42,527 bases of DNA from an uncultured bacterium (GTDB lineage: Bacteria > Acidobacteriota > Aminicenantia > Aminicenantales > Saccharicenantaceae). The stretch's first letter is position 1; each line of letters starts with the position of its first letter. This document shows, piece by piece, positions 1-42,527 of the stretch. The notes beneath the pieces were generated by a model. The model did no database searches. It saw only the letters and a list, made by a program, of their open reading frames with translations, and was not told the origin of the DNA. The translations under genes were made by a program, and so were the position numbers. The stretch is from contig CALEUG010000029.1 of NCBI GenBank assembly GCA_937920515.1, forward strand, positions 1-42,527, in the 5' to 3' direction.

Positions 1-27
1 TTGACTGTAGCGAAGATATAGTATAAA

Positions 28-378
28 GTAGGAATGAAGACCTCGTTTTAGAAGGGATTGCGACAAATGGAAATAATAACAATAATTCTCCTGCTCATGG
101 TGATATTTGGCAAAATTGGCAGGAGATTAAAGTTCAGGCAACGGAAGAAGACGAAATCGTCTTCTTCCTTGACGCCCTAATCAACGACACAAACCAAGTA
201 GGAATTAAGACCTCGTTTTAGAAGGGATTGCGACTTGATTACTTCTCGGGGTACGTAGACCCCGAGTTTCGTAGGAATGAAGACCTCGTTTTAGAAGGGA
301 TTGCGACAACCCTGCGATGGTGGAAACAGAAAGTTTTTCCCGTAGGAATGAAGACCTCGTTTTAGAAGGGATTGCGAC
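28..378. CRISPR. CRISPR array end, four 37-nt repeats
   Basis: Repeats lie at 28-64, 198-234, 271-307 and 342-378. Each starts GTAGGAATGAAGACC and ends AGGGATTGCGAC; the copy at 198 has one change (GAATT for GAATG). Intervals are 133 bp (65-197), 36 bp (235-270) and 34 bp (308-341). Bases 1-27 are probably part of another spacer, so the array likely continues left of the window. The repeat is nearly unstructured and its last eight bases ATTGCGAC resemble the 5' tag ATTGAAAC of many type I and III arrays, which would make the plus strand the crRNA sense and place the leader off-window to the left. This orientation is inference. No cas gene is seen to the right. Confidence 0.95.
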
Positions 379-537
379 CTTCCAGTCCAGGGGCGTCTTG
401 AAGATAGATCTGCAATTTATTTTTTAATTTTTTTTCGTATTAATATTCCTTCTTAATTACAGGGAAAAAATTTTTCTGCTGACAATAATGTAAAAAACAG
501 GTAAACTAACCAGGTTTATTAAAAGGGGGGGAACAAA

Positions 538-813
538 ATGACAAAGGATATTGTCAGGGCTTTTTCGCTGATAGGCAACGACCTGCTGGGCTGTGAAGAG
601 GTAAGAGTTTTTGCTGTGATGGGCATTAAAAATGGAGTGAAGGTATTCGATAAAAGACTGCAAGACTACGATTGGGCCACTACACTTGCTCTTTTGTTAG
701 ATATGAAGAACGAGTATGACGAGGTTATTTTCGGATGGGAAACAGATATCTACCATCCTCTAAACCCCATCCAGGCAATTTACATTAATGACCTTCTTGA
801 CTGGCCTTTTTAA
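538..813 (+). CDS. hypothetical protein, 91 aa, next to CRISPR array
   Basis: I do not recognise this small protein. It begins MTKDIVRAFSLIGNDLL and ends NDLLDWPF, with no signal peptide or membrane helix, is slightly acidic, and has an aromatic-rich middle (DYDWATTLALLLDM, FGWETDIYHP). A strong purine-rich ribosome binding site (AAAAGGGGGGGGAA) sits just before the ATG, and the gene follows an AT-rich stretch (400-500) beside the CRISPR array. It stands alone, with no partner gene before the next minus-strand gene. It could be a CRISPR-neighbourhood accessory gene or an unrelated orphan. The ribosome binding site and the protein-like composition are the only support. Confidence 0.55.
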   Translation: MTKDIVRAFSLIGNDLLGCEEVRVFAVMGIKNGVKVFDKRLQDYDWATTLALLLDMKNEYDEVIFGWETDIYHPLNPIQAIYINDLLDWPF

Positions 814-1227
814 CCCTTGCGCCCCGTCTTATCCTCTATTAAAACCGGCAAGAACAGAAATTTAGACTCCGATATGTAGCAAATTGCGAACTATTTTGTA
901 CACTAGCGCGAACTGACGATGATTCTATCTTCAGACACTTCTAATGCATAAAAATGTTCGCGATTTGCCAAAGGAGCGGAGCTATCGTAATATCTCCTCT
1001 GATAGACTTAATACCTGAGAAAGCAGGTATTTACTTTCGATGGCCTGGTTATAGGAGATTGCTGGAAAAATTGCTAACATGATTTATGATGGTAGCTCTG
1101 CTTAAGGCGATGCTGGAGTGGATGGCGGAAAAGCCGATGCGGGTTGAGGCCAGGCCTAAGATAAGAGCTATTATAACAGCACACTTAACTCCCTGCAGGA
1201 AGAAAAAAATCAAAGCCTGTACTGAAC
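814..1227. other. intergenic region with IS-end-like repeats
   Basis: No convincing gene. A pair of diverged inverted repeats lies at 877-970 (listed separately). A 54-codon plus-strand open frame from ATG 1089 (MVALLKAMLEWMAEKPMRVE...) reaches into the end of the HEAT gene at 1253; it lacks a clear ribosome binding site and may be chance or the tail of a decayed gene. Confidence 0.5.
877..970. repeat. imperfect 15-bp inverted repeat, possible IS remnant
   Basis: TAGCAAATTGCGAAC (877-891) and GTTCGCGATTTGCCA (956-970) are inverted copies matching at 13 of 15 positions. A further GCGCGAACT copy lies near 906. Terminal inverted repeats with nearby internal copies are typical of insertion-sequence ends, but no transposase reading frame fits between them, so at most this is a remnant. 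Confidence 0.35.
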
Positions 1228-3528
1228 TTAAGTTCTTTTTATTCTGGATTTAAGTTTTTCAGCGGCAGCACGGGCTTCGGGGCCAACTTCAGGGTCATTG
1301 ACCAGAGCCTGGCAGAACTCCAGGGCCGGCCTGGTCGGAAAATCAGGGAAAACCGAAAGAACCAGCTTTTTCTCTTCAGCCCTCGGGCAGAGCGCATAAA
1401 TTTCTTTAAGGGATTCAAACACGGCTTCAGGTTTACGATATCTCTCGGAGGCGGTCAGCCTGACCAGGCCCCTGATGGCCAGGACCTTTTCTTTAACACC
1501 AGAGGAAGTCTTGACGATCTCCATCAGGTCATCACGGGCTTCAACTTCCGGCCAGTCAGAAAGGGCCCTTATAGCCGCTTCTTTTACGGTGGCATTCTGA
1601 GCGTTGATATAACTTCTGATAAGCGGAAGCGAATTCCTTTCTCCAATTTTCCCGATTATCCCTATCAGCAGGGCCTGCCGGGCCGGGTCGGATTCTTTTC
1701 CCAGGAGATTGCGAAAATAGGCAGAACGTGTTTCAGGCCGGGCACTCTGCCGGGCCCAGGCCGCCATTATTCCGGCCAGTTCTTCCCGGAATGCCTCGTC
1801 TCCGGTCTTAAAAGCTACCCGCAGCAGTTCCTCCACCAGCCCTATATCACCAAAAGCCCTGAGCCCGCGTGAAACCAGTGCCGGGTCAGCCAAAGGATTG
1901 GCCGCTTCATTCAGGAAATATTCCCTGGCTTCCCTGATATTTCTCTCGCAGGCGGCCAGCAGAAGCTCGTTGCGAAGCGATTGTTCTGGTCCGGCAGCCA
2001 GGAGCTCCAGAATTTTATCATCAACCGATTTTCCCCTCAGAGCCAGCAGACTTTCCCGGGCCGCGCTTTTTTCTTTACCCCGGGATGAAGCAGCCTTTTG
2101 CGCCAGCAATTCCACCACCGAGCTATCACCCGCCCTGCCCAGGCTGCGTATGGCTTCGGTTCTGACCCGGACCGAAGTTGATTTCGCTACCTGGTTCATC
2201 AGAAATTCCTTAACCGGGACTGCAGGAAAACTGGAGAGTGCCGCGGCCACCTGAACCTGGAAATCCTCTGAACCGCCGGCCAGCAAAGGCAGGAACGAAG
2301 TTATTTCCTGCTCTGATACCAGCCCGGGCATGAGCAACAGGGCAGCCTGCCGGGCCGTTTCGTCCTTGCTCTTCAGGGCTACCTGCAATTGAGTTTTTGA
2401 AACATCGCCAGCAGCCAGAATTTTAACCCGCCAGGCAGCCAATCTTTCATCAGGATTTAACTTTGACTTAAGGAGCAGGTCGGAAATAGATGCCGCCTTT
2501 TCTTTTTTTCCACTTTCGACCTCTCTGCCCGCAATTCTCAGGAGAGCATCAACAGCCCTCAACCGCAGGTTTTCATCGCCTGATTTGAGGTAGCTCGATA
2601 AGATCCGAGTGGCCTTTTCGCCGCCGATGTTGCCCAGGGCTTCAATCGCGTTGTTAACAACCTGAGATTGGGGATTTCTTTCCAGAAGCTTTTCCAGATG
2701 AGGAACAGCTGCTTCCACCCTTCTGTGTCCGAGGCTACTGATGATACCAGGCAAAACTTCAGCCGGGGCTTTTGCCACAGCCTCAATCAGAGCTTTATCA
2801 GCTTCTTCCCCTGGAATTCTTTCCAGCACAAAGCGGGCCGGGTCTGATTTCTCCGGCTCAAGCAGCCGGGAAGCCAGAACCCTGGCTGCTTCCGGACCAG
2901 CTATCCAGCTCAACGGTTTGCTGACAGCAATTCTGGCCTCGCGGCTGACATCATCTGTAAAAAACTGAAGAAGTCTTTTCTCGGCCTGCAGCTTGAGTTC
3001 TGGATTATCTTTCAGGCTAAAGATAAGTCTTTCCAGCTCGAGGGCCGGTCCTTCACCCTGGCTGTGGTCGAATTTTTCGAGAGTTTTTAAGACCTGTTCC
3101 AGCCGGGCCAGCTGATCAGCGGCCACAACAACCTTAAGGCCTGAAGTGCCGGAAAAAGAAGGCGAAGGAAAGAAGCAGAGCAACGAGATAAAGATAAAAA
3201 ACAGGAAGGAAAGGAAGATGGGCCGGGCGACGGCCTGTGCCCTTCCCGAACGACAGGAACTCTTTCTTGACCGGAACCCCTGGCGGTTTCCGGCTTCACA
3301 ACCTTTCTTGCCCTCCTGGAGCGAGCGCTCAGAATGACAGAGGTTAAGTCGTGTTTCCTGGCTGGTTTTAAGATAAGGGCCATTAATATATGAATGATTA
3401 TTCATATATTGTCCCTGATAAATAGCCTCCCGATGAAGGGCTTTTTTGTTTTTTATTTTCCGGCGAATTTTTTCGTCTGGAATGTTTTTCATGGCGCCTG
3501 CTCCACAGGTTTTATTTCTCGTTTTCAT
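1228..3528 (-). CDS. HEAT-repeat protein, membrane-anchored or exported
   Basis: The C-terminal 600 residues form a run of about 15-18 alpha-helical HEAT/PBS-lyase-like repeats (for example HLEKLLERNPQSQVVNNAIE and ALGNIGGEKATRILSSYLKS), which usually act as protein-binding scaffolds. A hydrophobic helix at about residues 104-122 (PIFLSFLFFIFISLLCFF), followed by PSPSFSG, looks like a signal or anchor, so the repeat domain is probably periplasmic. The first 100 residues are basic, poorly ordered and partly encoded by a dispersed DNA repeat (CHSERS at residues 64-69). The ATG at 3528 has a GGAG six bases upstream and starts 4 bp after the oxidoreductase stop, so the two are probably cotranscribed. 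A second start at 3492 also has a GGAG. No start codon lies close to the hydrophobic helix, so the long N-terminus may be real. Confidence 0.75.
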   Translation of the reverse strand: MKTRNKTCGAGAMKNIPDEKIRRKIKNKKALHREAIYQGQYMNNHSYINGPYLKTSQETRLNLCHSERSLQEGKKGCEAGNRQGFRSRKSSCRSGRAQAVARPIFLSFLFFIFISLLCFFPSPSFSGTSGLKVVVAADQLARLEQVLKTLEKFDHSQGEGPALELERLIFSLKDNPELKLQAEKRLLQFFTDDVSREARIAVSKPLSWIAGPEAARVLASRLLEPEKSDPARFVLERIPGEEADKALIEAVAKAPAEVLPGIISSLGHRRVEAAVPHLEKLLERNPQSQVVNNAIEALGNIGGEKATRILSSYLKSGDENLRLRAVDALLRIAGREVESGKKEKAASISDLLLKSKLNPDERLAAWRVKILAAGDVSKTQLQVALKSKDETARQAALLLMPGLVSEQEITSFLPLLAGGSEDFQVQVAAALSSFPAVPVKEFLMNQVAKSTSVRVRTEAIRSLGRAGDSSVVELLAQKAASSRGKEKSAARESLLALRGKSVDDKILELLAAGPEQSLRNELLLAACERNIREAREYFLNEAANPLADPALVSRGLRAFGDIGLVEELLRVAFKTGDEAFREELAGIMAAWARQSARPETRSAYFRNLLGKESDPARQALLIGIIGKIGERNSLPLIRSYINAQNATVKEAAIRALSDWPEVEARDDLMEIVKTSSGVKEKVLAIRGLVRLTASERYRKPEAVFESLKEIYALCPRAEEKKLVLSVFPDFPTRPALEFCQALVNDPEVGPEARAAAEKLKSRIKRT
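3215..3345 (-). repeat. dispersed repeat element inside the HEAT gene 5' part
   Basis: On the minus strand this reads CTCTGTCATTCTGAGCG at its start (about 3343-3327) and runs on to the CGTTCGGGAAGGGCACAGGC segment near 3230. TCATTCTGAGCG, translated as CHSERS, is a motif I know from intergenic repetitive DNA in many bacterial genomes. Here it lies in frame inside a gene. Only one copy is in the window, so the boundaries are approximate. Confidence 0.45.
3386..3412. promoter_or_regulatory. operator-like palindrome ATATATGAA-N6-TTCATAT
   Basis: The core AATATATGAAT-GATT-ATTCATATATT (3385-3410) is a perfect 11-bp inverted repeat. A 27-bp segment, ATATATGAA-N6-TTCATAT-R-TTGT, recurs at 42417-42443 with 21 of 27 matches. 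The pattern resembles ArsR/SmtB-family operators. It falls within the 5' coding part of the HEAT gene, so it could also be chance or part of the adjacent repeat. Confidence 0.4.
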
Positions 3529-3532
3529 TCCT

Positions 3533-4858
3533 TCACTCCGGCAGGACCCAGGGGCTGCGGTAAGCGCGGCTCAGCAGCCGTTCCGCTTCAGGGTCCCCAA
3601 TGATTTTCTCGTTAGCCGGGTCCCACTTAATTTTCCGGCCCACCGTCATTGAAATAATGGCCAGGTGGCCAACGCTGGCCGAGCGATGAGCCACCTCGGC
3701 CGGAGTTATAGTTTCGCCGCGGCTTCGCACGCAATCCAGGAAATTCTGGTAGTGGTCGCGGCTCTTGTAAAGCCTGATTTCCTCAGGACCGATGACCTCG
3801 TTTTTGAGCGAGGCCGGCTCGGTTTCAAACTGGCCGCGGTCAACCCAGATCCAGCCTTTTTCGCCTATCCATTTGGTTCCGCTCCAGATCTGAGGATAAC
3901 CGCCGGCCACAATCATCGGAGTGCCGTCGGCGTATTTAGCCTCAACCCAGTAGCGCAGCGGGCTGTTGTAAACACCACCCTGCGGGTATTCACCGCGGGC
4001 TTCAATCTCCACCGGGCCGGTACGGTCCCAGCCCATGCCCCAGTGAGCTATGTCAACGTGATGCCCGACCCAGTCCAGGAGCTGGCCGCCGCCAAAATCC
4101 ATATTCCAGCGCCAGTTCATATGCACCCGGGACTTGCAGTAGGGCCAGTAGGGCGCCGGGCCAAGCCACATTTCATAATCAAGTTCCGGCGGCGGGGGCT
4201 CAATCTTATCCTGGCCGAAGGTGCCGGCAAAGTCATGATGGCCTTCGGGCAGGCCGACCTCGATTCGAATTATCTTTCCGAGGCGGCCGTTGCGCACCAG
4301 CTCAGCCGCCCGATGGAAATTCTCGACCGAGCGCTGCCAGCTCCCGGTCTGCCAGACCCGGCCGTAGCGTTCTATGGCCCGGCATAGCACCCGGCCCTCA
4401 GCCAGGCTGTGGGTCAGAGGCTTCTCTCCGTAAATATCATAGCCGGCCCGGGCGGCGCTAATCGAAAGGATAGCATGCCAGTGGTCGGGCACGGCTATTG
4501 ACACCGCGTCTATATCCTTTCTCAAGAAAAGCTCCCTGAAATCGGTATAAGGCCGGCAATCCCTGTTTCCGTACTTTTTGTCAACTATCTCCTTGGCCCT
4601 GGCCAAATGATTCTTATCCAGGTCGCAAACCGCCACCCACTGCACTTCATCCTTGCTCAGGAAAGCTTCCATGTTGGGAATGCCCATCATGCCGAAGCCT
4701 ATGCCGGCCATGACTATCCGGCTGGAAGGAGCCGGCCGCTTCCCCTGGCCGAAGACCGAAGCCGGAACTATGGTGGGAAACCCCAGCCCCACCACTGCTG
4801 CCACCGAGGCTGTTTTCAAAAAATCCCTTCGAGACAATTGCTTTTTGCTATTGCTCAT
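3533..4858 (-). CDS. Tat-exported Gfo/Idh/MocA family oxidoreductase
   Basis: A 441-residue protein with a twin-arginine signal, SRRDFLKTASVAAVVGLGF (residues 9-27), then an N-terminal Rossmann domain (IVMAGIGFGMMGIPNMEAF, near 47-65) and the family motif GEKPLTHSLAEGR with the conserved EKP Lys in the NAD(P)-binding fold. The DHWHA motif and the C-terminal beta-sheet half (GGGQLLDWVGHHVDIAHWGM) are typical of the Gfo/Idh/MocA family, which oxidises or reduces sugar and polyol hydroxyls. Tat export suggests folding with bound cofactor before reaching the periplasm. The start has a GAGG seven bases upstream. It is followed after 4 bp by the HEAT gene. The substrate is unknown. Confidence 0.9.
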   Translation of the reverse strand: MSNSKKQLSRRDFLKTASVAAVVGLGFPTIVPASVFGQGKRPAPSSRIVMAGIGFGMMGIPNMEAFLSKDEVQWVAVCDLDKNHLARAKEIVDKKYGNRDCRPYTDFRELFLRKDIDAVSIAVPDHWHAILSISAARAGYDIYGEKPLTHSLAEGRVLCRAIERYGRVWQTGSWQRSVENFHRAAELVRNGRLGKIIRIEVGLPEGHHDFAGTFGQDKIEPPPPELDYEMWLGPAPYWPYCKSRVHMNWRWNMDFGGGQLLDWVGHHVDIAHWGMGWDRTGPVEIEARGEYPQGGVYNSPLRYWVEAKYADGTPMIVAGGYPQIWSGTKWIGEKGWIWVDRGQFETEPASLKNEVIGPEEIRLYKSRDHYQNFLDCVRSRGETITPAEVAHRSASVGHLAIISMTVGRKIKWDPANEKIIGDPEAERLLSRAYRSPWVLPE

Positions 4859-5130
4859 GTTACAACCTCATTCCTTCCAGGACTTATTACATTTCTATCC
4901 ATTTCTTTTTAAACCATCTCCGCGGGGAAATCAAAACAAATTTTGATAAGATATTTTTCCCGTCCAATTATTTACTGCCTTAAAAAATAAAAGCCTGGCC
5001 CGCCGTCAATCGCAGCTGGCTTTTTTTCAGGCAGCCGGCCCGGGAACCAGGGGCAGGTCTCCCCTATCCTGCGGCCATTTGCCTTCCCCCTGAGTTTTCT
5101 ATCACCTTGATCCTAAATTATTATCAATTG

Positions 5131-5159
5131 TTGCCATCTCCTTTTAGTTGTGGTAGTAA
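5131..5159 (+). promoter_or_regulatory. possible promoter of the cytochrome operon
   Basis: TTGCCA (5131-5136), a 17-bp spacer, then TAGTAA (5154-5159). The predicted start lies only about 15 bases before the coding start, so the leader would be short. The rest of the gap 4859-5180 is noncoding, with a weak AAAGCC/GGCTTT stem near 4990-5028 that could stop transcription. Confidence 0.3.
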
Positions 5160-5180
5160 TGGAAATATCAGGAGGGAGTG

Positions 5181-6551
5181 ATGAGTCACTTTAGCAGATG
5201 GTTAGCCATAGTTTTCCCGCTGGTCCTGGCCGTATCTCTTGGCCTGATCACTTCCAGCAGCCTGCAAAAAGCAGGCGATGAGGCCCTGGGCACCAGGAAA
5301 TACAGCGACTACCAGACTCCAGCCTTCTGCGGAACCCAGTGCCACAACGACATCTACCAGCAGTGGAAACAGTCCATGATGTCCCGGGCCTACACCCACC
5401 ACTGGGATGAGATTGAATACTTCAAGCTGGCCGTGCCTCACGCCGAGAAAGACCAGATGGTAGCCGGAGTCAAGGCTGGCTGTAACGGTTGTCATACTCC
5501 GCTGGCCTTCCTGGCCGGCGATGTGCCCCCGCCGCTTCCTTCAAAGAACAGCCGGGCCAACGAATCGGTTTCCTGCGAGCTCTGCCATACAGTAACCGGT
5601 TTTGCCGGTGATGTGCCTTACAACTTCAACTGGATTTCAGAGCCCGGGAAAACCAAGTACGGGCCCAGGGGCGGAACCATCTCTCCCGAACATAACACGG
5701 TAAAATCCGAATTCCTCAGGACGGCCGAGTTCTGTGGCACCTGCCATAACGAAAAGAGTCCCTACGGCATCTGGGTTAAATCCACTCACCTGGAGTGGAA
5801 AGAAGGGCCCTACGCTAAAGAAGGTGTCAGATGCCATGACTGCCACATGACCTATGCCCCGGGAAAAAGTGCCTCAATGGGAAAAAGCTATCCCGATGTC
5901 CGGCAGCACCTGTTCCACGGTGCTCATGACCCGGGCAAGGTTAAGGGCACAATAGAATTGCGCATCCATCCCGATATCAATGAAGCCGTTCCCGGCGATA
6001 AAGTCAGGTTCACCATCGCCCTCTTCAACCAGAAAACCGGCCACAAGTTTCCCACCGGCTCGGTTGAAGACCGCATCGTCTGGATGCACGTGGAAGCAGT
6101 CGATGCTAAAGGCAATCGCTATCACCTTCCGGTCGATAAAAAGGGCTTTGAGGGCGAGGAGTATACCATTGCGGCCGATACCCTGGCCTACCAGGATATG
6201 GGCATAGCCCTCGGCGACCCCGATTTCAAGGGCGTTCAGCGTGACGGGGTGCCGGTCGGCAACCGCATTTTCCGCATGGCTTACTTCGACCCACAGGGCC
6301 GGATGACCATCCAGCAGTGGAACACCAGTTCCCTGGGAGTCGATTACCGGATAGGGCCGCGTGAAACAAAAATAGAAACCTGCACTTTCAGAATTCCAGA
6401 TAACATTCCCCTTGGTCCGCTGGTCGTAACAGCCGTGCTGAATTACCAGAAGCTGGTCAAGCCGGTGGCTGACTTCCTGGGCGTTCCGGAAGAAGAATCG
6501 GAAATTATTGAGGTCAACCGCCATTCCACCACTATTAATATTGTAGATTAA
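5181..6551 (+). CDS. multiheme c-type cytochrome (c554-like)
   Basis: A 456-residue exported protein: the N-terminal helix WLAIVFPLVLAVSLGLITSS is a signal or anchor. Heme motifs are CGTQCH (about 50-55, with three residues between the cysteines), CNGCH (101-105), CELCH (132-136), CGTCH (185-189) and CHDCHM (218-222), giving four canonical and one CX3CH site. The first half resembles cytochrome c554-type multiheme domains; the C-terminal 230 residues are heme-free, beta-rich and contain NQKTGHKFPTGSVED, a segment seen in related multiheme proteins. GGAGGG at 5171-5176 best fits ATG 5181; a GTG at 5178 is too close to it. The barrel gene follows after 39 bp in the same direction, suggesting one electron-transfer unit. 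The electron donor and acceptor are not evident. Confidence 0.88.
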   Translation: MSHFSRWLAIVFPLVLAVSLGLITSSSLQKAGDEALGTRKYSDYQTPAFCGTQCHNDIYQQWKQSMMSRAYTHHWDEIEYFKLAVPHAEKDQMVAGVKAGCNGCHTPLAFLAGDVPPPLPSKNSRANESVSCELCHTVTGFAGDVPYNFNWISEPGKTKYGPRGGTISPEHNTVKSEFLRTAEFCGTCHNEKSPYGIWVKSTHLEWKEGPYAKEGVRCHDCHMTYAPGKSASMGKSYPDVRQHLFHGAHDPGKVKGTIELRIHPDINEAVPGDKVRFTIALFNQKTGHKFPTGSVEDRIVWMHVEAVDAKGNRYHLPVDKKGFEGEEYTIAADTLAYQDMGIALGDPDFKGVQRDGVPVGNRIFRMAYFDPQGRMTIQQWNTSSLGVDYRIGPRETKIETCTFRIPDNIPLGPLVVTAVLNYQKLVKPVADFLGVPEEESEIIEVNRHSTTINIVD

Positions 6552-6590
6552 AAGGATTATAATAGACCGGATATCCGGCTGGAGGTCACG

Positions 6591-7763
6591 ATGGGAAGAA
6601 AACTTAAAGTTGCCATTCTATCTGTATTCCTTCTGGCTTTCCTGGCATCCGAAGCTCTCGCCATTCCAGCTTTTGCCCGCAAGTACGGAATGAGCTGCAA
6701 GGTCTGCCATGCTCCCTTCCCCAAGCTGAAACCTTACGGCGACGAGTTTGCCGGAAATGGCTTTGTCATCAAGGATAAGGAAACACCGCGTTATTACGTA
6801 GATACCGGAGATGGACTGCTGTCGCTGTTGCGGGAACTGCCAATTGGTATCCGCTTCGAAGGCTTCCTCACCTTGAACAACGCTGGCAGCAAGAAGTCAG
6901 ATTTCACCACCCCTTTTATTATTAAGTTACTCTCCGGGGGAGAGATTGCCAAAAATATCTCCTACTACTTTTATTTCTTCTTCAGCGAGCGGGGTGAAGT
7001 GGCCGGACTGGAAGATGCCTTTATCATGCTAAATGACCTCTTCAAGACCGACCTGGATGTCTACATCGGGCAGTTCCAGGTCTCCGATCCGCTTTTCAAG
7101 AGAGAATTGCGCCTGACTTACGAAGATTACAGGATATACAGGGTCAGGGTAGGCCAGGCCAGGGCCAACCTAACTTACGACCGGGGAATTATGCTGACCT
7201 ACGGGCTGCCAACCGGAACCGATCTGACCTTTGAGGTGGTCAATGGCCTGGGACTGCTCCCGGGCGACGAGGTGGGCTCCTTCGATACAGATAAATACAA
7301 GAACTTCATGCTAAGGGCTTCCCAGGACCTGGCCAGGAATCTCCGGGTCGGGGCTTTTGGCTACTCCGGAAAGGAAAAGCAGGGAGACGCTGTCAACAGC
7401 CTGTGGATGCTGGGAGGCGATTTGACTCTGACCTCTCCCAAAATGGAACTCAACCTGCAGTACGTGGAACGTCGCGACAATAATCCATATTTTTATGTTC
7501 TTTTACCGGAGAAGGTGGCCACCAGAGGTGGTTTTGCCGAGTTGCTTTACTTCCCCCGGGGAGATGACTCCCGCTGGTATGCCGCCTGTTTATTCAACTG
7601 GGTCGATTCAGAGCAGCCGGACCTGAAATACACCTCGGCCGGGCTTCATTACGGTTATCTGCTGAGAAGAAACATTAGGGCCACCGTTGAAGGAACTTAC
7701 GTTTTCAAGAGCGACCTGCCGAAGCATTTCAGGCTGGGAGTGGGACTGATTACCGCCTACTAA
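6591..7763 (+). CDS. outer-membrane barrel with N-terminal heme motif
   Basis: A 390-residue protein with a clear signal peptide (VAILSVFLLAFLASEALA, cut near residue 24), followed directly by IPAFARKYGMSCKVCHAPFP with one CxxCH (Cys36, Cys39, His40). The remainder alternates hydrophobic and polar residues with many aromatic positions and ends in RLGVGLITAY, as expected of an outer-membrane beta-barrel. The IPAFARKYGMSC-x-x-CHxPFPKL opening is one I associate with cytochrome-like porins near multiheme cytochromes. A GGAGGT lies just before the start. It probably forms an operon with the upstream cytochrome and may carry electrons across or to the outer membrane, though this role is inferred from context. 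Confidence 0.8.
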   Translation: MGRKLKVAILSVFLLAFLASEALAIPAFARKYGMSCKVCHAPFPKLKPYGDEFAGNGFVIKDKETPRYYVDTGDGLLSLLRELPIGIRFEGFLTLNNAGSKKSDFTTPFIIKLLSGGEIAKNISYYFYFFFSERGEVAGLEDAFIMLNDLFKTDLDVYIGQFQVSDPLFKRELRLTYEDYRIYRVRVGQARANLTYDRGIMLTYGLPTGTDLTFEVVNGLGLLPGDEVGSFDTDKYKNFMLRASQDLARNLRVGAFGYSGKEKQGDAVNSLWMLGGDLTLTSPKMELNLQYVERRDNNPYFYVLLPEKVATRGGFAELLYFPRGDDSRWYAACLFNWVDSEQPDLKYTSAGLHYGYLLRRNIRATVEGTYVFKSDLPKHFRLGVGLITAY

Positions 7764-7793
7764 CGGGTCAGCAATTTTAGTGATTAACCAGGC

Positions 7794-9950
7794 TCAGTTC
7801 AGGGGGTTGCTCGGCGTGCCACCCAGGTTGCTCAGCTTTTCAATCTTGTCGCTTATGCCCCGGTAGGTCGGGTTCCAGCTCTGAATCTCCCGGTAGATGG
7901 ACAGGGCTCGCTCCACGTCGCCGGACAGCTCCACAATCAGGCCCAGGTCATACATCAGGGCAAAATACTGGTCAGAGCCCAGAGCTACCAGCTTGATAGC
8001 CCGGTTCATCCAGCGTTCCGCCTCTTCCAGGTTGCCCTTCATACGGTGGCAATTGCTGATCAGGTTCAGGCACTCCAGCAACTGGCTCTTATCCCGGGAG
8101 GCCAGGTTAAATTCCTCTATGGCTTCATCCAGCAGGCCCTGCTCCATGAAGGCCAGCCCGAGCTGCAGGTGAATCTGGTAATCTTCATCCGGTATTTTAT
8201 CCCGTATTGCTTTTTTAAAATCGCTGACGATGCTGCTCAACTCTTTTTCGAACTGAATGGTCACTCCTTTTTTCTGACGCAAATACATTGCCGAAATTAT
8301 GGCCAGCTCGTCCCGGACGTTATCAAAAAGGTCATAGTATTTCTTTTCCCGCCCGTCAGAGCTGATGATCGGAGAAATACCTGTATCCCTGAATATATCC
8401 AGGGGATTAACCTTATCTTCCCCGAGAATTTCCTCCTCGAAGGCAAGCCCGGTTTTCAGGGTGTCCTTTTCCCGGGACCTGCCCCTGGTCGGACGGATTA
8501 CCTGGGTTTCGATAACCGTGGCCTTTTCAACCTTCTTGATCAATTCGGATTCGCTGAGCTGGGTTTTGAGGTTGTCAATGTGATTGAGCTTTTGCTTTAT
8601 CAGCGGGTCGTTTGGATATTTCAACAACAACCCCTCCACCACCCGCCGGGCCAGACGGGCCAGGCCCTCCTGAATATAAACATCGGCCTGGGCCAGGCCG
8701 GCCTGGATTTCTTCCTCCTGTTCCCTGGAGGGAACCCAGGTATCGTAGGTGGCCTCTTCTTCATCACCCAGCAACAGCTCTTTTTTCAGCTCCCGATACT
8801 CCATGGCCAGTTTCTCGTCAGAGGGTCTGAGCTTCAGCAGCTCGGAGTAATAGGAAATCATCCGGGATTTTTCTCCGATTCTCTTGAGCTCAGCCAGGAT
8901 GGCCCGGTCAACCTGTTCCAGTCGCCTGGCATCTCTGCTTTCTCTGAAAATGGCAGCCAGTTTTTCCATGGAGGGCAGGTGGTCCCTGTGGACTGTCAGA
9001 ATGAGACCGATCAGGCCGATCGCCTTATCTTCCTTCCTCTTCTTGAGGTAGCTGTCAACCAGGGGTTCAAAATACTCAAAGGCCCGGTCCACGTCTCCCT
9101 GTCCCAGGTTAATCCTTCCCAGCCTGTAGCGGGCGTTGACGTTCAGCGGATAGAAGTTGAGTATCTCGGTGAAGACTTCCTTGGCCGCCTCGAACTTGCC
9201 TTCTTCAAAATAGACGTTGCCCAGGAAGGTCAGGGCATCCAGGTCATGCGGGTTTTTCTCCAGGGCCGCCCTGGCCAGCTCCATGGCTTCTTCGGCCTGT
9301 CCTTTAAGCCTCAGGACCTGGGCCAGTTTCAGGCTGGCCCGGGGGTTATCGGGGTTGAGCTTCCTGGCTTCGACCAGCATCTTGTGAGCTTCATCAATCC
9401 GACCGTCTGCCATTTTCAGGTCGGCCGCTTCCAGCAGCTCGTTGACCGCCCGCTCCGGTCGCCCGTCAAGTTTGTACAGGGCGGCCAGCTGCATCCTGGC
9501 ATTCAGGTCATCCCGGTCAAGCCTGACCACCTTTTCATAAAGCTCAATGGCTTCTTCCACCCTTTTGGCCCTCAGGAAAATCTCGGCCACTCTGAGGTAT
9601 TCCCTCTTGGCCTCGGCCGTAAAACCCTGGCGGGTATAAAGGTCGGCCATGTTGACAAAATAAACTGGATTTTCCGGGTTAAGCCGACAGATTTTTTTCA
9701 GAATGGCCAGAGCCTGGGAATACTGGGTTTTTTTCTCGTATTCGGCCGCCACCTTCTCAAAAGCCTTGATGGCCCTTTCAGTTTGTCCCATACGAACATA
9801 GAGGTCCCCGACGATATTGTTTATGCTGACGTCAGCCGGATCCTCGTCGAGCAGTTTCTCGTATTCGAGTATGGCTTCCCGCAGCTTGCCGGCCCGGACC
9901 AGCCTTTCGGCCTGCTCGATGATTTTTATCCGGTCGTGCTTGCCATTCAT
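7794..9950 (-). CDS. TPR-repeat protein, 718 aa
   Basis: Residues 1-400 are a run of about ten tetratricopeptide repeats (for example AIKAFEKVAAEYEKKTQYSQ and ARYRLGRINLGQGDVDRAFE). A less regular, charged linker follows at about 410-560, with more TPRs at 590-700 (HLQLGLAFMEQGLLDEAIEE). There is no signal peptide or membrane helix, so it is likely a cytosolic scaffold. Its start overlaps the rnhB stop by 4 bp (ATGA), so it is translated with the rpsP-rnhB operon and is its last gene. It converges on the barrel gene with only 30 bp between. The specific partner is unknown. Confidence 0.85.
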   Translation of the reverse strand: MNGKHDRIKIIEQAERLVRAGKLREAILEYEKLLDEDPADVSINNIVGDLYVRMGQTERAIKAFEKVAAEYEKKTQYSQALAILKKICRLNPENPVYFVNMADLYTRQGFTAEAKREYLRVAEIFLRAKRVEEAIELYEKVVRLDRDDLNARMQLAALYKLDGRPERAVNELLEAADLKMADGRIDEAHKMLVEARKLNPDNPRASLKLAQVLRLKGQAEEAMELARAALEKNPHDLDALTFLGNVYFEEGKFEAAKEVFTEILNFYPLNVNARYRLGRINLGQGDVDRAFEYFEPLVDSYLKKRKEDKAIGLIGLILTVHRDHLPSMEKLAAIFRESRDARRLEQVDRAILAELKRIGEKSRMISYYSELLKLRPSDEKLAMEYRELKKELLLGDEEEATYDTWVPSREQEEEIQAGLAQADVYIQEGLARLARRVVEGLLLKYPNDPLIKQKLNHIDNLKTQLSESELIKKVEKATVIETQVIRPTRGRSREKDTLKTGLAFEEEILGEDKVNPLDIFRDTGISPIISSDGREKKYYDLFDNVRDELAIISAMYLRQKKGVTIQFEKELSSIVSDFKKAIRDKIPDEDYQIHLQLGLAFMEQGLLDEAIEEFNLASRDKSQLLECLNLISNCHRMKGNLEEAERWMNRAIKLVALGSDQYFALMYDLGLIVELSGDVERALSIYREIQSWNPTYRGISDKIEKLSNLGGTPSNPLN

Positions 9951-10579
9951 TTTATGAGCACTCTCTCTTTATACAACCTGAAGCTCTTGCGGTGCAGGGC
10001 ACAGGGCCCGTTTTTCTCAAGGGCCTGGTAATGACTTTCGGTGGCATAACCTCTGTTCTGCCTGAGCCGATATCCCGGAAAAATCCCGTCTAAGACATCC
10101 ATAAGTTCGTCCCGGAAAACCTTGGCCACTATCGAGGCTGCGGCAATAGAGAAAATTTTTCTATCTCCTTGCGGCACCGCCATCTGGAAATAATCTATAC
10201 CTTTCAGGGGATAGCCGTCAACTAAAATTGCATCGGGCTTCAGGCTCAGGTCCTCCAGGGCCCGGAGCATGGCCAGCTGGCTGGCCCGGTAAATGTTCAG
10301 TCTGTCTATCTCCAGGTGAGTGGCGTAGCCCAGGCCCAGGTCGGCCACCGCTTCCAGGATTTTCTTTGAGAGCTCCAGTCTTTTAGCCGGAGAAAGAAGC
10401 TTGGAATCGATAACCTGGCTGGCCCAGGCCGGTCTTTTTTTCAGAAAAAAATCAGGGGGAAACATGGCGGCCACAGCCACCACCGGTCCCAGAAGCGAAC
10501 CACGGCCCACCTCGTCCAGACCGGTCAGGTATCTGCGGCCCTCCTGCAACAGGGTCTTTTCTGTCCGAAACCCGATCAT
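9947..10579 (-). CDS. rnhB: ribonuclease HII
   Basis: Cleaves the RNA strand of RNA-DNA hybrids and starts removal of misincorporated ribonucleotides. The 210-residue protein has the signature GLDEVGRGSLLGPVV, with catalytic Asp22 and Glu23, then Asp121 (ILVDGYPL) and Asp157 in SIVAKVFRDELMD, so all four metal ligands are present. Length is normal. Its position after rplS in the rpsP-trmD-rplS cluster is a common bacterial order. It overlaps the TPR gene by 4 bp and follows rplS after a 90-bp gap. Confidence 0.97.
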   Translation of the reverse strand: MIGFRTEKTLLQEGRRYLTGLDEVGRGSLLGPVVAVAAMFPPDFFLKKRPAWASQVIDSKLLSPAKRLELSKKILEAVADLGLGYATHLEIDRLNIYRASQLAMLRALEDLSLKPDAILVDGYPLKGIDYFQMAVPQGDRKIFSIAAASIVAKVFRDELMDVLDGIFPGYRLRQNRGYATESHYQALEKNGPCALHRKSFRLYKERVLIK

Positions 10580-10669
10580 TAGCTCTATTTTATATAATTT
10601 TGCCCTGACGGTCGACAGCGGAGTGGTAGTTTCGATTTTTCAGGTGATTGAGGGCCGGACGGCGACGGC

Positions 10670-11017
10670 TTACTGCTGCTCTTCCTTCAGCTTGGCCGCT
10701 TTGCCCTTAAGCCGGCGCAAGTAGTAGAGCTTGGCCCGCCGGACCTTGCCGTGGCGAACCACCTCAACTTTTTTGACCATCCTGGAGTGCAGCGGGAAAA
10801 TTCTTTCCACCCCGATTCCGTAGGAAACCTTCCTGACAGTAAAGGTGGCTCCCAGGCCCGAGCCTCTCCTGGCGATGACATCGCCCTTGAAGACCTGGAT
10901 TCTCTCCTTGTCGCCTTCCCGGATCAGGACGTGAACCTTGACCGTGTCACCCACCCGGAAAGGTTCTATATCCTGGCGCATATGCTTTTCTTCGATCGCT
11001 CTTATCAAGTTTCTCAT
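10670..11017 (-). CDS. rplS: 50S ribosomal protein L19
   Basis: A 115-residue basic protein with the L19 core, including [48 protein letters not shown] and the tail [18 protein letters not shown]. It sits at the 30S-50S interface. The start overlaps the trmD stop by 4 bp, indicating translational coupling, and the gene order trmD-rplS is the usual one. A glutamate/glutamine-rich end (KEEQQ) is ordinary. Confidence 0.98.
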
Positions 11018-11751
11018 GACTCTTTCCTTTCATTCTTGATTTCTTCAAGGAGTTCCTCTTCTTCCGGGGAAAGCCTCCTTGATTCCAGCAAATCCGGCCT
11101 GCGGGCCAGAGTTTTTTCCAGGGCTTTCTTCAACCGCCAGCGGGCGATCTTCCGGTGGTCACCGGAAAACAGAACCGAGGGCACCCGGTAACCGCGAAAT
11201 TCCCGCGGCCTGGTATACTGGGGAAAGTCCAGTAACCCGGCCGTAAACGAATCGTGGCGAACCGATTCTTCCTTGCCGACCACTCCCGGCACAAACCTGG
11301 AGACAGCCTCAACCACCACGGCCGCGGCCAGCTCTCCACCGGTCAGGACATAATCCCCGATGGAAATTTCCCTGTCCACCAGGTGTTCAACCACTCTCTC
11401 GTCGACGCCTTCGTAACGGCCACAGATCAGGATTAACTGCCGGTAGCCGGCCAGTTTTTCTGCCAGCCGCGAATCGAACCTCTCTCCCTGGGGAGTCAGG
11501 AGGCAGGTCAGAGACTTATCCGGCTCCCTGATGGCTTCAACTGCCCTGAAAATGGGTTCCGGTTTAAGCACCATGCCTTCAAGGCCTCCGTATGGCCTGT
11601 CGTCTACCTGGCGGTGTTTATCCGTCGTGTAATCCCTGAGGTCGTGAATCCTTACCTGTATTATTCCTTTCTCCGCAGCCTTTTTCAACACGCCGGCCCC
11701 GAGCAGGCTCTCAAACAGGCCCGGGAATATGGTTATGATATCAAACTTCAT
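11014..11751 (-). CDS. trmD: tRNA (guanine-N1-)-methyltransferase
   Basis: Methylates G37 of tRNAs that read CNN codons, using S-adenosylmethionine, and prevents +1 frameshifting. The 245-residue protein has the SPOUT trefoil-knot motifs [11 protein letters not shown] and [14 protein letters not shown], and the N-terminal [36 protein letters not shown] is also conserved. Length is normal. The start lies inside the rimM end (11-bp overlap), giving tight coupling. Confidence 0.98.
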
Positions 11752-12262
11752 TTAATTCCAGTAAACCTTCCGGCGGGTCGATGATAATCTTCCGCCCGGC
11801 CGGGTCAATCTGCCGGCAGATGGCCTCGACCAGCGGTATTTCTATCTTTTTGCCGCCGGCCTCTACCACCAGGAGACTGGTCTCCCCCGGGGTAATCAGC
11901 TCCACCACCTGTCCCAGCTCCCGGCCGTCAACCGTTTCCACCAGACAACCCAACAACTGGAAATCATAATATAGGCCCTTTTCCAGGGCTGGAAAATCCT
12001 CGGGCCTGGCCAGAAGCTCGCGCCCTCTCAGGGCTTCTGCTTCTTTCTGGCTGTTTATGCCTTTTAACCTTAAAAAAGGAGAATTACGGGCAATCTTAAA
12101 ATCCTCTACTTCGTAGCCCCTTAACTCCCCTTCCGATTCGATATAAATTGTCTTAAAGAAAGGCTCTCTGAGGCTCGTGGGATAGAGCCTGATCTTCAGA
12201 GTGCCATCCTTCCCTTCACTCCGGATTATCCGGCCGATGGAGACCAGCTCAACCTTTTTCAA
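11741..12262 (-). CDS. rimM: 16S rRNA processing protein RimM
   Basis: Assists maturation of the 30S head and binds ribosomal protein S19. The 173-residue protein has the N-terminal barrel ([20 protein letters not shown]) and the PRC-barrel part ([39 protein letters not shown]). It lies between khpA and trmD with overlaps on both sides (14 bp and 11 bp), which matches the standard operon order. Confidence 0.96.
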
Positions 12263-12485
12263 TGATCTCCAGGTTGAATCTCCGTTTCATTTTCATTCCG
12301 GCGGCACCCAGGATAACCCGGATGGCTCGAGCAGTCCGGCCCTGCTTTCCGATCACCTTTCCCAGATCTTCGGGAGCAACCTTGAGTTCCAGGATGGTGG
12401 TCTGTTCCCCTTCCAGCTGGGAAACCTGCACTTTGTCCGGATTGTCAACCAGTGACTTGGCAATCATTTCAACCAGTTCTTTCAC
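12249..12485 (-). CDS. khpA: KH-domain RNA-binding protein KhpA
   Basis: A 78-residue single KH-domain protein with the RNA-binding loop GKQG in [20 protein letters not shown]. KhpA proteins bind many RNAs, often with KhpB, and in several bacteria affect cell division and envelope growth. The gene lies between rpsP (11-bp gap) and rimM (14-bp overlap), its usual site. A GGAGG stands eight bases before the ATG. Confidence 0.96.
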
Positions 12486-12496
12486 AGTGACCTCCT

Positions 12497-12763
12497 TTAA
12501 GACTTAGAATCTTGGGTTGATTTTCTACCCTTAACTGCTCTATTTATAAGCGAATTGACGGTTTCGGAAGGCTGAGCTCCCTTCTTTAGCCAGTAATCCA
12601 CCTTGTCCAGGTCTATCTTGAATTCCAGGGGTTCGGTCCGCGGATGGTAATAGCCCAGGGTATCGAGCGTCCGGCTCTGCCTGGCCCTGCGGGAATCGAT
12701 AGCCACAATCCGGTACGAGGGCTTCTTCTTAGCTCCAAATCTGATCAGTCGCAATTTAATCAT
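12497..12763 (-). CDS. rpsP: 30S ribosomal protein S16
   Basis: An 88-residue protein with the S16 core [20 protein letters not shown] and [20 protein letters not shown]. It is the first gene of the rpsP-khpA-rimM-trmD-rplS-rnhB-TPR operon. ffh, often found just before rpsP, is absent; instead a divergent operon begins. A good sigma70-like promoter and a short leader with a hairpin lie upstream (separate entries). Confidence 0.98.
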
Positions 12764-12780
12764 GGTCTGCTTCTCACCTT

Positions 12781-12807
12781 CAATAAAAATAGGCTAAAAT
12801 ATTAGCC
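12781..12807 (-). terminator. possible attenuator hairpin in rpsP leader
   Basis: On the minus strand GGCTAA-TATT-TTAGCC (12807-12792) is a perfect 6-bp hairpin followed by TATTTTTATT, just before the rpsP ribosome binding site. It resembles a weak intrinsic terminator inside the leader, so it could tune expression of the ribosomal operon. Confidence 0.3.
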
Positions 12808-12857
12808 AAAAAACCCGAAATAGTCAACTTTGACCCCCGGGCCAAGGGCCTGGCCTA

Positions 12858-12887
12858 ATTATAGCCCGGTTTAAGCCGCTTTTTCAA
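12858..12887 (-). promoter_or_regulatory. promoter of the rpsP operon
   Basis: On the minus strand TTGAAA (12887-12882), an 18-bp spacer, then a perfect TATAAT (12863-12858). Predicted transcription starts about 90 bases before rpsP. Its -35 lies 7 bp from the -35 of the divergent promoter. Confidence 0.6.
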
Positions 12888-12894
12888 CCTGTTC

Positions 12895-12923
12895 TTGACA
12901 GGGGCTGGTGGTTGTCGTTTAAT
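12895..12923 (+). promoter_or_regulatory. promoter of the Lon-like three-gene operon
   Basis: Perfect TTGACA (12895-12900), a 17-bp spacer, then TTTAAT (12918-12923). The predicted start is about 25 bases before the first gene. Such a strong sigma70-like site suggests steady expression. Confidence 0.6.
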
Positions 12924-12955
12924 TAAAGAGATATTTCTTTATTGGGGCAGACCGG

Positions 12956-14008
12956 TTGGGCGAAGAACGCAAGCTTCTTCTCAAACTCCTGTACATAATC
13001 AATAACAACTATACAGAATCCGACCTGGAAGACCTGATCAGGTCCATGGTCAGTCTGCTCCTTCCCCTTATCAGGAAGCAGAGCGGGCTGTACCTGAAGC
13101 TGGCCGGTTACCAGCCCCAGGATATTGCTCTTCTGACTGTCTCCACCCTGTTTATCAGGAACAGGCAGGGCAGATTTCCGGTCCTGGAAAAGCTTTTCAA
13201 CTGGAAAATTGTAGAGAAATTCATGGTGGCCAGCGAAGTGGATTTCAAACGCTACCTGAAAAACATCCTGGCCCGCCGCCTGAAACAAACTTTTTATTAC
13301 CTGAGCAGCGAAATCCGGCCGGAAAGGACTAAAATCAAACGGGAAATTCTTTATGCCCTGAAAAAGCTCCCCGGCTGCCGGATAAATAAAGAAAAAGGCC
13401 GGACCCTGGTTGTCATCCGGCCCGATTACGAAGGAAAAGTAGAGCCCGAAACGTTGACAGAAGATCAGTCCGACCGGCTGCTGGAAATCTGCCTCAATCG
13501 GGGACTTGGTGGCCTTCAGGTTCCCAGGTTTTTCAAAAGGCTGGTTGAAGTGCTGTCCGGGCAGCAACTGGTCGCTGAAGTTTCCCTGAACTCGCTGCTT
13601 GAGGTCTACATTGAAACCCAGAGAAATTACCTGCTGGCTGAATTTGGAAATGGTCCGGTTAACTGGGCCAGGCCAGAGACCGACACTTCATGCCAGGAGT
13701 TGAGTATCTGGATGGAAGAACTCAGAGCCAGAAACATTCTGCTTTTAAACCGTTATCTGGCCAGAAACAAGATCGCAGAAAAAGACAGGGAAGCCTACTT
13801 AAAGGCCCTGAACGACCTGCTCCAGGACTGGCAGGAGGGAGGGCAGGAAAAACCACTTTTTGCCTACCTGAAGAAATACTCGCCGGAGATATCGCCAGAA
13901 GAATACAGGAAAGAAAAGAGAAAAATACTGGAATACCTGGTCAAGACTTCCAGGGATTTCCTCAAGGTTAAGCTTCGGGAACAACAGATAGCTTCTGGGG
14001 GGATATGA
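12956..14008 (+). CDS. possible sigma-factor-like protein, first gene of operon
   Basis: A 350-residue, mostly helical, basic cytosolic protein that I do not recognise with certainty. Residues 35-115 (LLPLIRKQSGLYLKLAGYQP, then FKRYLKNILARRLKQTFYYL) resemble the helices of sigma-factor region 2, and residues 308-345 (EISPEEYRKEKRKILEYLVK, KTSRDFLKVKLRE) sit where region 4 would be; these resemblances are weak and are inference. The TTG start has GGGG upstream with plausible spacing; an in-frame stop at 12920 rules out a much longer form. It overlaps the next gene by 4 bp (ATGA), so the three genes are translationally coupled. It could instead be a helical adaptor or DNA-binding protein. Confidence 0.7.
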   Translation: MGEERKLLLKLLYIINNNYTESDLEDLIRSMVSLLLPLIRKQSGLYLKLAGYQPQDIALLTVSTLFIRNRQGRFPVLEKLFNWKIVEKFMVASEVDFKRYLKNILARRLKQTFYYLSSEIRPERTKIKREILYALKKLPGCRINKEKGRTLVVIRPDYEGKVEPETLTEDQSDRLLEICLNRGLGGLQVPRFFKRLVEVLSGQQLVAEVSLNSLLEVYIETQRNYLLAEFGNGPVNWARPETDTSCQELSIWMEELRARNILLLNRYLARNKIAEKDREAYLKALNDLLQDWQEGGQEKPLFAYLKKYSPEISPEEYRKEKRKILEYLVKTSRDFLKVKLREQQIASGGI

Positions 14009-14691
14009 TGGACAGGAATTTAAAAAAAGCTGCCGACCGGAAACTCATCAACCTCTGTTCAGAAATAGCCCGGCCGAGCGGTTTCGGCAACAGGGTCAGG
14101 CTATTCCACCGCCTCAGCCAGGTCTCACCGTTTCCTCACCTGGTGGGTTTCAGCGGACTTCCTTCCTATGAAATTTATGCCGAAAAGAGGGCTCTGATTT
14201 CTTCCGACCAGAACTTTCTGCTGAGAATTCTTTATGACCAGTTGAGCGGACGCCTGGAAGCACATCTTCTACACCCCCTGGAACATAAGTACCGGTACGC
14301 TTTTATAGTGCTGGACAGTTTGAACCGGGAATTCCTGACCGACCATCACGGCTGGGCCACCCTGGACCAGTTTGACGATGACAGATGGCTTTACTCGGTT
14401 TACGTCTCCCCACCCGGGGCAATATTTGAACTGAAACCAGGCGGCCAGCCTGTTCAAATCTATGCCGGGGAAAGCCTCAAGGACTGCCAGCTAAAAACGG
14501 AGTTTTTTTCAGTCGGGCCTCAATCGACGCTCAAAGTTCAGGCGGTCAACCTGCCGGAGTCCGTTGAGATTAAAAGGATGGTCCTGGTAATCGACGGTGA
14601 GGAAACGTTGATTGCCGTCCCGCGGAAAGACCTGGCCTTTTACGAGCTACCCGAAGGCGCCTGTTGCTTGAGAATTTACCTGTATGAATAA
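14005..14691 (+). CDS. hypothetical protein, second gene of operon
   Basis: A 228-residue protein I cannot assign. It has no signal peptide or membrane helix and appears cytosolic. The N-terminal half is helical (LINLCSEIARPSGFGNRVRL), the middle is aromatic-rich (DDRWLYSVYVSPPGAIFELK), and the last 70 residues (LKVQAVNLPESVEIKRMVLV to CCLRIYLYE) look like a small beta-sandwich. Starts overlap: ATGA with the preceding gene, and an 8-bp overlap with the following gene, so all three proteins are probably made together. ATGATG gives two adjacent start choices. Confidence 0.7.
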   Translation: MMDRNLKKAADRKLINLCSEIARPSGFGNRVRLFHRLSQVSPFPHLVGFSGLPSYEIYAEKRALISSDQNFLLRILYDQLSGRLEAHLLHPLEHKYRYAFIVLDSLNREFLTDHHGWATLDQFDDDRWLYSVYVSPPGAIFELKPGGQPVQIYAGESLKDCQLKTEFFSVGPQSTLKVQAVNLPESVEIKRMVLVIDGEETLIAVPRKDLAFYELPEGACCLRIYLYE

Positions 14692-17062
14692 CAAGAACGA
14701 TAATCAAGCGACAAACCCGGTGATCAACCTGGAGAACCTGTACAATCACACCCTGTCCAGCCTGTCCATTGCCACTGACGACCAGGAAAGGGTCCGCCTG
14801 ATAACCGATTTTTTAAGGTCCACCCGGGACCTGGACGGCGACCTGACCCGTTCCTATCACCTGCAGCTGTCCGGTCTGTTTTTCTTCCTGATCGCCTCCT
14901 TTCAGCCTGAGGGCCTGCCTCCAGAAGAATTGCGGTATTATATTGAAACTCTGTGGCATCTTTACAGAAGATTCAAGGATAAAATTCGCCCCGACCAATT
15001 GAAGGAAGCCCTGAACAACCTCCTTTTTTACCTGGCCCTCAGCCATTTCTATCTGGGTGAACTGGAATACGGCCTGAGAGCCCTGCGCCAGAAACAGAAA
15101 CTGGCCTCCACCACCTCAACGGACAACCTGGAGAGCGACCTTGAGGGCGTCGAGCCGGATTACCCGGACGATTTCCAGGACCTTAAGAATCAGGGCAGTT
15201 CCAACTGGCTGATTTTTCTGGAACTGGCCAGAAAGCTCGGCCGCGAGAATGGCCTGGCCCTGGATATTGACCTGATCCAGGAAAAATGGAAAAGATTTAC
15301 AGGCTGGAGCAGCGACAGTCTTTTCTGCCTGCTGGTCGAAAGGCACGGGCTGTTTCAGGCGGGAGAACGGGCCAGGTTGTTACTGCTCGAAAGCCACTGC
15401 CGGAGAACAGGAGCGGCTGAAGGTCATAACCTGGTCAGGTTTTCCAACCTGCCAGCCTTCCAGCAGGAAAAAATCTACCTGATGGCCACCGACGCCCTGG
15501 AGGCTGCTGACTATCTGCTCAAGAACGAGCATGGATTGAGTCTGCCCCCCTGCACCCTTCTTTTCTCTTTCAGCGAAAAAAATTTCATGTACTCCGGCGA
15601 GAGTCTCAGCCTGCCGCTGGCCACCCTTTCTATCAGCCAGAAGTTGATAGCCAGCCAGCGCCGCTTTCATTTTTCTTATTCGCGAGAAGCGGCCTTTACC
15701 GGCAAGATAGACCTGAACGGAGAAATAAAGGGCATTTCTCCTGAAGCCCTGGAGCTAAAAGTCAGGACCGGCTTTTATTCGGGCCTTCGCTACCTGGTCA
15801 TCCCGGCTGAAAACCTGAAGGAAGCCCGAAACTTCCGTTACAAACTCCTGGCTAAACACCCCTGGAGAAAACTGGAACTGATCGGGGTGAGCAATCTGAA
15901 AGAAATAACAAAGGACAGCCGGATCTGTCAGAAGGTAAAAATACCATTCGTGGCCCACCTGATCCGGACCAGGGGTCGGCTGATCCGGCGGGGATTGCTG
16001 GCCACCCTCGGCCTTCTGGCCCTTATCATCTCCCTGGTCACCATCAACAAGAACCCGTCTTATCATTTCTGGAAAATCAGGCACCCGGTAATAATTGAGC
16101 TTCACGGCAGTCGTCTCTTCGCCCGCAACCCGGAAGAACAGCTGCTCTGGACTTTCCCGCTTCGATATCCTTTCAGGCCGGACAGCCTGCAGCAGAAATT
16201 CCTGGACCTGGACGGAGACGGGGAAGAGGAAATCCTGGTCTCCGGAGATTACCAGAGCGAAGAAAAGGTCAGCTCGGAGCTTTTCTGCCTGAAAAAGTCC
16301 GGAAAATTATTGTGGAGTTACCAGCCCGGGCGGAGGATAAAAACCCTGACCGACGAGTTTTCCAATCATTATTTGATCAAAAGGTTCGAAGCCGCAAATT
16401 TCAGCGGCACTTCATCCGAAAAATCCATCCTGGTAATAGCCAATCACGATACCTGGTATCCGACTCAAATCTCTCTGCTGGATGCCCGGGGCAGGCTCCT
16501 GGGGGAATACTGGAACGTCGGCCATCTCGGCCGGTCAGCCCTGCTGATAGAAGACCTGGACGAAGATGGCTGGAAGGAAATAATTACCGGCGGAACGAAC
16601 AATGACTTTCAGCAGGCCTGTATCCTGGTCCTTGACCCGCGAAACATAGCCGGAGCCTCCCCCGGAAGCGGCAATCCTGAATTTCAATTCAGGGAGCTGC
16701 CGGAAGGGTCCCAGGAATACTACCTGCTGCTGCCCAGGACTACGATCAACCAGGCAAAAGGGCTGAGAAATTATATCACCTCAATTCGCCTTTTCCGCGA
16801 GGAAAAATTGCTGGAAATAACCACCCATGAGTTCAGCAAAGAGGCTTCCTGCCAGATGCTGTACAATTTCGATTTCCGGCTGAGTCCGTTGCTTTCCCGT
16901 CCTACCGACATGCTGATGGAAGCGGTCAAGGAGCTGGTTACCTCCAGAGTTCTCCCCCCGCACGCCGAGACCGAACTAAGAAGCCTTAAAGACAGGATCA
17001 GATACTGGGACGGCCAGGCCTGGGTAAACTATCCGGCCAGGAACAGGAAGCTAAATTTCTGA
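14684..17062 (+). CDS. Lon-like (S16) protease domain, membrane helix, FG-GAP-like region
   Basis: A 792-residue protein with four parts. Residues 1-285 are helical. Residues 290-410 match the Lon proteolytic fold: SGESLSLPLATLSISQK places Ser306 at the GPSAG serine, AFTGKIDLNGEIKGIS mirrors the Lon AMTGEITLRGQVLPIG strand pair, and ELKVRTGFYSGLRYLVIP places Lys359 at the dyad lysine. A single membrane helix (437-454, LLATLGLLALIISLVTIN) follows an Arg-rich stretch, so the protease part should be cytosolic and the C-terminus periplasmic. The C-terminal part has two calcium-type DxDxDG motifs (DLDGDGEEEI near 508, DLDEDGWKEI near 624) as in FG-GAP/VCBS beta-propellers. There is no AAA+ domain. 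The alignment is by eye, so activity is inference, but both dyad residues are present. Confidence 0.78.
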   Translation: MNNKNDNQATNPVINLENLYNHTLSSLSIATDDQERVRLITDFLRSTRDLDGDLTRSYHLQLSGLFFFLIASFQPEGLPPEELRYYIETLWHLYRRFKDKIRPDQLKEALNNLLFYLALSHFYLGELEYGLRALRQKQKLASTTSTDNLESDLEGVEPDYPDDFQDLKNQGSSNWLIFLELARKLGRENGLALDIDLIQEKWKRFTGWSSDSLFCLLVERHGLFQAGERARLLLLESHCRRTGAAEGHNLVRFSNLPAFQQEKIYLMATDALEAADYLLKNEHGLSLPPCTLLFSFSEKNFMYSGESLSLPLATLSISQKLIASQRRFHFSYSREAAFTGKIDLNGEIKGISPEALELKVRTGFYSGLRYLVIPAENLKEARNFRYKLLAKHPWRKLELIGVSNLKEITKDSRICQKVKIPFVAHLIRTRGRLIRRGLLATLGLLALIISLVTINKNPSYHFWKIRHPVIIELHGSRLFARNPEEQLLWTFPLRYPFRPDSLQQKFLDLDGDGEEEILVSGDYQSEEKVSSELFCLKKSGKLLWSYQPGRRIKTLTDEFSNHYLIKRFEAANFSGTSSEKSILVIANHDTWYPTQISLLDARGRLLGEYWNVGHLGRSALLIEDLDEDGWKEIITGGTNNDFQQACILVLDPRNIAGASPGSGNPEFQFRELPEGSQEYYLLLPRTTINQAKGLRNYITSIRLFREEKLLEITTHEFSKEASCQMLYNFDFRLSPLLSRPTDMLMEAVKELVTSRVLPPHAETELRSLKDRIRYWDGQAWVNYPARNRKLNF

Positions 17063-17610
17063 CCTCTCAAAAAAAATTCGCTGATTTTTTCTGCAAAAGC
17101 AAATTTGTTAAGCCTTATTATGTATTGAAGTGGAGGCGAGGGCAAAAGGGCAAAAGGAAAGAAGGATGGGAACCTTCTTTTTTTAAAACCCTATAAATAG
17201 AAGCCTGGAACTGCAAGCCGCGCTCTAAAAATTTCCGTTTAAACCAGCCGGCCTGACAGCGAAGCGGGTACTGGAATAAGCCTGGTTAAAATTTTAGCCT
17301 GTTTTTGTCATGTATTTCTCCGGCAAATAAGCCGGGTGGCAGGAGTATTTCCTGCCATGAGGGCCAAAGCCGGGTTTATTGCTTTGTTTCTTATTGAATA
17401 CAGGCAGGATCAGGTCACAGGGTATACCTGCATCAGGGCGGAGAGGCTCAGCCAGGCGTTTCAGAGTTAGCCGGCCCGGGCTGATAAGCGGGGCTTAAAA
17501 TAGAGAGGTTACTATGGCCAGATCGCAAGCAAAACTTGACATCGCCCAAGAACCGGGATTACACCCATCCCGGAAATCGGTGTAACATATTACCCGGAGG
17601 CAAAGAGCCT
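17063..17610. other. structured intergenic region before CoA-binding gene
   Basis: No recognisable gene. A purine-rich run (GGGCAAAAGGGCAAAAGG) lies at about 17140-17158 and two adjacent perfect hairpins at 17320-17357 (separate entry). A 23-codon open frame from ATG 17514 to TAA 17585 has a GAGAGG upstream and contains a CCGGGA/TCCCGG stem, so it could be a leader peptide; the evidence is slight. Confidence 0.4.
17320..17357 (+). promoter_or_regulatory. two adjacent perfect hairpins
   Basis: CCGGC-AAATAA-GCCGG (17320-17335) is followed after one base by TGGCAGGA-GTATT-TCCTGCCA (17337-17357). Stacked stems of this kind suggest a structured RNA or protein-binding leader, but I do not match them to a known riboswitch class. 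Confidence 0.35.
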
Positions 17611-18006
17611 GTGGACAGCATAAGAAACAGGGTAAATGAATTCCTTAGCCAGAGAGAAATTGCGGTGGTCGGAGCCTCCAGAAATCCGGCCAAATACGGG
17701 AACATAGTCCTCAAGAAGCTCCACTCAGCCGGATACCTGGTCTACCCGGTTAATCCCGGGGCCAGCCTGGTCGAGGGACTTAAGGCATATCCCGACCTGA
17801 CCAGCCTGCCGGAATCGGTTAAGGCTGCTGTTGTGGTCGTTCCGCCTGAAATTTCTGAGAAAATTGCCGGGCAGGCCATCGCCGCCGGTTTCCGTTACAT
17901 CTGGTTTCAACCCGGAGCAGAATCAGAAGCCGCCATCTCCTCCCTAAAATCGGCAGGAATCAGCGTAATTCACGGAACCTGCCTTCTGGTCCGGGTCAGC
18001 CCTTAA
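17611..18006 (+). CDS. CoA-binding domain protein
   Basis: A 131-residue Rossmann-fold protein of the CoA_binding_2 type: EIAVVGASRNPAKYGNIVLK, YLVYPVNPGA and GFRYIWFQPGAESEAAI are the family landmarks, and HGTCLLVR gives the C-terminal Cys region. Such single-domain proteins bind CoA or a related nucleotide; the exact role is usually unknown. A GTG at 17611 with GGAGG 10 bases upstream is preferred over a TTG at 17536, because the intervening residues are not family-like. It converges on era with 59 bp between. Confidence 0.85.
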   Translation: MDSIRNRVNEFLSQREIAVVGASRNPAKYGNIVLKKLHSAGYLVYPVNPGASLVEGLKAYPDLTSLPESVKAAVVVVPPEISEKIAGQAIAAGFRYIWFQPGAESEAAISSLKSAGISVIHGTCLLVRVSP

Positions 18007-18065
18007 AAACCCGGGGCCAGGCAGCCAGGAAGGCGGTAATCAGGCCGGGTCTTCAAGCAGGTTTA

Positions 18066-18947
18066 TCAGGAACGATATATTTTCCTGACGAACGATTCCT
18101 TTTCTTTCCACTTTTCTTTAACCTTTACCCGGAGAGAAAGAAAAACTTTCCTGCCGGTCAGAAACTCAAGTTCTTCCCTGGCCAGGGTGCCGATTTTCTT
18201 GATCATTGAACCCCCCTGGCCGATGATGATCTTTTTCTGGGAATCCTTTTCCACGTGAATATCCGCCTCTATTTCCAGCAGGCCTCCTACGGTTCTTTCT
18301 TCAACCCTGAGAACCTCGACTGCCACCGCGTGAGGAACTTCCTGATAGGTGTTAGCCAGAATTTTTTCCCTTATGATTTCCGCTGCCTGGATGGTCAGTG
18401 GATAATCGGTGACCATGTCTTCGGGATAAAGGAGCGGGCCTTCCGGCATAAGGTAGATTATTCTGCTAACCAGGTCCTCAAGCCCATCTCCCCTGACGGC
18501 GGAAAGGCTGACCTGATCCACAAAATTCAGCAATTCAACGGCCGTTTCCCGGGCCGTTTCCAGCTGTTCCTCGGAACACAGGTCCTTCTTGGTCAGGGCC
18601 AGGACTGCAGGCCGGCCAGCTTTTTTAACCTCGTCCGCCAGTTTTCTATCCTCGTCGCTAAGGGCTCTTGAGGCGTCGATCAGGAAAAGGATCAGGTCAA
18701 CTTCTCTTAATGTTCCTGTCACCTGGGAATTGAGAAAAGCGCCCAGGGCATCCCTGGCCTGGTGAAATCCCGGGGTATCGACAAAGATAATCTGGGCCTC
18801 AGGCCTGGTCAGTATGCCTCTTATTTTGAAGCGAGTGGTCTGGGGCTTCTCGGAAACAATACTCACTTTTTTCCCTGTCAGAGCGTTAATCAGAGTGGAT
18901 TTTCCCGTATTCGGTTTGCCGACCACAGCTACAAAACCAGCCTTCAT
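18066..18947 (-). CDS. era: GTPase Era
   Basis: Binds 16S rRNA near its 3' end and couples ribosome assembly to growth. The 293-residue protein has the P-loop GKPNTGKST, effector region KPQTTRFKIRG, DTPG in IIFVDTPGFHQ, a G4 motif TKKD (Thr instead of the usual Asn), and a C-terminal KH domain with GQGG in KKIIIGQGGSMIKKIG. The ATG at 18947 has GAGG six bases upstream; a TTG 12 bp earlier is less likely. It is a stand-alone gene downstream of the FecR gene with a 116-bp AT-rich gap. Confidence 0.96.
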   Translation of the reverse strand: MKAGFVAVVGKPNTGKSTLINALTGKKVSIVSEKPQTTRFKIRGILTRPEAQIIFVDTPGFHQARDALGAFLNSQVTGTLREVDLILFLIDASRALSDEDRKLADEVKKAGRPAVLALTKKDLCSEEQLETARETAVELLNFVDQVSLSAVRGDGLEDLVSRIIYLMPEGPLLYPEDMVTDYPLTIQAAEIIREKILANTYQEVPHAVAVEVLRVEERTVGGLLEIEADIHVEKDSQKKIIIGQGGSMIKKIGTLAREELEFLTGRKVFLSLRVKVKEKWKEKESFVRKIYRS

Positions 18948-19063
18948 GCTGAACCTCAATCAAACATTTTATAAAAGAAAAAGACAATAAAATACAAAAA
19001 ATAATTTTATCCTGAATTATCGGAAAGGCAACTCTAAAATACCCCTGAACAGGCCCCGGTCTC

Positions 19064-21109
19064 TCAGTGCTTCTGGTTGCCCGACGACGAGGCTTTCTCG
19101 CCACCGGAGCGTTCCCCGCTCGAACCCCTGGAAACCGGGGAGGTACTGGCAGTTGAATTTACCGAAGCGCTGCTGGAGGATGAGCCCGCGGAGTAACCGG
19201 CCGAACTTGAGCTGCCGGAATAATCCGGCGCGGTTGCCTGCCGGACAAAACCGCCGGGGGTAATCCTGAGACCCAGATTCCTGGCCTCACGCGAGGTAAA
19301 ACCCAGCTCTGGAGAGACGACAGCGTTCCTGGAGCTGTCGTAAGCTATCCGAACTCCGAGCTGGCGAGCGGTCTTCAGGTCAGGATTCCAGTCGCGGAAC
19401 CTCAAGCCCTGAACCCCGGACTTTCCCTCAGGGGGCATGTTTTCTGCATTTCTTTTCATCTCTGGCCTGGCCTGAACTTCCGGCGACGGGACCTGCTGCC
19501 CGGGAGCTGGCCGGTCGGTCAGCCGGGCCTTTATCTCTTCAGGGTCAGCCCCAGAAGCCCTTACCTCTACAGTTTCGTTTTTACTCTTCAGGAAGCGGAA
19601 AACAGCCAGGTTCCAGGCTGGCACCGTGCCCCGGGCTGCAACATCTGTTTCTCCAGCGGACTGAACCTGCTTGATTTTTCCAGCGAGTTCACTCCAGGAA
19701 ACTTTACGGGCTGCCAGGTCACGGGCTCCGAGGTCATCAGGTCTGACCAGTATCGGTTCCGGCGGTCTGGCCGCAATTCTTTTCAGAACTTCCTGGTCTC
19801 CCCTGTCTATGGCCCGGGCCAGGCTGGCTACCATTTTCTTATAGTCAGGAGGAATGGGCATGGCCTGAGCGCTGGTCTGAGGCTTTTTCAACTGGTCTTT
19901 TGTAATTTTGCGGAGGGCCGGCTGTTCTGAAGATTCGCCGGGCAGAAGGACCGTGCCGCCTGGTCCATATGTATTCCAGTAGCCATACAGATCTCCGTAA
20001 GCATACCCGTAATAGCCAAGCCAGTCGTACAGAAACCAGGGTCTCCAGCTGTAATACCCGAAATAGAAATCCCAGACGGCCCAGGCCGGGGCAAAGGCCG
20101 AACCTGGAATCCATATCCAGCCTTTTTTCTTATCCCACTGCCAGAGACCGAGGTGATAGGGCACCCAGCCCCAGGGTTCAGCCGGTACCCAGAACAGCTG
20201 ACCGTTAAGGTAAGTCCAGTTGCCGTAATAATAGGGACTCCAGTTGCCCCAGGGATAGTAATCATTATAGAAGGGCCTCCAGACGTAGCCAAAATAGTCG
20301 TCCCAGACCCATTCCCCGTACTGGTTGGAATAATACTGGGCAAAGTAAAATACAGCCGGCGGAAGTTTCTGAATGGGTTTGGGTAAAGGGGTAAGCCCTT
20401 TATGGAGTTCCAGGAAATGCTTATTCAGGTCAGCATTCCAGGCCTCAAACTGGCTGAATTCAGGAAAACTCTCCTTGATTTCTATCCTGTGGTCGGAGCC
20501 AACCAGCAGGCTTGTTCCTTTTCCGGCAGCCAGAGTCCTGAGCTCCTGGCTGGAAGGCCCGTAAAGAAGGCTGGCTTTACCCTCTTTCACCGTCAGCCAG
20601 GTTTCCCCGTTATCGGTCACCCGGGTTATCAGGACTGTCTTGTTCTTCATCTTCAGAGCGGCATTGTTTGTCAACAGCTGGAAGACTTCCCGGGAATTAT
20701 AGGCGGTATACATCAGGTAAACCTGTCCTTTTTCCAGCAGCAGGTTGGATAACTGGCCATCGGAACTCAGGCTCTGGGCCATGATGGTTTCAATCTTAAG
20801 CCGGGTGTCTACACCCAGGCGAACGATGGTCCCGCTGTCAAACTGGATTTCGCAGGGTTTATCATAGGTAATGACCAGGTCGCCTGGCCCCAGCGGAAAG
20901 TTTAAGCTGACTGTTTCGGGCCTGGCCAGCCCGGGTCTGATAACTTCCGGTGCCCTGGTTCCCGGTTCCCCGGGAATGTAACTGATATAACCGTAGTAAA
21001 AATTACCTTCTCCGTTTACCAGGGTATAGTGTTTGCGGGCCGCAACAGCTGGCTGGAGCAGCCCGGCCGTTAAAACTCCTATGATTAACCAAAAACCTAT
21101 TTTTTTCAT
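19064..21109 (-). CDS. exported FecR-domain, W/Y-rich (DUF6600-type) protein
   Basis: A 681-residue secreted protein: signal peptide IGFWLIIGVLTAGLLQPAVA, then a FecR-like beta domain (LGPGDLVITYDKPCEIQFDS, about residues 70-190). Residues 255-400 are very rich in Trp and Tyr with repeated short W-x(n)-Y-x(n)-W units (for example YFGYVWRPFYNDYYPWGNWS), as in DUF6600-type proteins. The last 250 residues are Ala/Pro/Ser-rich and end in a Ser-rich tail. It is likely a periplasmic or surface envelope protein; function is unknown. ATG 21109 with GGGG six bases upstream is preferred over GTG 21121. A separate downstream gene is era. Confidence 0.85.
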   Translation of the reverse strand: MKKIGFWLIIGVLTAGLLQPAVAARKHYTLVNGEGNFYYGYISYIPGEPGTRAPEVIRPGLARPETVSLNFPLGPGDLVITYDKPCEIQFDSGTIVRLGVDTRLKIETIMAQSLSSDGQLSNLLLEKGQVYLMYTAYNSREVFQLLTNNAALKMKNKTVLITRVTDNGETWLTVKEGKASLLYGPSSQELRTLAAGKGTSLLVGSDHRIEIKESFPEFSQFEAWNADLNKHFLELHKGLTPLPKPIQKLPPAVFYFAQYYSNQYGEWVWDDYFGYVWRPFYNDYYPWGNWSPYYYGNWTYLNGQLFWVPAEPWGWVPYHLGLWQWDKKKGWIWIPGSAFAPAWAVWDFYFGYYSWRPWFLYDWLGYYGYAYGDLYGYWNTYGPGGTVLLPGESSEQPALRKITKDQLKKPQTSAQAMPIPPDYKKMVASLARAIDRGDQEVLKRIAARPPEPILVRPDDLGARDLAARKVSWSELAGKIKQVQSAGETDVAARGTVPAWNLAVFRFLKSKNETVEVRASGADPEEIKARLTDRPAPGQQVPSPEVQARPEMKRNAENMPPEGKSGVQGLRFRDWNPDLKTARQLGVRIAYDSSRNAVVSPELGFTSREARNLGLRITPGGFVRQATAPDYSGSSSSAGYSAGSSSSSASVNSTASTSPVSRGSSGERSGGEKASSSGNQKH

Positions 21110-21587
21110 TTTACACCCCACATCATATTATTCATAGCATAAAACGTGCCAGCCCTCGACGACAGGATTTCTCTCTTATTCAGCTTTAACCTGCGCTTTA
21201 ACCTGAACCAATTCTGTCCTGTTAATGTCACTCCTGACATCTCTATGATACACCTTGAGAGCCCTGAATTACCAGTATTCCAAAAAGTTTCCAGTCGGTG
21301 GCCTTTTCCCGGGGGCGGTCTTACATCGGATTCTCAGGCAGAAGCAGCCTTGCGTTTCCTGGCCACCGGGCCCAAAAGCCCATTGCTCAGCCAGGGCTGG
21401 CTGCCGGCATCCCTCTGGTCTTCAAGCCAGGAACAAGCCATTACAGGTGGTCGGGCTCATTCCTTTAAGGCAACTTTATAGAGCCTCTGGCAAACACGCG
21501 AATCAGGTATCTCAGAAAACAGGATTTCCATTATTTCTTGCGAAACAGTTGCAACCCGTAGCCGAAGCCGGGTAAAATAGAATTGTG
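21110..21587. other. intergenic region, no gene recognised
   Basis: Noncoding by appearance. Open frames here have no ribosome binding site and low-complexity composition. The first bases carry the upstream region of the minus-strand FecR gene; no clear promoter is seen for the plus-strand gene. Confidence 0.5.
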
Positions 21588-21947
21588 ATGAATAAGCTTT
21601 CCGGACTCCAGGGGCAAATTTACAGGCACCTGCCGGGGGTAATTGCGGTGCTGGTGGCCATCTGGCTGCTTTCGCCTTTCATTAAAATTGACCGCGCTGA
21701 CTATGCCCAGGGCAAAGTCCTGGTTTACAGGCTGGCTTTAGGACTGATGATTATGATCATGATGCTGGGCAAAATGGGCTTTGACCTCTTCTTTCCCCAG
21801 GGAATAGCCAGGCCGGTTTCCAATACCAAGTCGGTTATTTTCCTGTTGCTGGGGATACTGCTTTTAGCCTTCGTGGTTTACATCATAATCCAGGCCGGTT
21901 CTCTTTTCATGGCCAGCTACCCGGACACTTCAGAATTCAACCGGTAA
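21588..21947 (+). CDS. small membrane protein, three predicted helices
   Basis: A 119-residue protein with hydrophobic segments near residues 16-30 (LPGVIAVLVAIWLLSPF), 48-63 (LALGLMIMIMMLGKMGF) and 82-103 (VIFLLLGILLLAFVVYIIIQ). Family is not recognised. GTG 21585 and ATG 21588 are adjacent starts; neither has a strong ribosome binding site. It stands alone, with the CPBP gene facing it on the other strand after 223 bp. Confidence 0.6.
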   Translation: MNKLSGLQGQIYRHLPGVIAVLVAIWLLSPFIKIDRADYAQGKVLVYRLALGLMIMIMMLGKMGFDLFFPQGIARPVSNTKSVIFLLLGILLLAFVVYIIIQAGSLFMASYPDTSEFNR

Positions 21948-22170
21948 AAAACCATTTTAACAACCGGTATTCACTCCTTCCTGTTTGCGGCTGGAGTTTA
22001 TTCTTTCTCTTATCTTTTTTCTATTCTATCCAGTTGTGACCATGGTCCTGGTTCAGTCAGCCGGGATTATAAAGGCCGGGCCTAATAACGGAGGTGCCTT
22101 TTTACCATTCAGCCAGAGCGGGCGGCCACCAACCTGCCAGGGCGGCCGGCAGGAAACGAAGTTAAGCCTT

Positions 22171-22977
22171 TTACTTAAATATGTCTTTGTTTCTGACCGC
22201 GATGAAAATGGCGGCCAGAAGGTACAGGGCCGTCACCAGGCCCTCGGTGACAGGAGTCAGCTCGAAGAGCTGGCCGGTGAAATTTATCATAAAATGGAAC
22301 AGGATGGCGGCCAGGGTGCTGCGCTGGTTCTTAAAGAAAAGATAGGTAAAGATAACCGACTTTGGAAAGAGGTCCAGGAAATAAAGGGCCAGTAGCAGCG
22401 GCTCTTCTGTCCTGGCCTGCAGTGGATAGCCATTAACCATAAAAAGCGGGATATGCCACAGGGCCCAGACCAGGGCCACGAGCAGGCTGGCTTGCAGCCC
22501 GGACATCCGGCTTTTAAGCTTATCCAGCCAGTATCCCCTCCAGCCCAGTTCCTCGGGAAAAGGCCCGATGAAAAAAGTATAAAAAATAAAAACCAGGAGT
22601 GACGGAATGTGGGCCCGGACCTGGGGAACAAGCCTGAGCTGACTCAGGGATTCTCCGAGAAGAAAGGAAACGAGAATGGCCACAACCGTTATAGCCGGCG
22701 GCAGAACCAAGATGAGCCGGTAGCCGCTGCGGCTTATCAGGGTGGGGTCGAACACCCGGCGCCAGTATTCCCAGTGGTATTCAGCCTCTTCGCCCAGCAG
22801 GATAAAGGCCAGGGCCACCACGGCTGGTACCAGCAAGCCACCCAAAAGCAGAACCTTAACCGCCAGGTTCTCCAGGCCCCGGCCGGTTGATACGGCCAGG
22901 AGCCAGGGAATCCAGGTCAGAGCCAGCACGAATGGTATGTATAAGAAAGGGTCAATATGAATTTTTTTCGAAAACAT
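22171..22977 (-). CDS. CPBP (CAAX/Abi-type) intramembrane protease
   Basis: A 268-residue integral membrane protein with about seven hydrophobic segments. The motif EELGWRG (142-148, with Glu142, Glu143 and Arg147) and WALWHIPLF (His175) are the catalytic signatures of the CPBP family of intramembrane glutamic proteases. Family members process prenylated or bacteriocin-related peptides or play immunity roles. A GGAGCAG lies before the ATG. The substrate cannot be inferred from the neighbours. Confidence 0.88.
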   Translation of the reverse strand: MFSKKIHIDPFLYIPFVLALTWIPWLLAVSTGRGLENLAVKVLLLGGLLVPAVVALAFILLGEEAEYHWEYWRRVFDPTLISRSGYRLILVLPPAITVVAILVSFLLGESLSQLRLVPQVRAHIPSLLVFIFYTFFIGPFPEELGWRGYWLDKLKSRMSGLQASLLVALVWALWHIPLFMVNGYPLQARTEEPLLLALYFLDLFPKSVIFTYLFFKNQRSTLAAILFHFMINFTGQLFELTPVTEGLVTALYLLAAIFIAVRNKDIFK

Positions 22978-23325
22978 GCTCTGCTCCAGGGTCGTGATCT
23001 GTCCTTCTTAAAATACAAAAAAAGTCCTTCCCGATAAAGAAAAAAATTCAGACCGCAGCACCAGGCCGGGTTCTGACCGGCTGACCCGACCTGAACCGCT
23101 CCAGGCCTTCGGACCACGGCTGATACGGGTACCCCCTGGCCTGCCGAACTTCCACCGCTCCGGAACCGCCACTTGTGTCGACAGCGAAAATTATTTTTAT
23201 AAATATAAAGCCCGTGCTCCGGGGGAGAAATTGTAGTAACATATTTTCTGCGGATATTTCCTGTTGACCGGACCCTCAACAGAACTTATTAATAATATAA
23301 GCGAAAATTTCTTTCACGGAGCAGG
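22978..23325. other. intergenic region between CPBP and dehydrogenase genes
   Basis: No gene seen. It holds the divergent start regions of the minus-strand CPBP gene and the plus-strand dehydrogenase. The only clear signal is the promoter-like sequence listed at 23264-23292. Confidence 0.5.
23264..23292 (+). promoter_or_regulatory. promoter of zinc alcohol dehydrogenase gene
   Basis: TTGACC (23264-23269), a 17-bp spacer, then TATTAA (23287-23292), with an AT-rich stretch following. The coding start lies about 30 bases downstream. Confidence 0.45.
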
Positions 23326-24363
23326 ATGATGAAAGCAGTCTTATTAACCGGACCAGGGCAGGCTCAATTCCAGGAAAAACCCGACCCTGAGCTTCCCGGT
23401 GGAGACCGGGTTCTGCTCAGAACCAGGGTGGCCGGTATCTGCGGCAGCGACCTTCATTATTTTATTTCTGATTCGGTTGGCGGGGAAAAAGTCCCCTACC
23501 CGTTTGTGGCCGGCCACGAATGCTCGGCCGAAGTCGTTCAGGTTGGCCCGGAGGTTAAGGTTTTCAGACCCGGCGACCTGGTAGCGGTTGAGCCGTCCAT
23601 TTCCTGCGGAGTCTGCGACCAGTGCCTGGCCGGAAGGTTCAACACCTGCCGGAAAATAAAATTCCTGGGTCACCCGGGAGAGCTGGACGGCTGCTTCGCC
23701 GAATATTTCTTGATGCCGGCCGGTAATTTAATCAAGCTGGATGCCTCCCTGACCCTGGAAGAAGCCATGCTGGCCGAACCGCTTTCCATCGCCCTGCATG
23801 CCTTAAACCTGGCTGCGCCCGGCAGCGGGGACAAAGTGGCCGTCCTGGGCACCGGTCCCATCGGCCTGTCGTTGATACTACTTCTCCGGCGACAGGGACT
23901 GAGTTCTATCTTTGCCACCGACCGCTCGGAAGCCAGGGTCAAGGCCGCCCTCCGGGCCGGGGCCGCCTGGGCGGCCAGCGTCGAGCAGGAAGACATCGTT
24001 CAGGAAATTACTTCCCGGCAGCCGCTCGGACTCGACCTGGTGTTCGAGGTCAGCGGCGACCAGGAGGCCATAGACCAATCAGTGGCCCTGGTCAAGCCGG
24101 GCGGGCGGATAATCCAGGTTGGTATTCCAGTCCCTGAAAGGATTTCTTACCAGATAGCCCGCCTGCGCCGCAAAGAAGTCACCATCATCAACCATAGGCG
24201 GCAGAACCGGTGCCTGGAGCCAGCGCTTGAGATGATAAAGAACAGGGAGGTGGAGGTGGGCTGGTTGCTGACCCATCGCTTCCCGCCAGAAGAAGCCCAG
24301 CAGGCTTTTACCACCGCGGCCGACCGGCTGGACGGGGTCCTCAAAGCCGCTTTCGTTTTTTGA
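23326..24363 (+). CDS. zinc-dependent alcohol (polyol) dehydrogenase
   Basis: A 345-residue medium-chain dehydrogenase. Catalytic zinc ligands are Cys39 (GICGSDLH) and His64-Glu65 (VAGHECSAEV). Cys94, Cys97, Cys100 and Cys108 form the structural zinc site. The nucleotide-binding motif GTGPIGL is followed by an acidic residue at the end of the second strand (ATDRSEA), which favours NAD. Overall it resembles sorbitol, idonate or threonine-type dehydrogenases acting on polyols or sugar acids; the exact substrate is uncertain. ATG ATG give two starts; GGAG spacing slightly favours the second. It is monocistronic. Confidence 0.9.
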   Translation: MMKAVLLTGPGQAQFQEKPDPELPGGDRVLLRTRVAGICGSDLHYFISDSVGGEKVPYPFVAGHECSAEVVQVGPEVKVFRPGDLVAVEPSISCGVCDQCLAGRFNTCRKIKFLGHPGELDGCFAEYFLMPAGNLIKLDASLTLEEAMLAEPLSIALHALNLAAPGSGDKVAVLGTGPIGLSLILLLRRQGLSSIFATDRSEARVKAALRAGAAWAASVEQEDIVQEITSRQPLGLDLVFEVSGDQEAIDQSVALVKPGGRIIQVGIPVPERISYQIARLRRKEVTIINHRRQNRCLEPALEMIKNREVEVGWLLTHRFPPEEAQQAFTTAADRLDGVLKAAFVF

Positions 24364-24451
24364 TAGATGCTGATGGACCGAATAATACCGGGCCTCCAGC
24401 CTGAACTCAACCCGCCAGGATGAATCAGCCGGGGACTGTATCCAGAGGCAC

Positions 24452-25024
24452 TTAAAAAATAAAGCCCAGCACGGCCGAAGCCCGGGTCCCGCCGATTTTA
24501 AAGTCGACTCCCTCGTAGCTATCGCTGGCCGCGCAATAACTTCCGTTCACACCGATAAGAACAAACTTCTCCCTGAAATAAAGTCCGCCTTCCACCAGAA
24601 AACCAACCTTGTTCCCGCTGACCTTAATTCCCATGGCTTCCTCTTCGTAGGTGGCTGCAGCCACCCCGGCCCCGATAAAGACTTTCAGGTGCCCGGTCAG
24701 GCCTGGAAAGCAGGCCAGTCCCCCGCCGAGAAATTGCTGTTTGGAATGGGCCGGCTCGTTCAGTTCGGGAGTGGTGCCATTTTTGCTGAAGGCAGAAAAC
24801 ATTCCGTAGAGGTAGATATCACTTATGAGCCTGACCCCCAGCTTGAACTCCGGCACCATTATCCTGTTGCCATAGACTTCCTTATAGCCGGAATCGGCAG
24901 GAAACAGGTAACCGTAGCTGAACGACAGCAGGACGGTGTCGGCCCTCAGGTCCGGCGCCGGCAGCCAGAGCAGAACTATGACTGATAAAGTGACTATCAA
25001 GACGCCTTTTCTTTTACTGTTCAT
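24452..25024 (-). CDS. outer-membrane beta-barrel protein
   Basis: A 190-residue protein with a signal peptide (VLIVTLSVIVLLWLPAPDLRA) and a sequence of alternating strands ending in ASAVLGFIF, with a terminal aromatic as in outer-membrane proteins (OmpA/OprF-like small barrels). It starts one base after the M6 protease stop on the same strand, so the two are almost certainly cotranscribed. The role is not known. Confidence 0.8.
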   Translation of the reverse strand: MNSKRKGVLIVTLSVIVLLWLPAPDLRADTVLLSFSYGYLFPADSGYKEVYGNRIMVPEFKLGVRLISDIYLYGMFSAFSKNGTTPELNEPAHSKQQFLGGGLACFPGLTGHLKVFIGAGVAAATYEEEAMGIKVSGNKVGFLVEGGLYFREKFVLIGVNGSYCAASDSYEGVDFKIGGTRASAVLGFIF

Positions 25025-25025
25025 G

Positions 25026-27152
25026 CTATCCCTTCTTGTTTATGGTTTTAAGAATTCTTTCCCTGGTCAAATCCGGGCCGCTCCTCTGCTGGGAGGAAGA
25101 GCTGATGACCCGGCCGTAGCAGTCAAGGGCCTTAATGGTATAGAGGTAGGTCTTATCCACTTCCAGGTATTTATCAATGAATACAACCTGGCCGGCGGAA
25201 AAATCGGATTCACGGAAAATCCGGACAATGTGGGGATTGGCACCGCTACCCGCTTCCTGACGGGTGAGCTGGTAGCTATCGATATTAAACGGCGCAGCCT
25301 TGCTGACCTGAATGGTTATCTGCGAAAAGGCCCGGCGCAGAATCCAGGCTCTTTCAATCTTTCGCTCCACCTGGATACCGAGGTTGATTTCCGGGATGTA
25401 ACCCGTTCCGCTCAGGCTGAGCAGGGCCTGAGGGGTGGACGGGTCGTTGGAATTTATGGCGAAAGTGGCGGTCAGAGGCCCGGTGTTGTAGGCATCGAAC
25501 CGGAAGACAACTTGCCGGCTGCTACCGGCATTGACCGTAAAAGGAAAGGCCGTTGTCCGGCAGGAAAAATCTGCCGCCCCGGAAAGCCGGCTGATGCCGG
25601 TAATGATAAGCGGTCCATCTCCGTCGTTATAAATGGTGAGGGTCAGGTCGGTATAGGTACAGACATTGATCTGGCCGAAGTTAAGGGTCGAGGTGGACAG
25701 GCGCAGCTCGGGGTTGGCTCCGGCATACATCCTGAAACTTATCGGGGTGCCCGAACCATTAATTTCGGTCAGACCCATTCCAGTAGGGCTTCCATCATAT
25801 CGAGAAGTTGCCGGGTAGGTAGAAGGACCCAGTTCCGAGCCGGGCCGGTAAAAATCGCCCGAATCAAAACCCCTGATACCCCGCTCAATCTCATCCAAAC
25901 CGTCAGCCTGAACCAGCCTCAGCAATTTATGTTCGGTATAGGAATTATCATAAAGAAAGTTGGTACCGCTGGAATTAAGCCTGGCGTCCACGTGCCAGAC
26001 GGCCAGGCCCACGTTGCCGCCGTTGATGCTCACCAGACGGGAGTCATTTTTGGTGGCATATCTATTCTGAACCAGGTAGTATTCGTTAAAAATATCCCCG
26101 CTGACTGCGCCGGGAAAGAAAATCAGCGCTTCGGGATAATCACCCGTGGCTCTCAGGCTGAAAACCTGGTTGCCGGCGCTGAAAACTGCCGGAGTTAACC
26201 AGTCCAGGACGAACTTGGAAAAGGCATTGTGGTCGTATCTGTTGCCGTCCATCATGTCAAAACCGCCAACACCACCCTTCGGTCCAACCGAATCGTCGTA
26301 ATCATAATAATCAGGCAGGCCCAGGGCATGCCCGGTTTCGTGGATGGCCACCAGCGGGGTAAACTGGCCGCTGGGGTAATTATAGAGCTCCCATTGCCAG
26401 GAATACCGGCGGAGCCTCTTGCCGTCGAGCACATAGCTGGTATCGTTAAAATACGTCAGGTAGCCCCACCAGAAAGAAGCCCATTCGCCATGAGGGCCGG
26501 TCCAGAAAACCAGGAAATAATCTATGTAACCATCGTTATCGTTATCATACTGAGAAAAATCGTGCCCCTGGCTGTCGTAGTAATTAAGAACTTCTTTAAT
26601 AAGAGTCTGGCGGCCAGAGGTTGTTTCCTGCACCTGGGAGCGTTTGTAGGATGTGGTGTACCAGCCGAGCACGTTCCCCTGAATATCCAGTTGACTGTAG
26701 GAAGACCGCGAATAATAGGCTCTCATGGTTTCGTAAGGATAAGTGGGGTCATACATATCCTCGGGGCCGAAGAGTTTCTGAGCAATGAAATCGGCGCTGG
26801 TAACAGGAGCATAATCCTGGAAGGCAATCAGAATGGCCAGGACCCGGACCTGGCCCCTGGTGGGCATACCCCGCCAGCTTGGAGGCGGAGCCAAAAGCCG
26901 GTCAATCTGCTGAGGGCTTAAGCCCCGGGCTTCCAGGGCCAGGCGTTTTACCCGGTAATTCAGGTGGGCCACCAGTTCCGGGTCCATCCGGTGATTGCCT
27001 ATTTCCCTGGCCGCAGCCACCCGGGCTGCGTAGGTACCATCCTGTTTATACTTTTGAATCTGCTCCCTGGTGGGCGGTTCCAGGGCCCACAGCCCTGCCG
27101 ACAGTAATAGAAGCAAGATCAAAAATAAAAAAACAACCTGTCGTTGATTCAT
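25026..27152 (-). CDS. secreted M6-family metalloprotease
   Basis: A 708-residue secreted zinc protease: signal peptide VVFLFLILLLLLSAGLWA, propeptide-like region to about 90, then a catalytic domain with HETGHALGLPD (His271, Glu272, His275 and Asp281 as the M6 HExxHxxGxxD set) and the typical DNDNDGYIDYFLVFWTGPHG. After the protease domain comes an ASPM/HYDIN-type (choice-of-anchor D) domain (LNFGQINVCTYTDLTLTIYN, near 480-580), then a beta-sandwich end. The best start is ATG 27152 with GGAGG about nine bases upstream. It is followed directly by an outer-membrane barrel gene. Members of this family degrade host or matrix proteins; here it may feed on extracellular protein. Confidence 0.92.
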   Translation of the reverse strand: MNQRQVVFLFLILLLLLSAGLWALEPPTREQIQKYKQDGTYAARVAAAREIGNHRMDPELVAHLNYRVKRLALEARGLSPQQIDRLLAPPPSWRGMPTRGQVRVLAILIAFQDYAPVTSADFIAQKLFGPEDMYDPTYPYETMRAYYSRSSYSQLDIQGNVLGWYTTSYKRSQVQETTSGRQTLIKEVLNYYDSQGHDFSQYDNDNDGYIDYFLVFWTGPHGEWASFWWGYLTYFNDTSYVLDGKRLRRYSWQWELYNYPSGQFTPLVAIHETGHALGLPDYYDYDDSVGPKGGVGGFDMMDGNRYDHNAFSKFVLDWLTPAVFSAGNQVFSLRATGDYPEALIFFPGAVSGDIFNEYYLVQNRYATKNDSRLVSINGGNVGLAVWHVDARLNSSGTNFLYDNSYTEHKLLRLVQADGLDEIERGIRGFDSGDFYRPGSELGPSTYPATSRYDGSPTGMGLTEINGSGTPISFRMYAGANPELRLSTSTLNFGQINVCTYTDLTLTIYNDGDGPLIITGISRLSGAADFSCRTTAFPFTVNAGSSRQVVFRFDAYNTGPLTATFAINSNDPSTPQALLSLSGTGYIPEINLGIQVERKIERAWILRRAFSQITIQVSKAAPFNIDSYQLTRQEAGSGANPHIVRIFRESDFSAGQVVFIDKYLEVDKTYLYTIKALDCYGRVISSSSQQRSGPDLTRERILKTINKKG

Positions 27153-27200
27153 CGCGGGTTTCCTCCCCTCTTCACTTTTCTGAAACCTCAACTCTATTCT

Positions 27201-27228
27201 ATTATCCTGATTGAGTTATGGCTGTCAA
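27201..27228 (-). promoter_or_regulatory. promoter of the M6 protease operon
   Basis: On the minus strand a perfect TTGACA (27228-27223), a 16-bp spacer, then GATAAT (27206-27201), about 50 bases before the gene start. Confidence 0.45.
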
Positions 27229-27502
27229 TCAAAAATTGAACACCGGCCTTAGACCGCCACGAGCTACCGTCCGGAACTCAATTCCCTCACCGGGCTCGCG
27301 GCCATTTTCTCTTCAATTTTACTCTCCGGCCCCTTCGACAGAAATAATCACCTTCATTGGACCGGTAAGCACTTAATCATCAATTTTATTCCAGAAACCC
27401 GGGATGAAAAAATGTTCCCGGAAAACAAACCTTCAAAATTCACAGCCAGATTCCACGCGGCCGGGAAGCCCTCTGGAACTTGCCTCAGGGCCATAATTTT
27501 CT

Positions 27503-27532
27503 TTGTTGATAATCTTCTTATTTGCTTATAAT
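27503..27532 (+). promoter_or_regulatory. promoter of the sodium/solute symporter
   Basis: TTGTTG (27503-27508), 18 bp, then a perfect TATAAT (27527-27532), about 50 bases before the coding start. Confidence 0.45.
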
Positions 27533-27580
27533 ATCCCTGATTGAACGGGCCGGCGAAAAAGCCGGAGCGAGGAGTTTGAG

Positions 27581-29125
27581 ATGCAACTTCACTGGCTGGA
27601 CCTTTCGGTCTTCATTCTCTTTTTCATCGTGGTGGTTTCGGTCAGCATGTACAAGAGCCGCCGGGAGCGGACCGGGACCGATTTCTTCCTGGCCGGGCGG
27701 GGGCTGGTCTGGCCGCTGATCGGTTTTTCGCTGATAGCGGCCAATATTTCCACCGAGCATTTTGTCGGCATGTCCGGCCAGGCCGCAGGTTTGGCCGGCA
27801 TGGCCGTGGCCAGCTACGAGTGGATGGCCGCCATTACCCTGGTAATCGTGGCCCTGTTTTTCCTGCCCAAATTCCTGCGCAGCGGAATTTACACCATCCC
27901 TGAATTCCTGGAATACCGCTACAACCCGGCGGCCCGTGGCCTAATGGCCTTCTACATGATTCTGATGTACATCCTGGTCAGCATCGCGGCCGTGGTCTAC
28001 ACCGGGGCCCTGGCCCTCCACACCATCTTCGACTTCGACCTGGTAAAAGCCGTCTGGCTGATCGGCATCATTGCCGCCGTTTACACCACCTGGGGCGGCC
28101 TCAAGGCCGTGGCCTGGGCTGACCTTTTCCAGGGTTCGGCCCTGATCCTGGGCGGCCTGGTGACCATGGTCCTGGGCTTCAGGGCCGTGGGGGGGATTGG
28201 CGCATTCGTGGCAGCCAACCAGGACAAGCTCCACATGATAATGCCGGCCGACCACCCGGTCATTCCCTGGACAACCCTGGTTATCGGGCTCTGGATTCCT
28301 AATTTCTATTACTGGGGGTTGAATCAGTTTATCACCCAGAGAACTCTGGCCGCCAGGAGCCTGAAGCAGGGTCAGCTGGGAATCATGTTTGCCGCCTTCT
28401 TGAAACTCCTCATACCCTTTATCATTGTCATGCCCGGAATAATTTCCTACCAGCTGTACCGGGAGCAACTTCTGGCCCCTGGACACACCACCGACCAGGC
28501 CTATCCGCTTCTCATCCGCAACCTGGTGGGCCCCGGGATGAGAGGCTTTATCCTGGCCGCCATTGCTGGCGCTGTGATCAGCACCCTCGGCTCCCTCCTG
28601 AACTCGGTCTCCACCATCCTGACCATGGACCTTTATAAACGCCACCTGAAGAAGGATGCCAGTGAGCAAACTCTGGTCAAGATCGGCCGGGTGGCCACAG
28701 TAATTTTTGTGCTGGCCGTCTGCCTGCTGGCCCCCAAACTGGGCGACCCCAGGTTCAAGGGCATCTTTAACTACATCCAGGAATTTCAGGGTTTTGTCTC
28801 GCCTGGCGTCCTGGCCGCTTTTATTTTCGGGCTGTTCATCAAGCGGACGCCCCCCGCGGCCGGGGTCACCGCCCTGGTTCTATCTGTTCCTGTTTATGGC
28901 TTCCTGAAGTGGCAATTCGGGGATATCGCCTTCCTGAACCGCATTGCCATCAACTTTATCGTCCTGGTCATAGTCATGGCCATAATTACCCTGGTCAGAC
29001 CGCTAAAGCAGCCAAAAGAACTGCCGGTCCAGGAAAACTTTGACATGCGTTCCACGCCGGTTCTTAAGTACCTCTGTGCGGCTATCATCATCCTGACCGT
29101 GGTTCTTTACATAATTTTCTGGTGA
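27581..29125 (+). CDS. sodium/solute symporter (SSS/SGLT-like)
   Basis: A 514-residue transporter with about 14 hydrophobic helices. Landmarks of the SSS family are FFLAGRGLVWPLIGFSLIAA, NISTEHFVGMSGQAAGLAG, YTIPEFLEYRYNPAARGL and AAVYTTWGGLKAVAWADLFQ. These carriers couple Na+ to uptake of sugars, myo-inositol or similar. A decayed GH29 alpha-L-fucosidase follows immediately, so the substrate may be a sugar such as fucose or galactose; this is inference from context. GAGGAG lies just before the start. Confidence 0.92.
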   Translation: MQLHWLDLSVFILFFIVVVSVSMYKSRRERTGTDFFLAGRGLVWPLIGFSLIAANISTEHFVGMSGQAAGLAGMAVASYEWMAAITLVIVALFFLPKFLRSGIYTIPEFLEYRYNPAARGLMAFYMILMYILVSIAAVVYTGALALHTIFDFDLVKAVWLIGIIAAVYTTWGGLKAVAWADLFQGSALILGGLVTMVLGFRAVGGIGAFVAANQDKLHMIMPADHPVIPWTTLVIGLWIPNFYYWGLNQFITQRTLAARSLKQGQLGIMFAAFLKLLIPFIIVMPGIISYQLYREQLLAPGHTTDQAYPLLIRNLVGPGMRGFILAAIAGAVISTLGSLLNSVSTILTMDLYKRHLKKDASEQTLVKIGRVATVIFVLAVCLLAPKLGDPRFKGIFNYIQEFQGFVSPGVLAAFIFGLFIKRTPPAAGVTALVLSVPVYGFLKWQFGDIAFLNRIAINFIVLVIVMAIITLVRPLKQPKELPVQENFDMRSTPVLKYLCAAIIILTVVLYIIFW

Positions 29126-29173
29126 TTTCCGGCTGGAGCTGATTGACTCCCGACGGCTGGAAGCAAAATCGCG

Positions 29174-29880
29174 AAGTCAGCCCCGGGCAAGAAAATTATT
29201 TATGTCTGGCTTCTGTCCACAGCCATAGCTCTGTCCGGTTTTCCAGTTTCCGAGGCTAACCCGATTCATCACGTCAACCTGAGCTCCCTTTCAGAAATGT
29301 CCAGGTAATAGAACCGGCCGGCTCGCCGGAGATGGTAATCCGGAAAGCTGCTCGCGTTGTGCCGACCGGACGGCAGATAAAATGGCAGGAAAAGGAAATG
29401 GCCGCCTTTGTCCATTTCGGCCTCAATCCCTTCACCGGTAAGGAACATGGCGACGGGACCGAGAGCCCGTCTGTTTTTCAGCCATCGGTCTTCAAGCCGC
29501 GGCAGTAAGCCCGGATTTTTAAAGAAGCCGGCTTCCGGATGATAATCCTGACCGCCAGGCATCATGACGGCTTCTGCCTCTGGCCAACCGGGACCACTAA
29601 TTATTCGGTTAAATCAAGCCCCTGGCCGGAAGGAAAAGGCGATGTGGTCAGGGAGGTGGCCATGACCTGCCGGGAAGAAGGTCTGGATTCTGGCCTTTAC
29701 CTCTCTCCCCGGGACCGGCACGAAAAAAGCTACGGAATGCCGCGATAAAACGAGTTTTACCGCCAGCAGATCAGGGAATTGCTGACCGATTACGGCCCGA
29801 TAGCCGAGGTCTGGTTCGACGGTTATTGCGGAGAAGGACCGGGCGGCCCTCAGTTATCTTTCCAGAGGCCTGGAACCTGA
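29174..29880 (+). pseudogene. alpha-L-fucosidase (GH29) remnant
   Basis: A signal-peptide-like piece (IIYVWLLSTAIALSGFPVSE, from 29174) ends in TAA near 29312 and is out of frame with the rest. From 29347 to 29880 one frame reads through GH29 landmarks (AAFVHFGLNPFTGKEHGDGT, IILTARHHDGFCLWPTGT, NYSVKSSPWPEGKGDVVREV, LDSGLYLSPRDRHEKSYG, YGPIAEVWFDGYCGEGPGG) but carries TAA at 29506 (where homologues have Trp) and TAA at 29746 (where they have Tyr), then TGA at 29878. The EVWFDG nucleophile region is present. The C-terminal half is missing. The gene is dead but recent, since coding similarity is strong. It follows a sugar-type symporter. Confidence 0.85.
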
Positions 29881-30127
29881 ACCCGATTTCCCGGAAAAGC
29901 ACCCGGACAGCCTGGCCGGTTTGCCGATGAAAGGGGCCTCCCTATCCGAACTTTTCATTTGCCCGCCTGTATGCCGGTCGCCAGGACCTGGAAAGAACGG
30001 TTGACTGCTTTAAAAAAAGGCCAGGCCGGCCGGGTTCAGGGACTGGAAACGGGTTGAGCAGGAACCGGAGTTTGAAAAAATAAAGGACCATCCGGCCCTC
30101 AGGGAATTTCTTAAACAGGACCTGTAA
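29881..30127 (+). pseudogene. C-terminal fragment of a TPR protein
   Basis: Pieces in shifting frames read PNFSFARLYAGRQDLERTVD (about 29946-30005), then after a run of seven A residues near 30012, GFRDWKRVEQEPEFEKIKDH and PALREFLKQDL up to the TAA at 30125. This is the typical end of a TPR protein (DWKRVxxxPxFxxIxDHPxxREFL). Upstream, EPDFPEKHPDSLAG near 29875 may belong to it. At least two frameshifts are needed. It may come from a different gene fused by deletion to the fucosidase remnant. Confidence 0.65.
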
Positions 30128-30199
30128 CCTTTTATCAGGAAACCGGTTTATCATAAGAAGGAAAGATTATTCATTTATTCCGGGGCGTGGCAGAATTTC

Positions 30200-30228
30200 T
30201 TGACAGTCAGCGCCCCCTGGTTTAGCAT
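30200..30228 (+). promoter_or_regulatory. promoter of the GWxTD gene
   Basis: Perfect TTGACA (30200-30205), 17 bp, then TAGCAT (30223-30228), ahead of the gene by about 55 bases. Confidence 0.45.
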
Positions 30229-30285
30229 TTAATTGTTGTTCGGGCAACTAATGGAAAAATGACCAGATTTTCAAAGGGAAAAGAA

Positions 30286-32373
30286 ATGATAAGAAGAACG
30301 GGATTGGTCCTTATTATCCTGATAATGATAATAATATCTGCCGCGGTTTCAGCCGGCCAGAAGCAAGCAGATATCATCAAAAGCTTGAACCCCAAATACC
30401 AGGACTGGCTCAAGCTGGTTAATTACATCATCCTGCCCCAGGAAAAAGATGTTTTCCTGAAACTCAGCAACGACCGGGAAAGGGACCTGTTCATCGAAAC
30501 CTTCTGGAAGATGAGAGATCCGACTCCCGGCACCCCTGAAAACGAGTACAAGGAAGAAATAATCAAGAGATTCAATTACGTGAACAAGACCTTCCGGCGG
30601 GGCTCCACCCGGGAAGGCTGGCAGACGGACATGGGAAAGATCTACATGATCCTCGGCCCACCGGAAAGCATAGAAAGGTTCGAAGGAGTTAACGGCATAG
30701 TTCCCTGCCAGGCCTGGACCTACCACGGCGACCCGGAAAAAGGATTGCCACCGGTCTTCATTTTTATCTTTTTCCAGAGGCACGGCAGCATCGAGTACAG
30801 GCTATACGACCCGCTGATAGACGGGCCGGCCAGTCTCCTGCAGGATAAGCGGGGGCTGGACGGTCTGACCAATGAGGAACTCTTTGATAAAGTCAAGGAG
30901 ATTGCTCCCACCCTGGCCAATACCGCCATCTCCCTGATTCCCGGAGAATTTTCCTACGACTACTCCCCCTCGCCCCGCTATAACCTTATCCTGGCCGATA
31001 TTCTGAATTCGCCCAAGAAAGATATCAACCCCTCCTACGCCACCCACTTCCTGAATTACAAGGGCGTGGTTTCCACCGAGTACCTGACCAATTTCGTCGA
31101 TTCCGAAACCATGGTTGAGGTCCTGCCCGACCCGGCCACCGGTCTCAATTTTATTCATTTTTCAGTGGCCCCCAAGAGCGTTTCGGTGGATTATTACGAA
31201 CCGAGAAGTCAGTACTATGTTCCCTTCCAGATGGATGTCAGCCTGAGGTCCAGAGACAAAATAATATTCCAGTACAACCGCAACATGTCGGTCTATTTTT
31301 CGGAAAGTGACCTGCCCCGGATCAAGGGCAACGGGCTGGCTCTGGAAGACTCCTTCCCGGTGGCTGAGGGTTCTTATCAGCTGACAGTGCTGCTGCGTAA
31401 CCCGGTCTCGAAGGAATTCACCATCCTGGAGAGGCAGCTGGAAGTGGCCGAGGCCGGCACGCAGCCCCGCCTGGCCAATCCGCTCATCGGATACCGGACA
31501 GAAAAATTCGCCCGGAACCAGCATCTGCCTTTCAAGGTGGACGACACCAAGGTCCTGGTGGACCCGAAGAATACCCTTTCCGCCTCCGATATCCTGGCCG
31601 TCAGCATCAACCTTGTCAACCTCACCGAAAGCCTGCGCCAGAACGGCAAAATCAGGCTGGAAATAAGGGGCCTGGGCCAGAACAACCAGCTGTCCAGGAC
31701 TGCAGAAATCAACCTGAACGAAAAGGAATTCAGCCGTGTCAGCAATTACCTGAGGGAGATTCCGGTGCGGGACCTGACTCCGGATTACTACGAACTGAAC
31801 CTCAGCCTGCTGGACGGCGCCGGCAACCTGGTCGATCAGAAAAAAGGCAACTTCATCATCTCGCCGGAGAAAACCATCGGGCACCCGATAGTCCAGGCCA
31901 AGAGTTTTAATCTGGCAAACCTCTTCTACTATCATTATGTGCTGGCCAGCCAGTACGACAAGCTGGAACAGACAGATAAGGCTGCCTATTATTACGAACA
32001 GGCTCTCCGCCAGAACCCGCAGTTCAGGGAAGGGCTCAAAGATTACTGCCAGTTCCTCATCAAGGTCGGTCAGTATGACCGGGTGCTGGAAATGGCCGAA
32101 AGGCTTAAGAGCGACGACAGCCAGGCCTTCGATTATCACCTGTTCCGGGGACTGGCCCTCCTGAGCAAACAGGACACCGGCCGGGCCCTGGATGAGCTGT
32201 TAAAAGCGGTTACCATCTACGACAGCGATACCCGGGCCCTGAACGCCTTAGGCCGCGCCTACATCCAGGCCGGCCAGAAAGAGAAGGCCAGGCGGCCGCT
32301 GGAAGCTTCCCTGCGGCTGAACCCGGACCAGCCCGAGGTCAGAAAGCTGCTCAGCGAACTGGATAGAAGGTAG
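30286..32373 (+). CDS. GWxTD-domain protein with TPR C-terminus
   Basis: An exported protein of about 695 residues. The signal peptide (RTGLVLIILIMIIISAAVSA) fits ATG 30286, which has GGGA six bases upstream; an ATG at 30259 gives nine extra residues and a weaker ribosome site. The GWxTD motif is GWQTD in STREGWQTDMGKIYMILGPP, a domain common in Acidobacteriota, Aminicenantota and related anaerobes, of unknown function. The middle is beta-rich, and the last 150 residues hold TPRs (KAAYYYEQALRQNPQFREGL, ALNALGRAYIQAGQKEKARR). It probably acts in the periplasm. It is convergent with the FadL gene. Confidence 0.88.
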   Translation: MIRRTGLVLIILIMIIISAAVSAGQKQADIIKSLNPKYQDWLKLVNYIILPQEKDVFLKLSNDRERDLFIETFWKMRDPTPGTPENEYKEEIIKRFNYVNKTFRRGSTREGWQTDMGKIYMILGPPESIERFEGVNGIVPCQAWTYHGDPEKGLPPVFIFIFFQRHGSIEYRLYDPLIDGPASLLQDKRGLDGLTNEELFDKVKEIAPTLANTAISLIPGEFSYDYSPSPRYNLILADILNSPKKDINPSYATHFLNYKGVVSTEYLTNFVDSETMVEVLPDPATGLNFIHFSVAPKSVSVDYYEPRSQYYVPFQMDVSLRSRDKIIFQYNRNMSVYFSESDLPRIKGNGLALEDSFPVAEGSYQLTVLLRNPVSKEFTILERQLEVAEAGTQPRLANPLIGYRTEKFARNQHLPFKVDDTKVLVDPKNTLSASDILAVSINLVNLTESLRQNGKIRLEIRGLGQNNQLSRTAEINLNEKEFSRVSNYLREIPVRDLTPDYYELNLSLLDGAGNLVDQKKGNFIISPEKTIGHPIVQAKSFNLANLFYYHYVLASQYDKLEQTDKAAYYYEQALRQNPQFREGLKDYCQFLIKVGQYDRVLEMAERLKSDDSQAFDYHLFRGLALLSKQDTGRALDELLKAVTIYDSDTRALNALGRAYIQAGQKEKARRPLEASLRLNPDQPEVRKLLSELDRR

Positions 32374-32434
32374 AAAAATTAAACCAGGCTTTCCCGGGAC
32401 TGGCTCAACATCGCTGGCCTGAGCCGGTTATTAC

Positions 32435-33754
32435 TCAGAAGCGATAATTTATGCCAACAGCCGCATCCCAGGTGCTTCTATTATAGGTCACCGGATAAGC
32501 CGGGAACGGATAAATCGAATCCTGCTTATTATATTTTTTATAAAAAACATACAGGGCACCCAGTTCCAGGCTGAGCTTGTTAGTAAGGTTCAGCTTCATG
32601 CCACCGCCGACCGAGTCGCTGGTGAGCTCATGGTTGATGTCATCCTGATATTCCGGAGCCAGGTCAAACTGGGTTCTGAGGTAGCCGGCGCTCAGGGTAA
32701 CCAGTCGGCTCAGGTCATATTCCAGCCCGACTCCCAGCTCGTAGGTATTCCTGTTAACCAGGGTCTCGACTCCCTCCCAGTTGGCGTTCTTATCAAAGTA
32801 ATAGCTGAAGGACAGGAAGCTGCGGAAGGAAGGCGAAAAGGCATAGCGCAACCCGGCGGACAGGATGGCCGGAATGTCATTCCTGAATTTCTCGCCATCC
32901 GGGAACAGGCCGGTGTCGTCGACAGTTGTCTTGTTGGTAAGTTCCAGCCTGGTGTTGAATTCATACTTCAGGCTGAAGGCCAAAGACTCGCTGGGTGTGA
33001 AGCTCAGGCTGAGGATGGGGGTAAAGCCGCTGCCGGTCTGCCTGACATCAACTTCCTTGTCAGCCACCAGGGCCGCATAGCCCGTCTGGCCGATGGACAT
33101 GAAGAAATCATAGGCGGAAACCCAGTTGCCGCCGGGGTTAATCATAACGTTGGCAATTGACCCCTCGTACCTGTTGGTGGCCTGGATCAGGCGGGCGCCG
33201 GCACCCAGGGCCAGGCTGGGGCTGAGGGCATAAGAGAGATTGAGCTGGTAACCCATGAAGACCGATTTACCCTTGAAGGCAACATCAACGTCATAACCCG
33301 TGGTCGGCACACCCATGTTGGTCAAAATCACGGGCAGGGTGGAAAAGGGAATTTCAAACGATGGCAGGCCGGTCTTGAAATCGGCCGTGCCCCCGCCGGC
33401 ATTCGGTCCCACCCCTAAGGAAATGGCCAGGTTACCCTTCTTATAAACAGCGTAGAGGTCGGGGAAAAAGGGCACCCGGACTTCTCCCAGGTAATTGGGG
33501 TCATTCAGCAGCGGAAAACCGTTAAGTATCTTTTTGTCCTGGGTGATTATCTGGTTGTGGAGCGACAGGTGGAAGCCGTCGGACAGCTTGACCAGGCCGG
33601 CCGGGTTGTAATAGACGGCATCAACGTCCAGGGAAGCGTTGCGGGACAGGAGACGAATGAAGGTAGCACTCTGGTTGTTGTTGGTCAGGATGCCGGCCAT
33701 GGCGCTTGAGGCCAGAAGGGCCAGAATCCCCAGCAGACACACCGTTTTTCTCAT
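32435..33754 (-). CDS. OmpP1/FadL-family outer-membrane porin
   Basis: A 439-residue protein with signal peptide VCLLGILALLASSAMA, the N-terminal hatch segment (SATFIRLLSRNASLDVDAVY, YNPAGLVKLSDG) of FadL/TodX/OmpP1 porins, and a beta-barrel ending in DAAVGINYRF with terminal Phe. Such proteins import hydrophobic compounds such as fatty acids or aromatics. AAAGGAGG lies before the ATG. It is monocistronic; its end is 61 bp from the GWxTD stop, with a weak GGCTCA/TGAGCC stem at 32402-32425 between them. Confidence 0.92.
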   Translation of the reverse strand: MRKTVCLLGILALLASSAMAGILTNNNQSATFIRLLSRNASLDVDAVYYNPAGLVKLSDGFHLSLHNQIITQDKKILNGFPLLNDPNYLGEVRVPFFPDLYAVYKKGNLAISLGVGPNAGGGTADFKTGLPSFEIPFSTLPVILTNMGVPTTGYDVDVAFKGKSVFMGYQLNLSYALSPSLALGAGARLIQATNRYEGSIANVMINPGGNWVSAYDFFMSIGQTGYAALVADKEVDVRQTGSGFTPILSLSFTPSESLAFSLKYEFNTRLELTNKTTVDDTGLFPDGEKFRNDIPAILSAGLRYAFSPSFRSFLSFSYYFDKNANWEGVETLVNRNTYELGVGLEYDLSRLVTLSAGYLRTQFDLAPEYQDDINHELTSDSVGGGMKLNLTNKLSLELGALYVFYKKYNKQDSIYPFPAYPVTYNRSTWDAAVGINYRF

Positions 33755-33780
33755 TCTTAACCTCCTTTGAGATGTGCTGA

Positions 33781-33810
33781 ATATTATTCAAATTTCAAGA
33801 CAAATTGCAA
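33781..33810 (-). promoter_or_regulatory. possible promoter of the FadL gene
   Basis: On the minus strand TTGCAA (33810-33805), 18 bp, then TAATAT (33786-33781), about 30 bases before the coding start. Confidence 0.35.
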
Positions 33811-34378
33811 CTGTTTTTTGCCCTCGCCGGCAGGGGGCCAGGCGGAAAAATTCAGGATTTCAAGCGCCCGGCCACCCGATTCTCAGCCTCGCCGGAAGCC
33901 AGGTCCGGATGGCCAGGGTACAATTACCCCTTCATGACAACAGTTCAGGGGAAGACCGCCCGACTCTGGCCCACTTTCAGTCTCCTCATAAGTCCTGATA
34001 ATAGCCTGTCGGGCAATACTTACTGAGTCCTGGCCAGGCTCCCGGTAACCGGGGTATATATTCCCTGTCATTGGTTGGTGGATTTCCTCCTTTCAGTTAA
34101 AAGCTTTAACAAAACATTTAACAGAGGAAACCTCGCTTTTTCCAGCACTAACTTTATAAAAGCTCTGGCTACTCCAACCCCAATCCCTATGGCCGGAGCC
34201 CCACCCCACCGCTCCCCCTGCAGACCCCTTTGCCTGGATACCATGCCTTAACCGGTAAGAAGCTTGCTCGGCTCTTCAGCCAAAAGTGTGGTGGATAAGG
34301 AGGGGGAGGATGGCAGCCGGGATAAATGAGAGCAGGATTTGCCTGATATGGACTTCCACATTTTTATAGCCGTAACTC

Positions 34379-34407
34379 TTGACAGTAAAATTACAAAAGA
34401 ATAACTT
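34379..34407 (+). promoter_or_regulatory. possible promoter far upstream of sulfur/hydrogenase cluster
   Basis: Perfect TTGACA (34379-34384), 17 bp, then a weak TAACTT (34402-34407). The first recognised gene starts 490 bp downstream, so either a long leader exists or this drives something unrecognised. Confidence 0.25.
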
Positions 34408-34892
34408 AGAATTATACTGGAGGTCTGAACAGATAAGCCGGGGAGGGGTTGCCTTGTTTTCAAGATTCATCCTTTTTTTCAGGCCGGTCGATAGTTCTTC
34501 CGCCCGGGCCAGAATCCCTTTTACCTTTTTTGGCTAATCCCTTGTTATTTTATCGGAATAGTAGGATAATGGAATCACCATGATGGCCAGGGCCAGCAGC
34601 CGAGACTGGACCCGCGCCGGTCAAAACCACTGGCCGGGTCCTGACCTGCACCCTGTCCCCGGGTATTCAGGCAACAGGTCTTATTCAAGCAATTCCTCTC
34701 TCCATACTCTCTCGCTTCACCTTTTCATGACCTGCTCGAGAAAGAGCTGTAATCAAACGGGGTCAGGACTTCATGACGGGCTGGAATTCCGAAGTTCTGA
34801 GAAAAGCGCTCAGCGGTCGGCGGGGGAAAACACCGGTCGTTCTTCCTTCCGCTCGACTTCAAACTCTGATAAATCCAGCAAGGAGGTCTCGC

Positions 34893-35132
34893 ATGTCTGA
34901 ATTTACCCCGGACGTCACCCTGGACAACAGCGGGCTGGCCTGCCCCATGCCCATCATCAAGACCAAGAAGGCCATCGACGGGATGCAGGTCGGTCAGGTG
35001 TTGAAGATGATAGCCACCGACCCCGGTTCACTCCCCGACGTTCAGGCCTGGGTCAGCAAGACCGGCCACGAGCTGCTGAAGCACGAAACCGAGGGCAACA
35101 GGTTCATCTTTTACATTCGCAAGGCAAAATAA
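34893..35132 (+). CDS. tusA: TusA-family sulfur carrier protein
   Basis: A 79-residue protein with the sulfur-transfer site ACPMP (Cys17) in the order DNSGLACPMPIIKTKKAI, followed by the beta-alpha-beta fold (VLKMIATDPGSLPDVQAWVS). TusA proteins accept a persulfide on this Cys and pass it on to tRNA thiolation, cofactor synthesis or, in sulfur metabolism, DsrE and Hdr-like proteins. ATG 34893 has AAGGAGG. The DsrE genes downstream point to a sulfur-relay role rather than tRNA modification. The specific symbol is tentative; paralogues differ in role. Confidence 0.85.
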   Translation: MSEFTPDVTLDNSGLACPMPIIKTKKAIDGMQVGQVLKMIATDPGSLPDVQAWVSKTGHELLKHETEGNRFIFYIRKAK

Positions 35133-35428
35133 TAACCCTGAGACCGGCTATGGATTTAGGGACAAGAAATCTATCTTTTCCTGAATACCTGTTGACCTGA
35201 AAAATGCCTGGTAAAGAAACAACGAGCCGCTTAGATGGTTTGCCAGACCGCATCCTGCTTCTTCCGTTCAACTTCTCATCTCCTTCTCCTGATTCCTGTT
35301 TTCCTGTTTCGGCAAAAGAGTTAAAGGCCCGGGTCCAGTCAAAATTTGACTTAAATAAGAAAAATCCGGTTCAGAAAATTTCAGGAAATTCAATCCGAGA
35401 AAATAAAAACAAAAAAAGGAGGAAATAA

Positions 35429-35902
35429 ATGCCTGACGAAAAGAAACGGCTGGCCATCATCTGCCTTCACGGCAGTCTGGACGTGGCCTTCGCCACCTTT
35501 GTTCTGGCCACGGCCGGGGCGGCCATGGAAATGGAGACCGCTGTCTATTTTGCCTTCTACGGGCTGGAAGTCCTCAAGAAGGGGAAAATTAACAAGCTCA
35601 AAGTTTCACCCCTGGCCAACCCGGCCATGCCGGTTAAGATTCCTAACGTTGTGGCCATGCTGCCCGGGATGACGGCAGCGGCCACGGCCATGATGAAATC
35701 CTGGATGAAAAAATCCAGGGTGGCTACCCTTGGTGAACTGCTGGACATGGCCCGTGAACTGGGCGTCAAGCTCATTGCCTGCCAGATGAGCATGGAGGTC
35801 ATGGGGATTAAAAAGGAAGACCTGATAGACGGCGTTGAAATCGGGGGCGCGGCCACTTTCCTGGAGTTTGCCAGCCACAATGCCATCACCCTGACTTTTT
35901 AG
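35429..35902 (+). CDS. DsrE/DsrF-like (DsrE2-type) sulfurtransferase-family protein
   Basis: A 157-residue alpha/beta protein: KKRLAIICLHGSLDVAFATF, TAVYFAFYGLEVLKKG and a conserved Cys118 in KLIACQMSMEVMGI match DsrE/DsrF/DrsH-family proteins, which carry persulfide sulfur. Residues 72-88 (PNVVAMLPGMTAAATAM) are hydrophobic, as in DsrE2-type members that may associate with the membrane. It follows the TusA-like gene by 296 bp with no gene in between and shares its direction. A GGAGG lies before the ATG. Confidence 0.85.
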   Translation: MPDEKKRLAIICLHGSLDVAFATFVLATAGAAMEMETAVYFAFYGLEVLKKGKINKLKVSPLANPAMPVKIPNVVAMLPGMTAAATAMMKSWMKKSRVATLGELLDMARELGVKLIACQMSMEVMGIKKEDLIDGVEIGGAATFLEFASHNAITLTF

Positions 35903-35911
35903 GAGGAAGCC

Positions 35912-36280
35912 ATGGCTGACGATAAAATTCTGATCGTCATGACCAGCGGCCCGGATACTCCCCGGCGCTGCGCCACACCTTTTTTCTTCGCCACCCTGGC
36001 CACAGCCATGGACTATGAGGTGACCATGTTTTTCACCATTGATGGAACACTTCTGCTCAAGCAAGGCGTGGCCGACACCGTCTTCCCCAAAGAGGGCGGG
36101 AAATCGGTGGGCGAATTTCTGAGAGAAGCCATCGAATCGGGCGTAAAGATGACCGCCTGCACCGCTTCCCTCGAGCTTCATGGCCTGGCCCCGGAAGACC
36201 TGATCCCTGAGGCCAGGATGGTCGGCGGGGCTTCCATGTGGCAGATGGCTGAGGAAAGCAAGACCGTCTTGACGTTTTAA
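35912..36280 (+). CDS. DsrE-family protein, second copy
   Basis: A 122-residue DsrE-type protein with ILIVMTSGPDTPRRCATPFF, EVTMFFTIDGTLLLKQG and Cys83 in MTACTASLELHGLAPEDLIP, the same position as Cys118 of its neighbour. It also has Cys20. Starts 9 bp after the previous gene with AGGAGGAAG upstream. Tandem DsrE copies often form hetero-oligomers; pairing with the upstream copy is plausible but not shown. Confidence 0.85.
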   Translation: MADDKILIVMTSGPDTPRRCATPFFFATLATAMDYEVTMFFTIDGTLLLKQGVADTVFPKEGGKSVGEFLREAIESGVKMTACTASLELHGLAPEDLIPEARMVGGASMWQMAEESKTVLTF

Positions 36281-36316
36281 GTTTAAGTCATAGATGAGTG
36301 CCGAGAGGAGGTAACC

Positions 36317-36763
36317 ATGGCCATAATCCGCGGATGTAATTTGCCTGAAGACCTTTACTACTATCCGGAAAAACACCTGTGGCTCAAGCCACTCGGCGGC
36401 AACCTTTTCCGTATCGGTCTGACCCCGATTGCCGGAAAGCTGGCCGGCGGGAAGCTGAACGCCGTGACCATCAGGGCCAAGAACATCGGCCAGGAAGTTC
36501 AGCAGGGAAAAAGCCTGGCCACCCTGGAAAGCAGCAAGTACGTCGGCCCCGTACCGGCGCCCATTACCGGAATCGTAAAAGCCGGAAACGACAAACTGTC
36601 CACCGACCCCAGCCTGGTCATAACCGACCCTTATGGCGAAGGCTGGGTGGCGGAGATGGAAGCCACCAGGTGGGAACAGGAAAAGACCAACCTGTTAACC
36701 GGAGCCGGGGGCCTGGCCGAGTACGAAAAAAAGCTGGAAGCGGCCGGAATTTCCTGCGGGTAG
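36317..36763 (+). CDS. GcvH-like lipoyl-carrier protein (LbpA-like)
   Basis: A 148-residue biotinyl/lipoyl fold: LPEDLYYYPEKHLWLKPLGG, FRIGLTPIAGKL, and the modification loop ATLESSKYVGPVPAPITG, with Lys74 as the likely lipoyl lysine. No other glycine-cleavage genes (T or P proteins) are near. GcvH-like lipoate-binding proteins (LbpA) occur in sulfur-oxidising sHdr clusters with TusA and DsrE, and this one sits in such a group followed by a hydrogenase with an HdrD-like subunit. That a lipoyl group handles sulfur here is inference. GAGGAGG precedes the start. Confidence 0.85.
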   Translation: MAIIRGCNLPEDLYYYPEKHLWLKPLGGNLFRIGLTPIAGKLAGGKLNAVTIRAKNIGQEVQQGKSLATLESSKYVGPVPAPITGIVKAGNDKLSTDPSLVITDPYGEGWVAEMEATRWEQEKTNLLTGAGGLAEYEKKLEAAGISCG

Positions 36764-36863
36764 AGAATGATTGTAATTTATTAAATGATTTCACATTCAG
36801 GTGCGCTCAAACAAATAAAGCTTATATGGCAAAAAACATCAATTCCTTCAACGAGGAGGGCAG

Positions 36864-38018
36864 ATGAAGGAAAAAACGATTTATGAACACCTGAGGGAAA
36901 AAGGGCTCTCCCGGCGGGATTTCATGAAACTCTGCGGCACCATCGCCGGAATGATGGGCCTGGAGTTTGTCCCACCGGTTAAAGCCCCGGGCAAAATCCC
37001 TGGCCCCGGTCCGGAAGCAGTGGTGGCTCAGGCCTTAACCACCAGGCCAAAACTCCCTATTATCTGGCTGGAGTTCCAGGACTGCGCTGGCTGCAGTGAA
37101 GCCATTTCGCGCTCCAGCTCTCCCCTTCTCAGCAACTTAGTGCTTAACGACCTGGCCATCGAGTACCACGAAACTCTGATGGCCGCGGCCGGTTTTCAGG
37201 CCGAGAAGGCTAAAGAAGAGTGCCTGAAGAAGTACTTCGGGAAGTACGTCCTGGTGGTGGAAGGCAGCCCGACACTGGCCGATGACGGCATCTATTGCAC
37301 CGTGGCCGGAAAGAGCAATTTAGAATTGCTCAAAGAAGCGGCTGCTGGCGCGGCGGCCATCATCGCTACCGGGAACTGCGCCTGCTTCGGCGGAATCCCG
37401 GCGGCCAGGCCCAACCCGACCGGAGCGGTTGGGGTGACTGACCTTATCAAGGACAAGCCGGTGGTCAACATACCAGGCTGCCCGGCCATTCCCGAAGTTA
37501 CGACCGGTACCATTCTTCATTTCCTCATCCTGGGAGAGCTACCAAAAACTGACCATCTGAAAAGACCACTGCCCTTTTACGGGAACACGGTCCACGACCA
37601 CTGCCTGCGCCGACCCTTTTATGAAGCCGGGAAATTTGCCGAAAGTTTTGATGATGAAGGAGCAAAGAAAGGCTATTGCCTTTACAAGCTCGGCTGCAAG
37701 GGCCCGACCACTTACAACGCCTGCGCCGGCCTGAAATGGGAGCGCGGTCTGTCCTATCCGGTCCAGTCGGGACATCCCTGCCTCGGCTGTTCCGAGCCTC
37801 ATTTCTGGGACGGGGGAGGCTTTTACCAGGGGCAGTCTGCTCCAATCTTAAGGCTCGATAAGAATTCGACCGCTACCCTGGTCGGGGCCGGCCTGGCCGC
37901 CGGCGCTGCTCTGGCCGGCTTAAATGCTGTCAAGAAGAGCAGGGCCAGGAAGGCTATCAAAACAGCCGCGTCGGAAAAAGTCAGCTCCGGAACAGGCGAA
38001 GAAAAGAAGGAGGGCTGA
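36864..38018 (+). CDS. hynS: [NiFe] hydrogenase small subunit (Isp-type)
   Basis: Carries electrons from the NiFe site through three iron-sulfur clusters. A Tat signal (LSRRDFMKLCGTIAGM) directs the folded complex to the periplasm. Proximal cluster ligands: Cys74 and Cys77 (CAGCSEA), Cys172 (GNCACFGG) and Cys206 (IPGCPAIPE). Distal: His244, Cys247, Cys272 and Cys278. Medial: Cys287, Cys306 and Cys309. The proximal motif is CAGCSE, not the CTCCSE of O2-tolerant enzymes, so this is probably an oxygen-sensitive type. A C-terminal hydrophobic stretch (ATLVGAGLAAGAALAGLNAV) may anchor it. It precedes isp1 by one base, so translation is coupled. Confidence 0.95.
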   Translation: MKEKTIYEHLREKGLSRRDFMKLCGTIAGMMGLEFVPPVKAPGKIPGPGPEAVVAQALTTRPKLPIIWLEFQDCAGCSEAISRSSSPLLSNLVLNDLAIEYHETLMAAAGFQAEKAKEECLKKYFGKYVLVVEGSPTLADDGIYCTVAGKSNLELLKEAAAGAAAIIATGNCACFGGIPAARPNPTGAVGVTDLIKDKPVVNIPGCPAIPEVTTGTILHFLILGELPKTDHLKRPLPFYGNTVHDHCLRRPFYEAGKFAESFDDEGAKKGYCLYKLGCKGPTTYNACAGLKWERGLSYPVQSGHPCLGCSEPHFWDGGGFYQGQSAPILRLDKNSTATLVGAGLAAGAALAGLNAVKKSRARKAIKTAASEKVSSGTGEEKKEG

Positions 38019-38019
38019 G

Positions 38020-38697
38020 ATGAACTGGACAGAAATTATGAATTTCAGTCGCGGGCTGCTGCTTCATGTTTCCATGATAATTTTCGTCGCCGGGATGAGC
38101 TACCGGCTGGTACGGGTTCTGCTGCTCGGCTGGCAACGGGACCGGGCTACAAACAAGGGCAGCAAGCTCAAGGGGGTAATTGTCAATTACCTGAAAGGCC
38201 TGTTGGTACTTCCCTTCATCCCCTGGGTACGCCGCACTTTTCGCCACAACGAGCTGACTTTTATCGCCGGCGGGCTTTTTCACCTGAGCCTGTTCGTGGT
38301 CCTGGCCTTCGGCACGGCTCACATCATGGTCTGGAAGAGCCTCTGGGGGTTCGGCTGGAAATCGCTGCCAACGCCGGTTCTGGCTTTCTTTTCTTCGGTC
38401 GGAATTATCTCGATGATTGTTCTCCTGATTAACCGCCTGACCCACCCGGTGCTGAAGCTTTTAACCAGGCTTCCGGTCTGGATAAACTGGCTGGTGGTTT
38501 TTCTGCCGATGATAACGGGCTTCATCATGGCCCGTCACCTGTGGTTCAGGTACGAGGTGATTTTCAGCCTGCACCTGATTTCGGTCAGCCTGCTCCTCAT
38601 CTGGATTCCGCTCGGCCGCATCTCCCACTTCCTGTTTTACTTCTTCTCTAAAACCATCCACGGAGCCCAGGCCGGAAAACGGGCGGTCACGCCCTGA
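38020..38697 (+). CDS. isp1: hydrogenase membrane cytochrome b subunit Isp1
   Basis: A 225-residue membrane protein with about five helices, resembling NarI/DsrM-type cytochromes. Histidines at helix positions (His16, His88, His101, His185, His203) are candidate heme b ligands; HLISVSLLLIWIPLGRISHF is the most typical segment. It would accept electrons from the periplasmic small subunit and pass them to Isp2 at the cytoplasmic side. ATG 38020 has GAAGGAGGG upstream; a longer frame starts earlier at 37924 but overlaps hynS and is not needed. Confidence 0.88.
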   Translation: MNWTEIMNFSRGLLLHVSMIIFVAGMSYRLVRVLLLGWQRDRATNKGSKLKGVIVNYLKGLLVLPFIPWVRRTFRHNELTFIAGGLFHLSLFVVLAFGTAHIMVWKSLWGFGWKSLPTPVLAFFSSVGIISMIVLLINRLTHPVLKLLTRLPVWINWLVVFLPMITGFIMARHLWFRYEVIFSLHLISVSLLLIWIPLGRISHFLFYFFSKTIHGAQAGKRAVTP

Positions 38698-38711
38698 AAA
38701 GGAGGCAAACC

Positions 38712-39977
38712 ATGAAAAGCCAGAAAACACGATCAGCCATAAACACCTACCTTAAAGAAACCGGCGGCTGGGTGGCCAGCCAGCTCGAAGCCTGTACCCG
38801 CTGCGGCATCTGCGCCGAGGCCTGCCATTTTTACCAGGCCCTAAGCAACCCTGAATATGCTCCAATCTGGAAGCTGGAACCGCTGCGCCGGGTATACGAA
38901 CAGCGCTTCACCGTGGCCGGCAAATTAAAATTAGCCCTTGGCCTGGAGAAAAAACTCACCGACTCCGACCTGGAACACTGGAGCAAAATTGTCTATGAAG
39001 CCTGCACGGTCTGCAACAAGTGCGCCCATGTCTGTCCGATGGGTATCCAGCTCGGACCGCTCATCCATGAGGTAAGGGCCGGGATGGCCGCGGCCGGCGT
39101 GGTGCCCGCAGACCTGGCCGAAGCCACCGAGAAGCAGAAAACCATCGGCAGTCCTCTGGGCCTGAGCGACGAAATGTGGCGGGAGCGAATCGACTGGATT
39201 ACTGACGAGTGGGAGGTGGAAATACCTGTTGATAAGGCCGGGGCCGAAAGCCTGTTGGTTTTTACTTCCATCGAAATCATGAAGTTTCCCGATAATCTTG
39301 CGGCTGTGGCCAGAATCTTAAACAGGGCCGGAGAAAACTGGACAGTAAGCTCCACCGGCCGCGAGGTGGTGAACTTTGGCTACTTTGAAGCCGACGAGGA
39401 ACTGACCAGACTTTTCCTGTACCGTGTTTTTAAGGCGGCCGAAGAACTCGGAGTTAGAAAAATCATCATCAGCGAATGCGGGCACGCCTACGAGGCTTTC
39501 CGCTGGGAGGCACCCAACATGATGAAGGTTCCGAAAGGAGTTGAAATCGTCCACATCAGCGAATACATCCACCATCTCTGGAAAACCGGCCGGATAAAAC
39601 TTAAAGAAGGAGCCTTCGACGGAGAGACCATCACCTTCCATGATTCCTGCAAAATTCAGCGCCGGGGTGGAATCATCAAGCAGCCACGCGAACTGCTCGG
39701 GGTGCTGGCTCCAAAAAGCTTCAGGGAAATGACTCCGAACAGGGAGCAGTCCATGTGCTGCGGCGGGGGCGGCGGCGTTATCTCCATCAAGGAAGCCGAT
39801 TCTAACCGCTACGCTGTTTTTGAGATGAAACTTGAGCAGCTCAGGGAGGTCCAGGCCGGAGCGGTCTGCATGGTCTGCAGCAACTGCCGCCTGCAGTTTG
39901 TCGATAGCCTGGCTCATTTTAACTTCCCGGTCAAAGTTCACGGCCTGGCCGAACTGGTTTCCAGGGCCCTGGTTTAA
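38712..39977 (+). CDS. isp2: HdrD/DsrK-like iron-sulfur subunit Isp2
   Basis: A 421-residue cytosolic protein. Two N-terminal 4Fe-4S clusters: Cys28, 31, 34 and 38 (CTRCGICAEACHFYQ) and Cys98, 101, 104 and 108 (CTVCNKCAHVCPMG). The C-terminal half contains CCG-type residues: SECGHAYEAF (Cys256), DSCKIQRRGG (Cys313), MCCGGGGG (Cys349-350) and CMVCSNC (Cys386, 389 and 392). This is the active-site arrangement of heterodisulfide reductase HdrD and DsrK, which reduce disulfides or DsrC trisulfide. In hydrogenases of this type it is thought to couple H2 oxidation to a cytoplasmic thiol acceptor. GGAGG precedes ATG. Confidence 0.93.
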   Translation: MKSQKTRSAINTYLKETGGWVASQLEACTRCGICAEACHFYQALSNPEYAPIWKLEPLRRVYEQRFTVAGKLKLALGLEKKLTDSDLEHWSKIVYEACTVCNKCAHVCPMGIQLGPLIHEVRAGMAAAGVVPADLAEATEKQKTIGSPLGLSDEMWRERIDWITDEWEVEIPVDKAGAESLLVFTSIEIMKFPDNLAAVARILNRAGENWTVSSTGREVVNFGYFEADEELTRLFLYRVFKAAEELGVRKIIISECGHAYEAFRWEAPNMMKVPKGVEIVHISEYIHHLWKTGRIKLKEGAFDGETITFHDSCKIQRRGGIIKQPRELLGVLAPKSFREMTPNREQSMCCGGGGGVISIKEADSNRYAVFEMKLEQLREVQAGAVCMVCSNCRLQFVDSLAHFNFPVKVHGLAELVSRALV

Positions 39978-39992
39978 GGAAAGGAGGGCAAA

Positions 39993-40313
39993 ATGGCATC
40001 CTTTAATCTTACCCCGGTGGAAAAAGGAATCCTCAGGTGCCGGCATACCGGAGCCTTTACCCCCGAGGATATTCAATCCCTGACAGTGTTTTTCAGGGAA
40101 TATCACGGAAAGCTGCTGATTGACCTCGGCGGAACTGACCCCTCCGAATGCCTGCGGCACATCAAGCACCTGAGGCCAATCATGCCGACTGCGGCCATCT
40201 TCGGGGCCGAGATAGACCCAAAAATCCTGGAGATAGACCGAAGCTACTACGCCAACGAAGTGCGCTGGTTCAAAACAGAACAGGAAGCCCTGGAGTGGCT
40301 TCGCAATAAGTGA
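39993..40313 (+). CDS. SpoIIAA-like (STAS/SEC14-type) small protein
   Basis: A 106-residue protein whose pattern (LLIDLGGTDPSECLRHIKHL, ending WFKTEQEALEWLRNK) resembles the SpoIIAA-like family, whose members usually end in a similar E-x-A-x-x-W-L helix. It lies 15 bp after isp2 and 16 bp before the large-subunit gene, with AAAGGAGGG as ribosome site, so it is part of the operon. It is not one of the standard hydrogenase subunits (small, Isp1, Isp2, large), so its placement is unusual. Role unknown; it may regulate or help assemble the complex. The family assignment is by eye. Confidence 0.75.
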   Translation: MASFNLTPVEKGILRCRHTGAFTPEDIQSLTVFFREYHGKLLIDLGGTDPSECLRHIKHLRPIMPTAAIFGAEIDPKILEIDRSYYANEVRWFKTEQEALEWLRNK

Positions 40314-40329
40314 AGGACAGGAGGGCAAA

Positions 40330-42069
40330 ATGGCCAACAGAATCGTCATCGACCCGATTACCAGAATTGAAGGGCATTTAAGGATTGAAGCCGCCCTGGA
40401 TGGAAACAACACCATCACCGAAGCCTATTCGGCCGGAACCATGGTGCGTGGCATAGAAAACATCCTGAAGAAACGCGACCCGCGCGAGGCCTGGGCCTTT
40501 GCCCAGAGAATCTGCGGAGTCTGCACCACGGTTCACGCCATCGCCTCCATCCGGGCGGTGGAAGACGCCCTGGAGATAAATATCCCCAGGGCGGCCAACC
40601 TGATGCGGAACATGATCATCGCCCAGCAGTACATCCACGACCACGTGATGCATTTTTACATCCTGCACGCCCTGGATTTCGTCGACGTGGTCTCGGCCCT
40701 CAGGGCTGACCCGAAGAAAACCTCGGACATCCAGCAGAGCCTTTCCGGATGGCCAAACTCCTCGCCCGGCTACTTTGCCGAGGTCCAGAAAAAGGTCAGG
40801 GCCATCGTGGACAGCGGGCAGCTATCGCTTTTCAGCAACGGCTACTGGGGACACCCGGCCTACAAGCTGCCGCCGGAAATCAACCTGCTGGGCGTGGCTC
40901 ATTACCTGGAGTGCTTAGACTGGCAGTCGCAGGTGACCAGGATTCACACCATCTTCGGCGGAAAGAACCCGCACCCGAACTTCGTGGTGGGCGGCGTGCC
41001 GCTGCCGATTGACATGAATTCTGACCAGGCCCTGAATGCCGAAAAACTGGCCGTTATAGCCGACTCTATCAGGCGAATGAATGACTTTATCGACCAGGTT
41101 TACCTGCCCGACCTGCTGGCGGTGGCCCCTTACTACCTGGAATATGCCTCGCTCGGCGAAGGGCTGGGCAACTTCCTGGCCTGGGGCGAATTCCCGGAAG
41201 GGCAGCTCAACGAGATTAATAAGTTGATCTTTCCGAGAGGTGTTATCCTCAACCGCGACCTGAAGAATGTCATAATGCCCGACCCGAGAGATGCGGCCAG
41301 AATGAAAGAATTCGTCACCCACAGCTGGTATAAATACAGAGAGGGCGATGAAGCCGGGCTTTTCCCCTGGGACGGCGAAACGGTCTTTAATTACACTGGT
41401 CCCAGGCCGCCCTATCAATACCTGAATGTCGAGGGAAAATATTCCTGGTTGAAATCGCCGCGCTGGAACGAGCTGCCGATGGAAGTTGGTCCACTGGCCC
41501 GGGTGCTGATTCTCTATGCCACCGGGCATAAGGAGACGGTCGAGCTGGTCAACGCCGTGCTGGAAAAGCTCAAGGCGCCGCAAAGCGCCGTGTTCTCAAC
41601 GCTCGGACGGACGGCGGCCAGGGCCATTGAGACCAGGGTCATTGGCGGGCTGCTGCAGAAATTCTACGATGAGCTGCTGGCAGAAATTAAATCCGGGAAC
41701 ACCGATACTTTCAACCACGAAAAATGGGAACCCCGGACCTGGCCGAAAAGGGCCCTGGGCTTTGGCTACACCGAGGCTCCGCGCGGAGCCCTGGGGCACT
41801 GGGTGGTAATTGAGAACAAGAAGATTAAGAACTACCAGGTGGTAGTGCCGACAACCTGGAACGCCTCGCCGCGCGACCACAGGAACCAGCCAGGAGCCTA
41901 CGAAGCTTCGCTGGTCGGAACCAGGCTGGCCAACCCGGAACAGCCGCTGGAAATTCTGCGCACAATTCATTCCTTCGACCCCTGCCTGGCCTGCGCCGTG
42001 CACCTGGTTGATGCCAGCGGGCAGAAGGTGGGAGAGGCAGCCACCGGCTTTAACCTGGTTATCCGCTAA
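40330..42069 (+). CDS. hynL: [NiFe] hydrogenase large subunit
   Basis: Holds the NiFe active site, which splits H2. The 579-residue protein has the L1 motif RICGVCTTVH (Cys62, Cys65) and L2 motif DPCLACAVH (Cys552, Cys555, His558). Its last 21 residues after His558 (beginning LVDASGQKVG) form a C-terminal extension that is expected to be removed by a maturation protease, whose gene starts downstream. Length and motifs match group 1 uptake hydrogenases. The start has AGGAGGG. It travels to the periplasm with the Tat-signal small subunit. Confidence 0.97.
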   Translation: MANRIVIDPITRIEGHLRIEAALDGNNTITEAYSAGTMVRGIENILKKRDPREAWAFAQRICGVCTTVHAIASIRAVEDALEINIPRAANLMRNMIIAQQYIHDHVMHFYILHALDFVDVVSALRADPKKTSDIQQSLSGWPNSSPGYFAEVQKKVRAIVDSGQLSLFSNGYWGHPAYKLPPEINLLGVAHYLECLDWQSQVTRIHTIFGGKNPHPNFVVGGVPLPIDMNSDQALNAEKLAVIADSIRRMNDFIDQVYLPDLLAVAPYYLEYASLGEGLGNFLAWGEFPEGQLNEINKLIFPRGVILNRDLKNVIMPDPRDAARMKEFVTHSWYKYREGDEAGLFPWDGETVFNYTGPRPPYQYLNVEGKYSWLKSPRWNELPMEVGPLARVLILYATGHKETVELVNAVLEKLKAPQSAVFSTLGRTAARAIETRVIGGLLQKFYDELLAEIKSGNTDTFNHEKWEPRTWPKRALGFGYTEAPRGALGHWVVIENKKIKNYQVVVPTTWNASPRDHRNQPGAYEASLVGTRLANPEQPLEILRTIHSFDPCLACAVHLVDASGQKVGEAATGFNLVIR

Positions 42070-42205
42070 GGCTCCCGGGTTAATTTGATTTGGAAAGGAT
42101 GGTGCAGTCGCGAGTTTTGAAAACAGAAGAGTAGCCTGTTAACCGACGGAATCATCGGTTCGGCCCGGCGGAGCGGGGCGAGTGGCCGAGTGTCAGGGAC
42201 AAACG

Positions 42206-42349
42206 ATGATGGAGATATTCAAGAAATTAAAGATACAGGAAAAGGGCACAAAACAAGCGGCCTCACCAGGTCCCTGTTGCTTTGGGGCCAGAGGACCTGT
42301 TTACCCGGAGATGGCCCGGGAGGGCTGGCTTCTGATCAGCCCGGACTAA
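42206..42349 (+). CDS. possible short protein, 47 aa
   Basis: An open frame MMEIFKKLKIQEKG...PPCC-like (two adjacent Cys near residue 24-25) ending REGWLLISPD. A weak AGGG precedes the two ATGs. Its location in the hydrogenase operon and its plausible C-terminal end are the only support; it could be chance. Confidence 0.2.
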   Translation: MMEIFKKLKIQEKGTKQAASPGPCCFGARGPVYPEMAREGWLLISPD

Positions 42350-42416
42350 ATGGATTTCGGGGCTTTTTCCAGGCCTGACCGGGACAGCGGTTGAAAACAG
42401 TCAGACCGGCCTCAAG

Positions 42417-42443
42417 ATATATGAAGAGTCGTTCATATGTTGT
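42417..42443. promoter_or_regulatory. operator-like palindrome, second copy
   Basis: ATATATGAA-GAGTCG-TTCATAT then GTTGT, matching the 3386-3412 site at 21 of 27 bases. It lies 33 bp before the maturation protease gene, a plausible operator position for an ArsR/SmtB-type repressor. No such regulator is in the window. Confidence 0.4.
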
Positions 42444-42475
42444 GAGTTGGCCTGAATCTGAAGGACGGAATTAAA

Positions 42476-42527
42476 ATGCAAAAAAGGATCGTGGTGCTGG
42501 GAGTGGGCAACATCCTTAACCGGGATG
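42476..42527 (+). CDS. hydrogenase maturation protease, 5' part only
   Basis: The window ends 52 bases into this gene. The visible residues, MQKRIVVLGVGNILNRD, match the start of HyaD/HynD-type endopeptidases (VLGVGNxLxxDE), which cut the C-terminal tail off the large subunit after nickel insertion. Its position after hynL fits. The rest cannot be checked. Confidence 0.85.
   Translation, partial: MQKRIVVLGVGNILNRD

Follow-up and report, generated by a model that had tools for sequence, protein, structure and literature searches.

What might a Lon-like proteolytic domain do in a protein that seems to lack an AAA+ module, to cross the membrane once and to end in a beta-propeller? Lon domains are best known within ATP-driven degradation machines; a few that come without AAA+ are either signalling scissors, such as CalpL, or probably extracellular, such as YlbL. 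The question is raised by a locus of Candidatus Saccharicenans, an uncultured bacterium of the Acidobacteriota, which we analysed within a window of 42,527 nucleotides (contig CALEUG010000029.1). An initial annotation, made from the letters alone, had read there an operon of three overlapping genes with its own promoter, the third gene coding for a protease that a periplasmic sensor would control. The features on which the following discussion is based are collected in Table 1.

Table 1. Features of the three-gene locus (positions in the window; residues are those of the gene 3 product).
Feature	Positions	Strand	Remarks
Promoter-like TTGACA-17 nt-TTTAAT	12895-12923	+	upstream of the trio; read from sequence
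Gene 1	12956-14008	+	350 aa, TTG start; helical with central alpha/beta stretch, without known family
Gene 2	14005-14691	+	228 aa; without known family
Gene 3	14684-17062	+	792 aa; helical region, Lon-like domain, TM, beta-propeller
All-helical N-terminal region, residues 16-205	14729-15298	+	AlphaFold model, block pLDDT 68-95
Lon (S16)-like proteolytic domain, residues 246-415	15419-15928	+	Pfam, PDB profile and HHalign matches
S307 codon	15602-15604	+	aligns with Lon catalytic Ser; 17/17 homologues
K359 codon	15758-15760	+	aligns with Lon catalytic Lys; 17/17 homologues
Single transmembrane helix, residues 433-457	15980-16054	+	only hydrophobic segment above threshold
FG-GAP-type beta-propeller, residues 471-740	16094-16903	+	Pfam, Foldseek; predicted extracytoplasmic
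Conserved tail, residues 741-792	16904-17059	+	W-x-G-x-x-W motif

The operon was correctly described: the three frames lie on the same strand, with overlaps of 4 bp (genes 1 and 2) and 8 bp (genes 2 and 3). Its promoter is supported too. Of the 15 genus loci that carry gene 1, 13 had their upstream regions aligned, and CTTGACA is invariant in all 13; a TTxAATT, likewise conserved, follows at a distance of 17-18 nt. An automatic promoter scan did not return this element, because it accepts only an A as the second base of the -10 box; its best match near the trio (11/12) belongs to the minus strand and points to rpsP.

By their distribution, the three genes are inherited together. The complete adjacent trio is found in 14 of the 19 genomes of the genus, that of the window and 13 relatives, and gene 1 in 15 of them. 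Beyond the genus, 388 genomes were sampled, and two alone carry one or more of the three genes. One (G221), from another class of the phylum, has the complete adjacent trio; the other (G210) represents a third lineage and possesses the whole set, but its protease gene lies apart from genes 1 and 2 and its gene 1 is split between two frames. Their gene 3 homologues are full length (757 aa in G221, 806 aa in G210) and their gene 2 homologues match at E 2.9e-13 and 1.8e-6, respectively. In G018, gene 1 is under selection (dN/dS 0.13), gene 2 is broken and gene 3 is absent. In three pairs of genomes where the trio is present, dN/dS is 0.16-0.26 for gene 1 and 0.21-0.29 for gene 2; it is 0.08-0.24 for the domains of gene 3, three of four pairs being divergent enough for the purpose. 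Such values indicate that codon use is under selection.

Other candidates were set aside. A third lineage looked for by synteny (G024) has, in the slot between rpsP and a CoA-binding gene, what by eye are transporter-like and hydrolase-like genes, not the trio. A defence system was considered and rejected, no PADLOC model having matched the three window proteins. The flanks tested are ribosomal and other genes. A mobile element was likewise set aside: in all genus loci whose flanks could be read, one side or both agree, and a plasmid search with the gene 1 homologue of G221 gave no match.

Profile comparisons indicate that gene 3 carries a divergent Lon (S16)-like domain free of AAA+, the similarity resting on residues 333-415. 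When 14 gene 3 members were compared with Pfam and matches listed at E up to 10, 13 families were matched; Lon_C was found in eight members (best E 1.8e-4), and neither an AAA family nor PDZ appeared. With a profile of residues 1-425, 12 of 19 PDB matches, including the six best, are Lon (best E 0.0027), and the same profile finds a real Lon in a related genome. After addition of one distant homologue, this profile matches 70 further genomes of the phylum, in 65 cases within open frames as long as a Lon (767-988 aa), the alignment reaching across residue 307 in four of the 70. When four Lon-family proteins are the target, HHalign returns E 9.4e-6 and a score of 51.9, where shuffled controls score 16.2 +/- 2.1 and none of 40 comes as high. 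Nor does any of 40 shuffles for residues 246-415 (E 2.7e-6) or for the lysine half, residues 333-415, taken alone (E 6.9e-7). In the S16/Lon profile check, the match of the Lon-type domain named in the initial annotation is carried by this lysine half, where K359 aligns, in the PDB profile and in HHalign, with the lysine of the Lon (G)(V/I)xxK motif. The serine half alone (residues 246-332), by contrast, is not significant (E 0.39-0.47, a score that 6 and 7 shuffles out of 40 reached). The best, though not significant, placement of the serine segment nevertheless puts S307 in exact register on the Lon catalytic serine. Realigned, the HHalign match sets S307 on the serine of GPSAG; without realignment, the whole-domain match spans residues 333-380 only. 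Of the dyad first named as Ser306/Lys359, the lysine number was right and the serine one off.

Does such a domain still cut? Conservation of the two residues, proposed at the outset as a check along with S16 similarity, came out clearly, and neither check refuted the initial reading: S307 and K359 do not vary in any of the 17 homologues, where invariant positions amount to 75 of 792, and the Lon landmarks G340, G346, P374 and N377 are kept alongside. Purifying selection acts on the domain (dN/dS 0.10-0.12, three pairs). Its serine context is Y303-S304-G305-E306-S307 in the window protein, and the GPSAG of Lon appears as G-x-S-[LFI]-[SG] in the homologues. The conserved threonine of the TG motif is part of the Lon active site; T339, its expected equivalent beside G340, is kept as threonine in 13 of the 17 homologues and replaced by serine in 2 and by alanine in 2. 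The altered GPSAG, the varying threonine and a serine half too divergent to match Lon alone would suit a domain that has lost its peptidase activity and serves, like the Lon-like domain of RadA, as a platform for oligomerisation and protein binding, relaying the propeller signal to the products of genes 1 and 2 simply by binding them. We consider this rather unlikely, because a domain that no longer cuts would hardly have kept both members of the Ser/Lys pair, whereas both are retained, together with the four landmarks, even in two distant members with 30-31% identity in the domain. The AlphaFold model is too poor at residues 210-328 (pLDDT mostly 26-43) to vouch for the geometry of the dyad.

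The single membrane helix announced by the initial annotation is borne out: all 17 gene 3 homologues have a hydrophobic segment at the corresponding position. As for its positive-inside signature, the window protein has 4 K/R in the 15 residues before the helix and 2 in the 15 after. Across the 17 homologues, the charges around the helix speak for an inward-facing Lon side in 12, are balanced in four and point the other way in one. This architecture, a cytosolic part followed by a helix and a sensor, with a basic segment just before the membrane, would permit the Lon-like domain to cut its own chain there, freeing the cytosolic helical and Lon-like part as a messenger. The linker and helix are, however, the least conserved stretch of the protein (20.5% identity with G221, 22.2% with G210), hardly the mark of a fixed cleavage site, and self-processing of this kind seems highly improbable.

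Beyond the helix, Pfam recognises a propeller in most of the family: Beta-prop_CGLA matches 14 of 14 members (best E 1.6e-6) and FG-GAP_3 13 of 14 (best E 7.6e-6), both at E up to 10, the window protein's own match falling below the curated cut-off. Foldseek returns propeller structures, and the two DxDxDG motifs noted earlier in this FG-GAP part are found at D508-D512 and D624-D628. A search of 21 genomes outside the genus with residues 462-784 finds matches in 15 of them, with a best E of 4.5e-57. In 14 of the 15 best matches we find an HTH-like motif, WK[ED]I...RTxxR, the 15th having a near-match, and in all 15 a hydrophobic helix stands between motif and propeller; Pfam HTH matches, in the three proteins tested, are sub-threshold or absent (best E 0.0019). 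Gene 3 and these HTH-TM-propeller proteins have a propeller module in common. As the propeller of these relatives sits behind an HTH-like domain and a helix, the Lon-like domain takes the place of the HTH in gene 3. In the tail that follows, W775, G777 and W780 are invariant in 17 gene 3 homologues; by eye, a similar tail is present in the HTH-TM-propeller proteins.

Genes 1 and 2 are less talkative. Gene 2 has no accepted match in Pfam or in the PDB. A resemblance to designed PPR repeats in the PDB was rejected, as no single stretch passes and the score sums over repeats; matches in G038, weak, and in G062 (E 0.005) were rejected as chance, falling in what we take to be arabinofuranosidase-like proteins and a bL21-like ribosomal protein, respectively. 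The gene 2 product is a candidate substrate or inhibitor partner of the protease, that of gene 1 a candidate partner or regulated output. For gene 1 itself, no Pfam, PDB profile or fold match passes: the AlphaFold model has a pTM of 0.42, and no structure was matched with it in Foldseek (best E 0.25).

The initial annotation had seen a sigma-like protein in gene 1, an identity that is not supported. There is no Sigma70 model among the Pfam matches of 15 gene 1 members, and PDB profile searches returned no sigma factor either. Compared with nine ECF sigma factors by HHalign, gene 1 gives E 0.18, or 0.05 with a distant homologue added, the latter at the edge of the shuffled controls (1 of 40 as high); Lon, used as an unrelated control, scores above sigma (21.6 against 20.4). 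Residues 1-150 alone reach E 0.037 with 1 of 60 shuffles as high, in a comparison where three of four shuffle sets hold one shuffle above 130, probably an artefact, here counted as exceeding the observed score. All these values are at noise level. A very divergent sigma factor, with gene 2 as its anti-sigma and the trio as an extracytoplasmic analogue of CalpL/T/S, would be a sub-case of the explanation proposed below. In its favour, with the distant homologue added, the best match sets residues 93-140 in the right order against the sigma profile, presumably from region 2.3 on, and an RNA polymerase holoenzyme chain, which we take to be its sigma subunit, comes at Foldseek rank 22 (E 3.3). Against the searches just listed, we hold this sub-case to be quite improbable.

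How, then, might the parts work together? It is plausible that a propeller outside the membrane would control a cytosolic Lon-like protease. Our preferred, still tentative, explanation is that gene 3 is a single-pass signalling protease of the inner membrane, gated by its sensor and cutting a partner encoded by gene 1 or gene 2, much as CalpL/T/S work. The extracytoplasmic propeller would bind a signal, which would cross the single helix, probably as an altered oligomeric state, to the cytosolic Ser307-Lys359 domain; this would then carry out limited cleavage of a partner in the cytosol, the likeliest being the gene 2 product, thereby freeing or inactivating the gene 1 product, and gene expression would change. 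Cleavage, substrate, signal, the sidedness of the parts and the effect on gene expression are all things that we infer, and with no recognised fold in genes 1 and 2, substrate and output are guesses. A more specific version is possible, if somewhat more doubtful: the sensor module of single-pass HTH regulators would have acquired a peptidase derived from Lon, and an outside signal would reach the genome by cutting of the pair made by genes 1 and 2, not by direct DNA binding, gene 1 being a transcription factor of an undescribed family. This would be a new kind of bacterial transmembrane signalling.

We count against the signalling protease the unlinked protease gene and split gene 1 of G210, the gene 1 without gene 3 of G018, the non-significant serine half, the T/S/A at the threonine position and the mixed charge bias. 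The unlinked gene would also fit a protease that cuts other targets, for example misfolded or regulatory proteins of the cytosol, with genes 1 and 2 as adaptors or regulators, and the N-terminal helical region could bind adaptors. This is unlikely in our view: the three frames overlap in the window, the genes turn up together in genomes beyond the genus too, and the absence of AAA+ means, presumably, that there is no unfoldase, which would favour limited cutting of dedicated partners.

If the signalling protease is real, its conserved single-pass chain would make a one-protein route from an envelope signal to cytosolic proteolysis. Two conserved families without accepted match, genes 1 and 2, would be placed in a testable pathway. 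The propeller module common to the HTH proteins and gene 3 offers a natural comparison, with two outputs of what may be one sensor.

Among known systems, the ATP-dependent Lon proteases (LonA/B/C) have AAA+ in the same chain, and gene 3 showed none in the Pfam comparison of 14 members. The single-pass HTH-TM-FG-GAP proteins of Aminicenantes and Acidobacteriota have the same propeller module behind one membrane helix, and differ in their cytosolic part, HTH-like where that of gene 3 is Lon-like. Cas7-11/Csx29-Csx30-CASP-sigma and DegS/RseA/RpoE use other protease folds and sensors than gene 3, their sequence relation to it being compared by PADLOC and Pfam only. What they have in common with the proposed pathway is signal-gated proteolysis controlling a transcription factor (PMC10028731). 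YlbL-type proteins are likewise membrane-anchored Lon domains with a Ser-Lys dyad and without AAA+ (PMC6051672); they have a PDZ domain and a protease part that the authors think extracellular, whereas the Lon-like domain of gene 3 is predicted to be cytosolic, with the propeller outside and no PDZ match. CalpL is set apart by its sensor, a C-terminal SAVED domain responding to cA4 in type III CRISPR, where gene 3 would have an extracytoplasmic propeller; no SAVED or other defence model matched in Pfam (14 gene 3 members) or PADLOC (window proteins), and gene 1, in contrast to CalpS, is not recognisable as a sigma factor. In this system, oligomerisation of the SAVED-Lon protein CalpL activates a cut in its partner, the anti-sigma CalpT, and a Lon domain is likewise fused to a sensor, with two partner proteins encoded alongside (PMC11417357; PMC11229360).

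Judged from its sequence, the product of gene 3 (792 residues, numbered here throughout) is a Lon-like protein. The window's protein taken alone yields no Lon match in Pfam and a weak one, to LonB, in NCBIfam (E 0.013), while Lon_C of Pfam matches 8 of 14 gene 3 relatives (best E 1.8e-4). A PDB search with a profile of residues 1-425 returned 19 matches at E 10 or lower. Twelve of these, the top six (E 0.0027-0.25) among them, are Lon proteases, whose best matches span residues 332-410. Across 94 genomes of the order, this profile found beyond the genus only one canonical Lon (E 2e-4). Aligned by HHalign with a profile built from four members of the Lon family (the same genome's two canonical Lons, the Lon of compared genome G075 and an AAA+ protein that is Lon-like but more distant), gene 3 reaches E 2.5e-5, or 9.4e-6 once a distant homologue is added, with a score of 51.9 against 16.2 +/- 2.1 for 40 column-shuffled Lon profiles. 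What makes the match significant is its lysine half: residues 333-415 alone give E 6.9e-7, none of 40 shuffles scoring as high; without realignment the full match is limited to residues 333-380. The serine half alone is not significant, either as residues 246-332 (E 0.47, 7/40 shuffles as high) or as 285-332 (E 0.39, 6/40). Of 70 Lon-type matches found in other genomes, four do have an alignment that reaches across residue 307.

The catalytic serine is therefore assigned from register, order and invariance. On the 731-column Lon profile, each of the two serine segments is placed best at one site, where G305-E306-S307 lies exactly on the G-P-S of GPSAG; in the four-protein alignment S307 falls on that serine and K359 on the KEK lysine. 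The Lon-type domain of the initial annotation stands by its lysine half, and its dyad keeps Lys359, the serine being Ser307 rather than Ser306. Both residues are among the 75 of 792 positions invariant in all 17 homologues, together with Y303, G305, G340, G346, L356, P374 and N377; the threonine position beside G340 is T, S or A in 13, 2 and 2. The AlphaFold model (14-row alignment; pLDDT 69, pTM 0.45) is fair in the helical N-terminus and the propeller and poor in residues 210-328, which hold the serine. Its order of strands and helices over residues 250-410 agrees with the Lon fold, although this is not a structural test. The same genome encodes further Lon-type proteins (L001 to L004): two canonical Lon proteases, the more distant AAA+ protein of Lon-like type, and a RadA-like one whose Lon-like domain is without the GxS serine.

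All 17 homologues have exactly one hydrophobic segment, in corresponding positions, which supports the single helix first proposed; the positive-inside rule is followed less uniformly, the Lon side being richer in K/R in 12, equal in four (of which one has an unread run of X here) and poorer in one. Behind this helix, the predicted FG-GAP part is supported: Pfam finds Beta-prop_CGLA in 14/14 members and FG-GAP_3 in 13/14 (both below curated cut-offs in the window's protein), and Foldseek with the model finds propellers (best E 5.9e-5). Residues 462-784 also match 15 of 21 relatives searched outside the genus. Among these best matches, one per genome, 14 carry an HTH-like motif, WK[ED]I...RTxxR, near the N-terminus (the 15th, L034, has WKAI at this position), and all 15 a hydrophobic helix between motif and propeller (with a further such stretch in L030). 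In the three proteins tested, HTH matches of Pfam were sub-threshold or absent (best E 0.0019). Since an HTH has to lie in the cytosol to reach DNA, these proteins favour the same orientation for gene 3. One sensor module appears, then, to serve two outputs, an HTH or a Lon-like protease. These single-pass HTH-like proteins form a family in Aminicenantes/Acidobacteriota; in the 19 genus genomes, gene 3 itself was the sole protein detected with this propeller module.

Coordinates of the trio and of related or neighbouring loci
Feature	Position	Strand	Remark
Promoter-like TTGACA-17-TTTAAT	12895-12923	+	motif read in sequence
Gene 1 (350 aa)	12956-14008	+	ORF
Gene 2 (228 aa)	14005-14691	+	ORF; 4 bp overlap with gene 1
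Gene 3 (792 aa)	14684-17062	+	ORF; 8 bp overlap with gene 2
Multihaem cytochrome c-like protein	5178-6551	+	Pfam NapC/NirT and c554
685-aa protein	19064-21121	-	DUF6600, weak FecR match
G005, slot after rpsP	L122:3399-5884		
G018, decaying locus	L049:8183-9521		
G210, split gene 1 and short gene 2 frame	L146:701-1730		
G210, intact gene 3 homologue	L167:7531-9951		
HTH-like-TM-FG-GAP protein	L053:8163-9593		
HTH-like-TM-FG-GAP protein	L052:8077-9363		
HTH-like-TM-FG-GAP protein	L050:392-1723		
HTH-like-TM-FG-GAP protein	L054:7941-9296		

The three frames overlap as initially described. The trio is flanked on one side by the divergent rpsP-KH-rimM-trmD-rplS-rnhB genes and on the other by a gene for a CoA-binding protein, followed by era (some of the names come from Pfam). 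The promoter also holds, through conservation: CTTGACA is unchanged throughout an alignment of 13 upstream regions, from 15 genus loci with gene 1, the best match of the automatic scan lying on the opposite strand. The TTG start of gene 1 is identical in 13/13 aligned loci and may reflect translational control. In most of the genus loci that can be read, the DUF6600 protein gene is close to the trio; the window also encodes a multihaem cytochrome c-like protein.

Gene 3 occurs in 15 of 19 genus genomes, the window's included, gene 1 in 15, and all three genes in 14; the window and 13 relatives show the three side by side. Ten of these 13 share the upstream rpsP and two more the downstream genes, the contig of G013 being too short to judge; the CoA-binding gene follows in nine and era in eight. 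In G006 the contig edge truncates gene 1, and a break close to the start of gene 3 spreads it over two frames; in G012 gene 3 is at a contig edge. Absence cannot be read in G001 and G016, whose contigs end beside rpsP. In G005 a FecR-like gene directly follows rpsP, and this slot lacks the trio as well as era and the CoA-binding gene. G018 keeps an intact gene 1 under purifying selection (dN/dS 0.13 against G017) beside a broken gene 2, with no gene 3 found, which fits a regulator able to act unrestrained and also an independent role.

The trio was also sought elsewhere, as first suggested. With a gene 2 profile built from the genus alone, two distant loci came up among 396 phylum genomes. In G221, which belongs to another class, all three genes stand in the same order, each 25-26% identical to its counterpart in the window; G210, of the window's own class, has genes 1 and 2 on one contig and an 806-aa gene 3 on another. 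Its gene 1 is split between two frames (E 2.9e-20 and 3.1e-15 against the gene 1 profile), which may reflect real decay or an error of assembly. Outside the genus, gene 3 and gene 1 profiles, likewise run over 396 phylum genomes, recover a full-length gene 3 or any gene 1 only in these two genomes, G221 by construction, as a row of both profiles, and G210 not; such searches score few candidates per genome and may miss some. By simple arithmetic, if two pairs were drawn at random from 388 genomes, the chance that they coincide would be about 1 in 75,000.

Gene 1 had been proposed as sigma-like. The analysis does not support this: its apparent sigma homology (HHalign E 0.05, equalled by 1/40 and 1/60 shuffles) is at noise level, Lon scoring as well, and its AlphaFold model (pLDDT 80, pTM 0.42) gives no fold match in Foldseek.

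We favour, by analogy, sensor-gated limited proteolysis. A signal at the propeller would gate the Lon-like domain, which would cut a dedicated partner rather than degrade in bulk, since it has no AAA+ and hence no unfoldase. Genes 1 and 2, the pair beside the protease gene, may form a complex, as their tight link supports, with one of the two being cut; that this is gene 2 is a guess. CalpL offers the closest precedent, oligomerising on cA4 and cutting CalpT, an anti-sigma (PMC11417357, PMC11229360), and signal-gated proteolysis recurs in Csx29/Csx30 and DegS/RseA (PMC10028731). Titles and abstract openings listed by searches of open-licence PMC papers name no Lon-FG-GAP or Lon-TM-propeller protein, nor the trio. 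YlbL (PMC6051672) is likewise a membrane-bound, AAA-less Lon type, but it has a PDZ and its protease probably faces outward. The architecture and partners of gene 3 thus have no description that we found in those titles and openings, while its probable class is already known: gene 3 would belong with the AAA-less Lon-type signalling proteases.
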